Positions 1-46,099 of a DNA stretch of 46,099 bases are shown here, piece by piece; positions within the stretch are counted from its first letter, which is position 1, and each line of letters starts with the position of its first letter. The notes under the pieces were generated by a model that did not search any database, was not told the DNA's origin, and was given only the letters and a program-made list of their open reading frames with translations. The position numbers were made by a program, and so were the translations under genes. This DNA is from a virus: the IMG/VR virus record IMGVR_UViG_3300028610_000578, positions 1-46,099 of that record. One strand, given 5' to 3'.

Positions 1-97
1 AGCCAGTAGCAAGACGGATTGCTCCGTCTACAGCCTCAATTCCAGCAGCGAGACTATCCCAATCAGCCGCTTTCTTTAATAAGTTCTCTCCAGCCAT
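1..97 (-). CDS. 5' fragment of the LamG-like tail protein gene (rest lies at the other contig end)
   Basis: This is a partial copy of the gene at 45045-46052, whose ATG falls at 97 in this copy. Only about the first 32 codons are present because the contig begins here. The TAA of the upstream gene ends at 100, two bases before the ATG. An AGGT five bases upstream of the ATG serves as a weak ribosome binding site. Joining the contig ends restores one intact gene. Confidence 0.9.
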   Translation of the reverse strand, partial: MAGENLLKKAADWDSLAAGIEAVDGAIRLATG

Positions 98-144
98 ATT
101 TACCTGTTGTTCGGCGGAAGAAGTTTAGTCACTTCCACCACTAG
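1..144. repeat. Left copy of 144-bp terminal direct repeat
   Basis: The first 144 bases are identical to the last 144 bases of the window (45956-46099). The repeat holds the 5' end of the LamG-like gene and the 3' end of the gene at 100-417. The simplest reading is that a circular or terminally redundant genome was opened at an arbitrary point by the assembler. Confidence 0.97.
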
Positions 145-417
145 CTCTTCATACTTTTCGATACCTGCAAGAATCTGCTTTACCACAACTAGCATCTCCG
201 GCGTAGCATCCTCCGCAAAATTAGAAACCACGTCAGATTCCCCCACTAAAGCGGATAATTTATCACTGTAATCAGCCTTCAAATCTGAGATAACGCCTAT
301 GTGCTGATTAACGAATTCATGGAAATCATCGGGAAAGCTTACATGACGGCGTGCCTTGATTTCCTTTTCACCTGTCGCAGCTATCAAATCCTTAAAAACT
401 TTTAATCCGCCTGCCAT
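100..417 (-). CDS. Hypothetical late-operon protein, 105 aa
   Basis: This is a small, mostly helical, charged protein with no motif I recognise. The ATG at 417 has a strong GGAGG seven bases upstream. It lies directly upstream of the LamG-like gene and is separated from it by two bases, so the two are probably translated together. Position after the lysis cassette and before a putative adhesin suggests a late accessory or structural role. That is context only. Confidence 0.8.
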   Translation of the reverse strand: MAGGLKVFKDLIAATGEKEIKARRHVSFPDDFHEFVNQHIGVISDLKADYSDKLSALVGESDVVSNFAEDATPEMLVVVKQILAGIEKYEELVVEVTKLLPPNNR

Positions 418-432
418 ACCATTACCTCCAGA

Positions 433-879
433 CTACCAAGCCCATACATTGACTTGGGTATTGTTTGTCGTGATGTCTGAGTCTTCTGTGTGAGCCCTCA
501 CGAAAGGAAGCAATGTCGTGCTGCTTGCATCAACGTAAGTGTCATTGTCTTCCGAATCAAATGTTATAGCCGAGCTTGTGGCATTGACAAACACACCACC
601 GTCTACTTCCTGGGCCTGGGCGTGCTGTATCCATATGTCCACTTCCCCGTTGCCTGAGTTCGTAAAGGCCACGATCATTCTTGTAGTGATGCCATTCTTC
701 TTTTCCAGCACACCACTATTTGAGACTGCCGTTAATGCGTCAAAGGATAGTTTCCTCCCGTCATCATCGGCGGCAACCCTTGCCCGGCCCTGCCCGTCTG
801 CGGCCCTCACGGAGTCAACCCCCATGCCCCCCATCATACCGAGCATGATTGTTAATACTATGCAGATTAACTTCCTCAT
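433..879 (-). CDS. Exported small protein with Sec signal peptide, 148 aa
   Basis: The N-terminus is a clear Sec signal peptide: MRK, then a hydrophobic run rich in Leu, Met and Gly to about residue 22, and a likely cleavage after VRA (residue 26). The mature part is Asp/Thr/Ser rich and looks like beta structure, ending NVWAW. GGAGG lies seven bases before the ATG, which overlaps the upstream stop as ATGA. Function is unknown. A secreted or periplasmic protein beside the lysis genes is unusual. Confidence 0.8.
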   Translation of the reverse strand: MRKLICIVLTIMLGMMGGMGVDSVRAADGQGRARVAADDDGRKLSFDALTAVSNSGVLEKKNGITTRMIVAFTNSGNGEVDIWIQHAQAQEVDGGVFVNATSSAITFDSEDNDTYVDASSTTLLPFVRAHTEDSDITTNNTQVNVWAW

Positions 880-1121
880 TCCGTAACCTCCTTAGTCACG
901 TTGTCTATCTCAATGTACGCATCAATCTTTCTTATATCGTTCACGGGTAGGCACTGCACCCACCTCGTCTCGCCATCATGCATGACGGCCTCGAATGGCT
1001 CCGACCACTGGTACTCGAACTCAGGGCTTGGGAGTAGGCTTCCATTTCCCACGCTTGAGCACGCGCCAAGACTTAGTGCCAACAGTGCCATCAATAACAC
1101 GTTTAAGAACTTTCTTCGCAA
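876..1121 (-). CDS. Small lipoprotein, putative outer-membrane spanin (Rz1-like), 81 aa
   Basis: The N-terminal signal peptide ends in a lipobox (LSLGAC; lipid-modified Cys at residue 21), so the protein should be a lipoprotein. The gene starts inside the preceding TM-protein gene in another frame and overlaps it by 101 bases. Such out-of-frame overlap is typical of Rz/Rz1 spanin pairs, which fuse inner and outer membranes at the last step of lysis of diderm hosts. Family assignment rests on lipobox, size, overlap and lysis context, not on sequence similarity. Confidence 0.65.
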   Translation of the reverse strand: MRRKFLNVLLMALLALSLGACSSVGNGSLLPSPEFEYQWSEPFEAVMHDGETRWVQCLPVNDIRKIDAYIEIDNVTKEVTE

Positions 1122-1257
1122 CTTCGCCTACCTTCCTGTTGTTTTTGTCCTTCTGCTGACTAGCTCCCTCCGCCTTACCGCGCCTATAAAGCCAGAGCGC
1201 GATTCCTATAAGAAGCAGGATTATGACGGCATAGGAGCCTATAGTCAGTGCGTTCAT
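1021..1257 (-). CDS. Single-TM protein, putative inner-membrane spanin partner, 78 aa
   Basis: One transmembrane helix (about residues 7-26, SYAVIILLLIGIALWLY) is followed by a very basic tail ending in KWKPTPKP. The ATG at 1257 overlaps the TGA of the preceding lipoprotein gene (ATGA). AAGGAG lies 12 bases upstream. The 3' 101 bases overlap the lipoprotein gene at 876-1121 as in i-spanin/o-spanin pairs. Against this, the RR after the TM helix would favour a cytoplasmic C-terminus, and the tail is short for an i-spanin. Confidence 0.6.
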   Translation of the reverse strand: MNALTIGSYAVIILLLIGIALWLYRRGKAEGASQQKDKNNRKVGEVAKKVLKRVIDGTVGTKSWRVLKRGKWKPTPKP

Positions 1258-1472
1258 AGGTTTAAGCAACTCCTTACCATTATCAGCGAAAAAGCTGCGC
1301 TATCGTGCACTAAGTCCAACTTGTACTCAATGTCACGATCGAAGGTTTTTATATATTTCACTTCCTTTACATGACGTTCCAAGGCTCCCTCAATGCACTT
1401 GCGCTCTACCCCCGCACATCCGGCAAGGATGGCGAGGGCCATAACTATCATCATTACCTTGAGCGCGTTCAT
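1254..1472 (-). CDS. Second small lipoprotein in the lysis cassette, 72 aa
   Basis: A signal peptide with the lipobox ILAGC puts the lipidated Cys at residue 19. The mature 54-residue chain is charged and then hydrophobic. The ATG follows the holin stop by one base, and the stop overlaps the next start as ATGA. It could be a spanin component or an accessory lysis lipoprotein. With the lipoprotein at 876-1121 the cassette has two, which is more than the usual single o-spanin. Confidence 0.65.
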   Translation of the reverse strand: MNALKVMMIVMALAILAGCAGVERKCIEGALERHVKEVKYIKTFDRDIEYKLDLVHDSAAFSLIMVRSCLNL

Positions 1473-1473
1473 G

Positions 1474-1668
1474 TTAGCCTATCTTCTTTACTGCTGTGAT
1501 ACGACCCCATACGGTAAGGGCCGCGCCCACTGCACCGATAATCGCATTGACGATCATTGCCTGGTCGCCTATGTCATAGCCAAACTTCATTGAAAGTATG
1601 GCTACTATGGAGGTTATCGCCCCCCATATGGTCTTGCTCTGAAGCATACCCTTTGTTTCTGCGTTCAT
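1474..1668 (-). CDS. Putative holin, two transmembrane helices, 64 aa
   Basis: This small protein has two predicted membrane helices (about residues 13-31 and 38-56) joined by a short polar turn with Asp, and it ends in a basic KK tail. Size and topology fit class II holins, which open the inner membrane to release endolysin. It lies between the DUF5675-like protein and the lipoprotein genes. GGAGG with good spacing precedes the ATG. No specific holin family was recognised. Confidence 0.65.
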   Translation of the reverse strand: MNAETKGMLQSKTIWGAITSIVAILSMKFGYDIGDQAMIVNAIIGAVGAALTVWGRITAVKKIG

Positions 1669-1678
1669 ACATCCTCCT

Positions 1679-2140
1679 TTAGTAACAGTTTACGACCCTC
1701 AACAGGATCGTATCATTATCTTTACATATATGCATGAAACGTGTAAAGGCTCTTTTGCTGCCAAGCACGCCATTATATCCAGCGAGTTTATCTATTGCCT
1801 CTATAGTTTTGCGTAGATATGACGAACCTGGGGCTATGCACCCTAAAAGCTCAGTATCTCCCTTGTCATTAATCGGGCGCATAGGGGCGTTGGCTATGTG
1901 AATCTGGATGCTTGAGCGGTCTGGCACGCCCACAAGCTGGAATACCTCTATGCCCCGGCTAGGTGACATAATCTTGATGGCCTCGTAGAGTCCCGCTGGT
2001 ATGCATGATATGAATGGCGTGTTATCTCTCCAGGGAAGCTCTGCGGTGAGGCACACGGGCACATGGTCCTTGCCTGTCATAACGCCAAGCATGGCATCGT
2101 GTAGGGGGGCTATCCGTCTTATATCGAACTCTGGTATCAT
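1679..2140 (-). CDS. DUF5675-like protein, candidate endolysin, 153 aa
   Basis: The sequence carries the DUF5675 pattern as I remember it: CIPAG at 46-50, a VPDRS segment leading to IQIH with His81, and an LGC motif with Cys101. The His/Cys arrangement resembles L,D-transpeptidase-like folds, so peptidoglycan cleavage is possible. It sits directly before the holin, and no other lysozyme- or amidase-like gene is seen, so it is the best endolysin candidate. The activity itself is inferred. GGAGG is seven bases from the ATG. Confidence 0.7.
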   Translation of the reverse strand: MIPEFDIRRIAPLHDAMLGVMTGKDHVPVCLTAELPWRDNTPFISCIPAGLYEAIKIMSPSRGIEVFQLVGVPDRSSIQIHIANAPMRPINDKGDTELLGCIAPGSSYLRKTIEAIDKLAGYNGVLGSKRAFTRFMHICKDNDTILLRVVNCY

Positions 2141-2466
2141 CTTTTCACCTCCAGTAAGCCATCTATCCGTTCGTGTACGCGCCGAAAACTTGCAGTATTA
2201 TCCTTACGCATCTCGCCCATGTCAACTTTCTGCTCTTGCCTTCCATCCGCAATTGCCTTGATAATCTCCTTATGAGATTCCTTGGCTTTTTCATCATGTT
2301 CTTTCTGATGGAGCACCGGGCCTTTCTCGTCGCTCTTTGATATTTTTCTCTTCCACAACCAGAAGAGAAAATAAACAAATGCTACAAGTCCCACGTTGAA
2401 AATGGTATGAATGGCCCCGGATATTAATTCAGGTAAATATGGTTGTACGGTTACCATGGCTTCCAT
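2137..2466 (-). CDS. Membrane-anchored coiled-coil protein (XhlA/BhlA-like or spanin-like), 109 aa
   Basis: One N-terminal TM helix (about residues 19-38, IFNVGLVAFVYFLFWLWKRK) is followed by a charged, heptad-like C-terminal helix. This architecture is shared by XhlA/BhlA-type lysis accessories and by i-spanins. The start has GAGGTGAT just upstream, and the stop overlaps the next ATG as ATGA. Position at the start of the lysis cassette supports a lysis role. The exact class is open. Confidence 0.65.
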   Translation of the reverse strand: MEAMVTVQPYLPELISGAIHTIFNVGLVAFVYFLFWLWKRKISKSDEKGPVLHQKEHDEKAKESHKEIIKAIADGRQEQKVDMGEMRKDNTASFRRVHERIDGLLEVKR

Positions 2467-2469
2467 CTA

Positions 2470-5400
2470 TCACCTCTGCTTTTTCTTTATTTCACTGCCT
2501 CTGCCGAACCAGTAGTAGTAGAGCTTCCCGATTACTGGTATATTCTGGAGGGTTCTAAGTTTGTCCATCTCTTTGTTCTCAGCAAAACTTTTATATAGGT
2601 CAATGGTGTCCCTGGTCACATCGTCTACTAATGCAAAGGGCGGTAAAATGGATTGGCCTATGGCACTTCCGAGCCCTTCCCGGCGCACCTGGTTGACGGT
2701 GTATCGGCTGAAGCCTATGAGCTTGGCTGCATTATCCACCAGCAAGTCATCCAGCCTCACCTCTCTGCCAAGCAATAAATCTTTCAATACATCGGCTGTC
2801 CCGTTCATCGCCATAACAAGAATTGATAGCCATATCATATTTTTCGTTGCCTGGGTAGGGTCGGTCTTGAACTGATTGTAGACCTCATTCCTGTAGATGT
2901 CGAAAAGCTTTATCTGCCAGGTCTTGAGCATGTAGAATATGCGCCCGTTGCCGCCCCTGAGATATTGTTCGGGAACCTCTGAGAGTACGATGGGCTGGAA
3001 GTTAAGGAGTTCATTGAACGCGAGATATTTTACGTCTTCGGAGATAAGGCCCGTTCTCAAATCATCCAGCACGTCCTCCGTGCTATTGCCGAATATTTCC
3101 TTAATGTCCCTCTCAAGCTCCTTATTGCCTTGCCGGGCCTGACGCTGGTACTTCGATATGACGGAGTTTATCAGGGCTTCCTTGCCTACCCTGTCTATCT
3201 GAGTAAGGCCTACGAGCCTGAAAACGGTATCAACCGCTCCAGCCATGACAGATTTTTCCTGGACTTCGGCGGCAATCCTCTCAATTCCGATGTCTTCTTT
3301 TGTGATCACTGACTTGCCGACAATTGCTCTAATTGTAGCTGGAAGGAAATCCCTCAAGCCCCCGGCATATATCGCAAGTGAAAGGTCGCCTATCTGCGTG
3401 ACAGCGTTAAACACAGAGCCCATGACTGTCAGATATGATAAGTTCTTGTAAATGCCAATCCATCCAGTTGTTCCTCTTTGAGAAAATCGGGCGGTCAAAA
3501 TATTCCTGACTTCCTTTTCCTGGGCGGGCGTTATCTCGCCTTTATTTATCAGGTCAAGAATGTAGAATCCAAGGGAGTCCTCCATGTTGTTAAACTCATC
3601 TGCCTTTGAATCCGTGGGTCTGCTCTTTCCGAAAAGCTTCCGGCCTTCTATGGCTTCATTTACCGAAGCGATATAGTCAAGAAGGGCCGAATTGGAATCA
3701 CTATAAAAAGTATTCATTTCAGGCGTTACAAAATCAATGATGCGGTCTTTCATGTTCCCAGTGGCAGACAGTGTAATGTTGCCGCCGCTGTAGCCGCGTA
3801 TCATGTTGTTTATGAGATTGACTTTCTCCTGTTCTACAAGAGCCCTTCCAAGCGAGAGTTCTTTTCTTTTAATGGCCTCATCAAGAATGCTCCAATCCTC
3901 ACGGTCAGACATGAACTCAAGGAAGCCACTTGAGTCCTCAACCTTCCGGGGGAAATAGTTCTCAAGGTAGCCGACATCAAAACCCACCTCGTTGGCCCTG
4001 GCATATATATCGTCCAGAACCACCTTGACGGCTGCGTACTCATCAACAAAGTCATTGGTTTCGGCAAGCTCGCTTATCTTTGTAATGTCGCCATTCTTCA
4101 GGGCCATGTCCAGGTCGGCGAAATCATCCCTGGAGAGCTTTTGAACCTTCTTGATGAACGGCACAACTGCCCGGTTGTCTTTCTGTATCTGTGTTGCTAT
4201 CGCAAACTCAAACTTCCTCAATGTCTGCCTCAGGCTTTCTTTGACATTTGCGAGCCTTGTTGAAATGACACCCAATAGTTTCTCGGTTATTCCTTCAGGG
4301 GCAGATATTAAATCCTTCGCCTTTTTCTTAAACGCCTGTAATTTGCTCGGCTGGATATTCCGGTTTACTTCATATAACGCTTCGGGTATATCAGTGCGTT
4401 TGCTCCCGCGCTCCTCGATCTTGGGCCGGAATCCCCTCGAACGTTTGAACCTGACACGGGCCTTGAGCTTTTCGGTCACGCTGTCAAGCTCCTTGGCGGT
4501 CATCTGGCGCAAGGGCTTGGATATTCCCAGTTCCTTCTTGATGTCATTTATGACGGTCTGGTTTATCTCATTAATTTTTCTTATGAAGGCTATTTTGCTC
4601 CGCGTGCTCCCAAGGTTCTTCTTTAGCTCCTGGGCCTCGGCAAAAGCGTTCGCCGCGCTCTGAAGACGGATAGCGACATCCCCGAATTGCTTGGGAGTGG
4701 TGGAGTTGGCTATGGGCTTCAGGAACTTGCCCCTCAGTGCCACGGGCAGGGTCTCGCTCGCAAGCTCTGTCAGAGTGCGCCTTGTGGCCTTCTCTATGCG
4801 ACCTTTAACCCTTCTCTGGGCTTCCTTGCTACGAATACGGTTAATACGCCGCCTTGCCGATTCTACGGCGGCCTGCCGCCCCTCTCGCCGTGCTATTCGG
4901 GCCAATTTGACCTGTTCTTGCAATTGGGTGCGTAATTCGGTTATTTCCTGCTCCGGCGTCGGCTCCCCGAACTCAATCGCCCCCCGCTCTTCACTGAGCT
5001 TGTCAAACACGGTTTGAATGAAACCCTTGAACTTCTCCCAGAGGTCGCCCAGCTTGACCTTCATGCGCTCTGTGAAGGTGTCTATATCCGTGGCCCCCTC
5101 ATCGAATACGAGGGTTCCAAGGGCCTCAAGCTGTGGCAGCGGGTCTTGCTCGGCCTCAAGCGTGGTCAAGCTGGCTATGGCATCGGCCTCTATCTTTTGG
5201 GCGCGTTCTTCTATTTGGGCCGTGGTTTCTTCTTGTCGCGCCGTCTGTAGCTCGGTAAGGGCTGTCTGGAGTTCTGTTGGGGCCCCTTCTTCGGCAATCT
5301 CCTCAGTTGTCACCCCAAGCTCGCCAAGGAGTTGATTCACCACTTCCTCTTCAGTCGCTTCCGTGGCTATGATTTCCTCGAATTGCTCTTGCGGCACGGG

Positions 5401-6639
5401 CTTGCCCTCTTCGACTGCTATGGCTTCGGCCTCTTCGGTTACTCCCGTAATGGAAGCCTGGAAGGATTCGATGAACTCGTTATCGCGCTCTGTGAGTTGG
5501 TTATCGGTCTTGTCCTGAGACAGATTCGAGATGATTCCCACGCCGCCGCCTGTGATGGCGCCTACCCCAAAAGCCCTGACAAGATCGCCAAGCCTGGGGG
5601 TATCGCCCGTTGCCATGCCTGAAATAACTTCCTGTCCGGCCTCCTGAGTGCCTTCCAGCGTTCCGCCCCGGACGGCACGGGAGAGCACACTGCCCCCCTC
5701 GGTGAAGAAAGCGAGCTTGTTCGTGATGGTTATTAGAGGCACATTCAGCCAGAACGTTGTGGTAGCGGCATCCCCGGCCTTGGTCTTGCTCCCCGTTTCC
5801 CTCAGAACGTCACGGTATACCATGCCTGCCTCTGTGGAGGCCTCCATTGATGTCATTATCCCGGTCCCGGCCCAGGCCGCGAATCTGGCAGTCGCGCCGA
5901 AGAGGAGCCTTGTGCCATTGGCAACCCCGTAACCTGGGATGAAGAATACCGCCATAGAGCCTACGCCGCTGGCTACATCGTCCGAAAAGTCTCTCTCTTC
6001 CGCGCTGGGGATCATCTCGTTGCGCCACAAGGCCGCTTGGTTGGCAAGGTCGGCTCCGAGTTCACTGTCAGTTATCCATTGAACTGAGCCAGCCATGCCC
6101 TCTACGGTTGCCACGGCCCCGGCCCCGGCACCACTTATGAAACGCTCAACACGCCGCAAACCTTCGCCCTCCGGCACTACCTGGCGCTTGAACTCCTCGA
6201 CCGTTATCCCGCGCTCACGGGCTTCAAGTGCTATGTTGGCCTCGGCTATGTCGGCTTCCTTCATGCCGAAAATGTGCCTGAAATATCCGTCAACCTCTTC
6301 CCATAACGTGCGTTCGGGGGCGCGGCTTATCGTTGGCTGTCGCCTGCGCTGGATGTCTACCATGCGGGCCTTGACTGCGGCTTTAAGCTGCTGTGCCGAT
6401 TCATCGGATTGGAGGAGTCCGGTTATATGCTCTTTTTGTGATGCAACTATATCAGGCTCAACCCCGAATGAGAAAAAGTCGAGGTGGTCATCTGATACCC
6501 TGTTTCTGTCCTGTGTCGGCAAGAGGTCGCCTGGGGATTGTGCCTGATCCGGAAGCTTTGTAAGGTCAATGGATGTCTTGGCGGCTTCTTCCGTCTGGTT
6601 GGGCAAGCGTGATGTATCAAGCGTGAATTTATTCGCCAT
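2470..6639 (-). CDS. Giant internal virion protein (T7 gp16 position), 1389 aa
   Basis: This is the largest gene of the window and the last of the ejection-protein series. The N-terminal 200 residues are charged. A Gly/Ala-rich region with hydrophobic stretches covers about 215-380. An acidic region and then a highly basic coiled coil cover about 400-650. The final 150 residues have a hydrophobic stretch and end in PVIGKLYYYWFGRG, typical of the tail ends of large phage polyvalent or ejection proteins. In T7-like phages the protein here is packed in the capsid and ejected to form a DNA conduit. No transglycosylase motif was spotted. It overlaps the previous gene by 11 bases. Confidence 0.8.
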   Translation of the reverse strand: MANKFTLDTSRLPNQTEEAAKTSIDLTKLPDQAQSPGDLLPTQDRNRVSDDHLDFFSFGVEPDIVASQKEHITGLLQSDESAQQLKAAVKARMVDIQRRRQPTISRAPERTLWEEVDGYFRHIFGMKEADIAEANIALEARERGITVEEFKRQVVPEGEGLRRVERFISGAGAGAVATVEGMAGSVQWITDSELGADLANQAALWRNEMIPSAEERDFSDDVASGVGSMAVFFIPGYGVANGTRLLFGATARFAAWAGTGIMTSMEASTEAGMVYRDVLRETGSKTKAGDAATTTFWLNVPLITITNKLAFFTEGGSVLSRAVRGGTLEGTQEAGQEVISGMATGDTPRLGDLVRAFGVGAITGGGVGIISNLSQDKTDNQLTERDNEFIESFQASITGVTEEAEAIAVEEGKPVPQEQFEEIIATEATEEEVVNQLLGELGVTTEEIAEEGAPTELQTALTELQTARQEETTAQIEERAQKIEADAIASLTTLEAEQDPLPQLEALGTLVFDEGATDIDTFTERMKVKLGDLWEKFKGFIQTVFDKLSEERGAIEFGEPTPEQEITELRTQLQEQVKLARIARREGRQAAVESARRRINRIRSKEAQRRVKGRIEKATRRTLTELASETLPVALRGKFLKPIANSTTPKQFGDVAIRLQSAANAFAEAQELKKNLGSTRSKIAFIRKINEINQTVINDIKKELGISKPLRQMTAKELDSVTEKLKARVRFKRSRGFRPKIEERGSKRTDIPEALYEVNRNIQPSKLQAFKKKAKDLISAPEGITEKLLGVISTRLANVKESLRQTLRKFEFAIATQIQKDNRAVVPFIKKVQKLSRDDFADLDMALKNGDITKISELAETNDFVDEYAAVKVVLDDIYARANEVGFDVGYLENYFPRKVEDSSGFLEFMSDREDWSILDEAIKRKELSLGRALVEQEKVNLINNMIRGYSGGNITLSATGNMKDRIIDFVTPEMNTFYSDSNSALLDYIASVNEAIEGRKLFGKSRPTDSKADEFNNMEDSLGFYILDLINKGEITPAQEKEVRNILTARFSQRGTTGWIGIYKNLSYLTVMGSVFNAVTQIGDLSLAIYAGGLRDFLPATIRAIVGKSVITKEDIGIERIAAEVQEKSVMAGAVDTVFRLVGLTQIDRVGKEALINSVISKYQRQARQGNKELERDIKEIFGNSTEDVLDDLRTGLISEDVKYLAFNELLNFQPIVLSEVPEQYLRGGNGRIFYMLKTWQIKLFDIYRNEVYNQFKTDPTQATKNMIWLSILVMAMNGTADVLKDLLLGREVRLDDLLVDNAAKLIGFSRYTVNQVRREGLGSAIGQSILPPFALVDDVTRDTIDLYKSFAENKEMDKLRTLQNIPVIGKLYYYWFGRGSEIKKKQR

Positions 6640-8155
6640 CTTCTTGCTCTCTGAGTTGTATCGTCACGGCGGTAATATTGCCCTCTGTAATAGGCATATT
6701 TGCTTTCTGAAGTCTTTTTATGGCTTCGTTGCGTTCTTTACCAGTTGAAGTTGTCGCACCAGCGGAAAGCTCGCCGCCGAAGAAATCAAATACTGCGTCA
6801 ATGGTTCCGCGCTCCTTCGGGCTTATAATGCCTTCAACGAGGTCAGTATATTCCCCTGGCTCTGCGTCTGGGTTTTCTTGTACGAAAATATCAAGCGTCT
6901 GAGTGGCCCTTGACCATTCAACCGCATTTACAGCTTCGTCACTACTATCAAAAATTTTCTTACTCTTGGCATTATCGAGTATCGTATATGCCTGTTTGAT
7001 CGCGCTTTCCTGCGGTGTCTCTGCTTTGCCAGTCCTGGCTTGTTTTTGTTTGAATAGCTTATTGAAATCAGCCGTGCTTATGCCGTTTTTCTTGCGCCCA
7101 TGTGCTGAAACAAGTTCCTTAACGCTTACGCTGTCTGGGTCCACATTTATTCTTGTGGTGAAATCGGCCAAAACGACCTCGTTTGATTCATTGAATGGGC
7201 TACCGTCTTCTATTATAGACATGATTGCTTTGCGCTCATCCGGCTCAAGTATTGACCATATAGGGGATGCCTGTGCTGCCGTAACAGTTGCCGTGCCCTG
7301 CTCTGTTAAGTCTATGACTTGATTGGTGAAGGTCTGGACGCTCTCAGTCCGGGCTTCCTCTGCCGCATCGTTTTGGATTTTAGTCTGGCTCCTGATGTCT
7401 GCTTCCAAGGTCTTAACTGTCTCTGCGGGGAGCACGCTTTTCATCTCGTCAAGTATGTCTTGCGCGAGTTCCGGGTTCTGAAGGCTTGCGCCTATGACAG
7501 CCGATTTAATTATAGCTTCCCTGCCTTCGGTTATCCTGTCTTCTGCCTCTTCTTGGTCAATAGAACCTGCGGCTTTAAATTTAAAGACAGTAAGTGCATG
7601 GGATTTTAGTTTTTCTTCTATCGTTCCCACTGATGGGTTAGCCGCCGCTTCTTGCACTGCGGTATTGAGAGATTGGTCGAGATTACTAAACACCTCTCCT
7701 TTTAATTGTTTCTGCTGATGGATGGCAAAATTAGTTCTATCTTTAAGCACATCGGCCTGAAGCTCTTGATTGACAAAAACCTTTTCTTCGTCTGTTAATT
7801 CAGCGGTTCTTTCCACTATGCTGTTGCTGTAGGCAACCTCCAATCTTTCCACATTGCCTTCAGTATCAAGACCTGCTACCGCGTTTAACTCCTTGGCCTT
7901 AAACTCCACCAAATCTTGCCTTATCTCATTGGCGGCTGCCGTGGAACGATTTAACACCCTCTCGCGGGCCATCCTTTCCCTCGCGGCGAGATGACGTGCT
8001 CCTATCTGCCCCGCCGCTTGACCGGCCTGGACGATAGCGCTACCGAGCTGCTGTTGAGCCTGGAATCCCGCTGTGGGGGCCTCGAACCTGCCCCGCCTGA
8101 CCTGTGTGGGGTCGTCTACTTGCCTCTGCGCTCTTGGTATCTGGAATCCGCCCAT
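6629..8155 (-). CDS. Internal virion protein (T7 gp15 position), 508 aa
   Basis: An almost entirely helical, charged protein between gp14-like and gp16-like genes. The start MGGFQIPR leads into a Gln/Ala-rich region. The C-terminus has GKERNEAIKRLQKANMPI, a segment like those in podoviral internal proteins that end with a conserved helical pair. It should be an ejection protein of the internal core. The ATG abuts the previous TAA directly, with GGGAGG upstream. Confidence 0.8.
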   Translation of the reverse strand: MGGFQIPRAQRQVDDPTQVRRGRFEAPTAGFQAQQQLGSAIVQAGQAAGQIGARHLAARERMARERVLNRSTAAANEIRQDLVEFKAKELNAVAGLDTEGNVERLEVAYSNSIVERTAELTDEEKVFVNQELQADVLKDRTNFAIHQQKQLKGEVFSNLDQSLNTAVQEAAANPSVGTIEEKLKSHALTVFKFKAAGSIDQEEAEDRITEGREAIIKSAVIGASLQNPELAQDILDEMKSVLPAETVKTLEADIRSQTKIQNDAAEEARTESVQTFTNQVIDLTEQGTATVTAAQASPIWSILEPDERKAIMSIIEDGSPFNESNEVVLADFTTRINVDPDSVSVKELVSAHGRKKNGISTADFNKLFKQKQARTGKAETPQESAIKQAYTILDNAKSKKIFDSSDEAVNAVEWSRATQTLDIFVQENPDAEPGEYTDLVEGIISPKERGTIDAVFDFFGGELSAGATTSTGKERNEAIKRLQKANMPITEGNITAVTIQLREQEDGE

Positions 8156-8632
8156 TTACACAAACCTCCCCGTCACGCCTGGAGTTGACGCCGCTGCTCC
8201 GAGACCGGATATTAATGTAGCCAGAGGCGCTAGGCTCTTCTGTTTGGCTGCGGCCTGGGCCTGCAAGGAGAATTGCGCGGCCTGGGACAAGGCTTCTCTT
8301 GAACCCTCTTCCCCGGCTATCAATATCGCCTCGACATCTTCTCTTGTAACCCTTTCGGTCTCGGCAAGTATCTCCTGGGCGCTCCCGGTGAGTAAAACGC
8401 CTGATTTGCCAAATGCGGCCTTCTGGGTGCTTTTAAGCTCTTCTCCCCCTTCAACGGCCTTCTTTGCCCTCTTGCGGCTCTCTCGCCTGACGATACGGGC
8501 ATTCTCAGCAGCCTGGGCCGCGTTAGCCTTTGCCGCCGCTTCCGTAGCCGCAGCTTGCTCTCCGGCTGCCTGGGCTCCCAGTATGGTCCCGCCGACTATG
8601 GCCCCTGCCGCTATGAATGGAAGTGCCGCCAT
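8156..8632 (-). CDS. Internal virion protein (T7 gp14-like), 158 aa
   Basis: A hydrophobic Gly/Ala N-terminus is followed by long Ala-rich helices. The segment around residues 66-95, with LKSTQKAAFGKSGVLLTGSA, is the hallmark I associate with podoviral gp14-like core proteins, which insert in the host membrane during ejection. Gene order (GNAT-like, gp14, gp15, gp16) supports this. GGAG lies upstream of the ATG. Confidence 0.8.
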   Translation of the reverse strand: MAALPFIAAGAIVGGTILGAQAAGEQAAATEAAAKANAAQAAENARIVRRESRKRAKKAVEGGEELKSTQKAAFGKSGVLLTGSAQEILAETERVTREDVEAILIAGEEGSREALSQAAQFSLQAQAAAKQKSLAPLATLISGLGAAASTPGVTGRFV

Positions 8633-8633
8633 T

Positions 8634-9092
8634 TTATTTGTCTCCTTTTCGTATTATGGTATATATATACATGTCTTTTTGGTCAGGTGTGTAATTTTGT
8701 AACGTTGCTTCGCGCTCAAAGCCGAGCCTTTCAAGCCACTTGATGGTGCGCTCGTAATCAACCTCGGCAATGCACTGGAGGCGGTGCAAGGTCCCCTTTT
8801 CAAAGGCTTCCGCGATTATGCTCATGCACTGCTTATGGAAGTCCTTGGGATACTTTTCAACCAGTTCCCCCGTAATGGCCCATATCTCTGCCACGCCACT
8901 GACAATACTTATCACTCCGACACATGCCACCACGTCCTGGTCATGGTATATCGTGTAGGCGTGGCCCCGTTTCATCATATCCCATATAGTGCCTACCCAG
9001 TCATCCATGGTGGAAATCATATCCCGGTCCCGGTCTCGGAGCTTCATTGCCAGTATATCCTGTATTTTCATGGGTTCAAGGTGTAATTTCAT
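8634..9092 (-). CDS. GNAT-fold acyltransferase-like protein (gp13 / DUF2833 position), 152 aa
   Basis: The pattern of strands and helices, the central EIWAITGE strand and the C-terminal WLERLGFEREA segment match GNAT-fold proteins. In T7-like phages a GNAT-like protein (gp13, DUF2833) is encoded exactly here, between the tail nozzle and gp14, and is needed for virion assembly. Whether it has acetyltransferase activity is unknown. A GGAG is five bases before the ATG, which overlaps the previous stop as ATGA. Confidence 0.75.
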   Translation of the reverse strand: MKLHLEPMKIQDILAMKLRDRDRDMISTMDDWVGTIWDMMKRGHAYTIYHDQDVVACVGVISIVSGVAEIWAITGELVEKYPKDFHKQCMSIIAEAFEKGTLHRLQCIAEVDYERTIKWLERLGFEREATLQNYTPDQKDMYIYTIIRKGDK

Positions 9093-11947
9093 GTGGTCTC
9101 CACCTCCAGGATAAGGGCCGTAACTGTGGCCGGCAACGGCTGGTCCTGGACTATGAATACAAAGTTTTGGCGATTGCTCCCGCCCTCGTAGTCCTCAAAC
9201 TCTACATCGCCCTCAAATAAGCCGTCAGCGGCAAAAGTATAATAATCGTCTTGATTGACCTTGCTGGACTTCTCAAGGTTGAGGGCCGTTACCCCGGCCT
9301 CGGTCGCGCCACACTTCAGGCCGAGCGTGTTAAAGAGCCTCAACCATACCTTGCTGATACGGGCTATCTGCGCCTGAATGGTTCCATCGGGGGCCGGAAC
9401 GTTCGCCCTCATGGTCTGTATCAGGGGCTTATACGGGAGTCCCACGACCACGTTCGTTACCGGGGCCACAATGGTTATCGAGCCTGCCACGACTGTGTGA
9501 GTGGTGATCTTATCGGGGTCGCCGTCCCTGATAGCCGTAACCACATCTCCGTCAAAGCGGTCAAGCCCTGAAACCGTTGTAGACGTGGTTTCTTGTAACG
9601 TGAAAGCATCGAGCATACGCGCATCTTCGGGGTCGGCGTCTACGTCCAGGGGCTTCTCGAATCGCTCCACAAACCGGGCGGGGGAGCCGTTGATGGTACG
9701 ATTCACGACTACCCATACCTCATCCACTGTTTCGTCCGTGAGGTTGGGGATAACCGCTACCGATTCGTAGTTGTCGGAAGCGTCTGAGGCCCCCGCTGCC
9801 GTGGCCCCGGTCTTGTGGACATGCCATGCCGCAAGGTTCTGGTTTCGGATATACGTCATGCCAACGAGGTCTCCGTCATTGTTGACACCCCATATCACCG
9901 GGAATGGACGGTTTTGCACGGCAAGCTGCTTAAAGCCGGAAGCCCCGCCAACATCCTCGGCAAGCAAGGTCTTGTCATCGGCAATGTAATCATCGGTTTC
10001 AAAGTTGAAGTTAAGCTCCCTTATCTTATCGCCGCCGCGCTCTACGAATAGTATTGACTTCTCAGCCACAATGGATTGAATATTGGCACATCCGTGTATA
10101 GTTCTGCGCCGTGTGAATATGCTTGAAGGCGTGATAATGGCGTCTCGGAGTCCTATCTGCCACTCGCTATCCTCAAGCCCGGCTACCATGACGTCACGGC
10201 TCTCAAGCCATCGAATGAGAGATGCTGTACGGGCGTTCAACGTGAAGGCATACGAATCGGCATCACTTACTCCAGGCTTGAAGTTCTCAAACTGTCCGAC
10301 CTCTGAGCCCCAGAACGTGTTGGGGAATGACGGCGAGCCCCCATAAATGAGCCTGTTTTCATGGAACACCACGGCTCCGGGGTAGTCTGCTGAATCCCAG
10401 TAGCTTGAGCCGAGTATCCATATGGTGGTGGCAGTGGCGGCGTCAAGGGCAATAAGCACGCGGCCCCTGACTACCGTTGCGCTTACGAAAGTAGTTATCT
10501 CTACAAGGCCGCTATGTATTTGAATGTATTTGCCCTCGTCAACTTTGCGGAAGAGTTCTGCCGCTGAACCTGTGGTATCAACGCGGAGAATTGCGTGCCT
10601 GTCTTGAGTATTAGCAAGTGTTGAAGGGTCAACATCTGTTGGTATTCTGATATAAATAGTATCAAATCCAAGACCGTCTACATCTCCATAATCCCATTCA
10701 CCTATTCCTAAACTACTCAGAACAATGCGGAAGCTGTCTCCCACATCAAAATCATCATCGGTTCCGCCCGTCAATGTAACTTCTATCTTATCATTGGTGG
10801 CATCCTGGTTGCCGATGGCAGTGATTGTTCCGCTTGAACCATCGGTTAGATTCAGTATGGTCATTCCGGTTTCTACGCCGAGGCTTTCAAAATCCCTACC
10901 AGCGTTGTCTACCAAGAAAGCTGAATCAGCAAACCCGGCCTTATGAGTGCCTGTAACCTTATCCAATGCAGCGGTATTTTTATTTAAGAAATTGCCGTGC
11001 CATGCCATTTCATCGGGTTCTGTTGTTGGGTTGACGTTATAATAATATTGACTTCCTATGCTTGATGCAACCCAAAGGGCTGCTGTAAATCTTTCTGCTA
11101 CATTCCCATTTACGTTAGATGTTAAGGTTATAACATCTCCCACGGCCCCTTGCGCACTCGGATTAAGAGAACCGAATGGAGTTCCAACCATTGACAATTC
11201 GCCTGAACTTAATGTTGTGTCAGAATCAAGAAACTTGTCTATTATTTTCCCTAAAACACCATCTCCCGCGCCCGCACCCTCATCTTTCCATAAAATTGTG
11301 GCGCTCCTTTGCCCTGCAAATAATACTCTCCCAATATCTCCATCAAGAAAATCAAACGCATTTCCAGTTCCTGACGCATCGGAAAATCTTGCTGTCTTGT
11401 CTGAATTAAAAGCACTGCCGCCAACAACTTGTGATAAAGTTATGTCCACATCAATCGTAAAAAAATCATCAATCAAGGGCTCGGTATTAAAATTGACTTC
11501 GTGTAATACCCATTCGGTATCACTTATGCGGCTTAACTTTCTTGGTGAGTGGTCGTTATGTGCAAAGTACATGACGCTATTTGTCTGGGCGAAGTCTATC
11601 TCAAACAGGTCTGCGGTCAGATACGGGCTTGTTATCTCAACGGGGCTCCCGGTATCAAGCAACTGGGCCCCATTCTTATAGAAACGCATGTAGCCGTTGC
11701 CGATCTCGACAACATAGGCCGATACCGTGGATATTACAAAGGGGATGAGCCTTGCGGCCCCGTCAGCTTTCGTGTTGGCAATGTACTTGCTCCCGCTCCG
11801 GGCAATGGCTCCGCCCTGGGGGAATACAATGAAGTTCTCGATGCGCTTACAGGCATTCCTGTAACCCTCAACATCAACCCTGCCGTCCATGCGGGCGCTG
11901 TACTGTCCAGAGTCAAAAGCTGTCTGTATAGTCTTGAAGGCGGGCAT
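9089..11947 (-). CDS. Tail tubular protein B / nozzle (T7 gp12-like), 952 aa
   Basis: The N-terminus reads as a typical podoviral nozzle: AFDSGQYSARMDGR, then NFIVFPQGGAIARSGSKYI. The start at 11947 overlaps the TAA of protein A as TAATG. An in-frame start 60 bases upstream has no ribosome binding site and lies within protein A. Residues about 299-442 hold an inserted beta module that is related to an insert in tail protein A and contains a further inserted domain. The protein should form the tail nozzle below the connector. Confidence 0.88.
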   Translation of the reverse strand: MPAFKTIQTAFDSGQYSARMDGRVDVEGYRNACKRIENFIVFPQGGAIARSGSKYIANTKADGAARLIPFVISTVSAYVVEIGNGYMRFYKNGAQLLDTGSPVEITSPYLTADLFEIDFAQTNSVMYFAHNDHSPRKLSRISDTEWVLHEVNFNTEPLIDDFFTIDVDITLSQVVGGSAFNSDKTARFSDASGTGNAFDFLDGDIGRVLFAGQRSATILWKDEGAGAGDGVLGKIIDKFLDSDTTLSSGELSMVGTPFGSLNPSAQGAVGDVITLTSNVNGNVAERFTAALWVASSIGSQYYYNVNPTTEPDEMAWHGNFLNKNTAALDKVTGTHKAGFADSAFLVDNAGRDFESLGVETGMTILNLTDGSSGTITAIGNQDATNDKIEVTLTGGTDDDFDVGDSFRIVLSSLGIGEWDYGDVDGLGFDTIYIRIPTDVDPSTLANTQDRHAILRVDTTGSAAELFRKVDEGKYIQIHSGLVEITTFVSATVVRGRVLIALDAATATTIWILGSSYWDSADYPGAVVFHENRLIYGGSPSFPNTFWGSEVGQFENFKPGVSDADSYAFTLNARTASLIRWLESRDVMVAGLEDSEWQIGLRDAIITPSSIFTRRRTIHGCANIQSIVAEKSILFVERGGDKIRELNFNFETDDYIADDKTLLAEDVGGASGFKQLAVQNRPFPVIWGVNNDGDLVGMTYIRNQNLAAWHVHKTGATAAGASDASDNYESVAVIPNLTDETVDEVWVVVNRTINGSPARFVERFEKPLDVDADPEDARMLDAFTLQETTSTTVSGLDRFDGDVVTAIRDGDPDKITTHTVVAGSITIVAPVTNVVVGLPYKPLIQTMRANVPAPDGTIQAQIARISKVWLRLFNTLGLKCGATEAGVTALNLEKSSKVNQDDYYTFAADGLFEGDVEFEDYEGGSNRQNFVFIVQDQPLPATVTALILEVETT

Positions 11948-12876
11948 TAGGGAATTAACCTGAAGTCTACGTTTAACCGCCCGTTCCCGCGCCCTCTGCT
12001 CTGCCATAAGGTATCGGGCCTCTGGCTCTGCAAGGACTTCTCGAACCTGATATTGGATTCGATGGCGTTTTGCTTCCTTGCTAGCGATAGAGCCTTCTCA
12101 GACTGAAGTACCATATCGGCCTTCATGGTTCGCTTGTTGGGGAGAATGATAGCCAAGCTCCCGGCTATTTCAAAAATAAGCGTATTCTCGTAGAGAATGT
12201 CGAACTTGGTGGTGTCCGTAAATTGGGGCGTGTACCGCATGTTTATCTGGGTCTCGTTGGTCAGTATTATCTCGCCCTCTAAATCCCACTTGGGCGGGAC
12301 AAGGGACTGTGAGCGGTCAATTATCTCCCATATCCTCTTGGAGTCGGCGGGCTGTGGAAACGCCCTCTCCCACTGAAATGCGGGGGTATCGTAAGTGGCC
12401 TCCAGGTAGTCCTCATCCGCGGCAAACTTGGTATCGGGGTCTGTGTTGTCAGAGAGCCGGACATATATTGTCGGGAACGCGAGGCTGTCATTGTTGCCAA
12501 AAACCCACTCTCCGGCAGATAACGACCCTATAGTGCCAAGGGTCATGGCAGTATCGTCCTCGTACACATCGTCCGGGCTTTGTTTGAAAGACAAGGGGTT
12601 TGATGGCGGCAAGTAATACTCATTAGTGCCAGAGGCCGATGCAGTCCATCCTCCATCCGTTCTCAGAAGCGTGAAGCGGGTATTGCTATTCAACTCCCGC
12701 TGGACCCTTTTCAGGGCGAACTTCCACGGATGCATGGACATGAGGCTATCGCGCACACTGGCATAGATCAGATTACACTTTTCAGCCCGCTTGTTGGCAT
12801 CGCTGAGAGCAACTATAGGCTCCTCGCCGAGATGTTGCAGGGCTCTATTGCATATTATGACATCACTTGCCGCCAT
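11947..12876 (-). CDS. Tail tubular protein A / gatekeeper (T7 gp11-like), 309 aa
   Basis: The N-terminus has the family pattern of a CN-AL-LG start (IICNRALQHLGEEP), a Cys at about 34 and HPWKFA at 49-54. Residues 86-148 form a Gly/Asp-rich beta insert with GEWVFGNNDSLAFPTIYVR, also found in protein B. The C-terminal half is a helical bundle. It should join portal to nozzle. The gene follows the basic-tail protein and couples to protein B by TAATG. Confidence 0.88.
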   Translation of the reverse strand: MAASDVIICNRALQHLGEEPIVALSDANKRAEKCNLIYASVRDSLMSMHPWKFALKRVQRELNSNTRFTLLRTDGGWTASASGTNEYYLPPSNPLSFKQSPDDVYEDDTAMTLGTIGSLSAGEWVFGNNDSLAFPTIYVRLSDNTDPDTKFAADEDYLEATYDTPAFQWERAFPQPADSKRIWEIIDRSQSLVPPKWDLEGEIILTNETQINMRYTPQFTDTTKFDILYENTLIFEIAGSLAIILPNKRTMKADMVLQSEKALSLARKQNAIESNIRFEKSLQSQRPDTLWQSRGRGNGRLNVDFRLIP

Positions 12877-12885
12877 GTCTTCCCC

Positions 12886-13398
12886 CTATTTGGCCTTACG
12901 TTTTGCTTTCTTCCTGGTGGTCTTCTTCTTGGCAGGAGCCTTCTTCTCGACCGTGGGCCTACTGTTGTCGCCATCGGCAGAAGCCGCGGCTTTGCCATCG
13001 GCCTCGCCAAAGCTCTCTTCCGTGACTTCGGTGCGGGTCGCCTCTTCCTTCTTCGTTTTCACCCGCCTTCTTCTTCGTGCGCTCTTGCGCTTTTTCACGG
13101 TAGCGTAGAAGTCCATAAGGGCCTGCCTGTTCTCAGGGCTTGCGTGTGCCACTGTGCAATGATTGAGAAGCCCTGATATAGGCCTTCCCGTGTTCGGGTG
13201 CAGGCCAAGTTCGATTTCGGACATTACTATGGTGTGCGTGACTTCTATAAAGTCCGCACCATTGCCGGGCCTGCCCCTGTTGACGGCACTGCCCTCCACT
13301 GCTGGGTTGTGCATTACTCCCTGATACAGAAAAGGTGTTTTTGGTTCGAATGTCGAACCACCAAGCGGGGCTACCGCATCCTTTTCAAATTCATGCAT
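12886..13398 (-). CDS. Virion-region protein with histone-like basic tail, 170 aa
   Basis: Residues 1-100 look folded, with Gly/Asn/Pro-rich loops. Residues 100-170 are disordered and strongly basic: an ARRRRRVKTKK block, an acidic spacer, then KKAPAKKKTTRKKAKRKAK at the end, like a histone H1 tail. It sits between the capsid/cement genes and tail protein A, so it is probably structural. The basic tail may bind packaged DNA or act at the portal, which is inference. AGGAGG is nine bases before the ATG. Confidence 0.75.
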   Translation of the reverse strand: MHEFEKDAVAPLGGSTFEPKTPFLYQGVMHNPAVEGSAVNRGRPGNGADFIEVTHTIVMSEIELGLHPNTGRPISGLLNHCTVAHASPENRQALMDFYATVKKRKSARRRRRVKTKKEEATRTEVTEESFGEADGKAAASADGDNSRPTVEKKAPAKKKTTRKKAKRKAK

Positions 13399-13420
13399 AT
13401 TGATACCCTCCTGTTAGTTA

Positions 13421-13447
13421 GGGAGTGGGGCAAAATACCCCACTCCC
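13421..13447 (-). terminator. Perfect 10-bp stem-loop after the capsid genes
   Basis: GGGAGTGGGG at 13421-13430 and CCCCACTCCC at 13438-13447 are perfect inverted repeats around a seven-base loop. The stem lies downstream of capsid and cement genes and before the basic-tail gene. There is no U-tract on either strand, so it may be an attenuating or mRNA-protecting hairpin rather than a full terminator. It could keep capsid mRNA more abundant than tail mRNA. Confidence 0.75.
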
Positions 13448-13461
13448 GCATTCATACGATG

Positions 13462-13938
13462 CTATACTGGTTCTTCGCTCGTCTTCTCTACCCCGTCCAT
13501 CAGGGCGGCAAATATCTTGCCTGATGCCATGTTCTGCACGGCTACCGTGAAGTACAGGCCGAAAAACTCCTGGTCAAGCGCGTCAACTGGAAGCCCGATG
13601 TCCCAAAGGGTCGTGCCTATGGCGACATCTGTGGTCACTGTTACTGTCTTTGAGTCAACAACTGTGCCGCTGTTGACCGCTGCTGTGGTGTGCTTGTAAA
13701 GATCGATCTGAAGCGTGGCCCCGCTTACTGAGGCTGACAATATCTCGTCTGTTACCTTGACGAGAAGCCTTGTCTTGCCGAGGTCCGAGGGGTCGGCATA
13801 CTTTGCCGCGGCATTCGTGTAACGCCTGTAAGTCTTACCAGTGGCGATCTGGATAACGTTGGTGGAAATAACGCTTCCGATGCTGATGCCGACATCCAAT
13901 CCGTCTGCGAATAAGTTTTTAGCTTCTATCGCTGCCAT
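13462..13938 (-). CDS. Probable capsid decoration/cement protein (Bbp16-like), 158 aa
   Basis: A beta-rich protein directly after the major capsid gene. A Gly/Asp N-terminus, a central KTRLLVKVTDEI strand, several Thr/Val strands and the LWDIGLPVDAL and FFGLYFTV segments resemble Bbp16-type capsid cement proteins of BPP-1-like phages. Family placement is from memory plus gene order. AGGAGG lies eight bases before the ATG. Confidence 0.7.
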   Translation of the reverse strand: MAAIEAKNLFADGLDVGISIGSVISTNVIQIATGKTYRRYTNAAAKYADPSDLGKTRLLVKVTDEILSASVSGATLQIDLYKHTTAAVNSGTVVDSKTVTVTTDVAIGTTLWDIGLPVDALDQEFFGLYFTVAVQNMASGKIFAALMDGVEKTSEEPV

Positions 13939-13953
13939 TATAGCCCCTCCTTT

Positions 13954-14928
13954 CTAGGTTATTTCGGATTCCGTGAATGTGAGAGCGTCCATGAGCCTGA
14001 CGGGGGAACCGTCAATCATAGGAATCTCGCCATCGCCAAACACGTTAGCCATCGTGAGGTTTACGTTGGTACGGTTGAGAGCGGCCTTCTTGATCTGCGA
14101 CAACAGTTTCCTGTTGACGTAGATGATAGCGCCCTTGCCGCCGTTCTTCATAACGACCTTGAGGTCTATGATGTCCTCAAAGTTAAAGAGGTTGGAACTC
14201 CCTGATGTCTCGATGTTACGAATAGCACCGATGCACTTGGGGTTTTCAACCACGAGACCGAAGTGGGCCTTGAACTGAGTGGAGTAAACCATCAGCCTTG
14301 CGCCATCTGTCGTGGCAGACCATCTCGGAATGAGGCCGAGGTCTTTCTGCTGGATTCCGGCCTGTGAGCCCGTGGGGTATACGCCATAGACCTGATTGAT
14401 TCCAGGCTGTACCACCACAACGCTTGACAGGTCGCTTCCGTCGCCGCCCGCGTCAAGGACAAACTCATCGTCAATGGTGTCGAGACGGGTGAGGATGCCT
14501 GTCATCTGGTCGGGGTCAACGGCGTTGTTGCCGTACATCATTCTTGTTCCCGATGTCTGCGAGATACCCTCGACAAAAGCCGTGTCCTCGCTCGACCTGA
14601 GGCCGCCTACATCGCCGCTCTGGTTGGCAAGCTCCTCGTCAATGTCCGAGTAGTCCTCAAGAAGCTCTATCACATCCCTGTTCTTCTCAGTGCTTGACGC
14701 ACTGGGGGAAACGGGCTGGTTGTATCTGCGCGTCCTGCCTGCTGGCTGGCTAACACGTATACTTGAAGTATGCGTTATCCTGTCGTTTGCCTCCCTGAAG
14801 GGCAAATCTTCCAGCAAGGCATTGTTGTCCCTGAGAACTTCGGCTATCATCATAAGGTTTCCCTTTGGATCAAACCGTTTTAAGACCTCAAGGAGCGTCA
14901 TGTCTTGGTTTGTGTTAAATGTTGCCAT
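13954..14928 (-). CDS. Major capsid protein (HK97 fold expected), 324 aa
   Basis: Gene order (portal, scaffold, this gene, cement) and size fit a podoviral capsid protein of the BPP-1/P22-like class. Features include an N-terminal helix, FREANDRITH, RRYNQPVSPS and later LKVVMKNGGKGAIIYVNRKLL, which reads like the spine-helix/P-domain region. The last 25 residues contain IPMIDGSPVRLMDAL, a common closing motif of such capsids. Self-assembly occurs around the scaffold. AGGAGG is upstream of the ATG. Confidence 0.88.
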   Translation of the reverse strand: MATFNTNQDMTLLEVLKRFDPKGNLMMIAEVLRDNNALLEDLPFREANDRITHTSSIRVSQPAGRTRRYNQPVSPSASSTEKNRDVIELLEDYSDIDEELANQSGDVGGLRSSEDTAFVEGISQTSGTRMMYGNNAVDPDQMTGILTRLDTIDDEFVLDAGGDGSDLSSVVVVQPGINQVYGVYPTGSQAGIQQKDLGLIPRWSATTDGARLMVYSTQFKAHFGLVVENPKCIGAIRNIETSGSSNLFNFEDIIDLKVVMKNGGKGAIIYVNRKLLSQIKKAALNRTNVNLTMANVFGDGEIPMIDGSPVRLMDALTFTESEIT

Positions 14929-14945
14929 TTGTCATGGCCTCCTTT

Positions 14946-15812
14946 TCACTCTTGTTTTTTGTCACTGTCATACGTCATGCGGGGCTTGCCGTCAATACCT
15001 AACGGCACTGTTGGCTTGCCACCTTGTCCCCCGCCTCCGCCAAGTGCTGAGTCCTCGGAAATCATATTCCCGAAATTACCAAAAGCCTTGACGATGGTGG
15101 GATGCGCTGCTATCCCGCAGTCTTTGAAGAGCGTGATGAGTTCTTCTCCGCCTAATTTAATCGCGGTTCTCTGTCCCTTGAGAACAAACTCATTGTATCC
15201 ATCTTTGAGTTCGGCCTTCAGGGCGTTTGTATTCTCCTCAAGCTCCTTTGCGTCCGCTTCTTTGGCGGCGGTGTAAACTTCTGCCATCAGGCCGTTGTAT
15301 AAGCCAACGAACTTGTTAAGCATGTCTGTTGGCATATTGACCTGATGTGCAAACGCCTTTATCTGGCCTTCGAGGTCTGTGTCTCTATTCAGGCCATCTG
15401 GAAAACCAGGGTCATCCAGTTCGTAACCGTCTGCGGTTTCGGGTTTGCCAAGCTTCTGGTAAAACGCTTCCCTGTCCTCTTCGCTGGTGTCATCGCCGGG
15501 GATGTTCAACGCCTTTTCAGGATCGAAACTTGCCAGCTTGTCGGAATTTTCACGGGATTCCTTTAAGTAGCTAGAGAAATCCTTGTGTTTCCATAAAGCT
15601 TTGTCGTCTCGATGCTCTTTAGGTACTGAAGTCATCCAATCGGGAGCCTGTAGCTCCTCGCCGCCTTTGCCGCCTGCGTCTTGGTCAGTCGCGCCTCCAT
15701 CACTTCCCGCATCCGCTCCGTCACTTACCAGAGTTGCCGCTGGTGAGCCTCCTGTATCCGTATCGGCATCGTAATTCCTTGCCTTCGCCAAAGACATTTT
15801 TAACCAGTTCAT
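14946..15812 (-). CDS. Scaffolding protein, 288 aa
   Basis: An acidic, Gly/Asp-rich N-terminus (about 15-55) is followed by charged helices and a Gly-rich linker before a basic end. The segment EAFYQKLGKPETADGYEL is characteristic of podoviral scaffolds, as is the helix-rich MAEVYTAAKEADAKELEE region. It lies between the Bbp19-like and capsid genes. It should guide capsid assembly and then leave. AAGGAGG precedes the ATG. Confidence 0.88.
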   Translation of the reverse strand: MNWLKMSLAKARNYDADTDTGGSPAATLVSDGADAGSDGGATDQDAGGKGGEELQAPDWMTSVPKEHRDDKALWKHKDFSSYLKESRENSDKLASFDPEKALNIPGDDTSEEDREAFYQKLGKPETADGYELDDPGFPDGLNRDTDLEGQIKAFAHQVNMPTDMLNKFVGLYNGLMAEVYTAAKEADAKELEENTNALKAELKDGYNEFVLKGQRTAIKLGGEELITLFKDCGIAAHPTIVKAFGNFGNMISEDSALGGGGGQGGKPTVPLGIDGKPRMTYDSDKKQE

Positions 15813-15821
15813 GTTGCCTCC

Positions 15822-16166
15822 TTAACCCGTTGGGGTCGTGTCGCGTTCATACTCTGCAAGCGCATCAACAAACTTCCCATAAAGCGATTCAAGCTTTTCG
15901 GGTGTGATGTGCGCTCCGGCTACCGTCAACATTAGATTCGTGCCGAAATTCCTCACGGCTAAATCACTCTCAGTTAGGTTGGGGTCGAACACTCCCGCTT
16001 TCCCCAATATGTCCCGCAAGACCAAGCGGCCCCTGGGGCTATCAAGGAATACATGCTGATACTCCTTTATCATGCTTGGATGCGTGTAGCCAAGGACTTT
16101 CTCGGCCTTCTTTATCTGCGCGGCCTTGTTCTTGGCTTTCGCGGCTTCTTGCTCTTGCGGTGTCAT
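15822..16166 (-). CDS. Bbp19-like virion-region protein, 114 aa
   Basis: The core HVFLDSPRGRLVLRDILG followed by RNFGTNL fits the Bbp19-type family as I remember it, found beside the portal in BPP-1-like phages. The N-terminus is a Lys/Ala-rich helix. Its role in the virion is not established. GAGGGG lies upstream, and the ATG overlaps the TGA of the small gene before it (ATGA). Confidence 0.8.
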   Translation of the reverse strand: MTPQEQEAAKAKNKAAQIKKAEKVLGYTHPSMIKEYQHVFLDSPRGRLVLRDILGKAGVFDPNLTESDLAVRNFGTNLMLTVAGAHITPEKLESLYGKFVDALAEYERDTTPTG

Positions 16167-16327
16167 GCATTCCCCTCAAAAGGTAAAAAGTCTATACACA
16201 TCACGCCAAACATATCTATGAATTTAGTATCCTCCTTGTCGGCAAGATACCATTGCTGACTTATGCGATCCTCCATAATCCGGGCTCCGTGGTAAAGAAC
16301 GCCTATGTCAATGAGGCTTACCTGCAT
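16163..16327 (-). CDS. Small protein between portal and Bbp19-like gene, 54 aa
   Basis: The start ATG shares its A with the portal stop (TAATG), and the stop overlaps the next ATG (ATGA), so the frame is tied to both neighbours by coupling. The protein has YHGARIMEDRISQQWYLADKED-like polar helix content and a hydrophobic C-terminal third. No known family was recognised. Conserved placement between portal and Bbp19-like genes suggests a head or connector accessory. Confidence 0.75.
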   Translation of the reverse strand: MQVSLIDIGVLYHGARIMEDRISQQWYLADKEDTKFIDMFGVMCIDFLPFEGNA

Positions 16328-18048
16328 TACTCTCCCTCACTAGCCAGGAGAGCTTCTGTAAGCTGCCCCTCGCTGTCCTTGTCGGCCTTGGCAAGCTTGC
16401 CCGCCGTATCTGCCTGTGCCGCAAGCTGAGCGGCCTGGGCCTGTTGCTCTGCCTGTGCCGCGACCTGCTGTCTTTCCTCTTCGACTTCCTTCTTCGACCT
16501 GAGACCCTTGGCGGGGAATGCGTTGGCTTGTGCGATCTCCCTGACAACCACATCGCTGTCAAGGTTCCGCAAGGGTTCTTCGCCGAATAGCTGCACAACC
16601 GGGCCGAGGTCAAACATTGTCTGGTTGATGCCCCGCGTCTGGAACAAGCGGCTTTGTACCTGCGCCAGAGGGCCAAGGAATGTGATACCAACGTCTTCGC
16701 CCCCTCTGAGAATATCGGGGGGTTGTGGCATCCTCCCCGCTTCGTTCTCTATCTGGAACACCCTCTCAAGGGACGCACTCGCAACCCCTTGGAGCCGGGT
16801 GATACTGCTCATAAGTATGACGGCCTTCTCTCCCTCTTTGGCTATTACTTCCGTTGCGGTCTGGCTCCCGCTCGCATTGAGGGCTATGAAGAAATCAACG
16901 TTAAAGGCCTGCCGGACGCTATCCCGCTTATCAAGCTCCCGGTCCCTGGCAATTGGATATTCCCTCGAAACCTCCATAAAGAAGGGATCACGCTCCCCCT
17001 TTGCTACATAGTTGATACCCCTTGCGCTGTAATCAGCCATTCCCTCTTGGGCCGGGTCTGATACTACGGGGGGCTCGGCGGCACGTTCGGCAACTCCCAG
17101 CAGGGTCTTACCTATGATATTGAGGGCCATTGCATCAGGTAGGGCTCTCATGGCGGGGGAACGCCCGTATTCTTCTCTTGTGTCCCTGTAGGGACGCCAT
17201 ACCACGTAAGGCATTGTATCGAATCCGCTCTCCCTCAAGATAACGTCTTCCGTCTTCTCGCCCTTCGTGCTGCGCTGCCCCAAGAAGCTCTCATCGGTTT
17301 TCTTGTTACCTGAGACCTGCCCGGTCATCACCCATACAGAGGCAAACGGCTTGTTGATGGAATCAAACTTGAACGGGTCATAATCTTCCCGCTTGTACAC
17401 GGCATGTATGACCGTGCGCTCTGCAAATGGATTCTCCTCGGCGGCCTCGATAATATCTTCGGGCACGTTCTCGACCCCGAACTTGGAGATTATCTGCTTG
17501 AGCGTGAAACTTATCTTGCGATGGAACACGTCTATGACGTTCTTGTCGTTGTGTGAAAGGAACGTCTCGCCTGGGTGGATAGCCATTGCGACAATGCCTG
17601 CGCGCTCGAAGTCCTCTTCAATGTACAAGGGGGCTGTGCCATAACCAGCCCCATCCTGTATCTGCAAGTAGAACTCGTCATAATAATTGGATGCGTTAAG
17701 GGTGGCATAAAGCTGCTCCTCGACCGCTTGCAGATAGAGACTGACATCCCTCATATCGTTTAAGTCCTGGTTGCTCATGCTGAGCCTGAACCATGGATCT
17801 GTTGGGCTGATGAAATTGCCGAAGATACCGTTGACATGCACATCAAGGGACAGTTGCGCCGTGCCATCGTATATGTCATCGTAACGCTTCTCGCCCTGCG
17901 GCTCGGTCTGAAGGATGTCCGCACGTAAAGGGGAAATCTCGCGGCCTATCTCCCGCCACGTATTTTCAAACCTATGCCGCCTGGTGGCAAGCCATGCCTG
18001 CGTCTTGATGACGTTCTTGATTATTTTGTCTTCGCGTTCATCCGCCAT
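16327..18048 (-). CDS. Portal / head-tail connector protein (T7 gp8-like), 573 aa
   Basis: The N-terminus has RHRFENTWREIGREISP, then SLDVHVNGIFGNFISPTDPW, the typical podoviral connector start. The central region has YVVWRPYRDTREEYGRSPA with the family's GRSP motif and DAMALNIIGKTLL, and later LNASGSQTATEV. The last 60 residues are a Gln/Ala-rich coiled tail. It should form the dodecameric portal for packaging and tail attachment. AGGGG with good spacing lies before the ATG. Confidence 0.92.
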   Translation of the reverse strand: MADEREDKIIKNVIKTQAWLATRRHRFENTWREIGREISPLRADILQTEPQGEKRYDDIYDGTAQLSLDVHVNGIFGNFISPTDPWFRLSMSNQDLNDMRDVSLYLQAVEEQLYATLNASNYYDEFYLQIQDGAGYGTAPLYIEEDFERAGIVAMAIHPGETFLSHNDKNVIDVFHRKISFTLKQIISKFGVENVPEDIIEAAEENPFAERTVIHAVYKREDYDPFKFDSINKPFASVWVMTGQVSGNKKTDESFLGQRSTKGEKTEDVILRESGFDTMPYVVWRPYRDTREEYGRSPAMRALPDAMALNIIGKTLLGVAERAAEPPVVSDPAQEGMADYSARGINYVAKGERDPFFMEVSREYPIARDRELDKRDSVRQAFNVDFFIALNASGSQTATEVIAKEGEKAVILMSSITRLQGVASASLERVFQIENEAGRMPQPPDILRGGEDVGITFLGPLAQVQSRLFQTRGINQTMFDLGPVVQLFGEEPLRNLDSDVVVREIAQANAFPAKGLRSKKEVEEERQQVAAQAEQQAQAAQLAAQADTAGKLAKADKDSEGQLTEALLASEGE

Positions 18049-18067
18049 TATATTCCCCTGTTGTTAT

Positions 18068-19696
18068 TCATTTGGAATCCTCTTCCGCCGAGCCGCCTGG
18101 CGTATTGGTCTGATAATGGAAATCAATCTCCATGAGACAGGCATCGTCATCGTAAGTATCTGAGCCTGCGGGCGTGTCGCTCTCGTTGGCGTCTCTGTAA
18201 ACATGCACAAATAGCCCGGATGATATAGTTTTTGTAGTTCCTGTCAAATCAGCCATATCATGCATTTGGTGTTTGTACTGAGTACCGTCTGCGGCATCGG
18301 GAACGGCATTAACTATCAATGTAGAACCGAATGTCGCATCAATATTCTCCCATTCCGTTTCTGTTATCCATGCCACATTGCCAATACCAGTATCAACAGG
18401 GAACCAGTGCAGGTGAAGCTCAATATCTGTAGACTCTTTGAATGCATGGGGAACTTGAGTAGCAAAGTAAAGCTCCTCATCCGTATTTTTATCAAAGCAA
18501 TATGTTCCTACCGCATTGCTTACTGCTCCTGTCACAAAATCGGGGATAGCCGCACCTGGTTTGCCCGTAACCGCTGGCATCCTCAAGTCATCCCACCTTG
18601 GAGAGTTGAGCACGAACACCTGGGCCTCAACAGCATTCACAAAGTTGCTGTCGGGGGTTCCAACGCCTACGCCAAGATTATCGTTGGTATCATCCCAGAA
18701 CAGATTGGCGTTATCCTCTACTGTCATGCCAGTGGAATTGATAAATACGATTGAGCCGCTTGTCAGCAAAGGCCCACTGAGTTCATTGAAATATGCCTGA
18801 TTAATGGGATTGACCCAGATGATGCCTTCGTTTGCACTTATTCGCAAAGCAATACCCATAAATATCTTTCTCTCTGAACCTGTGGGCGCAACATTGGTCA
18901 ATTCTCCGTCTGTATTGCCAACATATATTCTATCGGCTACGTTCCAAGATTCGCTAAAAGGCGTACCTGTGGTATCGAGTTCCCTTACCAACCCGAATAC
19001 CGTTACATATCCGAACTGGTTATTGCCGATGATTTCCGTAGTTATCCCGATAGAGCCTGCTGTTGCGGGGGCGGCAGCGTTCGCCAATCCAAATTCAGGG
19101 AAGCTGCCTGTTCCACCACTTATCCTAACGGCTGTCCCATTCGCAAGAGAAGCGCCTGTTGTGTTCTTGCCACGAACAAGCATCTCCTGCCCCATCTGAA
19201 GACAAACAATGCTTCCCTTAAGACCGAGATTGTTCGTACCATCCGTGTCATTCCAAAACATTTTGCCTTCTTCACATGGAATTCCATCGGTAGTATTGAA
19301 CATTATGTATCCGACATCAGTCAAAGGGTTGTCTTGCATGTCAATACTGCCTTCGACTGCGGTGGTGCCATTGAGAATAGCATCGACAAGCGTGGCATTA
19401 AGCATGTCCTCACCGCCGCTATTGGTAATGAGGATGCCCGATATATTGGGAAGCAAGAGGATATTATTTGCCGTGGGATCCACTGCCTTCAAGAGAGCCT
19501 CAAACTGGTCGCTTGTGACCCCCTCAAAAACAGCGGAATTAACCCACACGACACGCCATGACTGATCGTTTTTGCCTAAACGCCCATTCTTATCTCCGTA
19601 TCCAGGAAGCCATTCCTGCTCGGAGAAAGCCAAGGGCGCAACAACGAGCATCGCCAATATGACTAAGGCTATGACTTTAAATACATGGCGTTTCAT
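18068..19696 (-). CDS. Fibre-like protein 1 with Sec signal peptide, 542 aa
   Basis: Residues 1-25 form a signal peptide (basic MKRH, a hydrophobic run, cleavage near AFS). Residues 26-90 are a module shared with the fibre-like proteins at 19979-21262 and 21309-23210, with PGYGDKNGRLG, SWR and LLLPN. The C-terminal 170 residues carry a phage structural motif from WDDLRMP through DIELHLHWFP to EIDFHYQTN. Such proteins are normally cytoplasmic until assembly, so a signal peptide is odd. It could be secreted, or the helix could have another role. The start overlaps the CXXCH protein's stop (ATGA). Confidence 0.78.
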   Translation of the reverse strand: MKRHVFKVIALVILAMLVVAPLAFSEQEWLPGYGDKNGRLGKNDQSWRVVWVNSAVFEGVTSDQFEALLKAVDPTANNILLLPNISGILITNSGGEDMLNATLVDAILNGTTAVEGSIDMQDNPLTDVGYIMFNTTDGIPCEEGKMFWNDTDGTNNLGLKGSIVCLQMGQEMLVRGKNTTGASLANGTAVRISGGTGSFPEFGLANAAAPATAGSIGITTEIIGNNQFGYVTVFGLVRELDTTGTPFSESWNVADRIYVGNTDGELTNVAPTGSERKIFMGIALRISANEGIIWVNPINQAYFNELSGPLLTSGSIVFINSTGMTVEDNANLFWDDTNDNLGVGVGTPDSNFVNAVEAQVFVLNSPRWDDLRMPAVTGKPGAAIPDFVTGAVSNAVGTYCFDKNTDEELYFATQVPHAFKESTDIELHLHWFPVDTGIGNVAWITETEWENIDATFGSTLIVNAVPDAADGTQYKHQMHDMADLTGTTKTISSGLFVHVYRDANESDTPAGSDTYDDDACLMEIDFHYQTNTPGGSAEEDSK

Positions 19697-20013
19697 TTGT
19701 ACCTACCTTCGTGGCAAGCGGTGCATATGCCATTAAATGAGCTTGGCTTTGCTACCATATCCTCTTTGGCATAAACACGGTCATATGTGAACAGGTAAGA
19801 CTCCGTGCGCATATTCCTGTTCTTGGTCACGCCAAGGAAGCCTGTAAGCTCTCTGTACATGTCTGTACGCCCGGCCTTGTACATACCCGCACCCCCTGCC
19901 CTGTAAGCGAACATATGCGACGCGCTCAAGGAAAAAAACAGCAACGGCACGCAAAATGCCGCTATGATATTTCGCGTTTTACGGCTCAAGTACTGGAACC
20001 CTGTAAACAGCAT
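19693..20013 (-). CDS. Exported protein with C-terminal CXXCH haem-binding motif, 106 aa
   Basis: The ATG at 20013 is chosen because GAGGG lies eight bases upstream. Residues 1-36 make a signal peptide or anchor: SRKTR, then IIAAFCVPLLFFSLSA, with cleavage possible near MFA. The mature chain is Tyr/Arg-rich and ends FNGICTACHEGRYK. CTACH is a classic c-type haem attachment site, and attachment takes place in the periplasm, matching the signal. Only one motif is present, five residues from the C-terminus, so it could also be a truncated host-derived multihaem protein or a metal site. It overlaps the upstream fibre gene by 35 bases. Confidence 0.72.
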   Translation of the reverse strand: MLFTGFQYLSRKTRNIIAAFCVPLLFFSLSASHMFAYRAGGAGMYKAGRTDMYRELTGFLGVTKNRNMRTESYLFTYDRVYAKEDMVAKPSSFNGICTACHEGRYK

Positions 20014-21262
20014 ATGCATGACCCTCAACAACAGCGGCGGCAATGAGTGTCACAGTAAGGGTCGTGGTTGTTATTGACGTGCCATTAACCACCTCTGTAT
20101 CCACATTGGCAAATGGAATAGCGGCCCAGTTGAACGCACCAGATGTAACTGTAGCAGTTCCAGAAGTCGATCCATTTTGTATTGACACGGTAACATAGGA
20201 AAGATTAGTTTCCGCAAGGCCCATCGAGTTGGCTGTCACTGAGGTAGCCACTACACCCGTATTTGCCATAGTCCCGGTAATGGGGCCTGTAAGGGTATGT
20301 GATACCGCATCCCATGAGCCACCGGCAGCATCAGTAGCTGCCTGAACGTATCCGTCTGTCACGGTAGCAAAGTCCACGGCTGTACCGTCCACCTGATTCA
20401 CAGTCACAGCAAGGTCGCCACCACCGCCCATTGTGCCAGTTGCATCGCCAGAGAGTGTATGGGAGAAAGAGTTCCAGATTGACCCATCGGCTATTTGAAT
20501 ATTTCCTGATACCTTTGTAGCGAAATCAACATCCACATTGTCAATCGCACTAACAGTCGTAGCAACAGCACCCGTGTTGGTCATGGTCCCGGTGACATCT
20601 CCGGTAAGCGTGTGGGCTGCGGCAATCCAGGAACCCCCGGCTGCATCGGTGGCTATTTGTAGGTTGGCATCGGTAGGCGAACCAAAGGCGACGGCTGTGC
20701 CATCAACTTGCCCGACAACTGTGGCGAGGCTACCAGTATTAGCCATAGTGCCCGTTACATCTCCCGTGAGAGCGTGGGTATCAGGGGCCCATCCATCGCT
20801 TGCGTTATAGACCATCATCTGACCGTCAGTGCCTGCCTCGATGGTTGTCACGCCTGCGTTTGTGATGCCAATGTCGCCCGTAACCAATTGAGGATCAGCA
20901 AGCCCGTCAGAGCCGCCTATCCATATCTGAGTATCGGCAAGAGGTAGAGAGGTGATCCCTCCCCCGCCCGTGGATAAGAGCTCGCCTGATTCGTCAGGAA
21001 GCGTGAGCCTGTTGGTTCCTGAAGGGTCTGACGCGCTTAGACATGTTTCATTTCCATCGCTTGTCGGGCCTTCCATGCAGAGGGTATTGATAAACCCTAT
21101 GCGCCAGGACTGCCCGTCCTTGCCAAGTCTGCCGTTCTTGTCGCCATAACCCGGCAACCAGTCCTGCTCCGCTGCCGCGAACCCTGCAAAAGCAAAGATC
21201 ATCGCCAGTAAAACTACTGCTACTATTCTTCCGTAACCTTTGCCCTTCTTCTTCTTACCCAT
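19979..21262 (-). CDS. Fibre-like protein 2 with Sec signal peptide and tandem repeats, 427 aa
   Basis: A basic start (MGKKKKGKGYGR) and a hydrophobic run lead to a signal-peptidase site after FAAA (residue 31). Residues 32-96 are the fibre N-terminal module shared with the two other fibre-like genes. Residues 158-345 hold about four degenerate repeats of 45-50 residues built on HTLTGDVTGTM and VDGTAVDFA, likely a trimeric beta shaft. The end is a small hydrophobic beta domain. GGAG precedes the ATG. Confidence 0.78.
   Translation of the reverse strand: MGKKKKGKGYGRIVAVVLLAMIFAFAGFAAAEQDWLPGYGDKNGRLGKDGQSWRIGFINTLCMEGPTSDGNETCLSASDPSGTNRLTLPDESGELLSTGGGGITSLPLADTQIWIGGSDGLADPQLVTGDIGITNAGVTTIEAGTDGQMMVYNASDGWAPDTHALTGDVTGTMANTGSLATVVGQVDGTAVAFGSPTDANLQIATDAAGGSWIAAAHTLTGDVTGTMTNTGAVATTVSAIDNVDVDFATKVSGNIQIADGSIWNSFSHTLSGDATGTMGGGGDLAVTVNQVDGTAVDFATVTDGYVQAATDAAGGSWDAVSHTLTGPITGTMANTGVVATSVTANSMGLAETNLSYVTVSIQNGSTSGTATVTSGAFNWAAIPFANVDTEVVNGTSITTTTLTVTLIAAAVVEGHAYAVYRVPVLEP
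20228..20791 (-). repeat. Tandem coding repeats in fibre-like protein 2
   Basis: Four degenerate repeats encode 45-50 residues each. Each has a TW/HTLTG-like start, GTM, a hydrophobic Val step and an VDGTAV-like end, two of them including ATDAAGGSW. They fit shaft repeats of phage fibres and may change copy number by recombination. Confidence 0.75.
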
Positions 21263-21308
21263 CTTCTTCTCCTTTTGCTTCGTTATTATTCAGTTCATAC
21301 GTTCCTGT

Positions 21309-23210
21309 TTATGGAATTGTCCATCCCGGAACAGCGATTACAGTCCCGTTGATTTTCATAGGAAACCAAATAACAGGGTTGGCTGCCCCTGGTGCGTTTG
21401 TGAGTGTGCCTGTAGCTGCCCCCGCCTTGTCTGTCTGGTTCGATAACATGAGGCCTTCATCTGTTGGTATCAGGAGTTTATCTCCAACACCAAGTTCAAG
21501 CTGGCCCACATCGCCGCGCAAGAGCTTGGCATCCCTCGCATCAGTTCCGTTGCCCCATTCATGCGTACCATCGCCCAATATAGCAAATCTATCCGCAGCA
21601 TCACCCTCCTGTTTTACTGTATACCCAGTATCAGTACCAGAAAGAGCTAGCCATTCCGGGCCTGAAAATACTGGCTTCGTTCTGACAAGCTGTTGAGGGG
21701 TTGAAGAGCCGGGCGCGTTGGCAAAGGCTGTGTTTATAGTTCCATAGATATTCTCACCGCCATCAAAGAGAGTGCCATTGTCGGCTATGTTGGCAATGTA
21801 ATCAGTTCCCCCAACAAAGCTACAGTTGTTGAAGAATATTTGCCCCGTGTCCACTATATCGAAATAGATAGCTGAAGCCGCGCCTGAAGATGTAAAGGCT
21901 ACATTGTCAACAGTAATCGGCCCCACGGTTGCGCCTGCCACGACACTATTATCGAGGTCTGTCTGAATGGCTATCTGAGTGCCAAACCCTGCGCGTGTTG
22001 CGATGTTCCCACCGATTATACTGAAATCCCCTGCTTTGACTAAAACAATGGCTACAGTATCCGTGGAATTGCGCTCAAATATTGGCGCAATAAAATCATT
22101 ATTAAACGGTTTGTCTACGGTTAAAAAGCCGGGGGTCGGTACTGACTGTTGGGACACAAGGGCATAATCACCAGCATCAAAGTTGTCAAGCTCGAACTTG
22201 TTAAATACATTGCCAGCAGCCGATGCATCTATTGTCATTGCATTGCCACCAGCAGGGTTTAGGGATGCCACACTTTCCCAATAACAGTTCTGTGAAGCCA
22301 TTATCCATATGCCGTGCTCAGTACACGCGTCAACGCGCAATGAGTTATGCGCTCTTTGCACACACTTGTATTCCTTGAAGCCTATTTTTGCAATGGAGTT
22401 GCCGTCTATCTCCACGTTCTCAACGATGATGTCGTAGCCACCAGTTGTTAGAGCACTGTAGAAATGAACCATCCCCCTCTGAAGATAATTGGCATGAGTG
22501 CCTATGAGTGGATCATCTTGCTCTACATAGCCTGCTATCGCCTTGATTGTCCAATCCCTGATGCCGACAGTGTAAGGAATAGTCGTAGGGGCTTTGACTG
22601 CCATTATTTCCTCACGCCCCGGCCCTACCACAATACCGTCCCGTCCATTGAAGGCATCAACAGCGGCTTGTAAGGCAGTTGCCATGTCGGTTGTACCTGG
22701 GGTAGTGTTTGCTTGCCACCAGTGAGGGAAGACCTCATTGCCCGAATTGAACTCAACCACGCCTGACCCGCTGAATATCTGGTAACGCCCTGCCTCTGGT
22801 ATCGGCATGGTAAGTGTCTTTGCCGCTGTGATAACAAATGACCCGCCCCGGACTACCTTGATGGTTATCGTGTTGGGTATCGTGGTGTCCTCGGTAATGG
22901 CTATCGCTGTGGTGATAAGGAGCGTTTGACCCGCTGCGGCTGTTATGGCATCGGCGAAGTCATCGAACGCGCTGGCATCAATGGCTGACATGAGCGTGCC
23001 CGTGGTATTGGGAAGCAATAAGGTGTTATCAGCAGTGGGGTCAATGGCCTGCAATATAGTTTCGAAGAGGTCAGACGTGCTGCCCTCAAAGCCGATAAGG
23101 GTAGACCAAACCGCTCTCCATGAACGCCCCTTGTTGCCTATGGTGCCATGAGGGTCGCCATTGCCGATGCCTGGGCTAAACTGCTGTTCTGATCTTGTCC
23201 GATTTGCCAT
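21309..23210 (-). CDS. Tail spike with beta-helix (pectate-lyase-like) body, 633 aa
   Basis: Residues 8-74 are the shared fibre module (PGIGNGDPHG, SWRAVW, FEGSTSD, LLLPN), here without any signal peptide. Residues about 150-470 read as a parallel beta-helix: an FPHWWQA entry, ALQAAVDAF, repeated Asn/Gly turns and IDG/NNC rungs. The C-terminal part with LLRGDVGQLELG resembles trimerisation tips. It is likely the receptor-binding spike, possibly a depolymerase, although no catalytic set could be fixed by eye. The start shares its A with the previous TAA. Confidence 0.82.
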   Translation of the reverse strand: MANRTRSEQQFSPGIGNGDPHGTIGNKGRSWRAVWSTLIGFEGSTSDLFETILQAIDPTADNTLLLPNTTGTLMSAIDASAFDDFADAITAAAGQTLLITTAIAITEDTTIPNTITIKVVRGGSFVITAAKTLTMPIPEAGRYQIFSGSGVVEFNSGNEVFPHWWQANTTPGTTDMATALQAAVDAFNGRDGIVVGPGREEIMAVKAPTTIPYTVGIRDWTIKAIAGYVEQDDPLIGTHANYLQRGMVHFYSALTTGGYDIIVENVEIDGNSIAKIGFKEYKCVQRAHNSLRVDACTEHGIWIMASQNCYWESVASLNPAGGNAMTIDASAAGNVFNKFELDNFDAGDYALVSQQSVPTPGFLTVDKPFNNDFIAPIFERNSTDTVAIVLVKAGDFSIIGGNIATRAGFGTQIAIQTDLDNSVVAGATVGPITVDNVAFTSSGAASAIYFDIVDTGQIFFNNCSFVGGTDYIANIADNGTLFDGGENIYGTINTAFANAPGSSTPQQLVRTKPVFSGPEWLALSGTDTGYTVKQEGDAADRFAILGDGTHEWGNGTDARDAKLLRGDVGQLELGVGDKLLIPTDEGLMLSNQTDKAGAATGTLTNAPGAANPVIWFPMKINGTVIAVPGWTIP

Positions 23211-23353
23211 TATTCCTTCCCGAATATCTTGCTAAACGCTCGATGCTCGAAGGTATCTTCCTTCTTTGCCTTGGCCCTGCGCTGCTTCTTCGCGTTCGAC
23301 TTGGCAACGTTCTTGTTGCTGCTCTTAGGTCTGGTAAACTTGGTCTTTGCCAT
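23210..23353 (-). CDS. Small very basic protein, 47 aa
   Basis: The frame from 23353 runs to a TAA that shares a base with the spike ATG (TAATG). About 16 of 47 residues are Lys or Arg, with KSNAKKQRRAKAKK in the middle, so nucleic-acid binding is likely. GAGGGG-like sequence does not precede it closely, and coupling to the upstream stop (TAA, one base, ATG) probably sets the start. Function is unknown. Confidence 0.65.
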   Translation of the reverse strand: MAKTKFTRPKSSNKNVAKSNAKKQRRAKAKKEDTFEHRAFSKIFGKE

Positions 23354-23354
23354 G

Positions 23355-23777
23355 TTAGATACCCCTCGTAAGTAGTGTTGATATATTGCTGGCCCGCTGC
23401 GTCCTGGCCCCGGTAACGCGGCTTATCAGCTTGCGCCTCTGGTTCCCCAATGTTGTCAAGCGCCCGGCAATGTCTTTCTGCTGCTTCGCCCTGATTTGCT
23501 CCGGGGTGAGGTCGAGGCTGCTTTTATCGCGCCTGGGCTTCAGGCCGGTTAATCCCGTATCTTGTCCCGTGTCCGGCTCTGTGCCACTCAGCGTGTCGAG
23601 CAATGACTTCTTGCCGCTCTTAATGTCGAGAAAGTCAATCCCGCCCGCTATATTCAGATCCTTTATCCTGTTGCTTAGCTCGGACAAGGAGAGCCGTTGC
23701 AGGGATGTTGGTGTCTTCTTCTTCGTGGCAGTAGGCCCGGATGGATTAAGACCCAGGAAGTTGGTTAATATGCTCAT
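23355..23777 (-). CDS. Hypothetical protein after terL, 140 aa
   Basis: A charged, mostly helical protein with a Ser/Thr/Lys-rich N-terminus, an acidic middle with TEPDTGQDTG and a basic Gln/Arg-rich C-terminal helix (GNQRRKLISRVTGARTQRA). No family was recognised. The ATG overlaps the end of terL, and the gene is followed by the small basic protein. A role around packaging or head completion is possible by position only. Confidence 0.7.
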   Translation of the reverse strand: MSILTNFLGLNPSGPTATKKKTPTSLQRLSLSELSNRIKDLNIAGGIDFLDIKSGKKSLLDTLSGTEPDTGQDTGLTGLKPRRDKSSLDLTPEQIRAKQQKDIAGRLTTLGNQRRKLISRVTGARTQRASNISTLLTRGI

Positions 23778-25180
23778 CGTCCACCCCTCTTGAGTGCTTC
23801 CCTCCGCTCCCCATACGGGTCAGAGGCTTTATACCGTGTTACCGCAACGCCGCTATTCACGCGCCTTTTAAGCTCGGAGCGTACCTCGTTGACCTTGTGA
23901 GACAGGGCCATGTACCTGAAGGCATCGGCGGCGTGAGTTGACCAATCCTTCTGAGGGTTATCGCGGAAGCACTTGTGAATGTCATCCCATGCCGTGTGAT
24001 AGTTCTTGAGCGCGTGAATACCCTCTTTACACCTCACCTCATCAAACCAGCACAAGGGGATTGTCTGGCGCACGGCCTCGATACCCTCCGCGATGCTCTC
24101 ATTCGGCACTATCTGGAAGTCAAAGCCCATCTTCTTGGCGGTGTCCTTCCTCGACACACCGGAGGTTAGCTCTCTCACCTCTATATCATGGGGGGCCCAG
24201 TGGTTGCCGTACACGTATCCATGCTCTAACCCCTTGGCCTGTAACATGTTGAAATAGTGGCTCAAACCCTCATTGTTGTTCTTGTAGAAGTCAATAACCC
24301 GTATCTCTTTAGGGCTCCGCAACGTCTGTATGAACCATATCGCTGTGGGGTCTTTTATCCCCAAATCCCAATATGTGTCTACTGGCAACATGGGGTCGAA
24401 GTCTACCCTGCGGATACGTCCGCTCTCATGCGCGGCCTTCATTTGCTTGCCAAAGTATGCCCCGGAGTTCGCGGCGGTGAATGAGCAACAATACTCTTGC
24501 TCTATCAGGTCTTCGCTCATGCCGGAGTCGCGCTCCTCTTGAATGTCGGCCTCAGTCAATGTGCCTGTATCCGTCCACTTGAGCAATTCGCTGAACCATT
24601 TGGGGTTGTTCTGGGCCATCTGGTAGAGCTCGTACCCGTGATTCTCTCCCCTTGGCGTGAAGTTGAACACGGCCCACCCCTTGTTCTCTCGTAATATAGG
24701 CCTGATATGATCCCAGGCGGCGGGGTTCTGTAATGAATACTCAGAGAATACGCAGCCTCGCGGGTTCGTTCCCATCTTGGAGTCGAACTTATCAAGGCCG
24801 ATGATCTGAATGATTGACCCGTTTGTGAGCGTTATCTTCATTTCTGACTTGTTCGGCACGCCCTGTATAAGCTGCTCTGGTATGTGCTCAAGGAACTTAA
24901 TACCCTTTTCTCCGCCTGGGCCGTCCTTGCCACGTCCATCCCATATGACCATGCGGCCCTGCTTATAGGTCGGGAAGAAGTAGTAATAGTTGCCTACTTT
25001 CTCCACGGCCTCTTTAATCATGTAATTCCAGCACACGGTATCCTTGCCATACCTGCGATGCCATACGAGGCACGCTCTGTCCATGCCAGCGTCCATAGCC
25101 TCAAGGAATGGGAGTTGACGATCCCTGGGGTCGAATAGGTGGGGAACGTCTATGACGAGCTTTTCAGCTACTGCTGGCAT
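23774..25180 (-). CDS. terL: Terminase large subunit, 468 aa
   Basis: The packaging motor ATPase and nuclease. Walker A is HRRYGKDT at 41-48. Walker B is CVFSEY near 143-148, with Glu as the catalytic residue. RNase-H-like nuclease acidic residues are Asp272 (WDLG), Asp332 (APHD) and Asp419 (HAADAF). The start at 25180 has GGAGG seven bases upstream. An in-frame start 36 bases earlier lies in the previous gene. Length is on the short side but all motifs are present. It is coupled to the upstream zinc-ribbon gene by TAATG. Confidence 0.94.
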   Translation of the reverse strand: MPAVAEKLVIDVPHLFDPRDRQLPFLEAMDAGMDRACLVWHRRYGKDTVCWNYMIKEAVEKVGNYYYFFPTYKQGRMVIWDGRGKDGPGGEKGIKFLEHIPEQLIQGVPNKSEMKITLTNGSIIQIIGLDKFDSKMGTNPRGCVFSEYSLQNPAAWDHIRPILRENKGWAVFNFTPRGENHGYELYQMAQNNPKWFSELLKWTDTGTLTEADIQEERDSGMSEDLIEQEYCCSFTAANSGAYFGKQMKAAHESGRIRRVDFDPMLPVDTYWDLGIKDPTAIWFIQTLRSPKEIRVIDFYKNNNEGLSHYFNMLQAKGLEHGYVYGNHWAPHDIEVRELTSGVSRKDTAKKMGFDFQIVPNESIAEGIEAVRQTIPLCWFDEVRCKEGIHALKNYHTAWDDIHKCFRDNPQKDWSTHAADAFRYMALSHKVNEVRSELKRRVNSGVAVTRYKASDPYGERREALKRGGR

Positions 25181-25338
25181 TAAACATCCTCCAAGGTAAG
25201 GCCGCACCACGGGCAATGTTTTCTTTCGTGGTAATCTCTGAGGTTCATGTAATACTCATGCCTGTCGAATGTTATGGTTTCCGGTATATTCTCCATTGTT
25301 CCCCGCCACTCAGGGCAATCGCACCATTTCAGGCTCAT
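25180..25338 (-). CDS. Small Cys-rich protein before terL, 52 aa
   Basis: Two Cys pairs (CDC near residues 6-8 and CPWC near 42-45) with a His-rich spacer suggest a zinc ribbon. GAGGGGG lies about seven bases before the ATG. Start and stop overlap both neighbours (ATGA, TAATG). Short zinc proteins beside terminase genes are common in phages, but no function can be assigned. Confidence 0.78.
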   Translation of the reverse strand: MSLKWCDCPEWRGTMENIPETITFDRHEYYMNLRDYHERKHCPWCGLTLEDV

Positions 25339-25484
25339 CGTTGCCCCCTCGGATGGACATGCCTACTTGGATTGGGCTGGACAATGAACGGGAGTATAAT
25401 ATTCTTCTTCCCTCTGGCTTTGAGCTTGATACCCTGCTTGATCTGGCGCCTACACTCGCGCTTAAATATACGGTTAATGCTCAT
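25335..25484 (-). CDS. Small basic protein between terS and terL, 49 aa
   Basis: The sequence is basic with an N-terminal helix (IFKRECRRQIKQGIKLKARGKK), a hydrophobic ILPFIV strand and a His/Arg-rich tail. GAGG precedes the ATG, and both ends overlap neighbouring genes as ATGA. No family was recognised. Its inclusion in the coupled terS-terL chain points to a packaging-related or regulatory role. Confidence 0.72.
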   Translation of the reverse strand: MSINRIFKRECRRQIKQGIKLKARGKKNIILPFIVQPNPSRHVHPRGQR

Positions 25485-25648
25485 ATCCTCACCTCTGGAA
25501 CTTCATGAGGCTTCTCAAGGGCTGCCTTCTGTTCCGCACTCATGTAGAGTATGCATGCACCTACTTTGTGCGGCTCTGGCTTGGCCCATATTCCGAGCCA
25601 TTGCATGAATCGCAAGTGCCACACGCGCCAAGGTACGAATATAGTCAT
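25481..25648 (-). CDS. Small Trp-rich protein after terS, 55 aa
   Basis: The start at 25648 shares its A with the terS stop (TGATG) and has GGGGAAG upstream. A longer in-frame reading lies within terS and is not used. The N-terminal 24 residues are aromatic and basic (FVPWRVWHLRFMQWLGIW), and the rest is helical. Possibly membrane-surface associated. Function is unknown. Confidence 0.7.
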   Translation of the reverse strand: MTIFVPWRVWHLRFMQWLGIWAKPEPHKVGACILYMSAEQKAALEKPHEVPEVRI

Positions 25649-26196
25649 CACTTCCCCTTCCCATACTTGACCACGTTCACGGTAACGTCTACCGCGCCGG
25701 AGATGTCTACCTTGTCTGTACATATCCCGTGGTGCTTCTCAAGCTCTTTAAGGGCTGGGATCTTGGGGTGGAGCTTGACCTTTGTCTTCAGCGTGGCGTT
25801 ACTGTCCTCCCCCTTGCCTGCTATCTCGGTAACCTCTACGCTCTCAATGGCTGCCATCGCGTCATCGTCAAGCTCGTCGGAGCTACGCGCGAAGGCCACA
25901 CCGGATTCGTTCCAGTGCATGACATCTCTCAAACGGCTGAACCCTATGCATTCGAGTTCCTTGATTACATCGTCTGCTGATTTGGTGGCACGCTTGGCTC
26001 TCTCGTCCTTGAGAATGGCTAACCGCTCCATCATCTCAACATTCTTCAACATGCGCTGACCAATGGAATATGAGGTCTTCTTGGAGTATCCCGCACGAAT
26101 GGCGGCCTGTGTAGCGTTGAAGTCAATGAGGTATTCCAGGCAGAACTGCTCTTGTTTAGCTGTGAGTTGCTTTGGGGCTGCTGTCCCTGTACTCAT
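25648..26196 (-). CDS. terS: Terminase small subunit (Terminase_2 family), 182 aa
   Basis: The N-terminus LTAKQEQFCLEYLIDFNATQ, followed by AAIRAGYSKKT, is the DNA-binding HTH signature of the Terminase_2 (XtmA-like) family. The protein selects viral DNA and hands it to the large subunit. The C-terminal half is acidic and helical, ending in a beta-like VDVTVNVVKYGKGK. No ribosome binding site precedes the ATG. Instead a sigma-70 promoter ends five bases before it, so translation is probably leaderless. It opens the late operon. Confidence 0.9.
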   Translation of the reverse strand: MSTGTAAPKQLTAKQEQFCLEYLIDFNATQAAIRAGYSKKTSYSIGQRMLKNVEMMERLAILKDERAKRATKSADDVIKELECIGFSRLRDVMHWNESGVAFARSSDELDDDAMAAIESVEVTEIAGKGEDSNATLKTKVKLHPKIPALKELEKHHGICTDKVDISGAVDVTVNVVKYGKGK

Positions 26197-26201
26197 GGGG
26201 C

Positions 26202-26230
26202 ATTTTACCCCATATGTGGGAGTATGTCAA
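26202..26230 (-). promoter_or_regulatory. Late sigma-70 promoter for the terminase operon
   Basis: On the - strand TTGACA (26230-26225), a 17-base spacer and TAAAAT (26207-26202) form a near-consensus promoter. The -10 ends five bases before the terS ATG, placing the start site at or next to the ATG. The spacer contains an imperfect palindrome around CATATG (CCCACATATGGGG on the - strand) that could bind a repressor or activator. Confidence 0.85.
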
Positions 26231-26260
26231 GGGGTGGTGGGGGATTATGCCTCAGTTTGT

Positions 26261-26394
26261 TGTCAGACAGGCAGTATGCATGTGCCGGTACCTGCACGCG
26301 CCCGCAGCCTCGATGCTGCAAGTCAATTGGAGTTTTCGCCTACGTTTTTAACCGTCCTCCTTGACGCTGTCTACATACAATATCCTGTCTGACA
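26261..26394 (-). ncRNA. Candidate structured RNA upstream of terS (multibranch, closed by 11-bp stem)
   Basis: Perfect 11-base inverted repeats (26261-26271 with 26384-26394) are extended by GTATG/CATAC (26274-26278 with 26374-26378) and close the element. Inside are an arm at 26322-26332 with 26357-26365 (nine pairs and a two-base bulge), a GCAGC/GCTGC hairpin at 26304-26319 and a GTGC/GCAC hairpin at 26282-26297. A promoter at 26401-26409 would start transcription at the first stem base. No terminator is seen, so it may read into terS. It may instead be a DNA pac site. Confidence 0.5.
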
Positions 26395-26400
26395 GTGTTT

Positions 26401-26409
26401 ATTATACCA
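26401..26409 (-). promoter_or_regulatory. Extended -10 promoter for the terS-upstream RNA
   Basis: On the - strand TGG-TATAAT is a perfect -10 hexamer with an extended TGn element. No good -35 is visible at 16-18 bases. The expected start site is about 26394-26396, at the outer stem of the RNA candidate. Confidence 0.6.
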
Positions 26410-26476
26410 CATGCAGGGGGAGTTGAAACCTTTTAAATGCTTGTTTGCTTTCTCTGGGTGAACCACTGCAAAACCT

Positions 26477-26686
26477 TCAGCCATAGCAGGACCTGTCAGG
26501 ATGAGGAGTAATATCCTGGTCGCCAAGGAATAGCCTTACATAACGTGGTCTGTCAGGATACGCCTCTCGTAAGCTCTCAAGGGTATCGTAGCCATATGAC
26601 ATCCAGAACGAACCTTCAGGCACACACAAGTTCATGATGTCGGCATTGTGTACCTCAAACACTGTCCTGCACCTCCAGAAGCTCAT
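26477..26686 (-). CDS. Hypothetical protein, 69 aa
   Basis: The last gene of the early/middle leftward operon before the terS control region. It is a compact mixed protein with WMSYGYDTLESLREAYP and YVRLFLGDQDITPH, and no family was recognised. AGGAGGG precedes the ATG, which overlaps the stop of the Tat-signal gene (ATGA). The 280 bases after it hold the RNA candidate and two promoters but no gene. Confidence 0.75.
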   Translation of the reverse strand: MSFWRCRTVFEVHNADIMNLCVPEGSFWMSYGYDTLESLREAYPDRPRYVRLFLGDQDITPHPDRSCYG

Positions 26687-27033
26687 ACGTCCCTCCTCAT
26701 CTTGTCCATTATAGCATCCTCAACCTGTTCCAGCCACTCTCTGACTTTGGGATCGCTTTGCAACCCCTCATCCTTCACGGTTAAGCTGAACCACTTTACA
26801 TCGGGGGTCTGCATTAATCCTGTAAGAACATGAGCCGCCGCCATAGTATCGCCTCCATAACTTCTCCCATACATAGCTCGCTTGCCGAAGGCTTCAGCCA
26901 TGCCCCGCACAAACTCCTGTGCATGCGCCATCTGATACGACCTCGGCCTGAACCCTGCGCAGATCGGCTCCAGGGGCGTGAGGGTGAGTATGCCCGTGGC
27001 TATCATGCCCTTTATGAATGCTCGGCGCTTCAT
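26683..27033 (-). CDS. Protein with twin-arginine (Tat) signal peptide, 116 aa
   Basis: The start at 27033 has GGAGGAAGG upstream and begins MKRRAFIKGMIATG, which matches the Tat consensus RR-x-F-[IL]-K, followed by a hydrophobic run and a likely cleavage after ICA (about residue 26). The mature 90 residues are helical and acidic (DPKVREWLEQVEDAIMDKMR). Tat export of folded proteins is rare among phage products, so a host origin is plausible. Function is unknown. Confidence 0.72.
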   Translation of the reverse strand: MKRRAFIKGMIATGILTLTPLEPICAGFRPRSYQMAHAQEFVRGMAEAFGKRAMYGRSYGGDTMAAAHVLTGLMQTPDVKWFSLTVKDEGLQSDPKVREWLEQVEDAIMDKMRRDV

Positions 27034-27557
27034 GCCTTCCTCCACTCAAACCGCTCGAACTCCCCGGCATTAGCGGGGGTGATTGGGATGTATTTATGCC
27101 ACTGGCAATCCTCTTGGCATTTGCGGAATCGTGGGGAAGAAAGCCTTTGCTTGCACCTTGCCATCTTTTCACAGTTCTCCCATTTATCAGCTACCAGCTC
27201 CTCCCGCACCTTCCCGTTATCGCAGTGGGGGCAGGTCTTGTATTCTGTAATAATTGCAGGGTTCCCACAATAATACCCCTCGTCTGCATGCTCCATACCT
27301 ATGGGATGATTATAATATTCTTCCCTTGTAACAGTGACATTGCACTTATCACATCTTTCGAAAGGAACTTTCCCCGTTCCCCCGCATTCGGGACAATCCC
27401 GCTCTCTGGTTATGGGGGAGTCCTGAGTAATCGCAAGGAGTTGGTCGACATGCGCAAGCTCGATAGAATTATCATGTGGCCTGCCGTACGGCCTCACAAC
27501 CCTGTCTATCTTGATAGCACGCCCTATCACCCCTGCCATTTCCTCCCGTATGCTCAT
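27030..27557 (-). CDS. Zinc-binding protein with DnaJ-like CXXCXG motifs, 175 aa
   Basis: The start at 27557 has GGAGG seven bases upstream. Central zinc motifs are CPECGGTGKV and CDKC, with later CPHCDNGKV. The first and last resemble DnaJ-type CXXCXGXG knuckles. More Cys follow in the C-terminal part (CEKMARC, CQEDC). Such proteins often bind partners or nucleic acids, and no enzyme motif is present. Both ends overlap neighbours as ATGA. Confidence 0.8.
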   Translation of the reverse strand: MSIREEMAGVIGRAIKIDRVVRPYGRPHDNSIELAHVDQLLAITQDSPITRERDCPECGGTGKVPFERCDKCNVTVTREEYYNHPIGMEHADEGYYCGNPAIITEYKTCPHCDNGKVREELVADKWENCEKMARCKQRLSSPRFRKCQEDCQWHKYIPITPANAGEFERFEWRKA

Positions 27558-27964
27558 GGTGATACCTCCACATGCCCGTTTTCCGCAAGCCATATCAGGA
27601 GTAGGCCAGCGGCTTCAACGGGCGATTCGTGTGGGCTTTCTTTTACTGGTACAAATTCGGATTCTTCCCAATCCGTATATTCATAAGAAGCGGTTGTTAC
27701 GCCTCTCGAATCTTCCGAGAGCGTTTTGACATATGTCGTAGTTCCATAATTTATCACCCATGGCATAACAGCCCATAGCTCGATGAATGTCGGGGCGGGG
27801 AAATACTCTCTGCCCAAATTGTAATCCTTGAACATGGATAGCACTACCTTTTTCTTTTCCTCAAGAGTTCCCAGTGCGCGTACTTCCCATACATGGCCTA
27901 CCTCCACCACCACGCCAAGCTCTTGTAATCGCTTTGATAGTTCCAGTGATAAATGTTCGTTCAT
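27554..27964 (-). CDS. Hypothetical phage protein, 136 aa
   Basis: The start MNEHLSLELSKRLQELG and the end EAAGLLLIWLAENGHVEV are typical of a small phage and prophage family of unknown function that I recognise only by these ends. Between them is an alpha/beta region. AGGG lies upstream of the ATG. It is coupled to the zinc protein gene that follows. Confidence 0.78.
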   Translation of the reverse strand: MNEHLSLELSKRLQELGVVVEVGHVWEVRALGTLEEKKKVVLSMFKDYNLGREYFPAPTFIELWAVMPWVINYGTTTYVKTLSEDSRGVTTASYEYTDWEESEFVPVKESPHESPVEAAGLLLIWLAENGHVEVSP

Positions 27965-27967
27965 TGA

Positions 27968-28081
27968 TTACCCTCCGCTGTCCTTTATTCCTTTAAAATA
28001 TCCGACTACCCAACCTATCAAGAAGCATAGTGCTCCTGCAAATGAACTGAATATTAGCATTGATATTTCTGCATGGCTCAT
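27968..28081 (-). CDS. Small membrane protein, 37 aa
   Basis: The ATG shares a base with the preceding TAA (TAATG). The peptide has one transmembrane helix (LIFSSFAGALCFLIGWVVGYF) flanked by a His/Glu start and a Lys/Asp end. It is too short for family assignment. It may be a toxin-like or membrane-regulating phage peptide. Confidence 0.6.
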   Translation of the reverse strand: MSHAEISMLIFSSFAGALCFLIGWVVGYFKGIKDSGG

Positions 28082-28632
28082 TATCCGGCCTCCTTGGTCT
28101 CAAGCCATGACGCTATGGCATCCCTGCGTAATTCACCGTTGATGAGGATGTCACATAGAGCATCATGGGCTATGAAATTATTTGGCTTCCCCATATGATC
28201 GCCCATCCAATGAGAAACCATAACACTGCAATTATTAAAATGCCAGCACTTAAATCGTTCCCACATCCCCAACACTTGCAGATAATGGACGATGAGGGGG
28301 ATAGTTCCGTGCATGGCTGTGGTGAGGTCGGTGCAAATAGGCTGACTTTCAAAGCAATCCCTGCATTCATCTATATTGCACCCCGTCAAGCTAATATCAT
28401 GAGGACATTTAGATATATCGGGCAACTTGATTTCACCTATTTGTAATTTTAGGTCAAGCTCCCTTATCGGCGTGCAGGTGGGGCAATCACTTTCACCGCC
28501 TGTAAGAACGGTGTCCACTTCATCACGCAAGGCTTCAAAGTCAGGGTCAATCCCACTCCCCCCACATGAACAGTTTTTCACCATCTCCCCCGCGATTACA
28601 GCGAGGGTGGTTATTAGGTCTTGGTCGGTCAT
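28081..28632 (-). CDS. Cys-rich protein, 183 aa
   Basis: The start at 28632 has AGGAGG seven bases upstream. An earlier in-frame start lies in the previous gene. Cys groups (CSCGGSG, CPTC, then CNIDECRDC) point to two or three zinc sites in the first two thirds. The last third (HDALCDILINGELRRDAIASWL) resembles a helical family found in other phages. Function is unknown. Confidence 0.75.
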   Translation of the reverse strand: MTDQDLITTLAVIAGEMVKNCSCGGSGIDPDFEALRDEVDTVLTGGESDCPTCTPIRELDLKLQIGEIKLPDISKCPHDISLTGCNIDECRDCFESQPICTDLTTAMHGTIPLIVHYLQVLGMWERFKCWHFNNCSVMVSHWMGDHMGKPNNFIAHDALCDILINGELRRDAIASWLETKEAG

Positions 28633-28907
28633 TGGGAGTCCTCCTGTCCACGGTATACAGGGTGATGATTCACGCTTAATGTGAACTCTCCATGAGCTAT
28701 TTTTACCATTACATCTCCCCAACAGTCCTCGCAAATCTCTGTCATGTGGTCGATAGAAGGTAGTGAGCCGATGCGGAAATATCTCGATGCATTCCCCATA
28801 TCTACATGAATATTGAGAAAAGAAAACGCGCTCTGTTTTTTAACAGAATCCCAATTAGGATGGAACTCCATCTCATCTTTGCATATATCGCAATAAGTTT
28901 TCTTCAT
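28629..28907 (-). CDS. Zinc-binding hypothetical protein, 92 aa
   Basis: CDIC near the N-terminus and CEDC near residue 60 form a probable four-Cys zinc site around a beta core (FLNIHVDMG). The ATG is at 28907, and a GTG just upstream has no better binding site. It belongs to the block of small zinc proteins in this operon. No function is known. Confidence 0.72.
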   Translation of the reverse strand: MKKTYCDICKDEMEFHPNWDSVKKQSAFSFLNIHVDMGNASRYFRIGSLPSIDHMTEICEDCWGDVMVKIAHGEFTLSVNHHPVYRGQEDSQ

Positions 28908-28910
28908 CAC

Positions 28911-29117
28911 TCAACCCCCATTCTCATCGGGTGGTGCGGGGACTTGGCAAATCATTTGAGCAAAATATGAACTTCTCAGGGCTTTGCCATCTTCTGTTTC
29001 AAACGCCCAAGTATCTCCTGTGGCAACGGGGACATGCGTAACTTTAGCGTTAAATACAGCAGTACATCGCTCCCAGTAAATATCTACAATGTCGCCCTCT
29101 TCAATTGATTTGCTCAT
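28911..29117 (-). CDS. Small SH3-like/beta-barrel hypothetical protein, 68 aa
   Basis: The start at 29117 has GGGAGGG upstream. The sequence EEGDIVDIYWERCTAVFNAKV and the later LRSSYFAQM suggest a small beta barrel. No family was recognised. The start overlaps the previous stop. Confidence 0.72.
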   Translation of the reverse strand: MSKSIEEGDIVDIYWERCTAVFNAKVTHVPVATGDTWAFETEDGKALRSSYFAQMICQVPAPPDENGG

Positions 29118-29446
29118 TTTCCCTCCCTCTTCCATTTCAGCCATGCGCCGGATATGGCATCGGCTTCGGTTTCGCCCTCGTAGATAATGCCTTCATGCCA
29201 AGCGGAGCATTCGGCTCTGTTCCCATGCAACACTTCCAGTTTCGGCATTCCCCATTCAGCCTTCATCTCCTCCCATAGCTCCATAGCGTGAACGATGCTG
29301 GTGGAGTAGGGCTTTTTGATTGAACCTGCAAACTGGTCGCACTTACATTTATACGTTTCACAAAGGGTGCAATCATATTCCCTTGTTCCCCAGTAATGCT
29401 CACATTCCCCCCGTATCTCCGCTATCTCCCTATCTCGTTCAATCAT
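29114..29446 (-). CDS. Cys-rich hypothetical protein, 110 aa
   Basis: The start at 29446 has GAGG nine bases upstream. A dense Cys/His region (CEHYWG, CTLCETYKCKC) at about 15-40 looks like a double zinc knuckle. The C-terminal half has AECSAWHEGIIYEGETEADA, a small alpha/beta domain seen in phage proteins of unknown role. Both ends overlap neighbours. Confidence 0.75.
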   Translation of the reverse strand: MIERDREIAEIRGECEHYWGTREYDCTLCETYKCKCDQFAGSIKKPYSTSIVHAMELWEEMKAEWGMPKLEVLHGNRAECSAWHEGIIYEGETEADAISGAWLKWKREGK

Positions 29447-29688
29447 GTTGTCCTCGCTTGGTTGGTTTTGGTTAGTAAGCGTGATAACGTATGCGCTCCC
29501 CACGACAGCATGCAATCAAATCGAGTCGAATAAACTCTGTCGATAGGAGTGTACACGTTAATTGTTATTGTGTCCTGAACGAGCTTTGCTACTTTTTCAG
29601 CTTGCATCTCGTTCATGCCCGTTGCTATTAATATACGCTTAACTTTTAACATGTTCTCATCTCCTATGCTTTTAGTTGACCATCCCAT
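29443..29688 (-). CDS. Hypothetical protein, 81 aa (or 69 aa from 29652)
   Basis: Two starts are possible. The ATG at 29688 follows GGGGG by eight bases, and the ATG at 29652 follows AGGAG by eight bases. The body VKRILIATGMNEMQAEKVAKLV followed by a beta strand and a basic helix reads as a small regulatory or nucleic-acid-binding protein. No family was recognised. Confidence 0.65.
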   Translation of the reverse strand: MGWSTKSIGDENMLKVKRILIATGMNEMQAEKVAKLVQDTITINVYTPIDRVYSTRFDCMLSWGAHTLSRLLTKTNQARTT

Positions 29689-29708
29689 TTATTTCACCCC
29701 CTTCCTCC

Positions 29709-29873
29709 TTACACTTTGCCCGGATAAAGTTGCTCCAATTGCTCTATGGAGTCGGCTTGCTTGAGTTTACCTGTATATACCAGCCAGAGGTGAGCCTTAC
29801 GAGCCTTGTCAATCGTGGGGCAGAAGTCCTTGGGGCATTGTCGGCATAGGTCACCTCCCTGGCATGGGGTCAT
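29709..29873 (-). CDS. Small Cys-rich protein, 54 aa
   Basis: The ATG at 29873 overlaps the methyltransferase stop (ATGA). The first 20 residues have four or five Cys (CQGGDLCRQC, then FCPT), a likely zinc or iron-sulfur site, followed by a helical C-terminus (KAHLWLVYTGKLKQADSIEQL). It is short but coupled at its start and preceded by typical coding sequence. Confidence 0.72.
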   Translation of the reverse strand: MTPCQGGDLCRQCPKDFCPTIDKARKAHLWLVYTGKLKQADSIEQLEQLYPGKV

Positions 29874-30475
29874 CCCCATTGATCCGCCATTGCGTCTGCA
29901 ATACCTTGGAAGGTTTTGCTTCTTGCCCTAGACCTCTCTTTGGCATTCATGCCCCTTATCCCTTCTGTCCACCCTATAGCCTTCCCTTTGCATTTTTTGC
30001 CTTGACATATATACATAGGCTTTGGCTTGTCAATTATGGTTGCGCTGTAATCTAATGTCTCTAAATTTTTAAGCCAGAAACATGTTCTCTTTTGATATGA
30101 CTCCCCGAAATAATATGGGTGTACTATCTGGTCTGGCTTGCGATAAACCGTGTTTGGGTATCCCACAGGATTCTCTACACATATCTTTTCTATATCGGCG
30201 TTTATAATGCTCATAAAAAAATCCATCGCAGCGGTTCTCTTCTCTTCTCTACCGGGATTATTCCAATGCCTTGTCGCTGCGTAAGTCAGATATGTACATG
30301 GCGGGAATGCTATCATCATGTCCCACCCATCATTGATAATCTCAAGCACATCACCCTGTAAGTGAGGTCCAGGGCTACTCGTAGGAATAATATCGCAGGA
30401 TACAGCATCGTGACCCCGCTTAATAAAGGCATCCCGAACCGTTCCCGATTCCTCACATGCTATTAATATTCTCAT
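29870..30475 (-). CDS. DNA cytosine methyltransferase-like protein, 201 aa
   Basis: The N-terminus ILIACEESGTVRDAF is the SAM-binding motif I of this family. FPPCTYL holds the catalytic Pro-Pro-Cys (58-60), and ENPVG (101-105) is motif VI. At 201 residues it is shorter than typical C5-methyltransferases and lacks a large target-recognition domain, as do many solitary phage enzymes. It may modify phage DNA against host restriction. No partner nuclease is encoded nearby. The ATG overlaps the previous stop as TGATG. Confidence 0.85.
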   Translation of the reverse strand: MRILIACEESGTVRDAFIKRGHDAVSCDIIPTSSPGPHLQGDVLEIINDGWDMMIAFPPCTYLTYAATRHWNNPGREEKRTAAMDFFMSIINADIEKICVENPVGYPNTVYRKPDQIVHPYYFGESYQKRTCFWLKNLETLDYSATIIDKPKPMYICQGKKCKGKAIGWTEGIRGMNAKERSRARSKTFQGIADAMADQWG

Positions 30476-31047
30476 CACCCCCCCAGCTCCTTAATTTCAC
30501 CCTCCAGGCGCTTGATAGTTGCCCCATCCCCAATCATCACAATATCCGGCTCCCATTCAGGGAAGCTCCCGCCATTAGACCTCTCTGATATTCCCGCTAA
30601 ATGGTCAATATCTCCCCGTACTCCCCGCATTGACAGGGCCTTATACGCCTTGACCAGCCGCAGTTTCTCGAACTTCCAATCAGATAGCTCCATCTGGCAT
30701 AGCCCAGGCCATCCCCCTTCTGCGCTACTGACAAGCACCATAAGCACGGGGTCATCGAACTTGACCGAATCGTACGCTCCCACGTCCCGCATGGCTCCCT
30801 CAAGCTTCTGAATGGCTATGAGGGCGGTATCTTCGGTACTACCTTGGGCGTGCTCAAGGACCTCAGCAGGAGTAGGCATATTTGTGAACTTGCGGGACTG
30901 TAGGGTGATTTTAATGGCTTCCTGCCAATCCTTTGCCTCCAGATGCTTAACCGTCTCGTAATACATGAGGGTAAAGGGCTTACTCGGATTCTTATTGAAC
31001 ATCTCGGTCAGCACAAGGAAACCCTGTTTAAACTCTTGCTCAGTCAT
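30475..31047 (-). CDS. Putative replicative-helicase loader (phage P / G39P-like), 190 aa
   Basis: The N-terminus (FKQGFLVLTEMFNKNP, then YYETVKHLEAKDWQEAI and FTNMPTPAEVLEHA) has the pattern of SPP1 gp39-type helicase loaders: a helical repeat followed by an f-Pt-aEv motif. It is encoded next to a DUF1376 initiator-like protein, as loaders are. It would bring host DnaB to the origin. The remote similarity is judged by eye. AAGGAG lies upstream of the ATG. Confidence 0.6.
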   Translation of the reverse strand: MTEQEFKQGFLVLTEMFNKNPSKPFTLMYYETVKHLEAKDWQEAIKITLQSRKFTNMPTPAEVLEHAQGSTEDTALIAIQKLEGAMRDVGAYDSVKFDDPVLMVLVSSAEGGWPGLCQMELSDWKFEKLRLVKAYKALSMRGVRGDIDHLAGISERSNGGSFPEWEPDIVMIGDGATIKRLEGEIKELGG

Positions 31048-31373
31048 TGGGAGTCTCCTTGTATCTTCCTTATGTGTTGGAAGTGCATGTGATATTTATT
31101 GTATACCGAGTCTGTTTGTGAGTTTATCTTATGCATTATTCCCCGCGCTAATATAAACCCTTGAACAAAACCAGCGTTGGAAATAGCACGAAGCTCCTGA
31201 TTACATAGCGGAGCAAATTTAAACCCGTACCAATACGTTCTGGTAATGCCGCCATCACCATTAAACTCAATCCTACCATTATTATAGGAATAGTCTTTCC
31301 CGCAATAAACATACCAAGAATAAACGTTCCTTTTTATCCATTTCCTCCAAGCTCTCTTAGTCGGCCTCTTCAT
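31044..31373 (-). CDS. Hypothetical protein, 109 aa
   Basis: A basic N-terminus (MKRPTKRAWRKWIKRNVY) and an aromatic Tyr/Trp-rich middle (SWYVYCGKDYSYNNG). The ATG at 31373 has GGGGG upstream and is preferred over an adjacent GTG. It lies between the initiator-like and loader-like genes, so a replication role is possible but unsupported by motifs. Confidence 0.7.
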   Translation of the reverse strand: MKRPTKRAWRKWIKRNVYSWYVYCGKDYSYNNGRIEFNGDGGITRTYWYGFKFAPLCNQELRAISNAGFVQGFILARGIMHKINSQTDSVYNKYHMHFQHIRKIQGDSQ

Positions 31374-31397
31374 CACACCACCCCCTTGTCTAGTATC

Positions 31398-32129
31398 TCA
31401 GTCATCGAATGCCCTCTCAATCATATCTGCCCGTGCTCTGGTTTGAGCGTCCGGGTCGTGTTGTTTATTAGCTGGATTCTTAGACCAGTTAAGTATTGCC
31501 CTGTAATGTGACGTATATCCGTAGTTCTTGAGGTCTAACCCTTCGTCGAGGGTCTTTATCCAGTGCTGTGTGCCAGCCTCTCCAAACTTCTTGACCAGCT
31601 TCTCATGCTCCTCATCTGTGAGACGTACATGCTTCAATTCCCCATATATATGTTTAGGCTTCTTTGAAGATGTAGAGGCAATAGAAGAAGAAGACAAAGA
31701 CGGAGAAGAAGATGAAGAAGAAGTGTTGCCTTTTGGTTCGCCTTTGGTTGCAAGCACATTTAAACCACCCTTCGCCTCCAAAGCCTTGTTTCTTCTAGCT
31801 TCTCCCGATGCCCTACCACCGCGCTTGCTTTTTTCACGCCATTCTATTTGCTTCTCCCGCTCCTGTAGTAGCCTGTCAGAAACGAGCCTGTCACCCTTCA
31901 ATGTGAAGCACTCTTTGATAATCTTAGAGCTTCCCTGAAACCACTTATCGCCAAGCCGGGAGAGCCGGGAAAGTTTGTCATCGTCATTCAAGAGGGAACA
32001 ATCATCGTCACTCCAGGCATGACAGAGAAGGCGCAAATATGCTCCCTGCTCCTCAAGGGTCATTAGATCAACCTTAGTCGAGCCTAGCCAATCGCCCGGA
32101 TAAAACTGGAATGCTGGTGACTTAGCCAT
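31398..32129 (-). CDS. DUF1376 replication-initiator-like protein, 243 aa
   Basis: FQFYPGDWLGSTKVDLMT, EQGAYLRLLCHAWSDD and the following L-D-D-L-L pattern are the DUF1376 domain (about residues 5-95), found in lambda-O-like and other replication initiators. A Ser-rich linker follows (about 135-155), encoded by GAA-like repeats on the other strand. Then comes a C-terminal helical domain starting KHIYGELKHVRL. It probably binds the phage origin and recruits the loader. The start overlaps the ASCH-like gene by eight bases. Confidence 0.82.
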   Translation of the reverse strand: MAKSPAFQFYPGDWLGSTKVDLMTLEEQGAYLRLLCHAWSDDDCSLLNDDDKLSRLSRLGDKWFQGSSKIIKECFTLKGDRLVSDRLLQEREKQIEWREKSKRGGRASGEARRNKALEAKGGLNVLATKGEPKGNTSSSSSSPSLSSSSIASTSSKKPKHIYGELKHVRLTDEEHEKLVKKFGEAGTQHWIKTLDEGLDLKNYGYTSHYRAILNWSKNPANKQHDPDAQTRARADMIERAFDD

Positions 32130-32733
32130 GAATCACCTTAAACTCCACGACCCATACCCACGGGTTCTTTGTCCATCCATATCCTCTGGCCTTATTGATG
32201 CTATCCCAGAGCACGGCGAACTCACTCCTGACTCCACCTTGGAGGAGCTTCAGCCCTTCGGCCTCACAGTCTGCCCTGCTGATGTCCTGCACCCGCTCCA
32301 CGCGGATGTTGGTTATCTCCAGGTTGATGCGGCTGGCTATACGAGGCATGTGTATAGAGGGCGACCACTTCCAATATTTACTCCATCTATCGGCATCATC
32401 ATCCGTCTTATAGACGTATATCCGCTTGCCTATCTTGATGTGGTCAGGGACGGCTCTCATGAACGTCTCCCGCACCCATAGCCTGTCACCTGACATACCA
32501 TATGGAGAACCCATACATTTACCTGTTGTTGTATTCCAGATGATTGCATCTTCTGAATTACAAGGCGTACCATCTTTATAATAAACGCCGGGGCCACCCA
32601 GTGTAGATGCTTCCCATTCACCGCGAGATTCAGGCAATTTAATAACCCGGCGCGTCTGAGTCTTGCGGCCTTCGAGTATGGCCCTGACCATCGGGCCGCT
32701 GAATAATATTGGTCGCTCTTTAACTGTAATCAT
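32122..32733 (-). CDS. ASCH-type (PUA-like) phage protein, 203 aa
   Basis: ILFSGPMVRAILEGRKTQTRR near the N-terminus and GDRLWVRETF, SIHMPRIASRI and WVWVVEF later are the marks of the phage ASCH-domain group. ASCH domains resemble PUA folds and are thought to bind RNA or modified nucleotides. Placement beside RtcB gives the operon two RNA-related proteins. AGGGGG with good spacing lies before the ATG. Confidence 0.85.
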   Translation of the reverse strand: MITVKERPILFSGPMVRAILEGRKTQTRRVIKLPESRGEWEASTLGGPGVYYKDGTPCNSEDAIIWNTTTGKCMGSPYGMSGDRLWVRETFMRAVPDHIKIGKRIYVYKTDDDADRWSKYWKWSPSIHMPRIASRINLEITNIRVERVQDISRADCEAEGLKLLQGGVRSEFAVLWDSINKARGYGWTKNPWVWVVEFKVIHG

Positions 32734-32764
32734 TCATTCCCCCTGCGTGTTTGGCTTGGTCATA

Positions 32765-33934
32765 TTATCCCTTTATTGCTGATATTTGATAGGGGTTGAG
32801 TTCCACAAGTATTTCTACGAGGTCTTCTTGTGCCTTCATAACCTCTCGGATGTCCTTGTATGCTTGCGGGGCTTCGTCTACGTTGCGCTCATCAAAGCGG
32901 CATAATAAGCCCCCCATAGCCTTTGTAGCGTCTTCCACGCTAATCCCTGCCTCGAACTTGCGTTTGCCCCGCCTCGTTAATCCTGTGGCCTTTGTGCGGG
33001 ACATTACACGCCCTGCCCCATGAGAGCAAGAGTTGAAACTGGTCTTATTCCCCTTGCCCTTCACGATGTATGACGGGGTTCCCTGAGAGCCGGGTATTAT
33101 CCCTGTGGTGTCTTGTGTTGCAAGGGTGGCCCCCTTACGATGGACAACCACGGATTCGCCCCCATGCATTTCAAGGCTTGCATAGTTGTGGTGTATGTTG
33201 ATTTCCTCAAACTCTGCCTCGCCCACGATCTCAGTTATTGCTATCTTGATTTGTCTGGCTATCTCGGCCCTGTTTGCATAGGCAAAATCAAGGGCGAAGT
33301 TCATGGAAATGTCATACTCGATGGCCTCAGAAGTTCCCATATTGAAATATGACAAGTCTTTAAGGGGCGTTTCCCCCGCTTCTTTTGCTAAGGCGTTGTA
33401 GTGGTCACATATCTGCTTGCCGATATTCCTTGAACCTGAATGAATCATGTACCATATGTGTCCGTCAGAGCCTTCCTGAAACTCAATGAAATGGTTGCCC
33501 CCGCCAAGCGTGCCAAGTTGTTTCCGGGCGTTGTCTATTTCCCTCTTGATAATCGGCATGTCCATAGGGGCGGTTTCAAACCCTTCCCATTCCTTGAAGC
33601 CCTCATGCTTGTTAAACCCAACCGGGACAGACTTGCGGATAAGGGCATATATCTGTTTCTGCTCCTCTAACCCAAGCCCAGTTGAAAGTATATTGGTCTT
33701 GACCGCAAGCATTCCGCATCCGATGTCCACGCCTACAGCGTTCGGGCAAATGGCATCCTTCATGGCAAGGACACCACCTATCGGCATCCCCATGCCCATG
33801 TGGACATCCGGCATTAACGCTAAGTGGTCATACACTGGCATAAATTCAACTATATCTAATGCCTGTGTCATGGCTGAATTTTCGATGTTTACAGCCCATG
33901 AATAAATAGGAACCTTCGTGTTAAAAACTTTCAT
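32765..33934 (-). CDS. rtcB: RtcB-family RNA ligase, 389 aa
   Basis: The full-length RtcB motif set is present: PDVHMGMGMPIGGV (42-55), VGVDIGCGM with Cys73, GGGNHF with His148, HSGSRN with His165, HHN near 248-250 and SHGAGR with the guanylylated His305. RtcB joins 3'-phosphate or 2',3'-cyclic phosphate ends to 5'-OH ends using GTP and Mn2+, so it could repair tRNAs cut by host defence nucleases or process phage RNAs. The ATG shares a base with the last codon of the gene upstream when that gene's frameshift is restored. GAGGTG lies upstream. Confidence 0.95.
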   Translation of the reverse strand: MKVFNTKVPIYSWAVNIENSAMTQALDIVEFMPVYDHLALMPDVHMGMGMPIGGVLAMKDAICPNAVGVDIGCGMLAVKTNILSTGLGLEEQKQIYALIRKSVPVGFNKHEGFKEWEGFETAPMDMPIIKREIDNARKQLGTLGGGNHFIEFQEGSDGHIWYMIHSGSRNIGKQICDHYNALAKEAGETPLKDLSYFNMGTSEAIEYDISMNFALDFAYANRAEIARQIKIAITEIVGEAEFEEINIHHNYASLEMHGGESVVVHRKGATLATQDTTGIIPGSQGTPSYIVKGKGNKTSFNSCSHGAGRVMSRTKATGLTRRGKRKFEAGISVEDATKAMGGLLCRFDERNVDEAPQAYKDIREVMKAQEDLVEILVELNPYQISAIKG

Positions 33935-34306
33935 TATGTCACCTCGTCAAAGTCTACAGACTCAGAGTAATAGCCGTTAGAAGTACCGAACCACCGGATA
34001 GTAACATAGCCTTTTATGGTGGCAAAGTTATAGAATGTCCAGGTGAAGGAGTCGTCGCTGTCTGGTTTTTTTTATCCCCTCTGGAGTTTCTTCGCTAGAA
34101 TCCTCAGAGGCTTTTACAATTGGAACCCCTACGAGGTCTTCCAAATTGCCGACAATATCCTCAACAGTGACAGACTCGCAACAATCCTGATAATGATGCA
34201 TTTTGAATGAGCGTCCGTCATCTGTTGTAAAGATTATTTCATCATCGCCAACACTACCTGTTACTGAAGACAGGATCTTCCCTATTAAATCTTCAACCTT
34301 TGCCAT
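33934..34306 (-). pseudogene. DUF7448-like protein interrupted by a frameshift at an A8 run
   Basis: Frame 1 from ATG 34306 encodes EIIFTTDDGRSFKMHHYQDCCESV and then shifts at eight A (34073-34066 on the - strand). The unshifted reading ends after 92 codons with an unrelated Arg/Leu tail. After a +1 shift the downstream frame reads [20 protein letters not shown] and STNGYYSE-like sequence and ends with TAATG on the rtcB start. The two parts together match one known family (DUF7448-like, from memory). Either the run has one extra A by error or mutation, or the shift is programmed. Confidence 0.72.
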
Positions 34307-34341
34307 AATACCCTCCTTGGTTACAGGTTATTTCCGAAAAC

Positions 34342-34436
34342 AAAAAAAGCCACCCAAGGCGCGGCTAAGCATGACAGTTCGGAAACTATCCCTTGGGCGG
34401 CTATCTCTATGTTCGTGAGTTCCATCATGCTTAGCC
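34342..34436 (-). ncRNA. Interleaved-stem (pseudoknot-type) RNA, copy 1, with U7 end
   Basis: On the - strand: stem 1 is GGCUAAGCAUGA (34436-34425) with UCAUGCUUAGCC (34374-34363), 12/12. Stem 2 is GCCGCCCAAGG (34401-34391) with CCUUGGGUGGC (34359-34349), 11 pairs with one G.U that would be C.A on the other strand. The stems interleave. U7 follows stem 2, so it can act as a terminator. The loop between the 5' strands contains ACGAACAUA, matched by ACGUACAUA in copy 2 at 41750-41758. A promoter starts it at the first stem base. Confidence 0.75.
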
Positions 34437-34443
34437 TGTCTCT

Positions 34444-34472
34444 AGTATTGCACAGGAGCGTGTCATTGTCAA
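34444..34472 (-). promoter_or_regulatory. Sigma-70-like promoter for RNA copy 1
   Basis: On the - strand TTGACA (34472-34467), a 17-base spacer and AATACT (34449-34444; four of six consensus). The expected start is 34437-34436, the first base of stem 1. It lies in the gap after the gene at 34496-34681. Confidence 0.7.
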
Positions 34473-34495
34473 GTTATTTCCCCCGGCGCGTGATT

Positions 34496-34681
34496 TCATG
34501 GGGTTGGCTCCTTGAAGGTAGCGTCTAAGCATTCTTGAGTTGGTTCATGCCCCATTATTGTGTCTACCCATTTTGTTCTATGAGGGCAGGTTAATGACTT
34601 CCCATAGCCGAACCATTGCATACACTTATTACAAGAATCATCCGGCACAGTCGCCATTGATATTATTTCTACTTTCCTCAT
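34496..34681 (-). CDS. Small zinc-ribbon-like protein, 61 aa
   Basis: The ATG at 34681 has GGAGG six bases upstream. CNKC near 17-20 and CPH near 32-34 suggest a metal site. The rest is polar and ends with TQECLDATFKEPTP. Unknown function. The 190 bases after it hold the structured RNA and its promoter. Confidence 0.7.
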   Translation of the reverse strand: MRKVEIISMATVPDDSCNKCMQWFGYGKSLTCPHRTKWVDTIMGHEPTQECLDATFKEPTP

Positions 34682-34683
34682 CC

Positions 34684-34863
34684 TCAACCTCCCTTGATTT
34701 CCGGGTTATTGGGGCATCCCTCGCAAACCCTGTCATGGCAATCGGCACAGTCTACGTGGTAATCCGGGTCATGGTCGGGCTCCGGGGTATCGTCCTTCAT
34801 CGACCACCAGGCACAGTACAGGACCAGTGTTCCTGCGAATAGGTAGAATATGAATGTCGCCAT
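34684..34863 (-). CDS. Membrane-anchored Cys-rich protein with CADCH motif, 59 aa
   Basis: The start at 34863 shares a base with the ACP stop. An N-terminal TM helix (about 3-20) is followed by an acidic linker and a Cys-rich end CADCHDRVCEGC. The CXXCH string could bind haem if the end is periplasmic, but the further CXXC pattern is also typical of small zinc-binding phage peptides, which I think is more likely. Confidence 0.7.
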   Translation of the reverse strand: MATFIFYLFAGTLVLYCAWWSMKDDTPEPDHDPDYHVDCADCHDRVCEGCPNNPEIKGG

Positions 34864-35105
34864 TATGCAACCTTCACTTTGAGATATGAGATAATATCCC
34901 CGACAGTCTTCCATCCCGTGGCGTCATCGTCTGCTATCTCTACCCCGAACTCTTCCTCGAATGTCATGGTGAGTTCAACGAGGTCGAGGCTGTCCATGCC
35001 AAGGTCATCTGTAAGGTCAAGCTCATCTGCAAGCGTGTTATGACCATAACTTTCCATGAGGTTCACGCCAAGCTGCTTTACTATGATATTTCTTGCTTCG
35101 TCCAT
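34863..35105 (-). CDS. Acyl carrier protein, 80 aa
   Basis: The full ACP fold is readable: helix 1 (residues 2-16), LTDDLGMDSLDLVELTMTFEEEF-like helix 2 beginning at the DSL motif with the phosphopantetheine Ser39, FGVEIADDDA and the closing TVGDIISYLK. The charge is strongly acidic, as expected. The start shares bases with the previous stop (TGATG). ACP would need host AcpS to become holo. A phage copy could take over fatty-acid, lipid A or lipoate supply, or act as a scaffold for another factor. Confidence 0.92.
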   Translation of the reverse strand: MDEARNIIVKQLGVNLMESYGHNTLADELDLTDDLGMDSLDLVELTMTFEEEFGVEIADDDATGWKTVGDIISYLKVKVA

Positions 35106-35593
35106 CATCTCCCTCTCAGTTCTGCCAGCAATGCCCCTAGCTGGATGCATTCCATGGCGGCATCATATTTGCCTGCCTTGATATTACTGCGGAGCTTGAG
35201 CGCGTCAAAGCGTTCTTGCCCCATCCATTTCTCTATCAGGAAGTCGCGGAAGTTCTCCGGGTTCCCGTGGGCCTGGAACTTGTGGCATCCGCTACAGAGC
35301 AATATCCCGTTCTCCATAGAGTGTCGGACCTGCTTACTGGCCCGTGTGATAATGTGGTGGGCTTGGACTACTACGAGCTTGCCGCTATTGAGCACATCCC
35401 TATTCACCTTCCCGCAATATTGGCATGTCCATTTATCGCGCTTGCGTATACAGTCCCGCCATAGGTCATCGGCTGCTAGCTCCTGCGCTCTCCGGGCGGA
35501 CTTGGATATGCTTCGGAGGCTGGTGGTGCTCTTGAGGCGCTTCTTGCCCCGCTTCATGTGCTTGCGGCGCTTTGGCATGGGGGAGCGTTTCAC
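35105..35593 (-). CDS. HNH / NinG-like protein, 162 aa
   Basis: A basic N-terminus (MPKRRKHMKRGKKRLK) is followed by CQYCG (57-61), AHHIITR (78-84), Asn95 and LLCSGCHKF (99-106), an HNH nuclease core with two zinc pairs. The arrangement recalls lambda NinG-type proteins and HNH nucleases used in recombination. A GTG start at 35593 overlaps the previous stop (GTGA), with GAGG ten bases upstream. Confidence 0.8.
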   Translation of the reverse strand: MKRSPMPKRRKHMKRGKKRLKSTTSLRSISKSARRAQELAADDLWRDCIRKRDKWTCQYCGKVNRDVLNSGKLVVVQAHHIITRASKQVRHSMENGILLCSGCHKFQAHGNPENFRDFLIEKWMGQERFDALKLRSNIKAGKYDAAMECIQLGALLAELRGR

Positions 35594-35874
35594 TGGGGCT
35601 CGACCTCATAGAACCCGCCAGTGGTTGTAATCGTTCCGCCGTCCTTAAGGTGTTCAACTGTTGTTCTCGCCTCGTACTTTTTACCGTTATACCACATGAC
35701 GGCCCCGCCTTTCTCCATATCAACATTCACAGTCAGAGGCTTATCTAAGTAGGTGACGGATGTTTCGACAATGTTCCCCGTTTCCTGCTCCTTCGTCATG
35801 TCGGAATTTACCCGCATGAGATTCCATATCACGAGCAGGAACAGCATAGCCATTATCAGCAGGAGTTTTTTCAT
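35590..35874 (-). CDS. Exported or anchored small protein, 94 aa
   Basis: The start at 35874 overlaps the preceding stop (ATGA) and has no own binding site. The first 25 residues are a signal/anchor (MKKLLLIMAMLFLLVIWNLM). The rest is a polar beta domain ending GGFYEVEP. Partner of the following TM-anchored genes by position. No family was recognised. Confidence 0.7.
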   Translation of the reverse strand: MKKLLLIMAMLFLLVIWNLMRVNSDMTKEQETGNIVETSVTYLDKPLTVNVDMEKGGAVMWYNGKKYEARTTVEHLKDGGTITTTGGFYEVEPQ

Positions 35875-36185
35875 TTCAAATACACCCGTATGGATTCCCA
35901 ATCATCGTTGGTCATCTCGATTTTGTCCCCGTTATATTTGGTTATTACAATCCTTTCGACTGTGAAGAAGGTGGTGGGGTTGGTGAGGGTCAAATCAGTT
36001 CTCATAGTATCCCTAAAAGGCTTCCTTACGGGTTCGGTCACAACAACATCTTTAAGGAAATCTTCCTCTGCATGGATTACAGAAGGCCCAAGGGTCACGC
36101 AATATTGACCTGCTGGTATGAGTAAGGCAATAAACATCCCCAGAATGAGTGAACCTACGATTGTACCAACTGTAGTATATTTCAT
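35871..36185 (-). CDS. Signal-anchored hypothetical protein, 104 aa
   Basis: An N-terminal membrane helix (about 6-26, VGTIVGSLILGMFIALLIP) is followed by a beta-rich domain with VERIVITKYNGDKIEM. AGGG precedes the ATG. Adjacent to another anchored protein (35590-35874), it may form a membrane pair, for example in exclusion. That is inference. Confidence 0.7.
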   Translation of the reverse strand: MKYTTVGTIVGSLILGMFIALLIPAGQYCVTLGPSVIHAEEDFLKDVVVTEPVRKPFRDTMRTDLTLTNPTTFFTVERIVITKYNGDKIEMTNDDWESIRVYLK

Positions 36186-36358
36186 TCGACACCCTCCTTC
36201 GGTATCTTCTTGAGCGTGAGTTTATACAGGCCCGGACGGAAGCCCTCGCTAAGCTCATCCGCCAGTAGATCGAACCTGAACTTGCCCGATGGCTTCCCCT
36301 TAATAAATGTGGGCTGGACATTAACCTCTGGCACGGTATATGTGGTGCGTTTGGACAC
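36182..36358 (-). CDS. Small hypothetical protein, 58 aa, GTG start
   Basis: The GTG shares a base with the TAG of the previous gene, and the stop overlaps the next ATG (ATGA). The sequence is beta-rich and basic, with GKFRFDLLADEL and YKLTLKKIP. The frame is fixed by coupling at both ends. No family was recognised. Confidence 0.65.
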   Translation of the reverse strand: MSKRTTYTVPEVNVQPTFIKGKPSGKFRFDLLADELSEGFRPGLYKLTLKKIPKEGVE

Positions 36359-36810
36359 TATTTCGCCAAGTTCTGGCTGAGTTCATCGGCTTCGGGGTCT
36401 ATCTGCCCCGGCCCCGTATCCGGCTCGCTCTCCACGCCCTCCAGCACGGGTTGCTCGCCCATTATCCCGGCTTCCGCATCGAATGCGTCCTGATTAGCGT
36501 CTTCCTCGCTCTTTTCTGCCCCCTCTAGCACGACCAGCGGCTCACCAGCGCCACTTTCCGGGCTTTCCGCGTCCATGGTAAGCTCTTGGGTGTCCAGCGC
36601 GGTGCTGATGGCCTCAAGTGCTCTCCGGGCAAGGTATAACTCGTTCTGGGGTGAGAGCATGTCCGGGCCGATAGCGGATATTACGACCTCCTTCCCGTAC
36701 ATGGTGGCAAGTTCGCCTATAAGGGCCGAGCCGTCCTTTGCGGGAATGTCTACTGTAATTGTGATACCGCCCTCCTTGAGAGGGTGAAACCGTAGGATAC
36801 CTTTAACCAC
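36358..36810 (-). CDS. Hypothetical protein with acidic tail, 150 aa, GTG start
   Basis: GGAGG lies six bases before the GTG. The first 75 residues form a small alpha/beta domain with GGITITVDIPAKD and LARRALEAISTAL. The rest is acidic, disordered and Glu/Pro-rich. Acidic tails of phage proteins often recruit partners or mimic DNA. No known family. Confidence 0.72.
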   Translation of the reverse strand: MVKGILRFHPLKEGGITITVDIPAKDGSALIGELATMYGKEVVISAIGPDMLSPQNELYLARRALEAISTALDTQELTMDAESPESGAGEPLVVLEGAEKSEEDANQDAFDAEAGIMGEQPVLEGVESEPDTGPGQIDPEADELSQNLAK

Positions 36811-37198
36811 TGGGGGCCTCCTTGGTTATCTTATGTATATCTTCCTTGCACACGCCCAAGTATGCCAGTTTAAGCTCATGGGCCGCGAGAGCTTCTATGC
36901 GCTTGCTTATTACTAGCTCAAGCACAAGGTCTTTAAAGGAATCCATGCTATCTCCCCATCCTTCTATTTCATCATAGTCTCTATGATGATTGTGTTCAGC
37001 CTTATAGCAAAGGCGCAGGTCTGATTCAGAAGACAAGAATCTCCTTAATGCTTCCAAGGATTTATGTATCTTTTTCGCCTCATTTACAACCTCTCTTATT
37101 CGCTCAACATTCTCCATCTTAATTCCTGGCCCTTGAGCTTTTAGTGCGGAAACTTCTTCCCTTAATACATCAACCTGGGCTTGGTCTTCCTTCTTCAT
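36803..37198 (-). CDS. Coiled-coil protein, 131 aa
   Basis: The N-terminal 60 residues are a coiled coil (LREEVSALKAQG, IREVVNEAKKIHKSLEAL). The middle has His/Tyr-rich EHNHHRDYDE and the end is helical. AGGAGGG precedes the ATG. Unknown role, probably protein-protein contact. Confidence 0.72.
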   Translation of the reverse strand: MKKEDQAQVDVLREEVSALKAQGPGIKMENVERIREVVNEAKKIHKSLEALRRFLSSESDLRLCYKAEHNHHRDYDEIEGWGDSMDSFKDLVLELVISKRIEALAAHELKLAYLGVCKEDIHKITKEAPSG

Positions 37199-37200
37199 CT

Positions 37201-37389
37201 CTACCCTCCTACCTGCAACTCCTTGAATGTTTTATCCCAGTGCCGGGACACGCCCAGCGCGAGCTCCTTTTTACTTGGCTCCCTCCTTGGATACGAGGGG
37301 TATGTGGTATCGCCGCATATGATGCACGTATCGCTCTCTATGCCGAACTGGATGTCCGGGTACGTTCTCCCCCCGCAGCGTTTGCACAT
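37201..37389 (-). CDS. Small zinc-ribbon protein, 62 aa
   Basis: CKRCGG at the N-terminus and CIICGD at about residues 22-27 form a classic four-Cys zinc ribbon. The remainder is a basic helix and beta strand. GAAGG lies upstream. It belongs to the set of small zinc proteins in this operon. Confidence 0.75.
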   Translation of the reverse strand: MCKRCGGRTYPDIQFGIESDTCIICGDTTYPSYPRREPSKKELALGVSRHWDKTFKELQVGG

Positions 37390-37401
37390 GTTATACCTTC
37401 G

Positions 37402-37557
37402 CTATGATATTAATATCCACATGTTGAGCATCCCGAGCATAAAGCCTATGGTGTAGAAAATAGCGGGTTGCTTTATTATCCCCCGCACCTCTAGGTTATA
37501 GCCGAGGATGCCCCCGCCAACAACGACAAGAATAACTAAAATCAAACGCTCTGTCAT
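37402..37557 (-). CDS. Small membrane protein, 51 aa
   Basis: The start at 37557 has AGGAGG upstream. An earlier in-frame reading lacks support. Two hydrophobic helices (LILVILVVVGGGILGYNL and IFYTIGFMLGMLNMWILI) flank a short basic loop. Possibly an inner-membrane modulator. No family recognised. Confidence 0.7.
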   Translation of the reverse strand: MTERLILVILVVVGGGILGYNLEVRGIIKQPAIFYTIGFMLGMLNMWILIS

Positions 37558-37867
37558 CACATCCTCCTTGTGTGTGCGGCGGGAGGCAACTTTGGGGGAA
37601 GCCCCCCGCCTGTCAAATGTTTGCCACATGGTGCCAACACTACTTCATACGTTATCGCCCTCCCTCCCTGTTATCTCCTTCAACTTATCCAGTGATACAT
37701 ACTCTATATCTTCCCTGCCCTCCTCAAGGGCGGCAATGGAAATCATGGCTACTAGTTCGGGCAAGTGGGTTTACCGTAAGGGGTGGCCCCGGCTGTATGG
37801 AGACAACCGGGGCCTGGGGAGGTGCTACGAGCGGATGGGGCCGCCCGCAACACTATGGGAACGAGTT
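37558..37867 (-). other. 310-base gap with two strong stem-loops; one doubtful 33-codon frame
   Basis: A 12-bp hairpin lies at 37785-37814 with six-base loop CUCCAU; it pairs perfectly only on the - strand (a U.G pair there would be C.A on +), so it is probably in RNA after the repressor. GGCGGG/CCCGCC at 37578-37583 and 37605-37610, enclosing GGGGG/CCCCC, sits in the leader of the small membrane gene. A 33-codon frame at 37645-37746 (-) has no binding site and is doubtful. A TTGACA at 37616-37611 lacks a -10. Confidence 0.6.
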
Positions 37868-38071
37868 TCACAGTCGGGCATCCTCGTTTAGATCGGTGGC
37901 TACGACCTTGCCCTTGGTAACTTGCTCGATTTTGAGGGCCAGGAACTTGGAATACTTGCGCGTGCCGTTGAGGATGTGGTGTACCTGTCCCTTTGTTACG
38001 CCGAGCTTGAGGGCCATTGTTACCGCCGTCTCGCCCTTCTCATCCATCCAATCTTTTAATGTCATGCTCAT
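37868..38071 (-). CDS. HTH repressor (Cro/CI type), 67 aa, probably leaderless
   Basis: TAVTMALKLGVTKGQVHHIL followed by NGTRKYSKFLALKI is a Cro/HTH_3-type helix-turn-helix with recognition helix near residues 27-37. No dimer or cleavage domain follows. The ATG at 38071 lies six bases after a TATCAT -10, so the mRNA would start at the ATG, as with lambda cI from PRM. It probably controls the divergent promoters at 38.1-38.25 kb. An internal ATG two codons on is also possible. Confidence 0.8.
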   Translation of the reverse strand: MSMTLKDWMDEKGETAVTMALKLGVTKGQVHHILNGTRKYSKFLALKIEQVTKGKVVATDLNEDARL

Positions 38072-38077
38072 ATTGAA

Positions 38078-38106
38078 ATGATACACAAGACATGCCGCCC
38101 TGTCAA
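38078..38106 (-). promoter_or_regulatory. Sigma-70 promoter for the repressor (leftward early) operon
   Basis: On the - strand TTGACA (38106-38101), a 17-base spacer and TATCAT (38083-38078). Start site expected at 38071, the repressor ATG. Inside the spacer, ACATGCCGCCCTGT is a partial dyad (five of seven arms matching) and a possible operator. Confidence 0.82.
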
Positions 38107-38218
38107 GAGGTTATTTTTCTCGCGCATCCTTTATATAAGGCGCCGACCCCGCAAGCCCACGCCCACGCTGGATTGGCATGGTTATTGTCGCGCTGATTTA
38201 ATCGGCCTGAGATTTCAC

Positions 38219-38247
38219 TTGCAATTTTATTTATTCACCTGTATACT
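38219..38247 (+). promoter_or_regulatory. Sigma-70 promoter for the rightward operon
   Basis: TTGCAA (38219-38224), a 17-base spacer and TATACT (38242-38247). Start expected near 38254. The 5' leader contains TGAGG/CCTCA (38260-38264 with 38271-38275) and then AAGGAG before the ATG at 38297. Between this and the divergent promoter are about 110 bases, with a GGCGCC palindrome and a TTATATAA-like tract that may hold operators. Confidence 0.78.
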
Positions 38248-38296
38248 TAAATCTGACAGTGAGGAATAAACCTCATTATCTATAAGGAGAGTGATT

Positions 38297-38833
38297 ATGA
38301 AAGACCTCGTAGAACAAAACCTAGACCCCCCGGAAGAAGACGGCATACCCTGCACAGAGTGCGAGACGGAGTTGCACCCGCTCGATCTCAACGAGTCTGG
38401 CATGTGTGGGATATGCCAAGCCAAGGAGGATGCGGATATTAAGAAGGCGGAGGAGGAGAGCATGAGCAAGCATAATGAGTCGTGGAAAGTTAAACCACAT
38501 CCCAAGCTGAGATTATGGGAGATATGGCAGGGACTTACTAAGATAGCCGAATGCGACAACGAGGCTATAGCTAAAATGATTGCTTTTGATTTTAATAACC
38601 ACACGCCTATGAGCAATGAAGAATTAGGCCAATTGGAGGAATTGCGTGATACCATTGCTCCGATAGTGGACGCCCTTGAAAGAGAGTCGTCCCAAAACAC
38701 CGTGCTCAAAGCCGCCCTAGCCGATACCGTGGCGTTCGTGCGCTCTGTCATTCCATTGCTGGAGTTAGACAAGCGGTTGGCTGAGACAGTGGCAAGGGCA
38801 AAGCGTATAGTTGCTGAATATGAGGAGGGGTGA
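38297..38833 (+). CDS. Early protein with zinc ribbon and coiled coil, 178 aa
   Basis: The ATG at 38297 has AAGGAGA about seven bases upstream; a GTG six bases earlier is too near that site. CTEC and CGIC near residues 19-40 make a zinc ribbon. The rest is an acidic helix, a small alpha/beta piece (LRLWEIWQGLTKIAECDNE) and a C-terminal coiled coil. First gene of the rightward operon; role unknown. Confidence 0.78.
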   Translation: MKDLVEQNLDPPEEDGIPCTECETELHPLDLNESGMCGICQAKEDADIKKAEEESMSKHNESWKVKPHPKLRLWEIWQGLTKIAECDNEAIAKMIAFDFNNHTPMSNEELGQLEELRDTIAPIVDALERESSQNTVLKAALADTVAFVRSVIPLLELDKRLAETVARAKRIVAEYEEG

Positions 38834-39138
38834 TGGGCGCATATACTAAAAAAGAAGTGTGGGGCAAAATAATTGATGATTGGGGCGAGTGCTTGGGGGC
38901 TGGTCATTATTGGGGATTATTTTGGGGAACGCATATATTCCCGATAAACCCAAGCCTTGTGTTTTCGGGGTTAGCTATGATTTTCACTTGCCTTGTGTTT
39001 GGAATTTCCGATACGGACGGAACCCCGGCAAACATAGGCATATTCATGCTTTATGATGTGCTTTGTTTTTTCGGGTTTGCGTTCTTGTTCGCTTATTATG
39101 ATAACAACTATTTGTTTCCTTTAAAGGAGGGGCAATGA
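38833..39138 (+). CDS. Membrane protein, 101 aa, two TM helices
   Basis: A short cytoplasmic Lys/Asp N-terminus, then aromatic WGLFWGTHIFPINPSLVF, and hydrophobic helices at about 43-58 and 72-88. The ATG at 38833 overlaps the previous TGA (TGATG), with GAGGGG upstream. Unknown family; may act in the host membrane early in infection. Confidence 0.72.
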   Translation: MGAYTKKEVWGKIIDDWGECLGAGHYWGLFWGTHIFPINPSLVFSGLAMIFTCLVFGISDTDGTPANIGIFMLYDVLCFFGFAFLFAYYDNNYLFPLKEGQ

Positions 39139-39296
39139 TACAAACAATAATCTCAACATATGGAAGCAAGTTAAAGTTCTGGCTCAAGGATGTTTTTCAG
39201 TCAGAGCATGAGTGTAGATTCCGCAAGAGGGATGTAATGAACTTCAAAATAAATCCCAAGTGCGTTAAATGCGGCAAACCAATGGAGGAGGCTTAA
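39135..39296 (+). CDS. Small basic protein with C-terminal CXXC, 53 aa
   Basis: The ATG overlaps the previous stop (ATGA), with AAAGGAGG upstream. It has a Lys/Phe-rich N-terminal helix, one CRFRKRD segment and CVKCGKPM at the end. The single visible CXXC plus an upstream His/Cys may form a zinc site. Short but coupled on its 5' side. Confidence 0.7.
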   Translation: MIQTIISTYGSKLKFWLKDVFQSEHECRFRKRDVMNFKINPKCVKCGKPMEEA

Positions 39297-39297
39297 C

Positions 39298-39516
39298 ATG
39301 GAATCCGACAAGGAAGATACCAGACCGGAGATAACAGGCTATCCCGACTGGGAGCCGGAGTATATGAGGGTTCGGAAGGAACTCGAAGCCCAGCTTGCGG
39401 AGGCGGTGGGGTTGTTGGAGGATGCGCATACAATGCTTACCAGGGCTATTACGATAGATAATTTACCGGAAGACATACAGGCTTGCCTAACCAAGCATAG
39501 CCAGAAGGGAGGGTGA
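39298..39516 (+). CDS. Small acidic helical protein, 72 aa
   Basis: GGAGG lies six bases before the ATG, which follows the previous stop by one base. The N-terminus has GYPDWEPEY, followed by a long helix (RKELEAQLAEAVGLLEDAH). No family recognised. Confidence 0.7.
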   Translation: MESDKEDTRPEITGYPDWEPEYMRVRKELEAQLAEAVGLLEDAHTMLTRAITIDNLPEDIQACLTKHSQKGG

Positions 39517-39517
39517 T

Positions 39518-39856
39518 GTGAGACTAGACAAATTTGCATTAGCTTTTAGTATATTTGCTTTACTCGTAGCAATCGGAATGAACATATACATTTATTCCGT
39601 TAATGAAAAAATGGAGGCCGGGCTGGAAGAGTTCTATTCCATCAAGGCAACGCAGATGCAACAAGAATCGCACATGGTAGGTAGCACAAAGTTTACAGGC
39701 ATCACAAAAGATTGCCTTGCTAAGCTTAACGAATACGGGAGAGCGTTTGTGATGGACAAGCATAATCTCAAAATCAGGATAGCCAATCTGGAGAAGTATG
39801 GCAAGGACACCTCGCAAGAAACATTTGCACTTGCTCAAATGGAGAACTGCCAATGA
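39518..39856 (+). CDS. Membrane-anchored coiled-coil protein, 112 aa, GTG start
   Basis: GGGAGGG precedes the GTG. One TM helix (about 6-28, LAFSIFALLVAIGMNIYIY) and then charged helices with a Cys near residue 65 and another near the end. Similar in plan to lysis-type anchored coils but located in the early operon. Role unknown. Confidence 0.7.
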   Translation: MRLDKFALAFSIFALLVAIGMNIYIYSVNEKMEAGLEEFYSIKATQMQQESHMVGSTKFTGITKDCLAKLNEYGRAFVMDKHNLKIRIANLEKYGKDTSQETFALAQMENCQ

Positions 39857-39993
39857 TGTTTGAACGCGCCATACTAGAAGGCTCCTTCGCCCTCCTGATA
39901 GTCATGCTCGCCTATGGGGGAGTGTTGGTTGTCGCGGGCGTTGGGGAGTGGTGGGAGAGGGTTGATAACGTAACTAAGGAGGAGGACAGATGA
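39853..39993 (+). CDS. Small membrane protein, 46 aa
   Basis: Two ATGs (39853 and 39856) overlap the preceding stop. One TM helix (about residues 9-30) ends with WWERVDNVTKEED. The stop overlaps the ERF start (ATGA). Small TM peptides just before recombination genes are common in phages, with unknown function. Confidence 0.65.
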   Translation: MMFERAILEGSFALLIVMLAYGGVLVVAGVGEWWERVDNVTKEEDR

Positions 39994-40721
39994 GTGATAG
40001 CGATAGTAAGGCAGCGATGTATAAAGCATTCGCGGCGGCTCAAGCTGAGTTCGTCACAGTTAAGCAGACAGCAGTAAATCCATTCTTCAAGAGCAAGTAT
40101 GCGGAACTCTCTGCATATGTAGAGATGGTTAAGCCAGTACTCAAGAAGCACGGGTTTTCATTCTCTCAGCCCACTAAGAGCGATGAGGGCGGTGTCAGCG
40201 TCAAGACCGTCTTGTACCATGAAAGCGGGGAGTTGATCGAATCCGAGTGGCTTACCCTCAAGCCGGACAAGAACACGCCACAAGGGGCCGGGAGTGCTAT
40301 CACATATGCCCGGCGCTATTCTCTGACATCCTTCCTTGGGCTGGTATCTGAGGGTGAAGATGACGATGGCAACGCCGCCAGTGCTGGCAAGAAGGATTCA
40401 GGTAAGAAGGCAGGGGCCGCTGAGAAGGGCGCCACGGGCAAGAAGGAGGAACCAGAGCCCGCCGACACGGGCAAGTCAGACAAGCTCTCTATTGAGGACA
40501 GTCTAACCCTGTCGGACCAGCTTGTGATACGCATGGACGAGCTTCTACAGGGCGGCGAGAATGCGTTTGCCCTCAAGAACTGGTGGGCGAAGCATACGCC
40601 GGAGATCGGCACGCTCCTGGGGGCTGACAAGAAGCGCGTGGAGGCCAAGAAGAACGCGGTCAAGAAGCTGATGGAAGACGCGCCTACGCCCGAAGAAACC
40701 AGCGACATCGAACCGTTTTAA
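39990..40721 (+). CDS. erf: ERF-family single-strand annealing protein, 243 aa
   Basis: VNPFFKSKYAEL (29-40), the following L-K-HGFSF, and GSAITYARRYSL (101-112) with EGEDDDGN (121-128) are the ERF signature. ERF anneals complementary single strands in phage recombination, working with SSB and a nuclease encoded nearby. The C-terminal part is Lys/Glu-rich, and its end (TSDIEPF) resembles an SSB-like acidic tip. GGAGGAGGA precedes the ATG. Confidence 0.92.
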   Translation: MSDSDSKAAMYKAFAAAQAEFVTVKQTAVNPFFKSKYAELSAYVEMVKPVLKKHGFSFSQPTKSDEGGVSVKTVLYHESGELIESEWLTLKPDKNTPQGAGSAITYARRYSLTSFLGLVSEGEDDDGNAASAGKKDSGKKAGAAEKGATGKKEEPEPADTGKSDKLSIEDSLTLSDQLVIRMDELLQGGENAFALKNWWAKHTPEIGTLLGADKKRVEAKKNAVKKLMEDAPTPEETSDIEPF

Positions 40722-40731
40722 GGAGGACGAC

Positions 40732-40848
40732 ATGGAAGCTGAGAAATGTCCTGAGACAGGCTGCATGGAAAATAAGGACGGTGATTGCACGGCAAGGAAT
40801 ATCGCGGCTATGCATGTCGCTGGATGTCCTTATATGGAGGGCGCATGA
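40732..40848 (+). CDS. Small Cys-rich protein, 38 aa
   Basis: Cys at residues 6, 11, 19 and 32 (CPETGC and CTAR) can form a zinc site. GGAGGA lies upstream, and the stop overlaps the nuclease ATG. Too short for a family assignment; the coupling supports translation. Confidence 0.65.
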   Translation: MEAEKCPETGCMENKDGDCTARNIAAMHVAGCPYMEGA

Positions 40849-41723
40849 AGACAACCAACAAGCACAACATAGCCGATGTATTCTTCCGCGCTCTGACGCA
40901 TGACGACTACACGCGGGGCGATGCCAAGTATTCCAACACGAACCTGATAGCTCCCGCCAAGTCCATCATTCTCAAGAGGGCGCATGCAAAGGAGCTTACA
41001 TGTGATGTGACGGAACTGTTCGCCCGGTGGCGCGGAACGTGCATACATGACAACCTCGAACGCTTCGCCAAGCCAAACTCGATAGCAGAGGAGCGCCTGG
41101 AGGCGGAAGTGGACGGGGTGAAACTCAGCACAAAGCCGGACCACTATGACGGCGACACATGCATCCTTGACGATTACAAGACAACAAGCGTGTGGTCCTT
41201 CATGCTCGGCCTCAAGCAAGAGTGGGTGCAACAGCTTAACATCGGCGCGTGGTTCCTGAGACAGTATGGCTTTGAGGTCAAGGGTTTGAAGATACAGGCC
41301 GCGCTGTGGGATTGGAACCGCAACGAAATGATGCGGAATGAGGACTACCCGAAAACGCCCCTGCACTCCTTGGAGGTTCCGCTGTGGTCAGAGGACAAGC
41401 AACTGGAGTTTATCAGGGAGCGGCTGGCGATCTTGGAAGAATGCGAAGCTGAGTTCATAGCGTCCGGCATTATCTCCCGCCAGTGTACTCCAGAGGAGCG
41501 TTGGGAAACGGCTACCAAGTTCGCGGTTATGAAGGGAGCGAACAAGCGTGCCACAAAGCTATGCGATAGTACGGGACAGGCTGCCGCCTACATAAAAGGG
41601 CATAAGGACGGGGGCAAGATGAGCGTGGTTGAGCGTCCGGGGGAGGCGAAGCGTTGCTCGTTAGGGTATTGCGATGCCAGCCCGTGGTGCCAGCAATGGA
41701 AATCGGAAAGTGTGTTACAATAA
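40845..41723 (+). CDS. PD-(D/E)XK nuclease (RecB/Cas4-like), 292 aa
   Basis: The start at 40845 is chosen because its ATG overlaps the previous stop; the frame continues upstream without a binding site. GTCIHDNLE with His68, KPDH with Asp99 and DDYKTT with Asp110-Lys112 are the catalytic residues. QQLNIGAW follows as motif IV. The C-terminal Cys-rich segment (RCSLGYC, then SPWC) may hold an iron-sulfur or zinc site. It should degrade DNA ends to feed ERF annealing. The final codons overlap the promoter of RNA copy 2. Confidence 0.88.
   Translation: MKTTNKHNIADVFFRALTHDDYTRGDAKYSNTNLIAPAKSIILKRAHAKELTCDVTELFARWRGTCIHDNLERFAKPNSIAEERLEAEVDGVKLSTKPDHYDGDTCILDDYKTTSVWSFMLGLKQEWVQQLNIGAWFLRQYGFEVKGLKIQAALWDWNRNEMMRNEDYPKTPLHSLEVPLWSEDKQLEFIRERLAILEECEAEFIASGIISRQCTPEERWETATKFAVMKGANKRATKLCDSTGQAAAYIKGHKDGGKMSVVERPGEAKRCSLGYCDASPWCQQWKSESVLQ
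41713..41721 (+). promoter_or_regulatory. Extended -10 promoter for RNA copy 2
   Basis: TGT-TACAAT is an extended -10 element overlapping the stop of the nuclease gene. No good -35. The expected start is 41728, the first base of RNA stem 1. Confidence 0.6.
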
Positions 41724-41727
41724 AAGC

Positions 41728-41823
41728 GTGACAGTGATGCTAGAATCTAACGTACATATGAACGGCCCCGTAGGGAGACTTGCAAGCCCACCCGCTAGCA
41801 TTTCTGTCACAACCCTGCGGGGC
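41728..41823 (+). ncRNA. Interleaved-stem (pseudoknot-type) RNA, copy 2, upstream of an HNH gene
   Basis: Stem 1 is 41728-41743 with 41795-41810 (16 positions, one U.U mismatch, one G.U). Stem 2 is GCCCCGUAGGG (41765-41775) with CCCUGCGGGGC (41813-41823), 11 pairs with one U.G wobble that pairs only on the + strand. The stems interleave in the same order as copy 1. The loop has ACGUACAUA at 41750-41758. Stem 2 ends 23 bases before the HNH ATG; no U-tract follows, so RBS control or attenuation fits better than termination. Confidence 0.72.
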
Positions 41824-41846
41824 TCTTCATGTGGATGGGGGTTGAT

Positions 41847-42314
41847 ATGAGATTTATTAGAGAGCATTGGACGTGCACAGTGGAAGGTTGCGAGAGGGAA
41901 CATCAAGCAAAAGGATTGTGCATGACGCATTACAGCCGAATGCGGAGGAATGGCACTCTTGTGAGAAAAGATGACATAGTGCGCGGGTTCCATGAAAAAT
42001 ATACCATAGACCCTGACACTGGTTGCTGGATGTGGGATGGCTACTTAAATGATAAAGGATACGGAAGGACCTCTGTAGAATATGAATCAATTCTAGCTCA
42101 TCGCTTATCATGGAAATTACACTACGGTCCAATCCCAAGGGGCATGAATGTTTGCCATCACTGCGACACCCCCGCATGTGTCAATCCAGAACATTTGTTT
42201 GTAGGAACACAAGCGGACAACGTAAGGGATGCAGTAAAAAAGGGACGCATGAATCATAAGGCTATGTCGGAAAAGGCGCGCCTCATGAGAACACTACAGG
42301 ATAAGGAGGGATAA
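41847..42314 (+). CDS. Free-standing HNH endonuclease with N-terminal zinc finger, 155 aa
   Basis: The ATG at 41847 has GGGGG five bases upstream; two in-frame ATGs lie 12 and 18 bases earlier. Zinc finger: Cys10, Cys15, Cys25, His28 (GLCMTHY). HNH core: [17 protein letters not shown] with Cys103, His104, His105, Asn113 and His116, then GTQADNVRD. This is the homing-type architecture seen in many phage HNH genes. The upstream structured RNA may control it. Confidence 0.88.
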
Positions 42315-42316
42315 TT

Positions 42317-42526
42317 ATGAATATGGGATGGGAATGTCCAAGGTGCGGGTATGTTTATGCTTCATGGGTGTCTGGATGCAGTAATTGCAATCGACCTGAA
42401 CATGAAAAAACTCAGACAACAAGTAGCGCAGGGCTCCCGTTGCAATGTTGCATGTGCCCTAACCCTAACTTCACCACTGGCGGTATTTGTGGAACATGCG
42501 GCAAAAGTACAGCAGGAAGGGGATAA
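42317..42526 (+). CDS. Rubredoxin-like/zinc-ribbon protein, 69 aa
   Basis: Two CXXC pairs (CPRC at 7-10 and CSNC near 21-24) resemble a rubredoxin knuckle; a second set is CCMCPNPN and CGTCG. AAGGAGGG precedes the ATG. Probably binds zinc; an iron-binding role is less likely. No partner is evident. Confidence 0.72.
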   Translation: MNMGWECPRCGYVYASWVSGCSNCNRPEHEKTQTTSSAGLPLQCCMCPNPNFTTGGICGTCGKSTAGRG

Positions 42527-42530
42527 CCCC

Positions 42531-42794
42531 ATGACCGCCCCCAAAACCCAGCTAGACGCATTCAAGGACATCAAGCCCTCCCTGCCCCGCAAGCGACAGG
42601 AGGTCTACAGCGTCATAGCAAGCCGCTCTGAGGGCATGGCACTGTTTGAGGTAGCCAAGGCATTGAGGTGGCCCGTTCATTGCGTGTCGGGGCGGATAAC
42701 GGAACTCAGCGAGGCCGGGTATATAGAGGATTCCGGCAAGCGTAGGGATAACCCGGATAGTGGTAAGGCCGCTATCGTTTGGAGGAGGAGGTAG
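42531..42794 (+). CDS. Winged-helix DNA-binding protein, 87 aa
   Basis: The start at 42531 has AAGGGG eight bases upstream; a longer upstream extension lacks support. KRQEVYSVIASRSEGMALFE, followed by a helix (VAKALRWPVHCVSGRITELSEAGYI) and a basic wing, is a classic winged helix found in phage proteins next to SSB. It may regulate transcription or bind the origin. Confidence 0.78.
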   Translation: MTAPKTQLDAFKDIKPSLPRKRQEVYSVIASRSEGMALFEVAKALRWPVHCVSGRITELSEAGYIEDSGKRRDNPDSGKAAIVWRRR

Positions 42795-42797
42795 TAT

Positions 42798-43196
42798 ATG
42801 GGCTGTGATATACACACATACTTTGAAATCAAACTGAGTGGTAAATGGCATCTGTATTCACAGGGTAGATTTAGTCGGAACTATCAGTTGTTCGGCATGA
42901 TGGCAGGAGTGAGGTGTCCCGAAAAGGTATTATTTGCGGCTAAAGGGATGCCAGATGACGCAAGCACAGTTACTAACTTTGCTTGTAATGATTATGGTTC
43001 GGACGGACATTCTCATTCATGGCTCAGTAAAAACGAAATGGCGGCGATAAGGCTTGTGCATGGTGCTATGTCTGAGAACCCGCATGAAGCATACCGCCAA
43101 TGGAGCGATGCCTGTGGTTGCTACTGGTTCGATGAGGGTGAAGAATTCCCCAAGGCCATTGAAGATGTCCGGCTGGCATTCTGGTTCGATAACTAA
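42798..43196 (+). CDS. Conserved phage protein of the MGCDIH group, 132 aa
   Basis: The start MGCDIHTYFEIK and the later RNYQLFGMMAGVRC, then a HSHSWLS motif, match a widespread phage and bacterial group of unknown function that I recognise by its start. Cys, Asp and His at the N-terminus suggest a metal site. GGAGGAGG lies upstream. Confidence 0.8.
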   Translation: MGCDIHTYFEIKLSGKWHLYSQGRFSRNYQLFGMMAGVRCPEKVLFAAKGMPDDASTVTNFACNDYGSDGHSHSWLSKNEMAAIRLVHGAMSENPHEAYRQWSDACGCYWFDEGEEFPKAIEDVRLAFWFDN

Positions 43197-43206
43197 AGGA
43201 GGGTGC

Positions 43207-43572
43207 ATGAACTTTAACAAGGTGATACTTGTAGGACATTTGTGCGATGCGCCACAGCTTTCCTATACGACACAAGGGGCCGCTGTCTGCAATTTCAGGC
43301 TTGCGGTCAATACCAAGTACCGCGTGGGGGAAGACCTCAAGGAGGACGTGCTCTTCGTGGATATAACCGTCTGGGGTAAGCAGGGGGAGTCATGCAGCCA
43401 ATATCTCAACAAGGGTAGCCAGGTGCTGGTTGAGGGGCGGCTGAAAATGGAGTCTTGGGAGAAGGATGGCGAGAAGCGGAGTAAGATCGTGATAACCGCC
43501 AGCAATGTAAAGTTCATGGGGAAACGTGATGATGGTGCAAGCGGTGATAACCAGGGCGTTGAGCCCTTTTAA
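43207..43572 (+). CDS. ssb: Single-stranded DNA-binding protein, 121 aa
   Basis: NKVILVGHLCDAPQLSYT starts an SSB OB fold; later VDITVWGKQGESCSQYL and VLVEGRLKMESWE follow the family. The C-terminal tip GVEPF is the acidic protein-binding tail in short form. It covers ssDNA and recruits host replication and repair partners. GGAGGG precedes the ATG. Confidence 0.95.
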   Translation: MNFNKVILVGHLCDAPQLSYTTQGAAVCNFRLAVNTKYRVGEDLKEDVLFVDITVWGKQGESCSQYLNKGSQVLVEGRLKMESWEKDGEKRSKIVITASNVKFMGKRDDGASGDNQGVEPF

Positions 43573-43581
43573 GGAGGATAC

Positions 43582-44352
43582 ATGAAACAGGATAGAAAGT
43601 TGCCGGAAGTAGCTTGGGATGGTGGAGAACTTACCAAGGAACATGCGTTGTTCCTGACGTGGCAGTTGTGGGAGTGGTTGAAGGGGGGAAAGGGAAAACT
43701 CTCTTGGCCTGGATGGGCAATGATGGGCGGGAAAGTATCAGACACAAAAGCTCAGTGCCCGTGTTGCCAGTATGTAAAAAGTGCAGGGTTGGATGAATCA
43801 TTACATCGTTGTGCCAAGGGATGCCCTTTGGGTCATCTGTGGCCCGATGGATGCGAACATAGTTCGGCTGCATTCAAACTTTGGGAGCGTTCCGAACACT
43901 CCATTGACCGCGCCTTCTACGCAAAGCAGATAGCGGAGGCCGCTGAAAAGGGATACTGGGCCGAGCGGGACAAGAGGGAAGCGGAGGAGAAGAAGGCTTA
44001 CGAGCCGAGGGTGGGGGATGACGTAAAGCTAAATAGAGATGGCTTCCAAGGGGGGCACGGATATAAAGTAACCTGGAGACGCGATATGAGCAAAACAGTA
44101 ATGATTCAATACAAGACTGACCTTCCATTTGGGGTTGAAGCGAATGAACTCACCCTCATCTCCCGCCCTGAGATAGAGGAGCATGTGTTTGAGGGGGTGA
44201 GCATATGGCTCACGGAAGGCAACGACGGCAAGACATGGTATTCACCAACTAATAAAGAGTTCAATGCCGATGGATTCAGAACCATGTTGAAACATCTACA
44301 CTGTAGCGGAAAATACACAATGATACTCCGAAGGGAAACGGGCAAGAAGTAA
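43582..44352 (+). CDS. Hypothetical protein with zinc site, 256 aa
   Basis: An N-terminal aromatic helix region is followed by CPCCQ, HRCAKGC and CEH (about 59-92), a probable zinc site. Then a charged helix leads to two small beta domains (DDVKLNRDGFQGGHGYKVTW and the C-terminal half with VSIWLTEGNDGKTWYS). It is the last gene of the rightward operon. No known family. AAGGAGG precedes the ATG. Confidence 0.78.
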   Translation: MKQDRKLPEVAWDGGELTKEHALFLTWQLWEWLKGGKGKLSWPGWAMMGGKVSDTKAQCPCCQYVKSAGLDESLHRCAKGCPLGHLWPDGCEHSSAAFKLWERSEHSIDRAFYAKQIAEAAEKGYWAERDKREAEEKKAYEPRVGDDVKLNRDGFQGGHGYKVTWRRDMSKTVMIQYKTDLPFGVEANELTLISRPEIEEHVFEGVSIWLTEGNDGKTWYSPTNKEFNADGFRTMLKHLHCSGKYTMILRRETGKK

Positions 44353-44358
44353 TAACAC

Positions 44359-44392
44359 TGGGGGCCGGGGGTTTTTACACCTCCAGCCCCCA
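44359..44392. terminator. Stem-loop between convergent operons
   Basis: TGGGGGC (44359-44365) pairs with GCCCCCA (44386-44392), and the inner GGGGG pairs with CCTCC, giving a nearly continuous 12-pair stem around TTTTTACA. It lies between the rightward operon end (44352) and the leftward late operon end (44450). No U-tract follows on either side, so it may slow or protect both transcripts. Confidence 0.65.
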
Positions 44393-44449
44393 CACAAGGA
44401 GGATATTGTGGTCACGGCGCTTTCACGCCAAGGGCCACCATGGGAGAGT

Positions 44450-44788
44450 CTACGGTACAGCGGCGGCGGAAATCATAGTAGCACCGACAGCGTTCGCCAC
44501 TATTATCTTCAGCCCGGCGGTTACGGGTGTATTCTTGGAGCCGAATGTTCCGGCCCTGGTGGTCGAACCCTTCAATGTTATATTCTCGAATCCGTCAACG
44601 GGATCGCCCGCCGTGTTGGTATAGTAGTAGGTTCCCCCGTCTATGGGAACGCTTATTTTCAAGCCGATGAATACGCCCACGGTAGCGATCAACGTGGTCG
44701 TGCCATTCGTAAACGTCTTGCCGCCATTGTTCATGAAGTCAATATTGCCATCTAAGTCTTTGAACTGTACGATTCGTAGCGTTGCCAT
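44450..44788 (-). CDS. Late-operon beta-rich protein, 112 aa
   Basis: The last gene of the late operon. It is Gly/Thr-rich with VGVFIGLKISVPI, GTYYYTNTAG and TAGLKIIVANAVG, an alternating beta pattern like small virion decoration or tail proteins. AGGGG lies about seven bases before the ATG. Family unknown. Confidence 0.72.
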   Translation of the reverse strand: MATLRIVQFKDLDGNIDFMNNGGKTFTNGTTTLIATVGVFIGLKISVPIDGGTYYYTNTAGDPVDGFENITLKGSTTRAGTFGSKNTPVTAGLKIIVANAVGATMISAAAVP

Positions 44789-44789
44789 G

Positions 44790-45035
44790 CTAGTCCCCTC
44801 CCATCACACTCGGCGGCTGCATACGGACCGAGCCGTATTGTATCTTGCCATCATGCATATTAAACAGCCCCCGTGATATGCGGTTATGGATGCCGATGCA
44901 TACCAGCCCGAATCCCATCATACCAAGCCCCGTACCGACATCGTATAGAATGGCATCGTAGAGGCCGCCGATGTAAACGCACCCGGCCATGATGAGCGTT
45001 GTTCCGCCTACTTTGGTTTTCTTACCTTCAAACAT
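44790..45035 (-). CDS. Membrane protein, 81 aa
   Basis: Two hydrophobic segments (about 12-29 and 32-51) connected by a short polar turn, then a polar tail with MHDGKIQYGSVRM. GGAGGG precedes the ATG. It lies after the LamG-like gene at the end of the late operon; possibly an extra lysis or exclusion protein. Confidence 0.68.
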   Translation of the reverse strand: MFEGKKTKVGGTTLIMAGCVYIGGLYDAILYDVGTGLGMMGFGLVCIGIHNRISRGLFNMHDGKIQYGSVRMQPPSVMGGD

Positions 45036-45044
45036 ATACCCTCC

Positions 45045-46052
45045 TTAGAATGATCCAAGTGTTCCTCCCATTAGTGTATCGTCAGCTGCGCCGCCGCCTG
45101 TAAGATTTGGGCCTTCACCGGGCCAGAATTGGACTTGCTCTAGTCCATCTGAACCATGAGTCATTCTCAAATCAACCGAATTTGTACCATCGGTTATTTC
45201 TATGGGATTAGCTAACAAGAAGACGTTTAACGCTTCTATGTCATCAAATAACCCAGACCAGCCAGCATTGTTTATATTGTAAGAGGCTTTTAACGTACCA
45301 CTCCCAGCGATACTTGTCCTGAAATCTCCAAGGCCGTTCACAATGAACCCAACAGGCAGAGCCACCACCCCCATAGTAGATACAGGACTTGTGGTAAGGA
45401 AGGGAGTCACATCTTGCGAAGACTTCCATCTCACTAAATCCCAGTATGAAACCCCTTGAACACCTGGCCCGGTGATAGAGCCGAAAATAATCCTGTTTGC
45501 CGCAGTTCCGGCGGGGGCATTGTTTGTTACCAGGACTTCCCATGTCTGTGTAAAATCGTTGAATATCCAAAGGGTTAGAAGGTCGTTATTTATAAAGCCA
45601 AATATCTCCCCCCATGCTATCTGGTTTTTCGTTGATATAGTTGTTGTTCCGGCCCCTTTGATAATTATTCCAGAAGCATTAAAGTTTATAGTCCAGTTGC
45701 TTACTCCATCATCAATGTGAATTGCTACTCCATCTAACCCGCTTGAGAATTTAGCCAAGGCCCTAAAATGTAAAGTGAGGCCGGTCGTAAAATTTTCGTT
45801 CCAGTTAGGATTGTTCAATGCCGCAAAATCCCCCGCCCCGGCTAAATCATTAACGTAAATCAGACGGCTTTCAACAACAGACATGGAACCGGTGATAGCC
45901 CACGGGGCCGGGGGGGTAACAGTACCATCAAGGCTGTTTCCATCCCACCCACCGGAGCCAGTAGCAAGACGGATTGCTCCGTCTACAGCCTCAATTCCAG
46001 CAGCGAGACTATCCCAATCAGCCGCTTTCTTTAATAAGTTCTCTCCAGCCAT
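45045..46052 (-). CDS. LamG/concanavalin-like tail or adhesin protein, 335 aa
   Basis: The gene crosses the contig ends when the circle is closed; its ATG is repeated at 97. Strand-rich segments (GLTLHFRALAKFSSGLDGVA and the following DDGVSNWTINF) read as a LamG/concanavalin-like jelly roll, about residues 60-210. A C-terminal Gly/Asp-rich beta part ends with SVDLRMTHGSDG and VQFWPGEGP. It may bind surface glycans. Its place between the lysis genes and the operon end fits an accessory adhesin. A strong ribosome binding site is not obvious. Confidence 0.75.
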   Translation of the reverse strand: MAGENLLKKAADWDSLAAGIEAVDGAIRLATGSGGWDGNSLDGTVTPPAPWAITGSMSVVESRLIYVNDLAGAGDFAALNNPNWNENFTTGLTLHFRALAKFSSGLDGVAIHIDDGVSNWTINFNASGIIIKGAGTTTISTKNQIAWGEIFGFINNDLLTLWIFNDFTQTWEVLVTNNAPAGTAANRIIFGSITGPGVQGVSYWDLVRWKSSQDVTPFLTTSPVSTMGVVALPVGFIVNGLGDFRTSIAGSGTLKASYNINNAGWSGLFDDIEALNVFLLANPIEITDGTNSVDLRMTHGSDGLEQVQFWPGEGPNLTGGGAADDTLMGGTLGSF

Positions 46053-46099
46053 ATTTACCTGTTGTTCGGCGGAAGAAGTTTAGTCACTTCCACCACTAG
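45956..46099. repeat. Right copy of 144-bp terminal direct repeat
   Basis: Identical to bases 1-144. Shows the window is a closed circle or terminally redundant molecule with 45,955 unique bases. Confidence 0.97.

Follow-up and report, generated by a model that had tools for sequence, protein, structure and literature searches.

The stretch of viral DNA that was analyzed, at its full length of 46,099 nucleotides (IMG/VR virus record IMGVR_UViG_3300028610_000578, hereafter the window), carries two short elements in which two complementary stems interleave as in a pseudoknot. Copy 1 lies on the minus strand and is followed on that strand by the gene for a 92-aa DUF7448/phrog_2650 protein (34028..34306), an rtcB RNA ligase gene (32765..33934) and a phrog_874 gene with no assigned function (32122..32733), after which comes a DUF1376 replisome-organizer-like gene (31398-32129). 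Copy 2 lies on the plus strand and is flanked by a phrog_2139 exonuclease gene and an HNH endonuclease gene (41829..42314, +), the latter starting at 41829 or, with a better ribosome-binding site, at 41847. The original prediction had placed copy 1 upstream of an rtcB gene pair, but the DUF7448 gene comes first and rtcB only second, and among 62 loci with rtcB neighborhoods the element was found in L217, L215/L250 and L255 only, in no case adjoining rtcB; the element is not tied to rtcB. An RtcB-linked self-cleaving ribozyme was considered and set aside, since no ribozyme in Rfam was matched and the element is not directly linked to rtcB. At another locus (L229:3970-4060, +), a long imperfect hairpin (TTCTTCCAGGAGCTC/GGGCTCCTGGGAGAA) ends ~30 nt upstream of the rtcB start codon. 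The minus strand of the window also encodes an acyl-carrier-like protein (34863-35150) with a phosphopantetheine attachment site (Pfam PP-binding, E 6e-12).

Copy 1 stands directly behind a sigma-70-like promoter (34444..34472, -; TTGACA-17-AATACT with a TG before the -10 element, 10/12 consensus matches), the -10 element of which ends 7 nt before the first base of stem 1, in agreement with the promoter originally proposed, so placed that this base is the predicted transcription start. In the direction of transcription, the element consists of the 5' strand of stem 1 (GGCTAAGCATGATGG, 34422..34436), loop 1 (34403..34421, with a ACGAACATA core common to copy 2), the 5' strand of stem 2 (AGCCGCCCAAGG, 34391..34402), the 3' strand of stem 1 (CTGTCATGCTTAGCC, 34363..34377), which lies within the loop of stem 2, and the 3' strand of stem 2 (CCTTGGGTGGCT, 34348..34359), which would complete a predicted terminator stem and is followed by a T7 run (34342..34348) whose first T is also the last stem base. 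The interleaved stems and the U7 described earlier are thus present on the minus strand, but the pair counts of 12 and 11 change to 15 for stem 1 (including 2 G.U; 12 without the G.U end) and 12 for stem 2 (including 1 G.U). The summed stacking energy of both stems amounts to -54.5 kcal/mol, a value reached by 0 of 1000 dinucleotide shuffles, the best of which gave -38.3 kcal/mol. In an independent scan anchored on T-runs and blind to promoters, copy 1 ranked first of 7968 T-run sites in ~4 Mb of phage and bacterial DNA for the combination of a pseudoknot with a U-run. Stem 2 and the T7 run end 35 nt upstream of the DUF7448 gene, so that copy 1, judged by its sequence, shows the stem and U-run upstream of the first gene that characterize attenuators of the pyrBI type. 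A local 6-bp hairpin (AGCCGC/GTGGCT, 34348-34366, -) also precedes the U-run and competes with both pseudoknot stems, as AGCCGC is present twice, at the end of the stem 1 3' strand and at the start of the stem 2 5' strand.

In copy 2, stem 1 is split into 7 + 8 pairs (41728-41810), its 5' strand (41728..41743, +) comprising GTGACAG (41728-41734) and GATGCTAG (41736-41743), and its 3' strand (41795..41810, +) comprising CTAGCATT (41795-41802) and CTGTCAC (41804-41810). Stem 2 (41764-41824) is formed by GGCCCCGTAGGG (41764..41775, +) and CCCTGCGGGGCT (41813..41824, +), and loop 1 (41744..41763, +) contains a ACGTACATA core. The pseudoknot energy of -42.8 kcal/mol lies beyond the best of 1000 dinucleotide shuffles (-37.7 kcal/mol). 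No U-run follows, and the promoter is reduced to a lone -10-like TACAAT (41716..41721, +), 7 nt before the first stem base, with no consensus-type -35 element scored. The second copy announced in the original prediction at 41728 is therefore real in its stem order and shared core, whereas the terminator and a full promoter are missing and the element ends at 41824. A 48-nt alignment of the copies begins at the ATG in stem 1, crosses loop 1 and takes in the 5' strand of stem 2; shuffles match it in 29/3000 cases for the whole element and in 9/3000 for the core. The order of the stems is identical, but the stems have no sequence in common; since the 48-nt core can be aligned while the paired sequences differ, copies 1 and 2 are probably diverged duplicates, combining alignable sequence with the same topology as members of one RNA family do. 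The motif ACGNACATANR occurs at only two sites in the window, namely in copies 1 and 2, which is weak when taken alone, as 10 of 100 shuffles also give two sites.

Searches of Rfam 15 with both copies, at the gathering score and at E up to 10, gave no credible match, the sole one being a chance-level miRNA (E 0.79) on the strand opposite to copy 2, and eight relatives of the element (described below) had no match at the Rfam gathering score. The view that the element does not belong to a known RNA family was hence borne out, and copies 1 and 2 are a real structured RNA that is absent from Rfam. When the two copies were compared with 50,697 phage genomes by BLASTN, only chance matches were returned, and DUF7448 used as bait found nothing in viral contigs. 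The loop pattern ACGNACATA..GCC..AGGGA was found in 89 stretches of viral sequence and in at least 118 of genome collections, all of which look like chance or coding repeats in the interleaved-stem test, and copies 1 and 2 therefore have no sequence homologs within reach. The expectation that a family could be found by sequence from the two copies did not hold; it is the architecture that recurs instead.

This recurrence was detected with a purpose-written finder that looks for interleaved stems whose third loop is short, applied to about 3.5-4 Mb of loci fetched via exonuclease, rtcB and other baits. The strongest non-coding matches lie just behind promoters, in L331 (17231+), L313 (12309+), L255 (1628+), L300 (7964+), L217 (618- and 2270+, L217a and L217b), L215 (3915-, also in L250), L306 (1718-), and L002 (810+). 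Each of these pseudoknots lies beyond 500 shuffles, with the exception of L306 (2/500). In promoter-anchored controls, weaker pseudoknots (-32 to -36 kcal/mol) were equally common away from and behind promoters, and only strong ones were counted because weak ones occur at chance frequency. In the T-run scan of 7968 sites, L331, L313, L376, L370, and L374 are among the six sites ranked after copy 1. The order promoter, stem 1 5' strand, stem 2 5' strand, stem 1 3' strand, stem 2 3' strand, often a U-run, and then a gene is kept in L331, L313, L215, and L255, and without the U-run in L217a; a U-run is likewise absent from copy 2, L002, L300, and L217b. In most cases 5-42 nt separate the end of the element from the start of the gene, which encodes an HTH or replication-type protein and is followed in some loci by a DnaB-like or DnaC-like ATPase gene. 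None of six annotated phages that have related genes for replication or an exonuclease carries the element behind a strong promoter, and hence it is not universal. L331 has another candidate (13397-), which was not counted because it may be a chance match inside coding DNA.

The L002 element (810-900, +; 14 + 11 bp, with abutting 3' strands) lies directly past the 3' end of a tyrosine recombinase gene (899-1735, -); there is no gene directly downstream on its own strand, and it could be an sRNA, an antisense leader of the integrase or part of an attachment site. In L331 (17190-17320, +), a 5' leader strand TGGCACC can pair with GGTGTCG in the 5' strand of stem 2 as an alternative to the terminator, and the GGTGTCG block is kept in L313.

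Compensatory changes, which the original prediction had called for, are present among the relatives. L331 and L313, in which the proteins behind the leader are 57% identical, differ by paired changes in stem 1, stem 2, and an outer stem, and their 26-nt loop 1 core is identical; these comparisons indicate that the structure of the element is under selection. The listed stems of ten elements contain 24 G.U pairs and 0 A.C pairs among their non-Watson-Crick pairs, a pattern that matches RNA of this strand and agrees with the RNA polarity predicted for the minus strand, but that is supportive rather than decisive, as the finder accepts and favors G.U and thus brings in some bias. Compared with L331, L313, L255, L215, L217, L002, and L300, the window copies have the same architecture and no significant sequence similarity. 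Copy 1 and these relatives appear to be joined by architecture and not by sequence, and a common descent with copy 1 would be without sequence support. An alignment of the L331 HTH protein used as bait returned only L331 itself, L313 and one weak match.

The best covariation in the analysis belongs to a similarly built but different RNA, distinct from the copy 1 type, on eleven contigs (L277, L278, L280, L281, L287, L306, L368, L370, L371, L374, and L376), in which the loop of a 5' hairpin pairs with a strand in the loop of a terminator hairpin followed by T5-T9. These kissing pairs covary, since the native partners beat all 20000 shuffled assignments (0/20000). The domain is the 5' part of a candidate conserved non-coding RNA of ~370 nt in IMG/VR phage contigs (e.g., L370:1120-1530, +; also L287/L288, L370/L375, and L371/L377), which adjoins RusA/exonuclease genes where this was checked (L280, L281, and L306). 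Behind the kissing-hairpin/terminator domain lies a second domain that comprises covarying stems (CGAGG/CCTCG, CACGG/CCGTG, and TCCGG/CCGGA) and a hairpin with GNRA loops (GUCAG-GCAA-CUGAC and GUUAG-GAAA-CUAAC). Two of these RNAs gave no credible Rfam match at E<=10, and BLASTN gave no match in known phages. In L371 (4186-4500, +), the second domain has an insertion with a T-arm-like hairpin (GGCAG-TTCAAAT-CTGCC), in which ARAGORN finds no tRNA or tmRNA.

A feature overlooked in the original prediction is that both window copies are crossed by a predicted leader ORF. In copy 1, an ORF of 35 aa (MMELTNIEIAAQGIVSELSCLAAPWVAFFVFGNNL, 34321..34428, -) starts with an AUG within stem 1, spans both stems and the T-run and stops just upstream of the DUF7448 ribosome-binding site, and in copy 2 the stop codon TGA of an ORF of 37 aa (41737..41850, +) overlaps an ATG of the HNH gene at 41847 (ATGA). 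No clear Shine-Dalgarno site precedes either ORF. ATG-started ORFs that cross the pseudoknot, mostly of 33-38 codons, are found in 7 of 11 elements, compared with 1.1 expected from shuffles, and are absent from the remaining 4/11. The sequences of the leader peptides are not conserved. Between L331 and L313 the frame is kept over 33 codons with no indels, while the substitutions, counted by eye, are distributed as 11, 9, and 12 over codon positions 1, 2, and 3; as the frame is kept and yet no codon position is favored, translation as such seems more important than the peptide.

The simplest model that uses all of these parts is that of a translation-coupled attenuator, in which copy 1 would be a pseudoknotted intrinsic terminator inside a leader ORF, controlling the early operon in a pyrBI-like manner, and to this reading we give a little less than an even chance. 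The strong promoter would start the early-operon RNA with the base that opens stem 1. Stem 1 would close first and hold the 5' strand of stem 2 in its loop, so bringing the strands of stem 2 together, and upon its emergence the 3' strand of stem 2 would pair beside stem 1, at a distance of 3 nt, to form a pseudoknotted intrinsic terminator with the U7. A ribosome following closely behind RNA polymerase on the leader ORF would unwind the stems and transcription would continue, whereas an RNA of ~95 nt would be released if no ribosome is close. Copy 2 would be a paralogous leader before the HNH gene, with coupling via the overlapping stop and start codons (ATGA), and for this copy translational coupling to the HNH gene is likelier than termination, as there is no U-run. 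The model builds on the promoter-like sequence, the stems, the U-run, the ORFs, their recurrent arrangement and the covariation in relatives, all of which are observed. From these we infer where transcription starts, that it terminates, that the leader ORF is translated and coupled, and in which direction control is exerted. Several features speak against the model, namely the missing Shine-Dalgarno sites of both window ORFs, the position of the copy 1 AUG within stem 1, the relatives that have no U-run or no crossing ORF, the L002 element with no gene right behind it, and the lack of conservation among the leader peptides. Because similar knots occur in several unrelated phages, copy 1 is probably a switch, with translation deciding whether the genes behind it are copied. 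The switch between pseudoknot and terminator that was originally offered beside a stand-alone RNA is possible in view of the competing 6-bp hairpin, but in most relatives with a U-run stem 2 is itself the terminator stem.

The closest known parallel is the E. coli pyrBI operon, the terminator of which is located within a 135-bp leader gene and controlled by the ribosome; without a pause, a terminator located within 100 bp of the start of a gene is as a rule left undisturbed (PMC4824070). In both systems the terminator lies in a short leader ORF just before the first gene (in the window, ORFs of 35 and 37 codons run through the pseudoknot), translation would relieve termination, and the peptide sequence may not matter. 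In contrast, pyrBI relies on a simple hairpin together with a pause that is sensitive to UTP, while the terminator stem of copy 1 is part of a long-range pseudoknot with no known pause site or effector. Pseudoknot riboswitches in Rfam (preQ1, SAM-II, and relatives) share with copies 1 and 2 an H-type pseudoknot in a leader but differ from them, as the copies match none of these at E up to 10 and have stems of 12-15 bp, with a second loop that is long and 3' strands that almost abut.

The main rival to the attenuator is a stand-alone phage sRNA of ~95 nt that acts in trans or protects itself, with stem 2 and U7 merely as its terminator and with incidental neighbors. Promoter, element, and U-run do fit a single 95-nt unit, and the L002 element would suit such an RNA, since no gene follows it directly on the same strand. 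However, copy 2 and several relatives have no terminator, most elements end within 5-42 nt of a gene start, and the stem sequences are not conserved, so that little would be left for base-pairing with a target; the over-represented leader ORFs in turn favor a cis-acting leader over a free sRNA, which we therefore regard as rather unlikely, if still a serious contender.

We consider it improbable that the copies act like the put sites of phage HK022, in which case the nascent RNA would bind RNA polymerase and render it insensitive to terminators farther along the early operon. The likeness is that a single phage has a pair of related structured RNAs, each located where an early transcript is predicted to begin, as with putL and putR near the early promoters of HK022 (PMC9378689), and that copies 1 and 2 share a loop core while differing in their stems. 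But put RNA consists of two stem-loops that bind the zinc-binding domain of the RNA polymerase beta' subunit and has neither a pseudoknot nor a terminal U-run, whereas copies 1 and 2 are predicted to form an H-type pseudoknot and do not fit the put pattern, copy 1 ends in a strong terminator-like U-run, and nothing was found in Rfam.

About equally improbable is an operator role, in which a protein bound to the pseudoknot would autoregulate translation of the gene that follows, as in the leader of T4 gene 32. The pseudoknot of the T4/RB69 gene 32 leader nucleates the binding of protein that blocks translation and is not a terminator. It resembles copy 1 as a pseudoknot in a phage leader, gene 32 being a gene of DNA metabolism, and the elements described here immediately precede the start codons of early or replication genes and have loop cores conserved in copies 1 and 2 and, separately, in L331 and L313, as a protein site would be. 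The U-run of copy 1 and the leader ORFs would be left unexplained, however, and the structure ends ~20 nt before the DUF7448 ribosome-binding site and does not occlude it. Very improbable is a DNA-level element of interleaved inverted repeats that is bound by a recombinase or repressor and has no function as RNA, for although interleaved repeats could be operators and the L002 element adjoins a tyrosine recombinase gene, the mismatches are all G.U with no A.C, the orientation is fixed relative to promoter and U-run, and the kissing stems covary in the similarly built large RNA.

Whether the translation-coupled attenuator extends beyond the window is a more doubtful matter, although it is conceivable that the elements make up a new class of diverse sequence, in which a pseudoknotted terminator within an ORF of ~35 codons reports translation to the polymerase and thereby gates early or replication operons of unrelated phages. 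The case for such a class rests on architecture. If true, such elements would escape searches of the Rfam type, as their architecture is kept while their sequence is free, and topology alone would find them. Phages would then possess a terminator hairpin that is completed only via a pseudoknot and can be overridden by a translating ribosome, and early phage expression would be tied to the translation state of the host through RNA alone.
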